Made by a program: the position numbers and the translations under genes. The notes below the pieces were generated by a model. It saw nothing but the letters and a program-made list of their open reading frames with translations. It made no database searches and was not told where the DNA came from. 32,690 nucleotides of DNA, taken from Eubacteriales bacterium. GTDB lineage: Bacteria; Bacillota_A; Clostridia; Lachnospirales; Lachnospiraceae. How positions within the stretch are numbered: the stretch's first letter is position 1; each line of letters opens with the position of its first letter. Positions 1-32,690 of this stretch are shown here, in pieces. The stretch is from positions 1-32,690 of the forward strand of contig JAUNJL010000026.1 in assembly GCA_030533315.1 (NCBI GenBank). Reading direction: 5' to 3'.

Positions 1-1628
1 ACCTTGGGAAGGCCGGGCATGGTCATGATCTCTCCCGTGAGGGCCACGATGAAGCCGGCTCCCGCGGATACCTTCAGGTTGCGCACCGTGACCTCGAAGT
101 CCTTGGGCGCTCCCAGCTTGGTCTGGTCGTCCGTCAGGCTGTACTGGGTCTTGGCCACGCAGATGGGATAGTTCCCAAAGCCCATGTCCTCCAGCTGCTT
201 CGCCTGCTTCTGGGCGTTGCCCGTCAGCACCACCCGGCGTCCGCCGTAGATCTTCTGCACGATCTGGTTCAGCTTGTCCTCGATGGAGCCCGTCAGCTCG
301 TAGGAGTAGGTGAAGTCGTTCGGCTCCTCCACCAGGCGGATCACCTCCTCGGCCAGCTTCACGCCGCCTTCGCCGCCCTTTGCCCACACCTCGGACAGGG
401 CCACGTTCACGCCCAGCTCCCGGCACTTTGCCTCCACCAGGTCAAGCTCCGCCTTGGTATCCGTGGGGAATGCGTTGATGGCGACCACGCAGGGAAGCTT
501 GTACACGTCCTTGATGTTGCTCACGTGCTTCAGCAGGTTGGGAAGTCCCTTCTCCAGGGCCTCCAGGTTCTCGTTGTTCAGATCCGCCTTGGGCACGCCC
601 CCGTTGTACTTCAGGGCGCGGACGGTGGCCACGATCACCACGGCGCTGGGCCTTAAGCCGGCCATGCGGCACTTGATGTCCAGGAACTTCTCGGCGCCCA
701 GGTCCGCACCGAAGCCCGCCTCGGTGATGGCGTAGTCGGCCAGCTTCATGGCCATCCTGGTGGCGGTCACGGAGTTGCAGCCGTGGGCGATGTTGGCGAA
801 GGGGCCGCCGTGCACGATGGCGGGCACGTGTTCCAAGGTCTGCACCAGGTTCGGCTTCAGGGCGTCCTTCAAAAGGGCGGTCATGGCCCCGGCGGCGTTC
901 AGGTCCCCGGCGGTCACGGGCTTTTGCTCAGAGGGCTTGCCGTAGGTGTAGCCGATGACGATCCGGGACAGCCTCTCCTTCAGGTCGTTGATGTCGCTGG
1001 CCAGGCAGAGCACGGCCATGATCTCGGAGGCCACGGTGATGTCGTAGCCGTCCTCCCGGGGCATCCCGTCGGTCCGTCCGCCCAGGCCGTCCACCACGTT
1101 CCGCAGCTGGCGGTCGTTCATGTCCACGCATCTCCTCCAGGTGATCTTCCTGGGGTCGATGTTCAGGGCGTTGCCCTGGAAGATGTGGTTGTCGATCATG
1201 GCCGCCAGCAGGTTGTTTGCGGCGCCGATGGCGTGGAAGTCACCGGTAAAGTGCAGGTTGATGTCCTCCATGGGGACCACCTGTGCGTATCCGCCTCCGG
1301 CGGCTCCTCCCTTCACGCCGAAGACCGGTCCCAGGGAAGGCTCCCTGAGGGCCACCATCACGTTTTTGCCCAGCTTCTGCATACCGTCCGCAAGGCCGAC
1401 GGTGGTGGTGGTCTTGCCCTCCCCGGCGGGAGTGGGGTTGATGGCCGTTACCAGGATCAGCTTGCCGTTCTCCTTGTCCGTCTCTTTTAACAGGTTGTAG
1501 TCGATCTTTGCCTTGTACTTGCCGTACTGCTCCAGATACTTGTCATCGATGCCAGCCTTCTCGGCGATCTGGGTGATTGGAAGCATTTCGCATTCCTGTG
1601 CAATTTCGATGTCACTTTTGAATCCCAT
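1..1628 (-). CDS. fhs: Formate--tetrahydrofolate ligase, C-terminus cut by window edge
   Basis: Ligates formate to tetrahydrofolate with ATP, giving 10-formyl-THF, the first folate step of the methyl branch of the Wood-Ljungdahl pathway; cytoplasmic. The reading frame is open from ATG at 1628 to the window edge, about 542 codons, so roughly the last 15 residues of a family of about 556 are missing. The nucleotide-binding loop [10 protein letters not shown] lies at residues 65-74, and long conserved stretches follow, such as [15 protein letters not shown] and [28 protein letters not shown] provides a strong ribosome-binding site. It follows the DUF3786 gene after a 125-base gap that holds a terminator-like hairpin and a second long stem, so it may be expressed partly independently of the acs genes. 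fchA and folD often follow it in acetogens, which cannot be checked here. Identity is very secure. Confidence 0.97.
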
Positions 1629-1678
1629 TAAAATTACCTCCTTTTTCTTCGACCATGCTTATACACGCACAGCGTTCC

Positions 1679-1715
1679 GGAACCGAAAAGAGGTCCCTAT
1701 CTCCTCTTTGGTTCC
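1679..1715 (-). promoter_or_regulatory. Long imperfect stem-loop in the fhs leader
   Basis: On the minus strand GGAACC-AAAGAGG pairs with CCTCTTT-(TC)-GGTTCC: 13 base pairs with a two-base bulge and a nine-base loop. It lies 50-85 bases upstream of the fhs start. There is no U-run after it, so it is not a terminator; a processing site, mRNA stabiliser or protein target are possible. No THF-riboswitch consensus was recognised. No convincing promoter was found in the gap; a TATAAG at about 1660 lacks a good -35. Confidence 0.5.
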
Positions 1716-1724
1716 CCTTTATAT

Positions 1725-1744
1725 AAAACAGGGTTTCCTGTTTT
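1725..1744 (-). terminator. Weak terminator-like hairpin after the DUF3786 gene
   Basis: AAAACAGG and CCTGTTTT form a perfect 8-bp stem with a four-base loop, nine bases past the stop codon of the DUF3786 gene and before fhs. The stem is AT-rich and its own 3' arm supplies the U-run, so termination is probably partial. Confidence 0.45.
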
Positions 1745-1753
1745 AATCGGTTT

Positions 1754-2434
1754 TCAGGATCCCTCTCCCTCCGTCAGAACCTTCAGGAAGGCCTTCATGG
1801 AGCCGATGATCACGTCTCCCATCTGCGCCATATCCTCCGCCTCAAAAGAGAGGGGAAAGTTATCGGAAAACAAGATCTGTGAGGAGGGCGAAAACTCCTC
1901 GTCCCCTTCCCACAGGATCATCTGGAGCTCATAATCGGGAAAAATCTCCAGCTCATAGGCGCAGTCCCCATGAGACACCCTCCTCCCATGGATATGCTCC
2001 ATGATCCTTTGAAAATCTCCCAAACGGTTTCCGTAGGAAAAGGCCAGCCGCTTGATGCACCTGCCGTCGAACTGGCGCAGGTAGACCTCCCCCCAGGGCA
2101 TCTCCCGATAGGTTTTGAATCTGCCGCTGCCCTTCCCCCGGTGTCCCTTCAGAAGGAAACGGAGAACCAGGATCCTTGCATAGATCATCTCCTCCAGGGG
2201 ATAATACCCCATGTCATCCTCCCTGTGGCTCACCTGGAAATCCGGCCAGCCGATGGTGTAGACCGTTCCGAAAAACCGGAGGGTCAGCTCCTTTTTATCC
2301 TGGTCGTAGGGAATGCCCAGCCGCTCCCCGATCTCCGCCGGGTCCGCCTTTTGGAAGTCCTCCAGGTAATGCTCCCAGGGCATTCCTTCCTTGCTGTCTT
2401 TACGATAATTCAGATCTTCTATACGAAAAGCCAT
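1754..2434 (-). CDS. DUF3786 domain protein in corrinoid-activation context
   Basis: A 226-residue soluble protein without signal peptide, membrane segment or cysteine cluster. It matches my recollection of the DUF3786 family, whose biochemical role is unknown; family members are often seen near corrinoid methyltransferases and their activators. The sequence is rich in aromatic and acidic residues, for example YTIGWPDFQVSH near residue 57 and PLEEMIYARILVLRFLL near 76. The start is supported by GGAGAG seven bases before the ATG. It begins 18 bases after the end of acsV, so the two are almost certainly co-transcribed and probably work on the same corrinoid protein. A specific function would be a guess. 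The family assignment is by sequence feel and should be confirmed by a profile search. Confidence 0.75.
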   Translation of the reverse strand: MAFRIEDLNYRKDSKEGMPWEHYLEDFQKADPAEIGERLGIPYDQDKKELTLRFFGTVYTIGWPDFQVSHREDDMGYYPLEEMIYARILVLRFLLKGHRGKGSGRFKTYREMPWGEVYLRQFDGRCIKRLAFSYGNRLGDFQRIMEHIHGRRVSHGDCAYELEIFPDYELQMILWEGDEEFSPSSQILFSDNFPLSFEAEDMAQMGDVIIGSMKAFLKVLTEGEGS

Positions 2435-2452
2435 GCTTCTACTCTCCAGCCT

Positions 2453-4396
2453 TTATATTCTATTGTTCAGTGCCTCCACCACATCCGGGAACATTCCTGT
2501 GTCCGTATGAGGAAGGAAGCAGGCCCCCACAAATTCATCCATATAGGTGGGAACGGTGGACAGCTCCATGTAAGTCATATTCGCCGCCAGCTGGTAGGTC
2601 TTCTTCTCCGCAGGCGTGGACAAAAGCATCATGTAGGCCCCCGTAAGGGAAGAGTTGCCGATGTAATGAAATTTTTCCAGGGGAATGTCGGGAAACATGC
2701 CGATGGTCACGGCATTTTTCATGTTGATACCGCTTCCGATGCCTCCCGCCACATACACGTCGTCGATCATGGACACGTCGAAATCCAGAGAGCCCAGCAT
2801 GGTGCGGATCGCCGAAAAAATGGCTCCCTTCGCCCGGATAAAGTTGTCAATGTCCACCTCCGTGATCTCCACGTCCTTCACCGATCCGGCTTCCTCCTGA
2901 AAGGCCAGGACGTAGCTTCCCATGCCGTATTCATCGTGGCGGATGCGCCTCCCCTCCCGGATGAACTTGCCCTTGGGATTGATGATGCCGCAGAGAAACA
3001 GCTCGCTGATCACGTCGATGATGCCGGAGCCGCACAGGCCCACCGGCTTCGTCCCCGGCTCGCCCACCACGGTAAAGGAAGGCTCCATGGTTTCTTTGTC
3101 GATGGTGCAGGCCTCGATGGCCCCGTCGGTGGCCCTCATCCCGCAGCTGATATCTCCGCCCTCAAAGGCCGGTCCGGCCGAGCAGGCACAGCTCATCATA
3201 AAATCACAATTGCCGAACACCAGCTCCCCGTTTGTCCCCAGGTCGATGAACAGGGAAAACTCCGGGCGGTTCCACAGCATACTCACCAAGGTTCCGGCGG
3301 TGATGTCACCGCCCACGTAGCTTCCGATGTTTGGCGCCATGATAATATGGGCGTCTCTATGGATATCAATCCCCACATCGGAAGCAAAAAGGGAATTGGT
3401 CTTGAAGAATGCGGGAATGTACGGCTCCATGCGCACCGGATCTGCATTGATCCCCGCAAACAGATGATTCATTGTCGTGTTGGATGCTACGCACATCCGA
3501 TAGATCTGGCTGGAGGGGACGCCAGCCGCCCTGCACATCTGGGCGATCATGGGATTGATGGTCTCCTTGATCACCGCATCCTGAAGCTTTTTCTTTCCTC
3601 CCGGCTTCTGCTGCTCGATGATCCGGTTGATCACGTCCGCTCCGTAACGGATCTGTCCATTCCCGGAGGAAGCCTTCGCAAGGATCTCCCCGTTTTCCAT
3701 ATTGACCAGTACCCCCGAAACCGTGGTGGTACCGATATCGATGGCAAGTCCCCCTACCACCAATTCCTTGTCCTTTTCCAAAACGTCGTACACAAACATG
3801 TCGTTTGGCGTGGTACGAAGGACGCATTTTACCTGATAATCGCTGCTTCGGAGCACGTCCGGCAGCTTTTTCAGCACGGAATATGGAATCCGCACCTGTC
3901 TCAGATTCATGAATTTTTTCAGCGCCCGAGTCAGGCGCTCATTGTCCGGCATCGTATCATCCAGAGTTGGGGGCTTCATCTGAAGCTCCACCACGTCCAG
4001 ACTGTTCCGCAGTTCAATACCGGTATCGCTGATCTCTGTCTTTGCATGTTCAAAAATGGCGATTTCCTCTTTGGAGCTCAGATCTGCCACCTTCATCCTG
4101 CTCTTATAAGCAGAAGCGATATCTGGCACAAGCACCGTCACGTCCCCGCAGATCCTGCTGACACAGGCAAGACGCCAGCCCTTCTCAAAATCCTCCTCCT
4201 GGATATGAAGAGTGCGCTTGCTGTCCAGCTCTCCCTCCTTCAGCTGCACCCTGCACTTTCCACAGGAAGCATTTCCGGAGCAGGGAGCGTCGATGGCCAC
4301 ATTGGCCTCTCTGGCGATCTCCAGCAACTGATCCCCCGCATTGGCATATGTCTCTACCACACCGCCGTTTTCAAATGTAAATGTCACCTTGAACAT
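2453..4396 (-). CDS. acsV: Corrinoid reductive activator RACo (ferredoxin-ASKHA ATPase)
   Basis: Uses ATP to return inactive Co(II) corrinoid iron-sulfur protein to the methyl-accepting Co(I) state. The 647-residue protein has an N-terminal plant-type [2Fe-2S] ferredoxin domain with Cys39, Cys45, Cys48 and Cys78, a linker to about residue 200, and a C-terminal ASKHA-type domain with AIDIGTTTVSG, LFIDLGTNGEL, CSAGPAFEGGDI, LCGSGIIDVI and VYVAGGIGSG motifs. The start is the ATG at 4396: AAAGGTGG lies five bases upstream, inside a TTG-initiated extension of six codons that is unlikely to be used. It stands 38 bases after a strong intrinsic terminator that follows acsE, so it is probably made by read-through at a lower level than its substrate, which suits a repair enzyme needed in catalytic amounts. 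Confidence 0.93.
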   Translation of the reverse strand: MFKVTFTFENGGVVETYANAGDQLLEIAREANVAIDAPCSGNASCGKCRVQLKEGELDSKRTLHIQEEDFEKGWRLACVSRICGDVTVLVPDIASAYKSRMKVADLSSKEEIAIFEHAKTEISDTGIELRNSLDVVELQMKPPTLDDTMPDNERLTRALKKFMNLRQVRIPYSVLKKLPDVLRSSDYQVKCVLRTTPNDMFVYDVLEKDKELVVGGLAIDIGTTTVSGVLVNMENGEILAKASSGNGQIRYGADVINRIIEQQKPGGKKKLQDAVIKETINPMIAQMCRAAGVPSSQIYRMCVASNTTMNHLFAGINADPVRMEPYIPAFFKTNSLFASDVGIDIHRDAHIIMAPNIGSYVGGDITAGTLVSMLWNRPEFSLFIDLGTNGELVFGNCDFMMSCACSAGPAFEGGDISCGMRATDGAIEACTIDKETMEPSFTVVGEPGTKPVGLCGSGIIDVISELFLCGIINPKGKFIREGRRIRHDEYGMGSYVLAFQEEAGSVKDVEITEVDIDNFIRAKGAIFSAIRTMLGSLDFDVSMIDDVYVAGGIGSGINMKNAVTIGMFPDIPLEKFHYIGNSSLTGAYMMLLSTPAEKKTYQLAANMTYMELSTVPTYMDEFVGACFLPHTDTGMFPDVVEALNNRI

Positions 4397-4433
4397 GGCA
4401 ACCACCTTTCTCAACTACCGCTTTCCTATAGAC

Positions 4434-4464
4434 AAAAAGGGCTGAGACCGAAGCCCCAGCCCTT
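4434..4464 (-). terminator. Intrinsic terminator with UUCG loop between acsE and acsV
   Basis: On the minus strand AAGGGCTGGGGC and GTCTCAGCCCTT form a 12-bp stem (two G-U pairs) closed by a TTCG tetraloop, followed immediately by a T-run (CCCTTTTTGTC). This is a textbook factor-independent terminator inside the acetogenesis locus. Confidence 0.85.
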
Positions 4465-4519
4465 CAAAGGCTGCCGTCCACGGATACCCGATGAACCATA
4501 ACCTTTAAAATCCCTCGCC

Positions 4520-4537
4520 CTGACGCCCCGGCGCCAG
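4520..4537 (-). other. Hairpin just after acsE
   Basis: CTGGCGCC and GGCGTCAG (one G-U pair) form a compact stem 10 bases beyond the acsE stop codon, followed on the transcript by GGCGAGGGATTTT. It forms a tandem with the stronger terminator 55 bases downstream and may protect the acsE 3' end or assist termination. Confidence 0.45.
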
Positions 4538-4547
4538 ACCCCTGGGA

Positions 4548-5333
4548 TCAGAGCTCCAAATAGGAATCTGCGTACAGGGTGTTGCCCTTGAACACGTCGC
4601 AGGATTTGATCGTCTCCATGAGACGGCGGTCATTCGGATTGACGATGGCGGACGTCAGTCCCTGCATCATGGCCATGGCTACCAGGGCGGAGTCCATGAT
4701 GGGACGGATGGCCTTTGGCATACCGTTGCTGTTGTTGGACAGACCGCCGGTGGAGTTCAAGCCCATGTCGGAGAACATTTTGATGGCCTCAAGAACCTCC
4801 ATCTGCTTGTCCTGCATTCCCTTTACCACCAGGAACAGAGGATCGAACCAAAGATCCGTAGGCTCCATACCATGCTCCATACCTCTCTCAAGAAGAGTCT
4901 GGCAGTACATCATACGCTCGTCATTGTCCTTTGCGATGCCCTCGCCGTTGCAAAGAGCGATCACGATGGCGTCATTTGCGGCCGCAAGATCCACGTACTC
5001 GATCCTGCCTGCTGCATCAGCGGAGTTTACGATGGGTTTTCCCTTTGCACGGTTGTACACGGAAATACCAGCCTCGATCGCTTTTTTGTTTGCGGTATCC
5101 AGGGCCAGCGGAACATTGTCAAAGTTCTCCTGAAGAAGCTTCACAACCCACTTCATCAGATCCTCTCCATCGCTCTCAGCCGGTCCGATGTTCACGTCAA
5201 GGTAAACGGCGCCGGCGTCCAGCTGCTCCTTCGCCCTCTTCAGAATGGGCTCAGGGTCTCTCTCGGTAAACGCTTTGTTGACTGCCGGTGCTGTGGTGGA
5301 AAGTCTCTCCCCGATTGTAACAAATTTAGCCAT
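4548..5333 (-). CDS. acsE: Methyltetrahydrofolate:corrinoid/iron-sulfur protein methyltransferase
   Basis: Transfers the methyl group of 5-methyl-THF to Co(I) of the corrinoid iron-sulfur protein, joining the methyl branch to acetyl-CoA synthesis. The 261-residue protein is full length for this TIM-barrel pterin-binding family (about 262 in Moorella). Candidate substrate-binding residues align by motif with those of the Moorella enzyme: Asp79 in LALDTANKKAIE, Asn103 in IVNSADA, Asp163 in LWFDPLF and Asn199 in GGLSNNSNG. The start has AAAGGAG upstream of ATG. It is the third gene of an apparent acsD-acsC-acsE unit: its own gap to acsC carries an interspersed structured repeat, and a strong terminator follows it. 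Confidence 0.96.
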   Translation of the reverse strand: MAKFVTIGERLSTTAPAVNKAFTERDPEPILKRAKEQLDAGAVYLDVNIGPAESDGEDLMKWVVKLLQENFDNVPLALDTANKKAIEAGISVYNRAKGKPIVNSADAAGRIEYVDLAAANDAIVIALCNGEGIAKDNDERMMYCQTLLERGMEHGMEPTDLWFDPLFLVVKGMQDKQMEVLEAIKMFSDMGLNSTGGLSNNSNGMPKAIRPIMDSALVAMAMMQGLTSAIVNPNDRRLMETIKSCDVFKGNTLYADSYLEL

Positions 5334-5399
5334 ACGAATGTTCTCCTTTACTTAGTTAGTCGCAGCTGATCCCCGGGATGCTGGCACGGAAAAACTCAT

Positions 5400-5479
5400 G
5401 AAAACCGCCTGCGGTCCCTGGGATTCCCGCCCATTCCCGTCATTTTCCTGCGGTCAGCGCCGCAAGTGCGCTGACCTGC
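5400..5479 (-). repeat. Interspersed structured repeat, copy A (acsC-acsE gap)
   Basis: Reading the minus strand from 5479, this 80-base element matches 21616-21696 (copy B) at roughly four of five positions over its first 54 bases, by eye alignment. It opens with a hairpin at 5450-5479: GGTCAGCGC and GCGCTGACC form nine pairs around a seven-base loop, then a bulged A, then a further GC pair step. An A-rich AGGAAAATGACGGGAATGGGCGGG core follows in shortened form in both copies, and both end in CAGGCGGT followed by a T-run. Copies sit in non-coding DNA in the same orientation as the surrounding genes. I do not recognise a named RNA family. Confidence 0.75.
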
Positions 5480-5493
5480 CTGGACTGCTGCAG

Positions 5494-6837
5494 TTAGTTC
5501 ATATCCTTTAAGAATTTTACAAGCTGGACGGCTTCTCTTGGTCCGACGATGATCTCCCATCCCGGAAGCTTGGACTCCAGGTCACCCTTCAGAACGGCCA
5601 CCTTTCCAGGGATCACCAGTCTCCTGCTCTTCACCTTGGGCTCCACGTTTTCCTTGATGTAGGCGGCAATGCTGGTGCCGGAGAATTTGCCTGCGGCCCA
5701 GGACGTCAGCACGGAAAGACCTCCTGCGTCGTTGATCACCAGATTCAGCGGAACGCCGGAACGCTCCAGCTCGCCGGATACCAGGAAATATGTAAGTGCG
5801 AAGTCTACCGTCGTGACCACCACGGAATTTTCATCTGCACCGTTCATGGGATAGATGCCCGGCTCCACCCTCATGGGCTTCTGCGGGTCGGTGAACACGT
5901 TCTGGCGAAGTCCGTATAGCGCCAAAGCCTCTGCATAGGTCATGCGGTCCATCACGATGACGGAGCCGTACTTCATGGTAAACACGGCGGCAAGGGCGGC
6001 CTGCAGATGGGCGTCCCCGTCAGCCAGCCCGCAAAGGTTCACGATGGAGGGATAGCCGAAGGTTCTGTCCTGATCCTTCAGGGCTGCCCGGCGAACCTGA
6101 ACGGCGTTCCCAAAGGTCTCCTTGATGGTCGCTCCGGTCACGTCCAGGATCAGGTTCTTATTCCCCAGCTTCTCCAGGGCGGCCACGGTGTCATACAGCT
6201 CGTTCAGATCTTTTCCGGAAACTCCCAGAACGACCCCTGCTGCCGAAGCCACGGCGCTCATAGCCTCATAGTTGGACGCATCGGCGCCGTTCAGGACGGG
6301 CTTTCCATCCTTGCAGATCTCCAGGGCGGCCTTTGCGATCTCCACATCCTTACAGCCCAATACCAGCGTTCTGCCAAGGGCGGCCGCCTTGGTCACCAGG
6401 GCCGTATACCCTGCGGCGTCCGTGCCCTCTGCGCAGTCCACATATATCAGCTCGGTGTACATCCTCTCACCGATCCGGTCATAATCCACGGTGGGAATCT
6501 CCGCCAGCTTCGCATCATTCTGTGCGTCGTCCATACCGGTGCTCACAAGAACCGCATATCTCGTCTTGCTCACAAAGGTCTTCTCATGCCTAAACAGAAC
6601 GGTCTCGCCTCCAAGAGTCATCTCCTCGCTGCCAGCCCCGATCTTGATGGATTTCATCGGCGGAGCGGTGGCCTCGGAAAGAGCGGCGATTGCATCGTCA
6701 GACATGTAAGGACACTGGTCGATCTGCATGGAACCCTGTGCAACCTTCATGGAGAAAGCCATGCAGGTGGGACAACCGCATTCTTTACAGTTTTTCTTTG
6801 GTGTCAATTTGAAGATCTGAATACCATTCAGTGCCAT
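5494..6837 (-). CDS. acsC: Corrinoid iron-sulfur protein, large (gamma) subunit
   Basis: With AcsD forms the corrinoid iron-sulfur protein that carries the methyl group from AcsE to acetyl-CoA synthase. The 447-residue protein has an N-terminal [4Fe-4S] domain with Cys17, Cys20, Cys25 and Cys42, the same spacing as in the Moorella protein, then a TIM-barrel domain and a C-terminal cobalamin-binding domain with GGLSVLTSWAAGKFSG-type sequence near residue 380. GGAGGAAGAAAGATATG gives the start. It begins 18 bases after acsD ends, so the two subunits are translated from one message in near-equal amounts. The 160-base gap to acsE is unusual for this locus and is explained by the repeat element. 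Confidence 0.97.
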   Translation of the reverse strand: MALNGIQIFKLTPKKNCKECGCPTCMAFSMKVAQGSMQIDQCPYMSDDAIAALSEATAPPMKSIKIGAGSEEMTLGGETVLFRHEKTFVSKTRYAVLVSTGMDDAQNDAKLAEIPTVDYDRIGERMYTELIYVDCAEGTDAAGYTALVTKAAALGRTLVLGCKDVEIAKAALEICKDGKPVLNGADASNYEAMSAVASAAGVVLGVSGKDLNELYDTVAALEKLGNKNLILDVTGATIKETFGNAVQVRRAALKDQDRTFGYPSIVNLCGLADGDAHLQAALAAVFTMKYGSVIVMDRMTYAEALALYGLRQNVFTDPQKPMRVEPGIYPMNGADENSVVVTTVDFALTYFLVSGELERSGVPLNLVINDAGGLSVLTSWAAGKFSGTSIAAYIKENVEPKVKSRRLVIPGKVAVLKGDLESKLPGWEIIVGPREAVQLVKFLKDMN

Positions 6838-6855
6838 ATCTTTCTTCCTCCTATA

Positions 6856-7797
6856 TTACACAAGTTCTTTGATCAATTTTGCGATGGTGGCGACAGACCT
6901 CGGATGTCTCAGGATCACGGCGTCAGAACCGGAAACCAGGTCTGCGGCCGCTGTCATAACCTCCATGTCAATCCCTCGCTGGTCAGCGGGACCCCACTCA
7001 GGCATGTCTTCCTCGGAAGCGACGGCCTCCTTCACGCCCCAGGTCTCACTGGATACTGGTGTAATAATAGGCATCTGCAGCATATTGTCATTCTGCGACA
7101 GCGCTGCGCCCCGGATACGGTCCATGGTAGAAACCACATACTCATATCCGTAGCCGACAGATGCGGTACCTACGTTCATCACGATCTTTTTCGGGTCAAC
7201 GCCCAGCTGCGTGGTCACAACGTTCAGCTGCTTTGCCAGGTTGATATCGTCTGCGGACTCAGCGCCCACGATCTGATTGTAGGCAAGTCCGGCAGCCGCA
7301 CCGATGGCCTTGTAGTTCTCTTCCTTCTCGGACATCACCACAACGTTTCTGCCCTGAAGAACCTCTGCAACCTTGGGGAGAAGTTCCGCATCCTTCTCCA
7401 CGTTCTTGCAGCCCTCCACGACCAACGGACAATCAATGGCGTCCGCAACCTCTTTTACCACTGCGATCAACTCGTCAACTGATTTGTTCACCCCGTTTGG
7501 ATCTCCGCCATCCAAAACCAGGGCCACGAAATCTGCCCCCTCCATGGCAGCCGCCTTCTTTGCGATCTCGGCCATGGTGGAAGCGCCTTCGTAGTAAGCC
7601 CGGATACCGGGAGTAAACTCCTCCAGGCCCATATCGGTGATCTCTACGCCGATCTTCGGCGCATTCTCGGTGGGAGCATCGAAGGTATAGAAGGGAAATG
7701 TGGAATTGCCTCCTACGGTGATGGTCTTCTCCCCGCTTCCGATTGTGACGGTGTTAATCTTTGCGTTGAACTTTTGTGGTTTCTGATTAAACGGCAT
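6856..7797 (-). CDS. acsD: Corrinoid iron-sulfur protein, small (beta) subunit
   Basis: TIM-barrel partner of AcsC in the corrinoid iron-sulfur protein; it helps hold the cobamide between the subunits. The 313 residues are close to the Moorella length (about 323). Typical sequence includes TVTIGGSG-like TVTIGSGEKTITVGG near residue 17, VGVEITD-type IGVEITDMG near 49, and EAVASEEDMPEWG near 260. AAGGAGGCTAACGAGAAATG gives a clear start. The 151-base gap upstream contains a strong promoter beginning 16 bases after acsB ends, so acsD is the first gene of a sub-transcript acsD-acsC-acsE in addition to read-through from the main operon. Confidence 0.96.
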   Translation of the reverse strand: MPFNQKPQKFNAKINTVTIGSGEKTITVGGNSTFPFYTFDAPTENAPKIGVEITDMGLEEFTPGIRAYYEGASTMAEIAKKAAAMEGADFVALVLDGGDPNGVNKSVDELIAVVKEVADAIDCPLVVEGCKNVEKDAELLPKVAEVLQGRNVVVMSEKEENYKAIGAAAGLAYNQIVGAESADDINLAKQLNVVTTQLGVDPKKIVMNVGTASVGYGYEYVVSTMDRIRGAALSQNDNMLQMPIITPVSSETWGVKEAVASEEDMPEWGPADQRGIDMEVMTAAADLVSGSDAVILRHPRSVATIAKLIKELV

Positions 7798-7903
7798 TTC
7801 TCGTTAGCCTCCTTAAATAATAAGATTACGCAGACGTCTCCCTTTTTGGATGAGCAATCTGTACCGCTCTCCCAACGGTCGTGCGCCCACAATGTTCACA
7901 AAT

Positions 7904-7933
7904 ATTATACTACATACAAAGGTTTATTGACAA
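7904..7933 (-). promoter_or_regulatory. Internal promoter upstream of acsD
   Basis: Minus strand TTGTCA (five of six to TTGACA), 18-base spacer, TATAAT (perfect). It lies between acsB and acsD, giving a leader of about 100 bases. Confidence 0.8.
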
Positions 7934-7948
7934 GGCTGTATTCCTTTT

Positions 7949-10078
7949 TTACATCATAGGCTCAAGGGCAAGGGCCGGATGGCCTTTTTCCGTCAGGAAC
8001 CCTACCAGCGTCTCGGGATCCGTGGCAACGGTCTCATCACCGATCATATCTGTGAAGTTCTCGATCCCGTAAAGCTCCTTCGCTGAAGCGTTCAGTCTCT
8101 CCGCAACGAACTCCTTCAGCTCCTTGGGCATCCAAACAATACGCTCGATACCGCCCTCGGCCTTCATGAACTTCTTGGAGGCGATGAAGTGCTTTCCATG
8201 GCCCATGAATCCAGGCGTCTGCACACCGCCGCCGGTCATGGAGGCCATCTCCGGGAAGGTCATTCCAAGAGGAGTCATGCCGGAATACTCACGGTTTGCG
8301 ATCACCACACCGTTGGAGAAGGGCTCGATACCGCAGATACACTCAAAGCATCCACAGGAGGTCATGGGATCCTGCATGATGGAGTACAAGGTCACGTGCT
8401 CCAGGGCGCCCTGGGAGAACTTCTGAACAGCCTCGTCCACGTCCTCGTATGCTCCAAGATCTTCGTCGATGGGACGCTCCTTGGTGATCCTCTGGCAGGG
8501 GCCATTGGGATCCAGCTCGTTGGTAGCCTTTGCGTCCAGCCAGGAAACGGCTCCGCAAAGTCCCAGTCTCTCCGGCGTCACCACGCACACGTGGGAGGGG
8601 GAGAATGCCTGGCAGAGGATGCAGCTATAATATACGTCCACAGACTCGTCTGTCAGGTTGGCAAGACGGTCGTCACGCTTGTTGAAGATGGGAACGGCCA
8701 CCTCATGGCGGATCCTGGTACATTCTGCCGGATCTGTGTAGATCACCACCTCGCACTTGTCAACGATGGCGTCATACTCGTTCTTGATCTGAGTGTAAAG
8801 AACCTCGCCGATGTGCTTCACACGGAAGCCGGCGTCAAATGCGGCGTGGCTGATACGGATACGCTGCATATCCCTCTGTCCCGTGTGGTAAACACCCTCG
8901 ATACAGTTGATGTAGTTGTGGAATTTACGCTCAATAACCGGCTCGAAGTCGGGCTGCATGTTCTTTCCAGCAACCTTCACCACATAGGCGATGCTGTTCT
9001 TGCTGCCGTCCTCCATGTCGTCCACCTCCGGACCCACAACGGTGATCTTGTGATCCTCGATCTCGGAAGCGTCGCAGGTCTGTACCAGCTCTGCGCAGTC
9101 CACTCGGGATCCGTCGAACTCCACCCTCATATCCTTACGGCGGATGATCTCACCCTCAAAGGCAGATGCAAAGGCCACGGGGATGTCGATGGTGGTAATC
9201 TTGATCTTGATGTCCCGGGCATCCAGGGAGGTGGCGTTAAACTTGCTCACGTCCTCCTGAACGATCAGGCTCTTCGGCACACGGAAGATGTTCTCGGTCT
9301 CATTTGTGATAACCGGGAAACCCAGGGCGATGGCTCCTGCGCCGCAGGCCACGATCACGTCGTCCAAAGGCTTGAAGGCGTTCACGAAGGCGGGAACCCT
9401 CTCCATGGTATATTTCATCAGGGTACCGGCATCTCCAGGAGTCACGTTGCCGAAGATCAAGGCTGCGCGGAGGGCGACGGAAACCACGTGGATCACGGCA
9501 GTCACGTCCTTGCCAAGGGGGATCACACGCACGTTGGCCCCCGTGTTCATTCCAGCCTCATGTACCTGGTCGATAACGCCTCCCACCAGGGTCACCAGCA
9601 TACCCTGTGCCTGGTAGCTTTTCACCAATGCCACAGCCTCCTCCACAGTGGGAGCGGCCCCCAGGATAACGGCCACGCCTGGGATATCCCCCGTTACAAG
9701 GGGAACGCCCAGCTCACGGATCACGGCGTCGGGAAGATGGCCATAGCAGGGCTCCTCGTAGGGAGATGCGCCGTCCATATACTTCAGAACCTCAATGAAC
9801 TCTGCGCAAAGTGCGGTGGCAACACCGGACATAAACGCGTCGTTCAATCTTTTTTCTCTCGTCATCAGAGTCTTCACTACCCCGAGAGCCTCCTTCAGCT
9901 CCTTCAGGGTGGTGACCTTTGTGCCTGTCACAGAATAGTAGCAGGGAAGACTGTAAGCTGTGTTGGGGAAGCTTACGGCCTTGTCCTCGCCGTGCTGGGC
10001 GATGGCGGCATCGATTGCGCCCTCTGTCAATCCATATACGGCATCATTTCCGCTGAATACTCTATCAAATAAAGTCAC
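7949..10078 (-). CDS. acsB: Acetyl-CoA synthase (CODH/ACS alpha subunit)
   Basis: Condenses CO, the methyl group from the corrinoid protein and CoA into acetyl-CoA at the Ni-Ni-[4Fe-4S] A-cluster. The 709-residue protein carries all A-cluster ligands: Cys486, Cys489, Cys498 and Cys508 for the cubane and Cys575-Gly576-Cys577 for the distal nickel, each exactly 20 positions below the Moorella numbering, so the N-terminus is about 20 residues shorter. Translation starts at GTG (10078), preceded by AGGAGGTATAAAA. It follows cooC by 24 bases and is followed by a new promoter for acsD. The full N-terminal CODH-contact domain appears present, so the bifunctional CODH/ACS complex with CooS/AcsA is expected. 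Confidence 0.98.
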   Translation of the reverse strand: MTLFDRVFSGNDAVYGLTEGAIDAAIAQHGEDKAVSFPNTAYSLPCYYSVTGTKVTTLKELKEALGVVKTLMTREKRLNDAFMSGVATALCAEFIEVLKYMDGASPYEEPCYGHLPDAVIRELGVPLVTGDIPGVAVILGAAPTVEEAVALVKSYQAQGMLVTLVGGVIDQVHEAGMNTGANVRVIPLGKDVTAVIHVVSVALRAALIFGNVTPGDAGTLMKYTMERVPAFVNAFKPLDDVIVACGAGAIALGFPVITNETENIFRVPKSLIVQEDVSKFNATSLDARDIKIKITTIDIPVAFASAFEGEIIRRKDMRVEFDGSRVDCAELVQTCDASEIEDHKITVVGPEVDDMEDGSKNSIAYVVKVAGKNMQPDFEPVIERKFHNYINCIEGVYHTGQRDMQRIRISHAAFDAGFRVKHIGEVLYTQIKNEYDAIVDKCEVVIYTDPAECTRIRHEVAVPIFNKRDDRLANLTDESVDVYYSCILCQAFSPSHVCVVTPERLGLCGAVSWLDAKATNELDPNGPCQRITKERPIDEDLGAYEDVDEAVQKFSQGALEHVTLYSIMQDPMTSCGCFECICGIEPFSNGVVIANREYSGMTPLGMTFPEMASMTGGGVQTPGFMGHGKHFIASKKFMKAEGGIERIVWMPKELKEFVAERLNASAKELYGIENFTDMIGDETVATDPETLVGFLTEKGHPALALEPMM

Positions 10079-10102
10079 TTTTATACCTCCTAAAGTCCTA
10101 AA

Positions 10103-10867
10103 CTAATCCAGTTCGATCTTATCCTTGATCTTTTTGATCTCAGCGATCACTGTCTCACTGAAATCATAAGGTGATTTTCCCTGACGGTCCGCATCCATCA
10201 CCTCCGTATTGTAATGGATGATCCCAAGAAGATCCTCCTGGGGGATGCGTTCCCTAACGAAAGCCTCGTCATCCTCGTTTCTCACCTTGTTTGCCACAAC
10301 CTTCACCTGGGTGACCCCCAGGTCCTTTGCAAGGCGCTTCACGTTCTTGTAGGTCTGAACGCTTCTCGCACCAGGTTCAATGACCACGATGAAAGCATCC
10401 ATGCTCTCCGTCGTCCCCCTGGCAAGGTGCTCCAGCCCTGCCTCCATATCCAGAATGACCACGTCGTCCCTGTGAAGCACCAGGTTGTTGATGATCCTCT
10501 TCAGCATCACGTGCTCCGGGCAGACACAGCCGCCGCCCCCTGTCTCCACTGTTCCCAGGACAAGGAGCCGGACGCCGTTTGCCATCTTTCCGTAAGCGTC
10601 AGGGATGTCATCCACCTTTGGATTCAGCTTGTAAAACTGATTCTGGCTGTTGGCACCGGTACGCTCCTCCACCAGCTTACGCATACGGGAAATGGGAATG
10701 ATGGAGTCCAGCGTCTCCTCGTCAAACCCCAGGGCCAGCCCCAGGTTTGCGTCAGGATCCACGTCCGCCGCCAGCACATGCTTCCCTTCCGCCGCATACA
10801 TCCTGGCCAATATGGCCGCAAAGGTTGTCTTTCCTACTCCGCCCTTACCGGTTACTGCGATTTTCAT
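10103..10867 (-). CDS. cooC: CODH/ACS nickel-insertion ATPase, CooC family (copy 1)
   Basis: A 254-residue MinD/SIMIBI-type ATPase that delivers nickel to CO dehydrogenase or acetyl-CoA synthase. It has the deviant Walker A GKGGVGKTT at residues 7-15 with its signature lysine, a Walker B/switch region VVILDMEAGLEHLARG near 134, and the metal-binding Cys114-x-Cys116 pair in GGGGCVCPE that bridges the dimer in characterised CooC. The gene lies between cooS and acsB. In Moorella the homologue beside acsB is called AcsF; which of the two CooC proteins here serves AcsB is not decided by sequence, but the adjacency to acsB favours this one. GAGAGG lies 11 bases before the ATG, a somewhat long spacing. 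Confidence 0.93.
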   Translation of the reverse strand: MKIAVTGKGGVGKTTFAAILARMYAAEGKHVLAADVDPDANLGLALGFDEETLDSIIPISRMRKLVEERTGANSQNQFYKLNPKVDDIPDAYGKMANGVRLLVLGTVETGGGGCVCPEHVMLKRIINNLVLHRDDVVILDMEAGLEHLARGTTESMDAFIVVIEPGARSVQTYKNVKRLAKDLGVTQVKVVANKVRNEDDEAFVRERIPQEDLLGIIHYNTEVMDADRQGKSPYDFSETVIAEIKKIKDKIELD

Positions 10868-10959
10868 AAGTCAGCTCGCCTCTCTAAAAATCATTGATCC
10901 TTGCCGTCAGCAGACCATGAGTTCACGGCCTGCCGCCCTGCAAGTAAGTCCTCCGATCC

Positions 10960-10989
10960 GCAGGCAGACGCCTGCCGGCCCCAGAGGCC
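10960..10989 (-). other. Tandem hairpins in the cooS-cooC gap
   Basis: In the 146-base gap after cooS, GGCC-(TCTGG)-GGCC and GCAGGC-(GTCT)-GCCTGC are adjacent stems on the transcript, 25 to 55 bases past the cooS stop codon. There is no U-run after them on the minus strand, so they may stabilise or help process the cooS 3' end rather than terminate it. Confidence 0.4.
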
Positions 10990-11013
10990 CTTTTTTATGG
11001 AAATCCATCCCGA

Positions 11014-12906
11014 TCAGATTCCAAGAGCGTCTCTCTTCTCCTCGATCCTCTCGATCATCCGATCTCCCAATTTATCAATATCCTTCTCCACGGTGTATGC
11101 GGCCTCTACCCAATCCCGGATACCCTCCGTGAGGAGACCGGCAACCTCAGAAGAACCAGATACGTACGGATCCACCCCAAGGAAGGTGTCAAGTCCGGTA
11201 GCGACCACGTAGTTGCCGATGGACACAGCCTTCTCGGACATCCACTCAGGAGCACATCCCACAACAGGAAGCTGGGAGATGTTCAGGCCGGAATCCTTGG
11301 CCAGCTCTGCGGCCAGTACCATCATACGGCTGATATCCACGCAGGAGCCCATGTGGAGCACCGGCGGAATGTCTGCCAGCTCACAGACCCTCTTCAGGCC
11401 GGCTCCGCAGAGATCCTTCGCCGCCTTGTCCATCAATCCTGCCCGGGCAGCCGCCTGTGCGGAGCAGCCGGAGGCAATGATGATGATGTCGTTGGCAAGA
11501 AGCTTCTTCATCAGCTCAATGTGGGCGAAGTCCGCTCTCACCTTGGGGTTGTTGCAGCCTACCATGGCCACGGCTCCCCGAAGGACGCCGGAGGTGATGC
11601 ACTCGATGAGAGGCTTCGTGGTACCGGTCTCGTCTACCTGGGAATTGGTAACCCCGTCCAGAACCTTTACAATGGCCTCTGTGGAATATCCCACCGTCGC
11701 CTTCTGCTTCATATCCGGAATATGTACCAGCTCCGGCTTTCTGTTCTTAAAGTTCTCGATTGCGGTCTTTACAATGAGCTTCGCGGTCTCCCCTGCGTTT
11801 GTAGAATCAAAGCGGATAAAATCGGAATCCGGCATCTGGGCGATGGGGGAGGTGGTGATGAACTTGGTGTGGAAGCACTTGGACAGAGGCCCTAATGCCG
11901 GGAAAATACACTGAACATCCACCACGATGGCCTCGCAGGCTCCTGTCAGGACCACGTTCTCCTGCTGAAGGAAGTTTCCGGCCATGGGAATGCCCCGGCG
12001 CATGGCAACCTCGTTGGAGGTACAGCAAACACCGGAGATGGTGATGCCCTTAGCGCCCATGGACTTGGCATAGTCGATCATTTCCTTGGAGTCCGCATAC
12101 TCGCAGATCATCTCGGAAAGGCTGGGATCATGTCCGTGAACCACGATGTTTACGTTTTCTGCGTTCATGACTCCCAGGTTCGCCTCGGTGTCTATCGGCT
12201 TCGGCGTCCCGAAGAGAACGTCGGAAAACTCGGTGCCGCACATGGAGCCGCCCCATCCATCGGAAAGACCGTTTCTCAAAGCCTGGCGAATCAGCGCCTC
12301 CGGCTTGCTGGAGTTACCCATGTGAGTCATATGCAGTGCGCAGGAAACCTCACGGTCGATGGCTCTTGGCTCGATCTCTGCCTTGTGCCACAGATCCTGT
12401 GTATGCTGAGGAGCTCTTTTTAACCAACGGGAGTGACCTTTGATCTTTCCGTACTCCTCCTGAGCCAGCTCAGACATTTCATGAGCGAGATCATAGATGT
12501 CTCTGCCCTCTGTCTCTACGCCCCACTCCTTAGCGATACGGATCAGCTTCTCAGGATCCTTTACCTGATAATCGCCGTCCGGCTTCGCATGGCTTAAGGT
12601 GATGCAGATTTCACGGCCATGGTCAGAATGGGTGGCAGCGCCGCCTGCTGTAAAACGAAGGAAGTTTCTTCCTACGATACCGTGTACATCGCATCCGCAG
12701 ATCCCCCTGGGGGCCTTCGGGGTCACCCGGCAGGGTCCCATGGAGCAGATACGGCAGCAAACGCCCTGCTCGCCAAACTTACAGTGGGGAGTCTGGTTCT
12801 TTACCCTCATCTGCCAGGAATCTGCGCCTACCCTTGCGCCGGTCTCCAGAAGACGCTCAGTGGCGGCCTCAAATTCCTCCACTGTCGTTAATTTAAATTC
12901 GCTCAT
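11014..12906 (-). CDS. cooS: Anaerobic Ni-Fe carbon monoxide dehydrogenase (CODH/ACS beta subunit)
   Basis: Reversibly reduces CO2 to CO, feeding acetyl-CoA synthase; also called AcsA. The 630-residue protein has the D-cluster cysteines Cys42 and Cys50, the B-cluster cysteines Cys51, Cys54, Cys59 and Cys70, and the C-cluster signatures in order: HGHDP (histidine ligand), GVCCTSNE, VDVQCIFPAL, VGCNNP, SGCSAQ and MGSCVD. The B-cluster loop is three residues shorter than in the Moorella enzyme. The gene sits between two cooC genes and upstream of acsB, so it is the ACS-linked CODH rather than a stand-alone one. AAAGGAGGACTATATTACCATG gives the start with a long spacer of about 11 bases. The 243-base gap upstream carries two stable hairpins. 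Confidence 0.97.
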   Translation of the reverse strand: MSEFKLTTVEEFEAATERLLETGARVGADSWQMRVKNQTPHCKFGEQGVCCRICSMGPCRVTPKAPRGICGCDVHGIVGRNFLRFTAGGAATHSDHGREICITLSHAKPDGDYQVKDPEKLIRIAKEWGVETEGRDIYDLAHEMSELAQEEYGKIKGHSRWLKRAPQHTQDLWHKAEIEPRAIDREVSCALHMTHMGNSSKPEALIRQALRNGLSDGWGGSMCGTEFSDVLFGTPKPIDTEANLGVMNAENVNIVVHGHDPSLSEMICEYADSKEMIDYAKSMGAKGITISGVCCTSNEVAMRRGIPMAGNFLQQENVVLTGACEAIVVDVQCIFPALGPLSKCFHTKFITTSPIAQMPDSDFIRFDSTNAGETAKLIVKTAIENFKNRKPELVHIPDMKQKATVGYSTEAIVKVLDGVTNSQVDETGTTKPLIECITSGVLRGAVAMVGCNNPKVRADFAHIELMKKLLANDIIIIASGCSAQAAARAGLMDKAAKDLCGAGLKRVCELADIPPVLHMGSCVDISRMMVLAAELAKDSGLNISQLPVVGCAPEWMSEKAVSIGNYVVATGLDTFLGVDPYVSGSSEVAGLLTEGIRDWVEAAYTVEKDIDKLGDRMIERIEEKRDALGI

Positions 12907-13059
12907 GGTAATATAGTCCTCCTTTAATCACACTCATCCCCCTCCCCACTTTCCCTCTCAGAAGTGCGAAGAGAGGAGTATTCTCCCTTTTTCACTCATC
13001 CAGGGGAAGGAACCCATCCCCTCCCATGGGTTATTTCTCCGTAAAAAAAATTGTCATCT

Positions 13060-13120
13060 CCAAAGGGCCGTCAGAAGCCCTTCGGAAAGTGGCTCCCGTC
13101 CCGCCGAAACGGCGGCAAGA
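13060..13120 (-). promoter_or_regulatory. Structured leader between cooC2 and cooS
   Basis: On the minus strand CCGTC-(TTG)-CCGCCG-TTT-CGGCGG-GACGG forms an 11-bp stem with a three-base bulge, and CCGAAGGGC with GCCCTTTGG forms a nine-pair stem close behind it. About ten bases later comes a run of eight T. The distance is too long for a standard terminator; an attenuator or a processing/stability element for the large cooS-acsB message are both possible. No promoter was recognised in the 243-base gap. Confidence 0.45.
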
Positions 13121-13149
13121 CGGAAAAAACATCAGACCACCTATAAACC

Positions 13150-13920
13150 TTATAAACCGAGCCTTTCCACGATCCCCCGAAGAGCCTCCTTCACCGGATT
13201 GTCCTGGGGAAGACTGGCCGTGGGCCGTCCCTCGCAGTCGTACTCGTACACGGCGTCGTTGTGAGGAACCACCCCGATCAGGTTTAGTCCCTGAATCTGG
13301 ATCTCCTCCCGGATCCCATCATTCAGCTCTCCTTTGGGAGCCCGGTTCACGATCAGGCCTATCGTATCCGGATGCATACCGCACTCCTGGATCAGCTGGG
13401 CGATCCGTCCAACCGCCTGGATGCCTCTTCTGGAGCAATCGCTCACCAGGATCGCCGTCTGCATATAAGGAAGCACGCCCCGGCTGATATGCTCCATACC
13501 TGCCTCATTGTCCACCACGATATAGGGATAGTTGCTCTGATACTTTGTAAGCTGATTCTGGAGAAGCCCGTTGACATAGCAATAGCAGCCCTTCCCCTGG
13601 GTACGCCCCATCACAAGAAGATCAAAATCGTCCTCCTCCACCAGGGCATCCTCAAAACGCATTTCCGCATAATCCGCCTTGGACATTCCTGCCGGAATGG
13701 GGTTTTCCTTGGACAGCTCCGCCTGTGCGATCTCCTCCCGGACCTCACCTAGAGTGGTCTCCACCTTCACCCCAAGAACCTCGTTCAGGTTGGAGTTTGC
13801 GTCAGCGTCCACCGCAAGCACCGGTCCCTTCTTCTGCTCACAAAGATACTGGATCAGCATTCCACATAAAGTGGTTTTTCCAACGCCGCCTTTTCCTGCG
13901 ACAGCAATCACATGTGCCAT
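13150..13920 (-). CDS. cooC2: CooC-type nickel-insertion ATPase (copy 2)
   Basis: A 256-residue SIMIBI ATPase distinct from the other CooC in this locus. It has Walker A GKGGVGKTT at residues 9-17, DADANSNLNE near 38, and a Cys112-x-Cys114 pair in GKGCYCYVNG, the candidate nickel site. IVVDNEAGMEHISRG is the switch II region. The C-x-C segment is bounded differently from copy 1 (GKGCYCYVN against GGGGCVCPE), and overall the two differ throughout, so this is an old paralogue and not a recent duplication. It lies directly upstream of cooS, the arrangement of dedicated CODH maturation genes. AGGAGG lies 11 bases before the ATG. Confidence 0.92.
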   Translation of the reverse strand: MAHVIAVAGKGGVGKTTLCGMLIQYLCEQKKGPVLAVDADANSNLNEVLGVKVETTLGEVREEIAQAELSKENPIPAGMSKADYAEMRFEDALVEEDDFDLLVMGRTQGKGCYCYVNGLLQNQLTKYQSNYPYIVVDNEAGMEHISRGVLPYMQTAILVSDCSRRGIQAVGRIAQLIQECGMHPDTIGLIVNRAPKGELNDGIREEIQIQGLNLIGVVPHNDAVYEYDCEGRPTASLPQDNPVKEALRGIVERLGL

Positions 13921-13984
13921 AGATCAAATTGCCTCCTGAAAACAAATCGTTATAAAAGAAACCTATCCAGCCAGAGGATTCCTC

Positions 13985-14917
13985 CTACACAAGGGTGCAG
14001 AGGCCGGATCTGTCGATAATCTCAGATACATCCTTCCATTTATTCAGAGCATACAGATGGATCCCGTCCACGCCCAGAGCCCTGTATTCGTCAAGCTGCT
14101 TGATGGTGTACTGGATCCCCTCCTCCTTGAAGCGTTTTACCTTGTCCTCGTAGAATAGGTCGAAGGGCTTTCCATCTCCGTCCTTCGCTGCAAAGGGGTT
14201 GGGGAACAGCCAGTTGCGGGAGATCAGTCTGCAAAGCTCCCGATCCATCACGCATCCATTGCGGGAGAGCGCCATGTTGATGGTGGCCGCCTGATCCAGA
14301 ATCGGCATAACACCCACGTCCACCGGCATGGTCACGCCCGCCCTGCGGATGGCGTCCAGCCAGTACTTGAACTGCTCCATGTCCCAGCAAAGCTGCGTCA
14401 TGATGTAGTCGGCCCCATTGTCCTGCTTCTGCTTCAGTACGGCGATGTCTGATTCCAGGCTGCGGCAGGAAATGTGTCCCTCGGGGGAGCCGGCCACCGC
14501 AATCTCAAACTTGTCGCCAAACTCATCCCGGACAAATTTCACAAGATCCGTCGCATACTCAAAATCTCCGCAGGTCGTGGTCTCTCCAAGCGGGATGTCT
14601 CCCCTGAGAGCCAGCATGTGATCCACGCCCTCTGCCAGGTACTGCTCCAGCTGCTCCTTGATCCCCTCCTTGGTGTTCTTGATCACGGTAAAATGCGTCA
14701 CGGGGATGGTACCCGCCTCCCGGATCATCTGGCAGACCTCCCGGTTCGCCCCTACATTGCCGCCGCCGGCCCCATATGTACAGGAAATATAAGCAGGCCT
14801 GTACTTCATCAGGTGGTCGATGGTGCCAGGAAGATTCTCCATGCCCTTTTCTGTTTTTGGGGGAAACAGCTCAAAAGAAAGGAGTGTTTTTTCTTTCATT
14901 GCTTCTGACAGTTTCAT
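13985..14917 (-). CDS. metF: 5,10-methylenetetrahydrofolate reductase
   Basis: Flavin TIM-barrel enzyme that reduces methylene-THF to methyl-THF, the last reduction of the methyl branch. The 310 residues include the N-terminal LSFELFPPKTEKG signature (residues 13-25), a TYGAGG-type segment CTYGAGGGNVGANRE near 46, and LALRGDIP near 102. GGAGGTAAGCAACTATG gives the start. It lies between cooT and cooC2. No metV or rnfC2 partner gene is adjacent, unlike Acetobacterium or Moorella. The stand-alone arrangement agrees with the single-subunit-type NADH-dependent enzyme reported for Peptostreptococcus (now Blautia) productus, so NADH is the likely donor; that is inference from context. Confidence 0.95.
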   Translation of the reverse strand: MKLSEAMKEKTLLSFELFPPKTEKGMENLPGTIDHLMKYRPAYISCTYGAGGGNVGANREVCQMIREAGTIPVTHFTVIKNTKEGIKEQLEQYLAEGVDHMLALRGDIPLGETTTCGDFEYATDLVKFVRDEFGDKFEIAVAGSPEGHISCRSLESDIAVLKQKQDNGADYIMTQLCWDMEQFKYWLDAIRRAGVTMPVDVGVMPILDQAATINMALSRNGCVMDRELCRLISRNWLFPNPFAAKDGDGKPFDLFYEDKVKRFKEEGIQYTIKQLDEYRALGVDGIHLYALNKWKDVSEIIDRSGLCTLV

Positions 14918-14963
14918 AGTTGCTTACCTCCGCATATTTAAGTTTGCTGTATATGATTGTATT

Positions 14964-14985
14964 CTTAAAGGCTTGCGCCCTTAAG
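14964..14985 (-). promoter_or_regulatory. GNRA-capped hairpin in the metF leader
   Basis: CTTAAGGGC and GCCTTTAAG pair over nine bases (one G-U) around a GCAA tetraloop, 47 bases before the metF start. No U-run follows. A TTGACT precedes it but no -10 is found at proper spacing, so a promoter was not called. Confidence 0.45.
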
Positions 14986-15034
14986 TCAAAGAAATAAGAA
15001 ACAAACTGCACAGGGCCGCCGCCCATATGTCACA

Positions 15035-15217
15035 TCAGCCGCAGTCCACCTTCACAACGCTGTTGGCAAGATCCACCATAAGGAGCCTGCCCTCCACCAC
15101 CTTCTCGTCTCCCAGGATATCCCGGATGATCAGCTTATCTCCATCCACATCGATGCGGCTGACGTTCTTAAAGATCACAGAGTCATCACTCTCTTTATAA
15201 ACGGTTGCAAGACACAT
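15035..15217 (-). CDS. cooT: CooT-family nickel-binding protein
   Basis: A 60-residue protein starting MCLATVY, the hallmark of CooT, in which Cys2 takes part in nickel binding by the dimer in the Rhodospirillum rubrum protein. The rest is a small SH3-like beta fold with charged strands. It is believed to help nickel reach CO dehydrogenase; the precise step is unsettled in the family. AGGAGGTGACAAAATATG is an excellent ribosome-binding site. It is placed between the His-rich gene and metF in the operon that contains cooC2 and cooS, so it is dedicated to CODH/ACS maturation. Confidence 0.9.
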   Translation of the reverse strand: MCLATVYKESDDSVIFKNVSRIDVDGDKLIIRDILGDEKVVEGRLLMVDLANSVVKVDCG

Positions 15218-15279
15218 ATTTTGTCACCTCCTGTTACAAACACAAATGGACGGGGCAGACCCGCCTGCTCCTGGCTTCC

Positions 15280-15303
15280 GGCAGCTCAGACCGCTGAGCC
15301 GCC
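15280..15303 (-). other. Hairpin between the His-rich gene and cooT
   Basis: GGCGGCTCA and TGAGCTGCC form a nine-pair stem (one G-U) with a six-base loop, 21 bases after the His-rich gene ends. No U-run follows. It may set the relative stability of the two messages. Confidence 0.35.
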
Positions 15304-15323
15304 GCACCGTCTTTACTGCCTTA

Positions 15324-15722
15324 TCACTGCTTCATTTCATCCTTCACGAGGGTGAGGGCAAGGCTCAGGCGCATGTTCGCCTTCTGAAAATCCGCCACGC
15401 TCTCCCGAATGGTCTTCGCCGCCGTATCCATCCCCAGCTTTGCGATATTCTCCGCCATCTGGTCCAGCTCCGCAGCATGATGTTCATTGTGCTGGAGCAT
15501 GTAGATCAGCAGGGCCACCGTCTCATTCCTGCAATCTCCGCCCTGACAGCTTCCGCAGTGGCTGCCGCAGGCCTCTCCCTCCGTGTGAGTGTGCTCATGT
15601 CCCTCACCGTTCTCGTGGGAATGGGGATGGCTGTGAGCCACACCGTCTCCGTGGGTATGTGTATGGGTATGCTCATGCCCGTGAGGCACCAGATTCCCAT
15701 TTTCGTCCTTGATCAAATGCAT
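15324..15722 (-). CDS. His/Cys-rich putative nickel chaperone or store, CooJ-like in role
   Basis: The 132-residue protein is two-part. Residues 14-55 hold 14 histidines, mostly as H-x-H repeats with acidic and small residues between, followed by a cysteine cluster at Cys52, Cys56, Cys59 and Cys64. Residues 66-132 are an amphipathic helical domain with a further His motif (LQHNEHHAAEL) and no membrane segment. It is the first gene of the acetogenesis operon, directly before cooT, so nickel binding for CODH/ACS assembly is the natural inference; zinc or cobalt are alternatives. In Rhodospirillum the cooCTJ genes include a His-rich CooJ, but there the His-rich part is C-terminal. I do not recognise the C-terminal domain. 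AAAGGAGCGGTCATG supports the start. Confidence 0.8.
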   Translation of the reverse strand: MHLIKDENGNLVPHGHEHTHTHTHGDGVAHSHPHSHENGEGHEHTHTEGEACGSHCGSCQGGDCRNETVALLIYMLQHNEHHAAELDQMAENIAKLGMDTAAKTIRESVADFQKANMRLSLALTLVKDEMKQ

Positions 15723-15785
15723 GACCGCTCCTTTCCGCTCCCCTCAAAAAGACGAGCTCATGACAAGAATTTATCAATTTCCCTT

Positions 15786-15814
15786 ATTATACAACCATTC
15801 CACCTCTTTCGCAA
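15786..15814 (-). promoter_or_regulatory. Main promoter of the Wood-Ljungdahl operon
   Basis: Minus strand TTGCGA (four of six), 17-base spacer, TATAAT (perfect), giving a leader of about 57 bases before the His-rich gene. Confidence 0.75.
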
Positions 15815-15997
15815 GAAAATTATCGTACATTTCAACAAAAAAATTCCCGCAAAAAGGCACCCCAAGGACAGGCAGATCTCCCCCGCCATTCTCCTCTCTT
15901 CAACGGTGGAAAAAGCAGGATCAGATGGAAAATACAAGGGGGCGGAAAGGCTCCAGGAGCCCTCCCAAGGTCTTTTCCTTCACCCCGCCCTTCCTAT

Positions 15998-16015
15998 TTG
16001 TTAATGTTTTAACAA
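15998..16015. promoter_or_regulatory. Rex operator, perfect consensus
   Basis: TTGTTAATGTTTTAACAA matches the Rex consensus TTGTTAA-N4-TTAACAA exactly, and the symmetry extends one pair further on each side (15997-16016). Rex is the NADH/NAD+-sensing repressor of Firmicutes. The site is about 90 bases upstream of the reductase -10 and about 185 bases upstream of the operon -35, so it does not overlap either core promoter found here. Confidence 0.8.
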
Positions 16016-16103
16016 AAAACGTTCCCAATGCCCACGAACCTCCGGACAGCCCCTCCTTGTAGTAAAATTGTAACAGTTTTGATGTGATTCTTTCATATTT
16101 TTG

Positions 16104-16112
16104 TGTTATACT
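16104..16112 (+). promoter_or_regulatory. Extended -10 promoter of the aldo/keto reductase
   Basis: TGT-TATACT is an extended -10 element; no convincing -35 is seen at 16-18 bases. The leader would be about 35 bases. Confidence 0.55.
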
Positions 16113-16154
16113 GTGCCAGGCAATGATTTTAAAATGTATTGAGGAGGAATCATT

Positions 16155-16979
16155 TTGAGAAGAACTGTTTTTCTGAATAACGACAGAGAAATGCCTCTTT
16201 TAGGTCTTGGGGTATATAAAACAGAGGACAGCCAGGCCGAGACCGCCATCGCCTCCGCCGTGGAATGCGGTTACCGCCTGATCGACACAGCCTCTGCATA
16301 TAAAAATGAAGAAAGCGTGGGAAAGGCCATTGCAAAATGCGGCGTTCCCCGGAAGGAGCTTTTTATCACCAGCAAAATATGGAACAACGCACAGCGCCTG
16401 GGAGACGTGGAGGGCGCCTTCCATCGCAGCATGGAGCGTCTGAAGCTGGATTATCTGGATCTTTATCTCATCCACTGGCCCGTGCCCGGCTGCTATACCG
16501 GCACATGGACCGTCATGGAGAAGCTGCTGGAATCCGGCCAGGTGCTTTCCATCGGCGTCAGCAATTTCCAGATCCATCACCTGGAGGAGCTGAAAAAGGT
16601 TTCCGGCCTCGTCCCCGCCGTCAACCAGATCGAGTGCCATCCCCTATGCTATCCCAAGGAGCTTATCGAGTATTGCCAGGACGAGGGCATCCAGGTACAG
16701 GCCTATTCTCCTCTGGCAAGAGGAGCCTATTTTGACAATGACGTGATGTGCGTCCTGGGCACCAAGTATGTCCGCACCCCCGCCCAGATAGGGCTTCGAT
16801 GGGCCATCCAGAAGGGTATCGGGGTCATCCCAAAATCGGTCCATCCCGACAGGATCGCCGCCAACGCCCACATCTTCGACTTTACCATCCAGGAGGAGGA
16901 CATGGCCATCCTGGATACCCTCAACCAGGATTTCCACAGCGCCAGCATCCCCGAGGATCTTCGGGACGTGGCCTTCTGA
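16155..16979 (+). CDS. Aldo/keto reductase
   Basis: A 274-residue NAD(P)H-dependent carbonyl reductase of the AKR superfamily, complete. The catalytic tetrad is visible: Asp44 and Tyr49 in RLIDTASAY, Lys74 in FITSKIW, and His107 in YLIHWPV. The coenzyme end has IPKSVHPDRI, which usually binds the 2'-phosphate of NADPH. Substrate cannot be told from sequence; 2,5-diketogluconate/methylglyoxal-type reductases are the closest general class. Translation starts at TTG, placed seven bases after GAGGAGG; no in-frame ATG lies close by. It stands alone on the plus strand between a Rex operator and a bidirectional terminator, so it may respond to redox state. Confidence 0.9.
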   Translation: MRRTVFLNNDREMPLLGLGVYKTEDSQAETAIASAVECGYRLIDTASAYKNEESVGKAIAKCGVPRKELFITSKIWNNAQRLGDVEGAFHRSMERLKLDYLDLYLIHWPVPGCYTGTWTVMEKLLESGQVLSIGVSNFQIHHLEELKKVSGLVPAVNQIECHPLCYPKELIEYCQDEGIQVQAYSPLARGAYFDNDVMCVLGTKYVRTPAQIGLRWAIQKGIGVIPKSVHPDRIAANAHIFDFTIQEEDMAILDTLNQDFHSASIPEDLRDVAF

Positions 16980-17017
16980 CCGGACCCGCTGTCAAAAAAC
17001 ACATTTTTGTACGCCAA

Positions 17018-17064
17018 AAAGACCCGCCTCGGAAAGGACTTCTCCTTCCCGAACGGGTCTTATT
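17018..17064. terminator. Bidirectional terminator between the reductase and gpsA
   Basis: AAGACCCG (17019-17026) pairs with CGGGTCTT (17054-17061), and the interior CGGAAAGGA pairs with TCCTTCCCG with one mismatch, giving a long stem. The minus-strand side ends in TTTTT; the plus-strand side is followed by ATTGTTTGT. It serves both converging genes. Confidence 0.85.
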
Positions 17065-17142
17065 GTTTGTCATATCCTATTCATGGGATCCTATTTGCTC
17101 CCATAAGCTTTGCCGGGATCTTTCATCCCTTCCCAGAAAGCC

Positions 17143-18156
17143 TTATTCCTCCCAGGGAAGGGTGAAAACCTCCACCTTCTTGTCCCGCTGCATCAGATCC
17201 TTCACCGCCTCCGAGGCAGGTTTGTTCTCAAAAAGCAGCTTCACCACTTCCTCCACGATGGGCATCTCCACATCGTACTTCTTTGCCAGCCCGATGGCGG
17301 CCTTTGCGGAATACACCCCTTCCACCACCATATTTACCTCCGCCATGGCCTCCTCCATGGAATAGCCCTGGCCCATCAGGTAACCAGCCTTTCGGTTCCG
17401 GCTGTGGACGCTGGCACAGGTGACGATCAGGTCGCCGATACCGGAGAGACCTGCAAAGGTCTCGGCCTTGGCTCCCATCTTTACTCCCAAACGGCCGATC
17501 TCCACGATGCCGCGGGTGATCAGGGCAGCCTTTGTGTTATCCCCATAGCCCAATCCATCCGCCGTTCCCGCAGCCAGGGCAATGACGTTTTTCAGGGCTC
17601 CGCCCAGCTCCACGCCCAGGATGTCCGGGGTGGTGTAGACCCGGAACACGGGGCTCATAAAGATTTCCTGAAGATACTCTGCCGTGGCCTTTTTTCTTGC
17701 GCTGACCACACAGGTGGTGGGAAGGCCCCGGCTCACCTCCTCGGCATGGCTGGGTCCCGACAGCACGCACACGTTCGCCTGGGGGATCTCCTCTTCAATG
17801 ATCTCGCTCAAGGTCATGAGCGTCTTTTCCTCCACGCCCTTGGCCACGTTGACGATGATCTGCCCCTGCCGCACATAGGGTGCCAGCTGCTTCGACGTGC
17901 TTCTGGTAAAGGGAGAAGGAACCGCCAGCACGCACACGTCCGGATCCTCCATGGCCGGCTGGATTTCCTGGGTGATCCAGATCTCCTCAGGGATCTTCAC
18001 CCCCGGAAGCTTGGAAGGATTCTCTCTTTTTTCATTCAGAAGCTCCACCTCATTCTTCAGGGCAGACCACAAAGTAACCTGATGTCCATTGTTATGGAGA
18101 AGGATGGCAAGGGCCGTTCCCCAGCTTCCCGCTCCCATTACACTGATTTTCGCCAT
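17143..18156 (-). CDS. gpsA: Glycerol-3-phosphate dehydrogenase [NAD(P)+]
   Basis: Makes sn-glycerol-3-phosphate from dihydroxyacetone phosphate for phospholipid synthesis. The 337-residue length is normal. The N-terminal Rossmann loop GAGSWGTALA is at residues 8-17, the catalytic lysine region LGGALKNVIALAAG is near 185, and the C-terminal helical domain carries GLSGIGDLIVTC. GAGGTGA seven bases before ATG gives the start. It is the last gene of the DUF512-der-plsY-gpsA operon, 51 bases after plsY, whose product uses the glycerol-3-phosphate made here. Confidence 0.97.
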   Translation of the reverse strand: MAKISVMGAGSWGTALAILLHNNGHQVTLWSALKNEVELLNEKRENPSKLPGVKIPEEIWITQEIQPAMEDPDVCVLAVPSPFTRSTSKQLAPYVRQGQIIVNVAKGVEEKTLMTLSEIIEEEIPQANVCVLSGPSHAEEVSRGLPTTCVVSARKKATAEYLQEIFMSPVFRVYTTPDILGVELGGALKNVIALAAGTADGLGYGDNTKAALITRGIVEIGRLGVKMGAKAETFAGLSGIGDLIVTCASVHSRNRKAGYLMGQGYSMEEAMAEVNMVVEGVYSAKAAIGLAKKYDVEMPIVEEVVKLLFENKPASEAVKDLMQRDKKVEVFTLPWEE

Positions 18157-18207
18157 AGCATGTCACCTCATCTTATTCTTACAGAAGTCCAGTCAGCTGG
18201 ACCGTCT

Positions 18208-18852
18208 TCATTGCTTCTTTTTTCCCAGATACACCTTGCTCTCCTCCCCCTTCAAAAGCCGGGAGATGTTCGCCCTGTGGCGGTACAGGGCAAGCAGGGT
18301 CATGAGCCCCATCAGGCCGTCCATCTCCGCCACGTAAGCCCTCTCCATCCCATACCTTCCCATGGCGCCGAAGGCCGCAAAGCAGACAAAGGCCGCCACG
18401 TAGGTGCAGATGGAGCACAAGGACACATAGTGAAAGGCAAAAAACAGGGCAAAAAACAGGACGGCACAGATCACGAAGACCCGAAAATCCAGGGCAAGGA
18501 CCATCCCGGCGGAGGCAGCGATCCCCTTCCCTCCCCGGAAGCCCAGATAAAAGGGAAAATTGTGGCCCAGCACGCATCCAAAGGCCCCGTACATCCCCAG
18601 AAGGGTAAGCATGTGGGCGCAGCTGTTTTTATACAGGGCATTGACCACCAAAATGGCCGCCACACATTTTAAAAGGTCTCCCAGGAGGGTCAGGGCACCC
18701 GCCTTTTTCCCAAAGGACCTTAGGGCGTTGGTGGTCCCTGCGTTGCCGCTGCCAAGGGTGCGGATATCCGTGTGATGTGCCTTTCCGATAAAATAGGAGG
18801 TCTGAAAAAGGCCAAACGCATAACCGATCAAAAGACATACAACTCGTTCCAT
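18208..18852 (-). CDS. plsY: Acyl-phosphate:glycerol-3-phosphate acyltransferase
   Basis: Integral membrane enzyme that acylates glycerol-3-phosphate from acyl-phosphate, the first step of phosphatidic acid synthesis. The 214-residue protein has several hydrophobic helices and the three PlsY motifs: SGNAGTTNALR near residue 35, a GHNFPFYLGFRGGKGIA stretch near 98-114, and a C-terminal LMTLLALYRHRANISRLLKG motif. It starts 6 bases after der ends, showing tight coupling, and precedes gpsA, its substrate supplier. Confidence 0.96.
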   Translation of the reverse strand: MERVVCLLIGYAFGLFQTSYFIGKAHHTDIRTLGSGNAGTTNALRSFGKKAGALTLLGDLLKCVAAILVVNALYKNSCAHMLTLLGMYGAFGCVLGHNFPFYLGFRGGKGIAASAGMVLALDFRVFVICAVLFFALFFAFHYVSLCSICTYVAAFVCFAAFGAMGRYGMERAYVAEMDGLMGLMTLLALYRHRANISRLLKGEESKVYLGKKKQ

Positions 18853-18858
18853 AGGCTT

Positions 18859-20184
18859 TTATCCCTTCTCTCCCCTCTCCCGAATGATAAACCTCAAAGG
18901 CGTCCCTCCAAAGCCAAAGGCCTCCCGAAGCTTGTTCTCCAGATACCTTGTGTAGGAAAAGTGCATCAGCTCCTTGTCGTTGACAAAAACAACGAAGGTG
19001 GGCGGCTTCACGGCCACCTGGGTCATGTAAAAGATCTTCAGGCGCCGCCCCCTGTCTGACGGCGGCTGCTGCATGGCCACGGCCTCGGACAGGATCTCAT
19101 TGAGCACGCCGGTCTGAACCCGCATATTCTGGTTTTCGATCACCGCATCCAGGGTCTGGAACAGACGCCCAATGCGAAGGCCCGTCTTTGCGGAGATAAA
19201 GACGATCTCGGCGTAAGGCATGAAGGAAAGGATCTCCCGCACCTTGTTGGTAAACTTGTAGATGGTCTTGTCGTTTTTCTCGATGGCGTCCCATTTGTTG
19301 ACCGCCACGATCACGCCCTTGCCATTATCGTGGGCGATCCCCGCCACCTTGGCGTCCTGCTCGGTGACTCCTTCCTCAGCGTCGATCATCACCACGGCCA
19401 CGTCCGCCCGCTCCACCGCCGTCACGGTACGGATCACGCTGTAACGCTCGATCTCCTCCTTCACCTTGCTCTTCCGCCTCAGACCGGCGGTGTCGATGAA
19501 GATATAATCTCTTCCCTCCCAGGTCACCCTGGCGTCCACGGCGTCCCTGGTGGTACCGGCAATGTGGGAGACGATCACCCGCTCCTCCCCCAAAAGCTTA
19601 TTGACCAGGGAGGATTTTCCCACGTTGGGCTTCCCCACGATGGCGATCCTGGGAATGTCTCCCTCTTCCTCTTCGCCGCTGTGCTCCGGGAACCGCTTCA
19701 CCACCTCGTCCAGCATATCCCCCAGCCCCTGGCGGTTCGCCGCAGAGACGGGAACCGGATCGCCGATCCCCAGATTGTAAAACTCATACACGTCCATCAT
19801 GTACTTTTGGACGCTGTCCACCTTGTTTACCACCAGGAGCACCGGCTTGCCGCTCCTGCGCAGCATGTCCGCCACCTTGGAGTCCGCATCCACAAGCCCC
19901 TGACGCACGTCCGTGATAAAAATGATCACGTCCGCCGTGTCAATGGCGATCTGCGCCTGCTCCCTCATCTGGGAGAGGATCAGGTCGCTGCTGTCCGGCT
20001 CGATGCCTCCCGTATCAATCATGGTGAACGTCTTGTCCAGCCAGGTAACGTCGGCGTAGATCCGGTCCCTCGTCACGCCAGGCGTATCCTGCACAATGGA
20101 GATCCTTCCTCCCGCCAGTGCGTTAAAGAGGGTGGATTTTCCCACATTAGGCCTCCCCACGATAGCAACTACTGGTTTGCTCAT
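18859..20184 (-). CDS. der: Ribosome biogenesis GTPase Der (EngA)
   Basis: Double-GTPase needed for 50S ribosomal subunit assembly. The 441-residue protein has GTPase domain 1 (GRPNVGKST from residue 10, DTGG at 57-60, NKVD at 120-123), GTPase domain 2 (GKPNVGKSS from residue 184, DTAG at 231-234, NKWD near 299) and a C-terminal KH-like domain ending in [33 protein letters not shown] gives the start. Its first 38 bases overlap the end of the upstream radical-SAM gene, a long overlap that suggests translational coupling. Confidence 0.97.
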
Positions 20185-21538
20185 ACATCTGTCTCCTTTT
20201 GCGTTTTCTATGGTCAGGGGGATCGATCACCCCATGGACAAGGTCCCCTCCCCCTTCGTCTACGATTACGATCTTTGTCTGAAGAGCCTCCTCCAGCTCC
20301 CCCACGGTCACGTCATCCAGGAACACGTCCTCCTGATCCCGCAGCATATTGCAGGGAAGGAGAAGCTTTTCTCCCAGGTCCTCGCCGGAGAGCTGCTCCA
20401 TCAGATCCTTTCCTGTGATCAGGCCTGACACGGTGATCCTCTCCCCGAAGAACCGGTTGACGATGGGCCTCACCTGGATGTCCACCCCTGGAAACTTCTC
20501 TCCGATCAGGGCCATGTATTCCTTCAGGCTGGGCGCCGCCAGAACACCGGTGGCAAGGCTTCCCCGCACCCTTCTGCCGTCTCCCTGGATCTTCCTTAAG
20601 CACTCCCTTACCTCCCTGTCCAGAAGCCGGAGCATACCGACTCCGTTTTCCAGCTGAAGGTAGCCGTCGTAGGCCTCCTCCTCTGGAAGAGGCTCCCCGG
20701 CCAGAAGATACCATTCGTCCGAGGCGTGTACGAAGTGGATCCCGTGGGCCTCCATCATCCTTTCCTGCCAGCGGTGAATGGTGGACAAGAGGGCAAGGGC
20801 ATCCTCCTTCTGAAAGGGCTCCAGAGGATAAAGCCCCTCCCGGAACCGGGAAAGTCCCACCGGCACCACGGAGACGCTCTGAAGGACCGGCGCATATCGG
20901 GAAAGCTCCCTTAGGCTGTACTCCAGCTCCTCGCCGTCGTTGACCCCCTTGCACAGCACGATCTGTCCATTCATGGTAATCCCCGCCTCATAAAATCGGT
21001 CGGTCTTTTTCAGGGCCTCCCCCGCAAAGCGATTGTGAAGCATCTGGCACCGCAGAGCCGGGTTCATGGTCTGAAAGGAGATGTTGATGGGCTCCAGATG
21101 ATACTGGATGATCCGGTCGATGTCGTGGCTGCTCATGTTGGTCAGCGTCACGTAATTCCCCTGGAGAAAGGACAACCGGGAGTCATCGTCCTTGAAATAT
21201 AAGGTGTCCCGCATATTGGGAGGCATCTGATCGATAAAACAGAAAATACATTGGTTGGTACAGGAACGGTAGCCGTCCATCAGCCCTCCCTCTGAAAACT
21301 CCATCCCCAGATCCTCCTCGTATTCCTTTTCCACCTCCAGTTCCCACAGCTCCCCGTCTGCTTTCTCCACCACCAGAGTCACATATTCCTCGTTCATAAG
21401 GTAACGGTAATCAAAGATATCCTCCACCTCCTGACCATTCACCGACAGGAGTATGTCCCCGGGCTGGATGCCCAGCTCCATGGCGATGCTGTTGTTCAGC
21501 ACCCTGGATATCACGTGCTTTTTTTCTTCCTGCTTCAT
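20147..21538 (-). CDS. DUF512 family radical-SAM protein with N-terminal PDZ-like domain
   Basis: A 463-residue protein of the clostridial and cyanobacterial family with a PDZ-like N-terminus (residues 8-60, with [16 protein letters not shown]), a radical-SAM cluster Cys93-x3-Cys97-x2-Cys100 in [10 protein letters not shown], and a C-terminal DUF512 domain. The reaction is unknown. The ATG at 21538 was chosen because homologues begin just before the PDZ-like segment; the frame stays open 53 codons further up into the repeat element, where a start is unlikely. GAGG lies 11 bases upstream, a weak spacing. It always tends to sit beside der in this group and overlaps it by 38 bases here. The 160-base leader contains copy B of the structured repeat. 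Confidence 0.88.
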
Positions 21539-21615
21539 GTTTTTTATGACCTCATCCAACCCTCCTCCCACCAGGAGAAGGATCATTTTCTTCGTATGGA
21601 TGAATGCAGGGCTGC

Positions 21616-21696
21616 AAAAACACCGCCTGGGCCGGCGGCTCCCCTGCCCATCCCTCCATTTTTCTGCAGTCGGCGCCCCAGGTGCGCCGGCCTGCA
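21616..21696 (-). repeat. Interspersed structured repeat, copy B (leader of DUF512-der-plsY-gpsA operon)
   Basis: Homologous to 5400-5479 in the same orientation relative to transcription. The hairpin at 21665-21696 keeps the same layout: a GCGCCG/CGGCGC core, the seven-base loop, a bulged A and an outer helix. Where copy A has an A-U pair, copy B has G-C; one position becomes a C-A mismatch and one a G-U. The 3' part, GCCGCC...GGCGGTGTTTTTGC, looks like a terminator. Transcription from the promoter at 21711-21739 would start about ten bases before the element, so it would be at the 5' end of the message. Confidence 0.75.
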
Positions 21697-21710
21697 CACA
21701 CCGTTACTCT

Positions 21711-21739
21711 ATCATACCAATTTTGGAGGTAAAAATCAA
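21711..21739 (-). promoter_or_regulatory. Promoter of the DUF512-der-plsY-gpsA operon
   Basis: Minus strand TTGATT (four of six), 17-base spacer, TATGAT (five of six). Its -35 is eight bases from the -35 of the divergent prs promoter. Confidence 0.65.
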
Positions 21740-21747
21740 TAAATTCC

Positions 21748-21776
21748 TTGACGGGATTTAGGGCAAATGTTATAAA
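21748..21776 (+). promoter_or_regulatory. Promoter of prs
   Basis: TTGACG (five of six), 17-base spacer, TATAAA (five of six); leader of about 78 bases. Confidence 0.8.
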
Positions 21777-21808
21777 TAAAGAATAAGAGAATCATAGGGC
21801 TGAATAAA

Positions 21809-21824
21809 GACCGCATATGCGGTC
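21809..21824 (+). promoter_or_regulatory. 16-bp perfect palindrome in the prs leader
   Basis: GACCGCATATGCGGTC is perfectly self-complementary and lies about 25 bases after the expected transcription start and 36 bases before the prs start codon. It could be a repressor operator or an RNA hairpin; the following GTGTTCTTTTCC is only weakly U-rich. Confidence 0.5.
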
Positions 21825-21860
21825 GTGTTCTTTTCCTGAAGAATACTTAGGAGGAAGCTT

Positions 21861-23033
21861 ATGCCGAACATAGAAATTCTGGAAAAATCCATGCCAGTCG
21901 CCCCCATTCGGATTGCCGCTCTGGAAGGTTGCCGTGAGCTCGCAGAGGAGGTTGACAAAAAGCTGATCAAGTTCCGCAAGGAGCTGACGGAGAAAAAGGA
22001 TGCGGGCAGCATTCCCCAGGGCTACTGTGAAAAAACCTTCCTTGTGGACTGTGAGTGCATCCGTTTTGGCACCGGAGAAGGAAAGGGCTGCATCAAAGAA
22101 TCCGTCCGGGGTGTGGACCTGTACATCATGGTGGACATCACCAATTACAGCCCGACCTACACCGTCTGCGGCCACGAGAACCACATGTCTCCAGACAACC
22201 ATTATCAGGATCTGAAAAGGATCATCTCCGCGGCCACCGGTAAGGCCCACCGCGTCAATGTGATCATGCCGTTTCTCTACGAGGGACGCCAGCACCGCCG
22301 CTCCAAAAGAGAGTCCCTGGACTGCGCCCTTGCCCTTCGGGAGCTGGGCCAGATGGGAGTGTCCAATATCATCACCTTTGACGCCCACGACCCCAGGGTA
22401 CAAAATTCCATCCCCTTAAGCGGCTTTGACAACTTTTTCCCCACCTACCAATTCTTAAAGGCTTTGGTGAAGAACGTCCCGGATTTCAGGATGGACAACG
22501 ACCATCTCATGATCATCAGCCCCGACGAGGGAGCCATGTCCAGGGCCGTCTATTTCTCCAACATCCTGGGAGTGGACATGGGAATGTTCTACAAGAGACG
22601 GGATTATTCCACCATCGTCAACGGAAAAAATCCCATCGTGGCCCACGAGTTTCTGGGGGCTTCCGTGGAAGGCAAGGACGTGGTCATCATCGACGACATG
22701 ATCTCCTCCGGGGAGAGTATGCTGGACGTTGCCAGGCAGATCAAGGAGCACCATGCGCAGAGGGTGTTCATCTGCACCACCTACGGGCTTTTTACCGATG
22801 GCCTGGATAAGTTTGACCAGTATTACGAGAAGGGATGGATCGACAAGGTGATCACCACCAACCTGAACTACCGTCCCCAGGAGCTTCTCACAAAGCCCTA
22901 TTACATCGAGGCAAATATGAGCAAATACCTGGCCAGCATCATCGATATCATCAATCACGACGTGTCCGTGGAAAAGGTGCGGTCCAGCAACGAAAAGATC
23001 ATCAGCCTCATAAAAAAAGTAAATTCCAAATAG
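21861..23033 (+). CDS. prs: Ribose-phosphate pyrophosphokinase, long form
   Basis: Makes phosphoribosyl pyrophosphate from ribose-5-phosphate and ATP for nucleotide, histidine and tryptophan synthesis. The 390 residues exceed the usual 315-320. Conserved parts are the ATP-binding EGRQHRR region (141-147), DAHD (174-177), a catalytic KRR (245-247) and the PRPP loop VVIIDDMISSGES (274-286), which differs from the common DDIIDTAGT form. Extra length comes from about 60 residues at the N-terminus and some internal segments. It therefore belongs to a divergent long subclass that I associate with Lachnospiraceae and relatives. AGGAGGAAGCTTATG is a strong start. It is single, flanked by its own promoter and a terminator. 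Confidence 0.93.
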   Translation: MPNIEILEKSMPVAPIRIAALEGCRELAEEVDKKLIKFRKELTEKKDAGSIPQGYCEKTFLVDCECIRFGTGEGKGCIKESVRGVDLYIMVDITNYSPTYTVCGHENHMSPDNHYQDLKRIISAATGKAHRVNVIMPFLYEGRQHRRSKRESLDCALALRELGQMGVSNIITFDAHDPRVQNSIPLSGFDNFFPTYQFLKALVKNVPDFRMDNDHLMIISPDEGAMSRAVYFSNILGVDMGMFYKRRDYSTIVNGKNPIVAHEFLGASVEGKDVVIIDDMISSGESMLDVARQIKEHHAQRVFICTTYGLFTDGLDKFDQYYEKGWIDKVITTNLNYRPQELLTKPYYIEANMSKYLASIIDIINHDVSVEKVRSSNEKIISLIKKVNSK

Positions 23034-23044
23034 GCTCACCCCTG

Positions 23045-23082
23045 AAAAGGGCGGCCCCACCTGCACGGTGCGGCCGCCCTTT
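23045..23082. terminator. Bidirectional terminator between prs and the DHHW gene
   Basis: AAAGGGCGGCC (23046-23056) and GGCCGCCCTTT (23072-23082) form a perfect 11-bp stem, with further CACC/GGTG pairing inside. The minus-strand side runs into TTTTCAGG; the plus side has only the stem's own T residues. The two genes converge here, so it probably serves both. Confidence 0.8.
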
Positions 23083-23090
23083 CCTGCGCC

Positions 23091-24323
23091 CTATTCCTCT
23101 GCAAGGAGAACGTCCGCCAGGGAAGCGTCCCCCAAAAAGGTATTCACGTTGTAAAGGTACAGCACCTGGGTGATGCTGTTGTTTTCCACCAGCTGATCCA
23201 CGTTGTCATAAAAATAGCGGGGATCCACCATGATGATCTTCTGGTAATAGGGGAGTAAAAAAGGCACCAGACAGTTGGCATAGGAATCCTTAAAAATCAG
23301 AAGGTTCCTCTTCTGGTCCAAGGTGGTCCTGATATCCACCCTGGCATGATTTCCCCCAAAAAACACCGTATATTTGTCCTTTTCCTTCAGACAGCTGCTG
23401 TCATACACGGAGGGAGAACGATTCCCCTCCTCCACGTAGGTGACGATGTAGTCCGTCGTCTTGTTCTTGGGCTGGTAAACCTCGATGGAATCCAGAGAAC
23501 CATGGTCTCCGCTTTTGGAAGACAGGGTTCCCTCAAAGGTATTGGTCACCCGGTAGACGTTGTACTCCGTCTCCAGATCCGGTATCCCCATCCCGGCAGC
23601 AATCTCCTGGAAAGCATAAAAGGCTCCCAGGCTTTTCCAGTGGTGGTCCGTCTTATAGTACAAAGGCTCCTCACTGTGCTCCTCCAGAATGCGGACCACG
23701 TCGATCCACCTCACAGAGCCCCCCGTCATCTCCATCACCCGGCTGATGTCTGCCTGCTGATCCCGGATGGGCGCATAGGCGGGCATCTTGCTTTTCATGA
23801 CATAGAAGGCGTTGGGAACCAGGCACATATAGACCGGCAGGTCTCCATGTCTCTGTGCAAACGCAGAAATGGCCTGTGCATTTTTTTCTACCCGGTTCCA
23901 GTCCGGCGTATCCGGCTTTTCCATCAGATATCCTTTTTTCCCCAGGTACACGCCGTTGGACTCCCGCTTTCCCAAGAGCTTGTCCTCCAGAAGCTTCAGG
24001 CTGATCCACTGATTTCTCAGGAAAAACTGATCGGAGACGTAGCTTTCAAAATCGGACATGTATTTTCCGCTCATCACGGCCTCCAGCGTGAACCTGGGCC
24101 TCTGTGCCATCATCCGATTCTCCGCCTGGGAAAACCTAGTGTCCCTGCGAAAGATGTTCAAAAGCCCTGCGATGACAAGACTCAGGATAAGACCCCTGGT
24201 CAAAATGCCATGAAGTCTTGTCTGTCTCCTTCTCTGGATCCTTTGGCTCCTCTCCTTGCTGTACTCCATCTGTTCTTTGTTTTCTTGCTCTGTATCTTTC
24301 ACTGCACTGTTTTCTTTATCCAT
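23091..24323 (-). CDS. DHHW family protein (AlgX/AlgJ-like), membrane-anchored
   Basis: A 410-residue extracellular protein with a basic cytoplasmic N-terminus, one membrane anchor (about residues 40-57) and a large outside domain. The family motif YYKTDHHW is at residues 223-230 and a SGNH-like serine motif LIFKDSYANC at 342-351, so an Asp/His/Ser acyltransfer or esterase site as in AlgJ/AlgX is plausible. These proteins partner MBOAT acyltransferases in O-acetylation of exported polymers. The ATG at 24323 has AAGGTGG six bases away and is preferred over an upstream in-frame ATG at 24353. It is the last gene of a four-gene envelope cassette and its promoter is not in the gap to the MBOAT gene. 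Confidence 0.88.
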   Translation of the reverse strand: MDKENSAVKDTEQENKEQMEYSKERSQRIQRRRQTRLHGILTRGLILSLVIAGLLNIFRRDTRFSQAENRMMAQRPRFTLEAVMSGKYMSDFESYVSDQFFLRNQWISLKLLEDKLLGKRESNGVYLGKKGYLMEKPDTPDWNRVEKNAQAISAFAQRHGDLPVYMCLVPNAFYVMKSKMPAYAPIRDQQADISRVMEMTGGSVRWIDVVRILEEHSEEPLYYKTDHHWKSLGAFYAFQEIAAGMGIPDLETEYNVYRVTNTFEGTLSSKSGDHGSLDSIEVYQPKNKTTDYIVTYVEEGNRSPSVYDSSCLKEKDKYTVFFGGNHARVDIRTTLDQKRNLLIFKDSYANCLVPFLLPYYQKIIMVDPRYFYDNVDQLVENNSITQVLYLYNVNTFLGDASLADVLLAEE

Positions 24324-24388
24324 GCTGCCCCACCTTCCCTGCTGTTCGCTCATAACCCCAAAAGCCTGCCTAAGCGGCCGTCTCCTTT

Positions 24389-24432
24389 GCGCCGGTGCGG
24401 TCAAAAGCTGCGGCGGCACCAAGGCCCGGCGC
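24389..24432 (-). other. Structured gap between the MBOAT and DHHW genes
   Basis: The 132-base gap contains the inverted repeat GCGCCGG / CCGGCGC with 30 bases between arms, plus a competing GGTGC/GCACC pair. It has no U-run. It does not resemble the repeat element found elsewhere in the window. Confidence 0.3.
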
Positions 24433-24455
24433 CCCACAGGGGAACGGCCTCCGCC

Positions 24456-25865
24456 TTAGAATCTGAAATACAAAAACGGATTGTAGGTGGCGTTCACCAA
24501 ATAGGCCACAGACAGAAGGAATACCGCCCCATAAAACACCGCAGCCACCTTGATATGCTCCTTTTTCTCCATAACGGTAAACCGGCTGAACCATCTGTAG
24601 GGGAAGGGTCCGGAACAAAGAATGGATATCACCAGCAGGACCAGATAGCTTTTCAGATAATAAAGGGCCGTGGAATCCACAAAGCCGCCGCCGATCCCAA
24701 GCATTCTTCCCACCCTTGCCGCCGCCGATCCCATGTCGGGAGCCGAAAACAGCACCCAGCCGATCATGACCAAAACCATGGTGTACACGTGCTTCACGAA
24801 TCCCGGCAGCTTTTCCAAGAATCCCTTCAGAACATACTTTTCCAAAAGGAGGATGACTCCATAGTAGATCCCCCAGAACATAAAATTCCATGCTGCCCCA
24901 TGCCACAATCCCGTCAGCATCCACACGACAAAAATATTTCGGATCGCCTTAGCCGTACTGACCCGGTTGCCTCCCATGGGGATGTACACATATTCCCGAA
25001 ACCAGGTTCCAAGGGAAATATGCCATCTTCTCCAAAATTCCGTCACGCTTTTTGAGGTATAAGGATAATCAAAGTTCTGGACAAACTCGAAGCCCAGCAT
25101 CTTCCCCAGGCCCACCGCCATGTCCGAATATCCGCTGAAGTCAAAATAGATCTGAAAGGTATAGGCCGCACAGCCCAGCCATGCCGTCACCACGGACGTC
25201 TCTCCCAGGGGAAGGGCTGCGATCCCATCAAAGGCCATTCCTATATTGTTGGCCAAAAGAACCTTTTTTCCAAGGCCCCTTAGGAACCAGGCGACACCGT
25301 CCCCGAACTTGGAGGCGTTCATGCTCCTCCTGCCCAGCTGCTCCTCAATGTCCGTGTACTGCACAATAGGCCCGGCGATCAGCTGAGGGAACATGGAAAT
25401 GTAGACACCGAAGGAAATGATGTTCTTCTGAACCGAAACTCTCCCCTTATACACGTCGATGATGTAGGAAAGGGTCTGGAAGGTATAAAAGGAGATCCCA
25501 ATAGGCAGGGGCAGAGGTGTGTAGGGGATCTCCACAGGAAGAATCCCATTGACGCTGTCGATCAGAAAACCATAATACTTAAAAAACATCAGGATCCCCA
25601 GATTGACCCCCAGGGACATCCAGAAGGCAAGCTTCGCCCTCTTCTCATTTCCCTGACTCCTGTGATAATCAATCTCAACTCCCGCCACAAAGTTGTACAG
25701 GATGCTGAAGATCATCAGGAACACGTAGACCGGCTCCCCCCAGGCATAAAAGATCAGACTGACAAGGAGGAGCACCGGGTTCTTCAAGACTCCGGGGACC
25801 AGATAATACACCAGAAGGGTGACCGGAAGAAACACGAATATAAAAAACACACTGCTGAATATCAT
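24456..25865 (-). CDS. MBOAT family O-acyltransferase (AlgI/DltB-like)
   Basis: A 469-residue polytopic membrane protein that in this family transfers acyl, usually acetyl, groups across the membrane to a polymer or carrier. It has about ten hydrophobic segments, the AlgI-type FWRRWHISLGTWFREYVYIPMGG segment in shortened view near residues 277-299 with His282, and the catalytic His322 in TGLWHGAAWNF. The best-characterised AlgI acetylates alginate; the polymer here is unknown. It starts 36 bases after the DUF4358 gene and precedes the DHHW gene, which fits an acetyl-transfer pair. The gene is complete. Confidence 0.93.
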   Translation of the reverse strand: MIFSSVFFIFVFLPVTLLVYYLVPGVLKNPVLLLVSLIFYAWGEPVYVFLMIFSILYNFVAGVEIDYHRSQGNEKRAKLAFWMSLGVNLGILMFFKYYGFLIDSVNGILPVEIPYTPLPLPIGISFYTFQTLSYIIDVYKGRVSVQKNIISFGVYISMFPQLIAGPIVQYTDIEEQLGRRSMNASKFGDGVAWFLRGLGKKVLLANNIGMAFDGIAALPLGETSVVTAWLGCAAYTFQIYFDFSGYSDMAVGLGKMLGFEFVQNFDYPYTSKSVTEFWRRWHISLGTWFREYVYIPMGGNRVSTAKAIRNIFVVWMLTGLWHGAAWNFMFWGIYYGVILLLEKYVLKGFLEKLPGFVKHVYTMVLVMIGWVLFSAPDMGSAAARVGRMLGIGGGFVDSTALYYLKSYLVLLVISILCSGPFPYRWFSRFTVMEKKEHIKVAAVFYGAVFLLSVAYLVNATYNPFLYFRF

Positions 25866-25901
25866 TTTTCTTTTCCTTTTCTGAAGCTGTCTGCGCCCTT
25901 T

Positions 25902-26384
25902 TTACAGGCTTTTTCGGAAAGCCTGATCTGCCGCCGCCCCGTCCTTATTTACCACAAACAGGATATAATTGCCCCGGACGTCCAGGACATGGGCCTTCAA
26001 AAGACTGCACTGCTCCGGCCCGTAGCCCTCAAAGCTTTCCAGCTGACGTTTTACCCTTCCCTGGACGGCGCTCTCCACGCCATCCGCCTGGGAGGGATCC
26101 TTCAGCCTTACGATCAGAATCTCCTCCACCTCCATGTTGGAGCCGGATACATAAAGGGCAGTGCCGTCGTAATCGCTGGCCAAAAGCCCGTAAAGCCGTT
26201 TCACCATACGGTTGTCTCCCTGAGAAAGCCCCTCCATATCAATGGCACCTGTCACCGCCGAAACCACCTCCTCCATGGGAGTGCGGCTGATCTTGTCCCC
26301 GCCCTGAAGGACAATGACAAAAGCCAGAAGTCCCAGAAGAAGGACATACTTCACCACGCCGATATATCTCATCAGTCCACTCAT
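25902..26384 (-). CDS. DUF4358 domain protein, membrane-anchored
   Basis: A 160-residue protein with one N-terminal hydrophobic segment (about residues 8-26) that would anchor or export it, followed by an alpha/beta domain facing outside with VEEILIVRLKDPSQA near residue 85. It agrees with my recollection of DUF4358, a family of Lachnospiraceae and related Firmicutes with no known activity. GAGG eight bases before the ATG at 26384 supports that start; an in-frame ATG at 26402 is an alternative. Its position between an SGNH hydrolase and an MBOAT transferase suggests a helper role in polymer modification. Confidence 0.75.
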   Translation of the reverse strand: MSGLMRYIGVVKYVLLLGLLAFVIVLQGGDKISRTPMEEVVSAVTGAIDMEGLSQGDNRMVKRLYGLLASDYDGTALYVSGSNMEVEEILIVRLKDPSQADGVESAVQGRVKRQLESFEGYGPEQCSLLKAHVLDVRGNYILFVVNKDGAAADQAFRKSL

Positions 26385-26421
26385 CAAACTTTCCTCTTTC
26401 ATGGCACACCTGCTGTGCCGA

Positions 26422-27204
26422 TCAAACCACCTCAGCAAGCATATTGACCGCCCAGTATTCATAAAATTCTTTCTGGAAATGGATGCCGTCCGCATCATAC
26501 AGATCACTGTGCTCCTGGAAAACAGGGGTGTTGTCTATGTAGGAATACCCTCTTTCCTCGCACCAGGCCTGGATCGCCCCATTGTACTCCGGGATCCTCC
26601 TCCACGCCTCCGACTCCTGAAAGGCCGGATCCTGCGCTGGAAAAATGGAATTGATGTAGATGTGAGTATTGGGCAGACGGCTTTTCAGCATCTGCACCGT
26701 CTCCTCATATGCGGCCACATACTCCTCAGGCGTGTTCCAATAGCCGATGCTCACGTCATTCAGTCCCGTGCACAGAAAAAGATAGGCCGGATCCAGGGCG
26801 GCCATCCTGTCGACATAGGCGGGAATGTCCGCAATGGTCAATCCGCCGTCCGCAAGAACCCGGTTCGTATCCAAAAATTCATAAAAATAAAAGCCCACCG
26901 TCCTGGAATCCCCGAATATCACATAATCTTGAAACTGAGCCCACACGGAGAGCTCCCCATTTGCAATGGCCTGGGCCCGGGCCTCTTTTTCCACCTGCCG
27001 GACCTTCCTTTCGATCGCCGCCATATCCTTCTGCTCCAGCGCCTCCAGGTATGCCAGCCCTGCTCCCAGCTGCTCTCCGTCTGCACCTGACACGGCCCTT
27101 CTTCCCAACACCAGAAGGACAATGGACAGAACCATCAAAAGAGCAAGAACCAGTGCAGAAAGCAGCCACTTCTTCCTCCAATATGTTTTGAATCTTTCGT
27201 TCAT
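26422..27204 (-). CDS. SGNH/GDSL-type hydrolase, membrane-anchored
   Basis: A 260-residue protein with an N-terminal membrane segment (about residues 13-33), a helical linker with coiled-coil character (about 45-80), and an SGNH hydrolase domain: nucleophile Ser100 in IFGDSRTVG, the oxyanion Asn in TGLNDVS near 152, and Asp239/His242 in DADGIHF. Such enzymes are esterases or acetyl-transferring partners. AGAGAGGTAAAAATG supports the start at 27204. It is the first gene of the envelope cassette, about 100 bases after pgeF ends, and no strong promoter was recognised in that gap. Confidence 0.88.
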   Translation of the reverse strand: MNERFKTYWRKKWLLSALVLALLMVLSIVLLVLGRRAVSGADGEQLGAGLAYLEALEQKDMAAIERKVRQVEKEARAQAIANGELSVWAQFQDYVIFGDSRTVGFYFYEFLDTNRVLADGGLTIADIPAYVDRMAALDPAYLFLCTGLNDVSIGYWNTPEEYVAAYEETVQMLKSRLPNTHIYINSIFPAQDPAFQESEAWRRIPEYNGAIQAWCEERGYSYIDNTPVFQEHSDLYDADGIHFQKEFYEYWAVNMLAEVV

Positions 27205-27307
27205 TTTTACCTCTCTCATGCCGCACTGACTGCCAGACGGACCCCGGCAGCGGCCGCCTTGCCTCCCCCATGGAGGTCTCTGGGGACACCTTCTGTCCAT
27301 GACCCTT

Positions 27308-28177
27308 TTATTTTTCTGATCTTTCTTCCCTGCGGATACCCAGGAAAGCCGCCAGGTTCCCCCGTTTGCCCTTGGATGCCCGGTGAGAAAACAAAAGCCG
27401 GGGATTGCAGCAGGTACAGATCCCGGGGAGAAGGATGTTTTTTTCCAAAATCCCCGCCTCCAGGAACACCCTCCGGTTGGCCTCCCAAAGGTTCAGCTGA
27501 TACTTCCCCTCTTCTCTTCCCTTCGTCATGATCGCCTCCCAATCCCGCCGGGGAAAAGCCTGCCGAAAGGCCTCCGCCACGTCCTGGCTGACCTCATAGC
27601 ATTTCTGGCAGATGGAGGGACCGATGGCCGCAATCAGCTCCTCCGGCCTGGAGCCGTACACCTCCTCCATTTTCGCAGCGGTGGCGGCCCCGATCCTTCC
27701 CACCGTTCCCCGCCATCCCGAATGGGACAGGCCGACGGCTCTATGGACCGGATCCAGGAAAAACAAAGGCACACAATCCGCATAATAGGTGGCCAGGACA
27801 AGGCCGGGAACATTGGTCACCATCCCGTCCACGTCATGATAATCCCGCTGGCAGGTGATCCCCTTTCCCCTGTCCTCCTGAGTCACCACCCGCACGTTGG
27901 CAGTGTGCGTCTGATCGGAGGTCACCAGATCCTGGATGGAAAACCCTATGGCTTTGCCCATCCGCCGATAATTCTCCCAAACCGCCTCGCTCTCGTCCCC
28001 TCTTGTAAAGCTCAGGTTCATGGAGGCGAAATGGCCGCCGCTCACGCCGCCCAGGCGGGTGGAGACGCCATGGAGAAAGCCCTCCTCCTTTTCCAGATCC
28101 GGAAAGACCAGGTATGGTACGCCCTCCCTGGTTTTCAGTTCCATATGCTCATTCTCATTTGCCCAGATAATTTCCAT
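27308..28177 (-). CDS. pgeF: Peptidoglycan editing factor PgeF (YfiH/DUF152)
   Basis: A cytoplasmic laccase-fold zinc enzyme; the characterised homologue corrects misincorporated serine in peptidoglycan precursors and related proteins have purine-nucleoside activity. The 289-residue protein keeps the three zinc-ligand motifs: RLGGVSGGHFASMN, YYADCVPLFF and LSHSGWRGT. A C-terminal CTCCNPRLLFSHRA is standard for the family. The ATG at 28177 is preferred because GAGGAGG lies six bases upstream; that site overlaps the end of yraN, so the two are coupled. Confidence 0.93.
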   Translation of the reverse strand: MEIIWANENEHMELKTREGVPYLVFPDLEKEEGFLHGVSTRLGGVSGGHFASMNLSFTRGDESEAVWENYRRMGKAIGFSIQDLVTSDQTHTANVRVVTQEDRGKGITCQRDYHDVDGMVTNVPGLVLATYYADCVPLFFLDPVHRAVGLSHSGWRGTVGRIGAATAAKMEEVYGSRPEELIAAIGPSICQKCYEVSQDVAEAFRQAFPRRDWEAIMTKGREEGKYQLNLWEANRRVFLEAGILEKNILLPGICTCCNPRLLFSHRASKGKRGNLAAFLGIRREERSEK

Positions 28178-28188
28178 AGTCTTCCTCC

Positions 28189-28527
28189 TCATCCTATGTA
28201 ATCAAAGGCGTTCCGGATCCACCGGGGCCTTGCACCCTCAAAGCCTACCACGTCAAAGCGGCAGGGCCTCTCTGTCCCCTCTCCATGGGTCAGAAGATAA
28301 TGGGCCGCCACCCGACTGATCACCCGCTGCTTCCTCCTGTCCACGGCACAAAGAGGATCTCCCGAGCCGCCCGTGCTCCGATACTTCACTTCCACAAACA
28401 CCAGGTAGGAGCCATCCTCTGCCACAAGATCGATCTCCCCCATGCGGCACCGGTAATTCCTCTCCAGGATCCTCAGCCCGCCCTCCTCCAGATGCCGGGC
28501 CGCCATATCCTCGAAATATCCGCCCAC
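28189..28527 (-). CDS. yraN: YraN family protein (UPF0102), predicted endonuclease fold
   Basis: A 112-residue protein with the restriction-endonuclease-like core GEIDLVAEDG...VFVEVKYRS, in which Asp33, Glu46 and Lys48 form the expected metal site. Function is unknown; the family often lies beside rnhB. The start is uncertain: the only standard start in frame is GTG at 28527, but GGGGAGGAAGG is 14 bases away, and the codons just before encode VNKRLV, which resembles the usual NKR-x2-G beginning of the family yet has no standard start codon. The 120-base gap to rnhB shows nothing else convincing. Confidence 0.88.
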   Translation of the reverse strand: MGGYFEDMAARHLEEGGLRILERNYRCRMGEIDLVAEDGSYLVFVEVKYRSTGGSGDPLCAVDRRKQRVISRVAAHYLLTHGEGTERPCRFDVVGFEGARPRWIRNAFDYIG

Positions 28528-28647
28528 AAGCCGTTTGTTGACCTTCCTCCCCAGATATCCTTCTTCTCTTTCTTCATTTCGTGTCGGTATCTTTTGTAAA
28601 GCCTTTCGCCATGTCTTCTCAGGAACAGCCTGGCAAACGGCTGCGCC

Positions 28648-29406
28648 TCAGGAAATAAAGTTCCCGATAAAGCTTCTCCTGTGGATGGGAGAAGGCCCCA
28701 GCTCCTTCAGGGCCTGGATGTGCGCGGCGGAGCCATAGCCCTTGTTGGAGGCAAAGCCATAGCCCGGGAACTCACGGTCATAATCCTCCATCATCCGGTC
28801 CCTGGTCACCTTTGCCACGATGCTGGCCGCCGCGATGGACACGCTTTTTGCGTCCCCCTTCACAATAGGTACCTGGGGAATGTGGAGCCCGGGAATGGTC
28901 ACCGCGTCGATCAGCAGAAGATCCGGCCTGGGTGAAAGCTTTTCCACAGCCTCCCCCATGGCCTCATAGGTAGCGTTTAAGATGTTGATCTGGTCGATCC
29001 TTTTGTGATCCGCCATACCGATCCCCACGCTGATCGCCTCCCCTAGGATCACCTCATAAAGCTCCTCCCTTTTTTTCTGAGAAAGCTGTTTGGAATCATT
29101 GAGGTACAGGATCTGGCAGTCCTTCGGCAGGATCAGGGCGCAGGCCACCACGGGCCCCGCCAGCGGTCCTCTCCCCACCTCGTCGATGCCGCAGAGATAG
29201 CCTGCGTCCTGATACCTCCTCTCATACTCCTTCATGGCCCAGATCCTCTCAAGCTCCTGCTCATAGGCCTTCACCCGCTTTTCGTACTGAGCCAAAAGCC
29301 TTTGAACGCCCTTTCGCCCATCCTGGCAAAGCTCCCTGTGCAGGGCCTCCCGCTCCTCTGGGCCGGCCTTTTCCAGCAGCTCTCTGATCTGGGCGATGGT
29401 CCTCAT
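28648..29406 (-). CDS. rnhB: Ribonuclease HII
   Basis: Removes ribonucleotides from RNA:DNA hybrids during repair and replication. The 252-residue protein has an N-terminal helical extension (about residues 1-65) typical of Firmicute RNase HII, and the active-site motif GIDEVGRGPLAGP with Asp75 and Glu76, further LLIDAV and the ASIVAKVTRD stretch. The ATG at 29406 overlaps the TGA of rbgA in an ATGA arrangement, and GGGAG lies six bases upstream, so translation is coupled. Confidence 0.96.
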   Translation of the reverse strand: MRTIAQIRELLEKAGPEEREALHRELCQDGRKGVQRLLAQYEKRVKAYEQELERIWAMKEYERRYQDAGYLCGIDEVGRGPLAGPVVACALILPKDCQILYLNDSKQLSQKKREELYEVILGEAISVGIGMADHKRIDQINILNATYEAMGEAVEKLSPRPDLLLIDAVTIPGLHIPQVPIVKGDAKSVSIAAASIVAKVTRDRMMEDYDREFPGYGFASNKGYGSAAHIQALKELGPSPIHRRSFIGNFIS

Positions 29407-30260
29407 GTCCTGCTCCCTTCGTCCACCCATTCCAGCGTGATCCGCCCCAGCTTCCCGGATCGGAAATCGTCAAAAAGAAGGGCTGCGGCCTTTTCATAAT
29501 CCAGGGCCTCCCCCTTTTTCAGGCAGCCCCTGGTCCTTGCAATGTCTCCCAAAAGCTCCGCCGGCTCCAGGCCCTCCTCCAGGCCGTAGCGTTCCCCCAG
29601 GGCCTGGGGATACCGTTTTTTCAGGTAGGCGATCAGATCCAGGGAAAGCTCCTCCAGATTCAGGATGTCGTCCTTCACTGAGCCGATGCAGGCCAGCCGC
29701 GCTCCCACCAGGGGATCCTCAAACTTTGGCCAAAGGATGCCCGGTGTGTCCAAAAGCTCCACTCCCTTGTTCAGGCGGATCCACTGCTTTCCCTTCGTCA
29801 CCCCCGGCCTGTTCCCAGTTTTTGTACAGGCCTTTCCGGCAAAGGTGTTGATAAAGGTGGATTTTCCCACATTGGGGATCCCCACCACCATGGCTCGGAT
29901 GGGCCGGTTTTTGATGCCTCTCTTCCGGTCTCTCTCGATCTTCTCCCTGCAGGCCTCCTGGATCACTCCCTGGATGGCCTTCATACCGGCGCCGCTCCTG
30001 GAATTTACCTTTACCACAAAAAATCCCTTTTCCTGAAAATAGGCCTTCCATGCCTCATTCTGTCTCTCATCCGCCAGGTCCGCCTTGTTCAGAAGGATCA
30101 GCCTCGCCTTGTTCTGCCCAAGCTGGTCAATATCCGGATTCCGGCTGGACAGCGGAACCCGGGCATCCACCAGCTCTATGATCAGGTCGATCAGCTTGAT
30201 ATCCTCCTGCATCTGCCGCTTGGCCTTGGTCATATGGCCAGGATACCACTGTACGTTCAT
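29403..30260 (-). CDS. rbgA: Ribosome biogenesis GTPase RbgA (YlqF)
   Basis: A GTPase for late 50S subunit assembly. The 285-residue protein shows the circularly permuted order of motifs: NKAD (residues 58-61) before GIPNVGKS (127-134) and DTPG (171-174), with a C-terminal RNA-binding domain. The N-terminal MNVQWYPGHMTKAKR is diagnostic. It lies 52 bases after lepB and overlaps rnhB by four bases, matching the rplS-lepB-rbgA-rnhB order known in Firmicutes. Confidence 0.97.
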   Translation of the reverse strand: MNVQWYPGHMTKAKRQMQEDIKLIDLIIELVDARVPLSSRNPDIDQLGQNKARLILLNKADLADERQNEAWKAYFQEKGFFVVKVNSRSGAGMKAIQGVIQEACREKIERDRKRGIKNRPIRAMVVGIPNVGKSTFINTFAGKACTKTGNRPGVTKGKQWIRLNKGVELLDTPGILWPKFEDPLVGARLACIGSVKDDILNLEELSLDLIAYLKKRYPQALGERYGLEEGLEPAELLGDIARTRGCLKKGEALDYEKAAALLFDDFRSGKLGRITLEWVDEGSRT

Positions 30261-30311
30261 AGATACCTCCTTTGTAACCCTTCGGCAGGGTACATCGCCC
30301 TCCCATTTCTG

Positions 30312-30905
30312 TCAGTTCTGAAAAAATCCCATCTCCTTGACGGGAGCGATCTGAAACCACAGCTTGCCTGTGATGTATTTCTTGTTCACCTTTCCGATAT
30401 CGCCGTAGCGGCTGTCCTCGCTGTTGTTCCGATTGTCCCCCAGCACGAAGTATTCCCCGGATTCCAGGGAGACAGGGTTCGCCGCAGCTCCGGGGTTGCT
30501 GATCGCGGGAAAGTCCTTCCCCTCCTTGTAGGTCTCGCCGTCAATAAGGATCTGCCCGTCCACGATCTGGATCGTCTCCCCGGGAAGCCCGATCACCCGC
30601 CGGATGTGAAGGGCCGCATCATCGCTCCCGTTTGTCCGAAACACGATGACGTCCCCTCTCTCCGGGGAGGAGACCTTGTAAATTACCCGATTCATGAAAT
30701 ACCGGTCCCCCACCGTCAGCGTAGGCTCCATGGAGCTCTCCTGCATGGTGACGGACTGAAAAAGGACAATGGCCACAAGGGCCGCAAAGGCCAGGGTCAC
30801 CAAGATCTCAAAGAACCAGACAAGGCCGCCCCGCACCCGCTTGTCCTCCAGCTTTTCTTTTGCATCGGAAAAGGCCTGCGTATCCTTCCATTTTTTTCCC
30901 TTCAT
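30312..30905 (-). CDS. lepB: Signal peptidase I, with Arg at the usual catalytic Lys position
   Basis: Membrane protease that removes signal peptides from exported proteins. The 197-residue protein has one membrane anchor (about residues 27-50), the nucleophile motif SSMEPTL with Ser58, and box E GDNRNNSEDSRYGDIG. The general-base motif reads HIRRVIGLPGE: Arg102 stands where the family has Lys (as in IKR of E. coli). The rest of the motif is intact, so this is a single substitution rather than decay. Whether the enzyme is active is open. GGGGGAG six bases before the ATG at 30905 supports the start. A hairpin terminator lies only 40 bases upstream, so expression is through read-through or an unrecognised promoter. 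Confidence 0.92.
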   Translation of the reverse strand: MKGKKWKDTQAFSDAKEKLEDKRVRGGLVWFFEILVTLAFAALVAIVLFQSVTMQESSMEPTLTVGDRYFMNRVIYKVSSPERGDVIVFRTNGSDDAALHIRRVIGLPGETIQIVDGQILIDGETYKEGKDFPAISNPGAAANPVSLESGEYFVLGDNRNNSEDSRYGDIGKVNKKYITGKLWFQIAPVKEMGFFQN

Positions 30906-30944
30906 GTCAAACTCCCCCTGTCCGCCCGGCACAAAAGCCGATAG

Positions 30945-30979
30945 AAAAACAGGGACAATACCCAGTCGTTATTGTCCCC
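30945..30979 (-). terminator. Terminator after rplS, just upstream of lepB
   Basis: GGGACAATA and TATTGTCCC form a nine-pair stem with a nine-base loop followed by TGTTTTTC on the minus strand. It lies about 104 bases after rplS and ends 40 bases before lepB. Confidence 0.75.
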
Positions 30980-31082
30980 GTCTCTCACCTATAAAATTCA
31001 GCACATCCCCAGGCTTTGCCCCGTGCAGAAGGCCCCGCCATCCGGCTGGAGCGATCCCACAGCGCTTCGCCGGACCGCCAAA

Positions 31083-31430
31083 TTATTTTACCAGCTCTTT
31101 TACCTTTGCAGCCTTGCCTACCCGATCTCTCAGATAGTACAGCTTCGCACGGCGCACCTTACCGTAGCGCACAACCTCCACATCCTTCACGTGTGGGGAA
31201 TGAACAGGCCATGTCTTCTCTACGCCAACGCCGTTGGACTTCTTCCTTACGGTAAAGGTCTCTCTGGAGCCTCCGCCCTGTCTCTTCAGCACCGTACCCT
31301 CGAAGATCTGGATCCTCTCGCGGTTACCCTCCTTGATCAAAGCGTGTACCCTTACGGTATCGCCCACCCGGAACTGCGGAACCTCTGCCTTCAGCTGCTC
31401 AGCTTCAATGTTTCTGATAATTTCGTTCAT
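31083..31430 (-). CDS. rplS: 50S ribosomal protein L19
   Basis: Structural protein at the 30S-50S interface. The 115 residues match the family length, with [26 protein letters not shown] in shortened view at residues 20-45 and the C-terminal [20 protein letters not shown] segment. AGGAGAGAATAACATG is a strong start. It has its own promoter 79 bases upstream, a short structured leader, and a terminator downstream. Confidence 0.98.
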
Positions 31431-31450
31431 GTTATTCTCTCCTATTCTTC

Positions 31451-31487
31451 TGGATGTTCTTAATACCCATGCGGTAACAGAGGACCA
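31451..31487 (-). promoter_or_regulatory. Possible L19 leader RNA
   Basis: In the rplS leader GATG pairs with CATC enclosing TACC-(GCATG)-GGTA, a small nested hairpin between the promoter and the start codon. Ribosomal protein L19 leaders are known in Firmicutes; position and size fit, but I could not verify the consensus. Confidence 0.35.
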
Positions 31488-31508
31488 TCTTTTTTCACAA
31501 CGTAAGTA

Positions 31509-31537
31509 ATTATACTATAGAACATATGGGAATGCAA
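31509..31537 (-). promoter_or_regulatory. Promoter of rplS
   Basis: Minus strand TTGCAT (four of six), 17-base spacer, TATAAT (perfect). Confidence 0.8.
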
Positions 31538-31634
31538 CAGGTATTTTTTCTATTTTTTGACCCAGATTTTTCCTGTCCCGGAACCGGCTCCGGGATGCCG
31601 TACTGCTTCGCCGCAGCGGACAGAACAAGCTTTT

Positions 31635-32510
31635 TTACCAGCAGACCACCTGGCAGCCCTCCTCTGTCACCAGCACCGTCACCTCCCACTGGGCGGAGGG
31701 AAGGCCGTCTCTTGTGCGCACCGTCCAGCCGTCCTCCTCATCGGTTTCCACCTCCGGGCCGCCCATATTCACCATGGGCTCGATGGTGAACATCATGCCC
31801 GGCACCATGAGGATGCCGCTGTTCTCCTGGGAAGTATAGCTGACCCAGGGATCCTCGTGAAACTCCAGGCCGATGCCGTGGCCGCCGATCTCCCTCACCA
31901 CCGTAAAGCCGTTCTTTTTGGCGTGCTCATGGACCGCGTGTCCCATGTTGCCAATGGGAGTCCAGGGCTTCACCTGGCTTACGCCCACCTCCACGCATTC
32001 CTTTGCCGCCTTTACCAGGCGCTCCTTTTCCGGGGTCGTCTCTCCGATGATGAACATACGGGAGGAATCGGAAAAATATCCCTGATATATGGTGGAGATA
32101 TCCACGTTTACGATGTCCCCCTCCTTCAAGACCACGTCCTGGGAGGGAATCCCGTGACACACCACTTCGTTGATGGAGGTGCAGACGCTTTTGGGGTAGC
32201 CCTCATAATCCAGGGGCGCCGGTATGCCTCCCCGGCGCACCGTCTCCTCATGCACCCAGTCGTCGATCTCCTGGGTCGTCACCCCCGGGCCAATACGCTC
32301 CGCCACATAGTCCAAAACGGCGACGTTGATCCTGCAGCTCTCTTTGATGCCCTGAATCTGCTCCGGCGTCTTGATCATGCTCTGCTGGGGAACGGCATAT
32401 CCCTTTTGCCGAAAAGCCTCCAGTTTCTCATCAAACGCCTCATGACATTTCTTATATTTTTTCCCGCTGCCGCACCAGCAGGGTTCGTTTCTTCCGATCT
32501 TGGATGACAT
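31635..32510 (-). CDS. map: Methionine aminopeptidase with N-terminal SEC-C zinc motif
   Basis: Removes the starting methionine from new proteins. The 291-residue protein joins an N-terminal SEC-C motif (Cys11, Cys13, Cys22, His23 in PCWCGSGKKYKKCH) to a full type I catalytic domain with the metal ligands in VNVDIST, GYFSDSSRMF, GGHGIGLEFHEDP, FTIEPM and WEVTVLV. The SEC-C part may aid docking at the ribosome. AAAGGAGTGTTAAAATG gives the start. It is monocistronic on the evidence seen, with a promoter about 75 bases upstream. No intrinsic terminator on its own strand was found in the gap to rplS. Confidence 0.96.
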   Translation of the reverse strand: MSSKIGRNEPCWCGSGKKYKKCHEAFDEKLEAFRQKGYAVPQQSMIKTPEQIQGIKESCRINVAVLDYVAERIGPGVTTQEIDDWVHEETVRRGGIPAPLDYEGYPKSVCTSINEVVCHGIPSQDVVLKEGDIVNVDISTIYQGYFSDSSRMFIIGETTPEKERLVKAAKECVEVGVSQVKPWTPIGNMGHAVHEHAKKNGFTVVREIGGHGIGLEFHEDPWVSYTSQENSGILMVPGMMFTIEPMVNMGGPEVETDEEDGWTVRTRDGLPSAQWEVTVLVTEEGCQVVCW

Positions 32511-32584
32511 TTTAACACTCCTTTACCCTGAAAACAGGCCCTCCCCCGGGCCTGTCCTTCCTCTGCATCGTTTTCTTCATAACT

Positions 32585-32613
32585 ACTATACACCATAACC
32601 ATAAGGATGTCCA
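32585..32613 (-). promoter_or_regulatory. Promoter of map
   Basis: Minus strand TGGACA (five of six), 17-base spacer, TATAGT (five of six). Confidence 0.65.
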
Positions 32614-32690
32614 TCATCAAACACCACAGATGCTGCAAAAAGCTTATCCACTGCCGCACAAAAGCCCGCTTCGGGTACGCAGCACAAGGG

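Follow-up and report, generated by a model that had tools for sequence, protein, structure and literature searches.

The analyzed window, i.e., the whole 32,690-nt stretch of contig JAUNJL010000026.1, contains a Wood-Ljungdahl (CODH/ACS) gene cluster read leftwards and a divergently oriented aldo/keto reductase gene, with a palindrome, here called O2, located between them. Leftwards from this palindrome, the cluster encodes a His-rich protein, followed by cooT, a metF-like gene, a CooC-like gene, cooS, a second CooC-like gene, acsB, acsD, acsC, acsE, and acsV. The genes are listed below, beginning with the reductase:

16155..16979, plus strand: divergent aldo/keto reductase, DkgA-like, below the equivalog cut-off (Pfam PF00248)
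15324..15722, minus strand: first gene of the operon, His-rich 132-aa protein, with no Pfam family at E 0.001
15035..15217, minus strand: cooT, CO dehydrogenase accessory protein (Pfam PF10133)
13985..14917, minus strand: metF-like methylenetetrahydrofolate reductase (Pfam PF02219; TIGR00676 below cut-off)
13150..13920, minus strand: CooC-like P-loop ATPase (Pfam CbiA/AAA_31; no NCBIfam match)
11014..12906, minus strand: cooS/acsA, CO dehydrogenase (Pfam PF03063)
10103..10867, minus strand: second CooC-like ATPase (Pfam CbiA)
7949..10078, minus strand: open reading frame which we take to be acsB, acetyl-CoA synthase
5494..7797, minus strand: acsC (5494-6837) and acsD (6856-7797), corrinoid protein subunits (Pfam CdhD in both)
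2453..5333, minus strand: acsV (2453-4414) and acsE (4548-5333) (NCBIfam NF040756 and NF040758)

The AcsB proteins of the window and of B. glucerasea (locus L002) share 94% identity, which points to an organism of the Blautia group. The AcsB of the window served as the query for the loci of relatives, of which 79 (72-94% identity) were kept. The Wood-Ljungdahl genes presumably form one transcript. The gene of the His-rich protein (15324-15722) adjoins cooT in many relatives as well, and a nickel-handling role of its product is plausible. A search of the window against Rfam gave no family at the gathering score.

The following elements were distinguished between the two divergent genes:

15760..15777, strand not applicable: O1, candidate Rex-type operator ATGACAAGAATTTATCAA (read on the strand of the operon, TTGATAAATTCTTGTCAT), spanning roughly +3 to +20 of the operon
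15786..15791, minus strand: predicted -10 box of the operon, TATAAT (promoter scan)
15809..15814, minus strand: predicted -35 box of the operon, TTGCGA, with a 17-bp spacer (promoter scan)
15840..15997, strand not applicable: stretch between the promoter and O2 (G+C 54%), holding the extra DNA of the window
15998..16015, strand not applicable: O2, upstream Rex-type palindrome TTGTTAATGTTTTAACAA, supported by an exact consensus match, an adhE-trained matrix and weaker versions in relatives
16104..16112, plus strand: predicted extended -10 TGTTATACT of the reductase promoter (sequence inspection; similar boxes in the alignment of relatives)

The preliminary description of this DNA had placed a perfect Rex box at 15998-16015, and both the letters (TTGTTAATGTTTTAACAA) and the coordinates proved to be exact. 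O2 is also, as claimed, an exact match to TTGTTAANNNNTTAACAA, the Rex consensus of Clostridia (Ravcheev 2012, as quoted in excerpts of PMC5367854 and PMC12044746). It is the sole match to this consensus in the window at up to three mismatches, while 100 shuffled windows held on average 0.39 such matches, with at least one in 35 of them. A perfect match is expected 1.8e-5 times per window (first-order Markov estimate), and none appeared in 60 simulated windows. The palindrome in the window is not a chance match to the consensus.

A rex gene, which had been named as a prerequisite, was present in all 12 genomes of relatives tested, and presumably the organism of the window carries one too. The closest PDB entry to B. 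glucerasea Rex is 3wg9 (E 7e-79), presumably the Rex protein of Thermoanaerobacter ethanolicus, and the two are identical over 25 residues of the N-terminal part (VTASQIRQDLNNFGGFGQQGYGYNV). Directly before rex itself, no Rex-type site was found in the 12 rex loci; two one-mismatch sites there both lie inside an ORF. The strict pattern TTGTTAANNNNTTAACAA was rejected as a regulon finder, since in the 12 genomes it was not enriched over the reversed control (no perfect places, and 20 one-mismatch places vs 32). The looser pattern TTGAYAANNNNTTRTCAA, with up to one mismatch, gave 88 places vs 42 for the reversed control in the same 12 genomes. In 23 of 30 loci (taken from 41 adhE matches), the region upstream of adhE contains a perfect copy of a related form, TTGWYAA-N4-TTRWCAA. 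This form also occurs in the vicinity of L-ldh, fhs, and focA, and a copy with one mismatch is close to a cooS gene on another contig. The adhE boxes (e.g., TTGACAAATGATTAACAA) combine an O1-type and an O2-type half-site. In the upstream regions of adhE in L242-L271, up to four Rex-type boxes were seen in a recurring layout, some of them with the overlapping pair TTGATAAATATTTAACGTTAATCATTTAACAA.

A matrix was trained on 41 distinct sites from adhE promoters only, the form used for picking them (up to two mismatches) having come from inspection of the looser-pattern matches listed. With this matrix, 18 of 29 fhs upstreams (30 loci without L295, which lies at a contig end) exceeded the 99% shuffle level; the shuffles of this test, like those of the O1-zone, O2-zone, and half-site tests described below, permuted single bases. 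All counts from relatives are weakened because sister species are not independent. Among 20 identified flank proteins, chosen among the matches listed rather than covering every flanking gene, 12 are redox, fermentation or one-carbon proteins (one pckA included), and eight are without an obvious function in redox or one-carbon metabolism. Several genomes (e.g., G003, G004, G009, G020, and G024) carry two fhs copies, one of them approximately 13-16 kb from the His-rich gene, and no Rex-type box was found upstream of three fhs copies near the Wood-Ljungdahl operon (L283, L285, and L297). Another palindrome, TTGTCAAWTTGTTGTCAA, is near-identical in L119, L120, L135, L137, and L138; the L120 copy lies immediately downstream of a gene homologous to lysine-tRNA ligase genes, and the palindrome may be a terminator or a site of another factor.

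A scan of positions 15700-16200 supported the operon promoter and revealed no terminator in that region. Since eight bases lie between O1 and the predicted TATAAT box, O1 spans approximately +3 to +20, and so has the overlap with the core promoter/start that is expected of a Rex operator, with respect to the predicted promoter. O1 scored 15.7 bits with the adhE-trained matrix, which is at the low end (4 of the 41 training sites score lower), and has one mismatch to TTGWYAA-N4-TTRWCAA. Its palindrome is kept across the intergenic regions of relatives. The extent of this conservation was counted in a scan that did not assume O1 (59 loci and the window, with L069 and L072 dropped), because the 60 regions used for the O2 zone and its palindrome pairs, the perfect-core phase, and the half-site words had been picked by an O1-like pattern. 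Within 130 bp of the first gene, 49 of these 60 upstreams, window included, had a best site above the 99% level of the shuffles (in L018 and L067, O1 falls outside the 130-bp zone), and 44 of the 60 had ATTATA (plus strand) at a distance of 25-29 bp from where the best site starts. Strong Rex-type boxes near the gene start (e.g., TTGTTAAGATTTTGACAA) are also present in L029, L040, L046, L049, and L054, where the reductase was not found. O1 is thus a repressor-like site at the operon start that the preliminary description lacked. That description had regarded the position of its Rex box as atypical. O2 does lie clear of both predicted core promoters (i.e., the -10/-35 of the operon and the extended -10 of the reductase) and overlaps no start, so the remark is true of O2 alone, but the puzzle is largely resolved by the operator O1 at +1.

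O2 itself scored 21.0 bits, higher than most of the 41 training sites. In relatives that keep both genes, its perfect form, the conservation of which had been proposed as a check, is absent (0 of 44, with one mismatch in L019), but many of them have a weaker Rex-type element: the O2 zone often holds weaker GTTA-N6-TAAC palindromes, in several cases as a pair exactly 20 bp apart. Of 60 regions, window included, 41 had a best matrix match, at 60-260 bp from the -10 box, that scored above the 95% level of the shuffles; 39 of the 41 have this match 95-149 bp from the -10 box, and the window has it at 212. In the other 19 regions the match was absent or under the 95% level. Among the nearest relatives by AcsB for which data were available, L003 alone passed the 95% level (12.2 bits), and L001, L002, L004, L006, L007, and L075 remained under it; among the seven nearest by the His-rich protein, L152, L156, and L157 passed and L153, L154, L155, and L158 failed.

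The tandem form of O2 (up to one mismatch) was found at 19 places in 64 genomes (48 of them with the His-rich gene), 15 of which, including all eight perfect ones, are at the Wood-Ljungdahl operon; it is the location alone that is enriched, as the reversed control gave 17 places in total. A stricter 38-bp pair (up to three mismatches) occurred at eight places, seven at the operon and one before a hydC-like gene, vs none for the control. Two of the four off-operon tandem places (L188 and L195) are near genes without an evident link. Directly before the gene at L183:1552 in genome G020 (loci L183/L216/L223) there is a Rex-type palindrome pair 20 bp apart; this gene is predicted (Pfam) to encode a thioredoxin-like 2Fe-2S protein and is followed by a Nuo51-type gene, an order which we take to represent hydC and hydB of a bifurcating hydrogenase. 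As a general tandem target hydC was rejected, since of 19 hydC-like loci L223 alone has two listed sites 20 bp apart. In L186 (genome G009), at about position 1501, a tandem GTTA-N6-TAAC with one mismatch is located approximately 170 bp upstream of a gene in which a C-terminal domain of methylene-THF reductase is fused to RnfC and Nuo51 domains (Pfam).

The half-site words GTTA and TAAC upstream of the operon follow a 10-bp period. In 50 of the 60 regions, left after removal of similar ones, none of 500 shuffles was as strong for both words together, and six and two of 500 were as strong for the single words. Compared with the adhE boxes, the O2 versions are less strict at position 7; at positions 4 and 5 they agree with these boxes in the choice of A/T and C/T (TTGATA, TTGTCT, TTGACT).

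These features bear on the question of which protein would recognize O2. Sites of CRP have a 5-6-5 layout, and the TGTTA-N6-TAACA of O2 fits it, so that O1 might be a Rex operator and O2 be bound by another factor, e.g., a CRP/FNR-type activator acting from upstream. The laxer position 7 of the O2 versions and the occurrence of the doubled 20-bp form mostly at the Wood-Ljungdahl operon suit this possibility, and a preference for one phase relative to the -10 box (see below) would fit an activator too. Nevertheless, we consider it unlikely, given that at positions 4 and 5 the O2 versions follow the choices of the adhE boxes, that the Rex motif of T. ethanolicus has the same N6 form (excerpts of PMC5886521), and that the hydrogenase-type gene of G020 is also preceded by a 20-bp pair, hydrogenases being Rex targets elsewhere (excerpts of PMC6391272).

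The preliminary description had allowed control of either side by O2, i.e., of the operon or of the reductase. This was not supported: in relatives, the spacing between the element and the operon promoter varies less than the spacing between the element and the reductase promoter. In 26 regions, each shorter than 700 bp and with a match of at least 7.8 bits, the distances from O2 to the operon -10 box took 17 distinct values (sd 30 bp; R 0.55-0.59 at periods of 10.0-10.6 bp; L067 was measured from a wrong -10 copy), whereas those to the reductase -10 box ranged from 24 to 403 bp (21 distinct values; sd 70 bp; R 0.19-0.27), the latter boxes having been chosen by a simple pattern, so that some may be wrong. 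In B. glucerasea, pckA lies between the O2 remnant and the reductase, and 119 bp still separate the remnant from the -10 box of the operon. This pckA gene (L002:2631-4235; NCBIfam TIGR00224 above cut-off) splits the divergent pair, and L001 has a long gap similar to that of L002. O2 does sit within a shared intergenic region, its start being 109 bp from the reductase -10 box in the window, yet the scatter of the distances and the B. glucerasea arrangement make it distinctly improbable that O2 controls the reductase, alone or together with the operon. The likely target of O2 is the Wood-Ljungdahl operon. From the earlier reading, the Rex-like site, the presence of rex in relatives, and the Wood-Ljungdahl target are supported, and the reductase side is not.

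In the window O2 is located approximately 212 bp from the operon -10 box, and the commonest spacing in relatives is 118 bp; the difference of approximately 94 bp is close to 9 turns of 10.4. The stretch 15840-15997 has a G+C content of 54% vs 30% in the flank 15761-15840. No copy of this extra DNA was found in the window or in the loci of relatives compared, and its RNA fold is no better than that of shuffles (z -0.65). Across 21 distinct O2-zone distances, periodicity within 5-20 bp peaks at 10.1-10.7 bp (R 0.45); random positions reached such a peak in 29 of 5000 trials in the 9.9-10.9 band and in 305 of 5000 at any period of 5-13 bp. For 34 perfect cores, sisters included, R was 0.67 at 10.4 but 0.54-0.59 over most of 9.5-11.5, and this set therefore says little on the period. 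As related species are not independent, the phase and distance figures are supportive rather than final.

It could also be argued that the palindrome of O2 arose by chance, the DNA being rich in A+T, and that O1 is the sole real operator, given the lack of the perfect form in the 44 relatives and the 19 of 60 regions with nothing above the 95% level. We regard this as very unlikely in view of the expectation of 1.8e-5 per window, the clustering of the matches in position although the matrix was built from another gene, and the half-site words at a 10-bp period, for which none of 500 shuffles was as strong for both together. Finally, the inverted repeat of O1 falls within the predicted 5' leader, but that O1 acts as an RNA hairpin at the transcript 5' end instead of a protein site is hardly credible, as the leader fold is no better than that of shuffles (z -0.06) and L022, L042, and L043 keep the DNA half-sites with the RNA pair broken (C opposite A).

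We propose that O1 and O2 are two Rex operators of the Wood-Ljungdahl (CODH/ACS) operon, providing NADH-relieved repression, and assign to this reading a probability of approximately 0.75. It is built on the sequences of the two sites, on their pattern in relatives, on their likeness to the adhE sites of the Blautia group, and on the presence of rex in relatives; from these we infer Rex binding, repression, and the response to NADH. At a low NADH/NAD+ ratio, Rex dimers would occupy O1 at the transcription start and O2 upstream, and transcription would be blocked. At high NADH, Rex would leave the DNA, and expression of the operon would accompany that of adhE, ldh, and fhs, so that electrons could be disposed of by reducing CO2. 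O2 would be an auxiliary operator preferring one helical phase to the promoter. Because O2 tends to lie on roughly the same helical face with respect to the promoter, O1 and O2 may act jointly, through cooperative binding or looping. A more specific form of this proposal, which we find possible but rather doubtful, is a phase-locked operator pair, in which Rex dimers on O1 and on the upstream array would bind jointly, looping the DNA or lining up in a row, and so make the NADH switch sharper than one site could. The upstream array would then offer one GTTA/TAAC half-site per helical turn, every 10 bp, and the window would have kept the phase despite approximately 94 bp of extra DNA (212 vs 118 bp).

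Species of Blautia are common gut acetogens. Judging from its sequence, a Blautia-type bacterium probably turns on its CO2-fixing operon as an electron sink at NADH excess. If Rex gates CODH/ACS along with adhE, ldh, and fhs, these fermenters would use the reduction of CO2 as an NADH-relief valve, in competition with the routes to ethanol and lactate and controlled by the same switch. Redox state, H2 supply, and acetate output would then be linked in a testable way. For Rex, action through a phased upstream element, if real, would be unusual.

In comparison with the Rex regulon of Clostridia, as far as it is presented in the excerpts cited above, O2 equals the consensus, and adhE and ldh are common targets; on the other hand, the boxes of the Blautia group are looser (TTGWYAA-N4-TTRWCAA), and strict sites are rare. 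The Rex protein of T. ethanolicus, which we take to be that of 3wg9, shares the 25 identical N-terminal residues, and the half-sites of its motif are N6-spaced as in O2. That motif, ATTGTTANNNNNNTAACAAT (excerpts of PMC5886521), is a single palindrome, whereas the operon of the Blautia group has a doubled upstream element and a putative operator at +1.

Excerpts of PMC7306483 state, citing Zhang 2014, that Rex regulates Wood-Ljungdahl enzymes in Clostridium, and report Rex-like motifs before the cooS2-ech1 and fdh clusters of Calderihabitans maritimus; the link between regulator and pathway is the same, though in other bacteria. Since Rex control of these enzymes had been stated earlier for Clostridium, the finding of O1 and O2 joins a known regulator-pathway link. 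A two-operator layout at a CODH/ACS operon was not found in the same excerpts of PMC7306483, and searches of the literature, at the level of listings and excerpts, for Rex with Blautia and for Rex with DNA looping gave no paper on a paired-operator arrangement. The nearest counterpart is adhE of Thermoanaerobacterium saccharolyticum, with two predicted Rex sites at -150 and -31 (Table 5 in the excerpts of PMC5886521): as in the window, one near and one distant site belong to one promoter, but neither phasing nor a doubled array is mentioned in those excerpts. Thus, the connection between Rex and the Wood-Ljungdahl pathway is already known, and it is the paired-site layout that is less expected and unusual.
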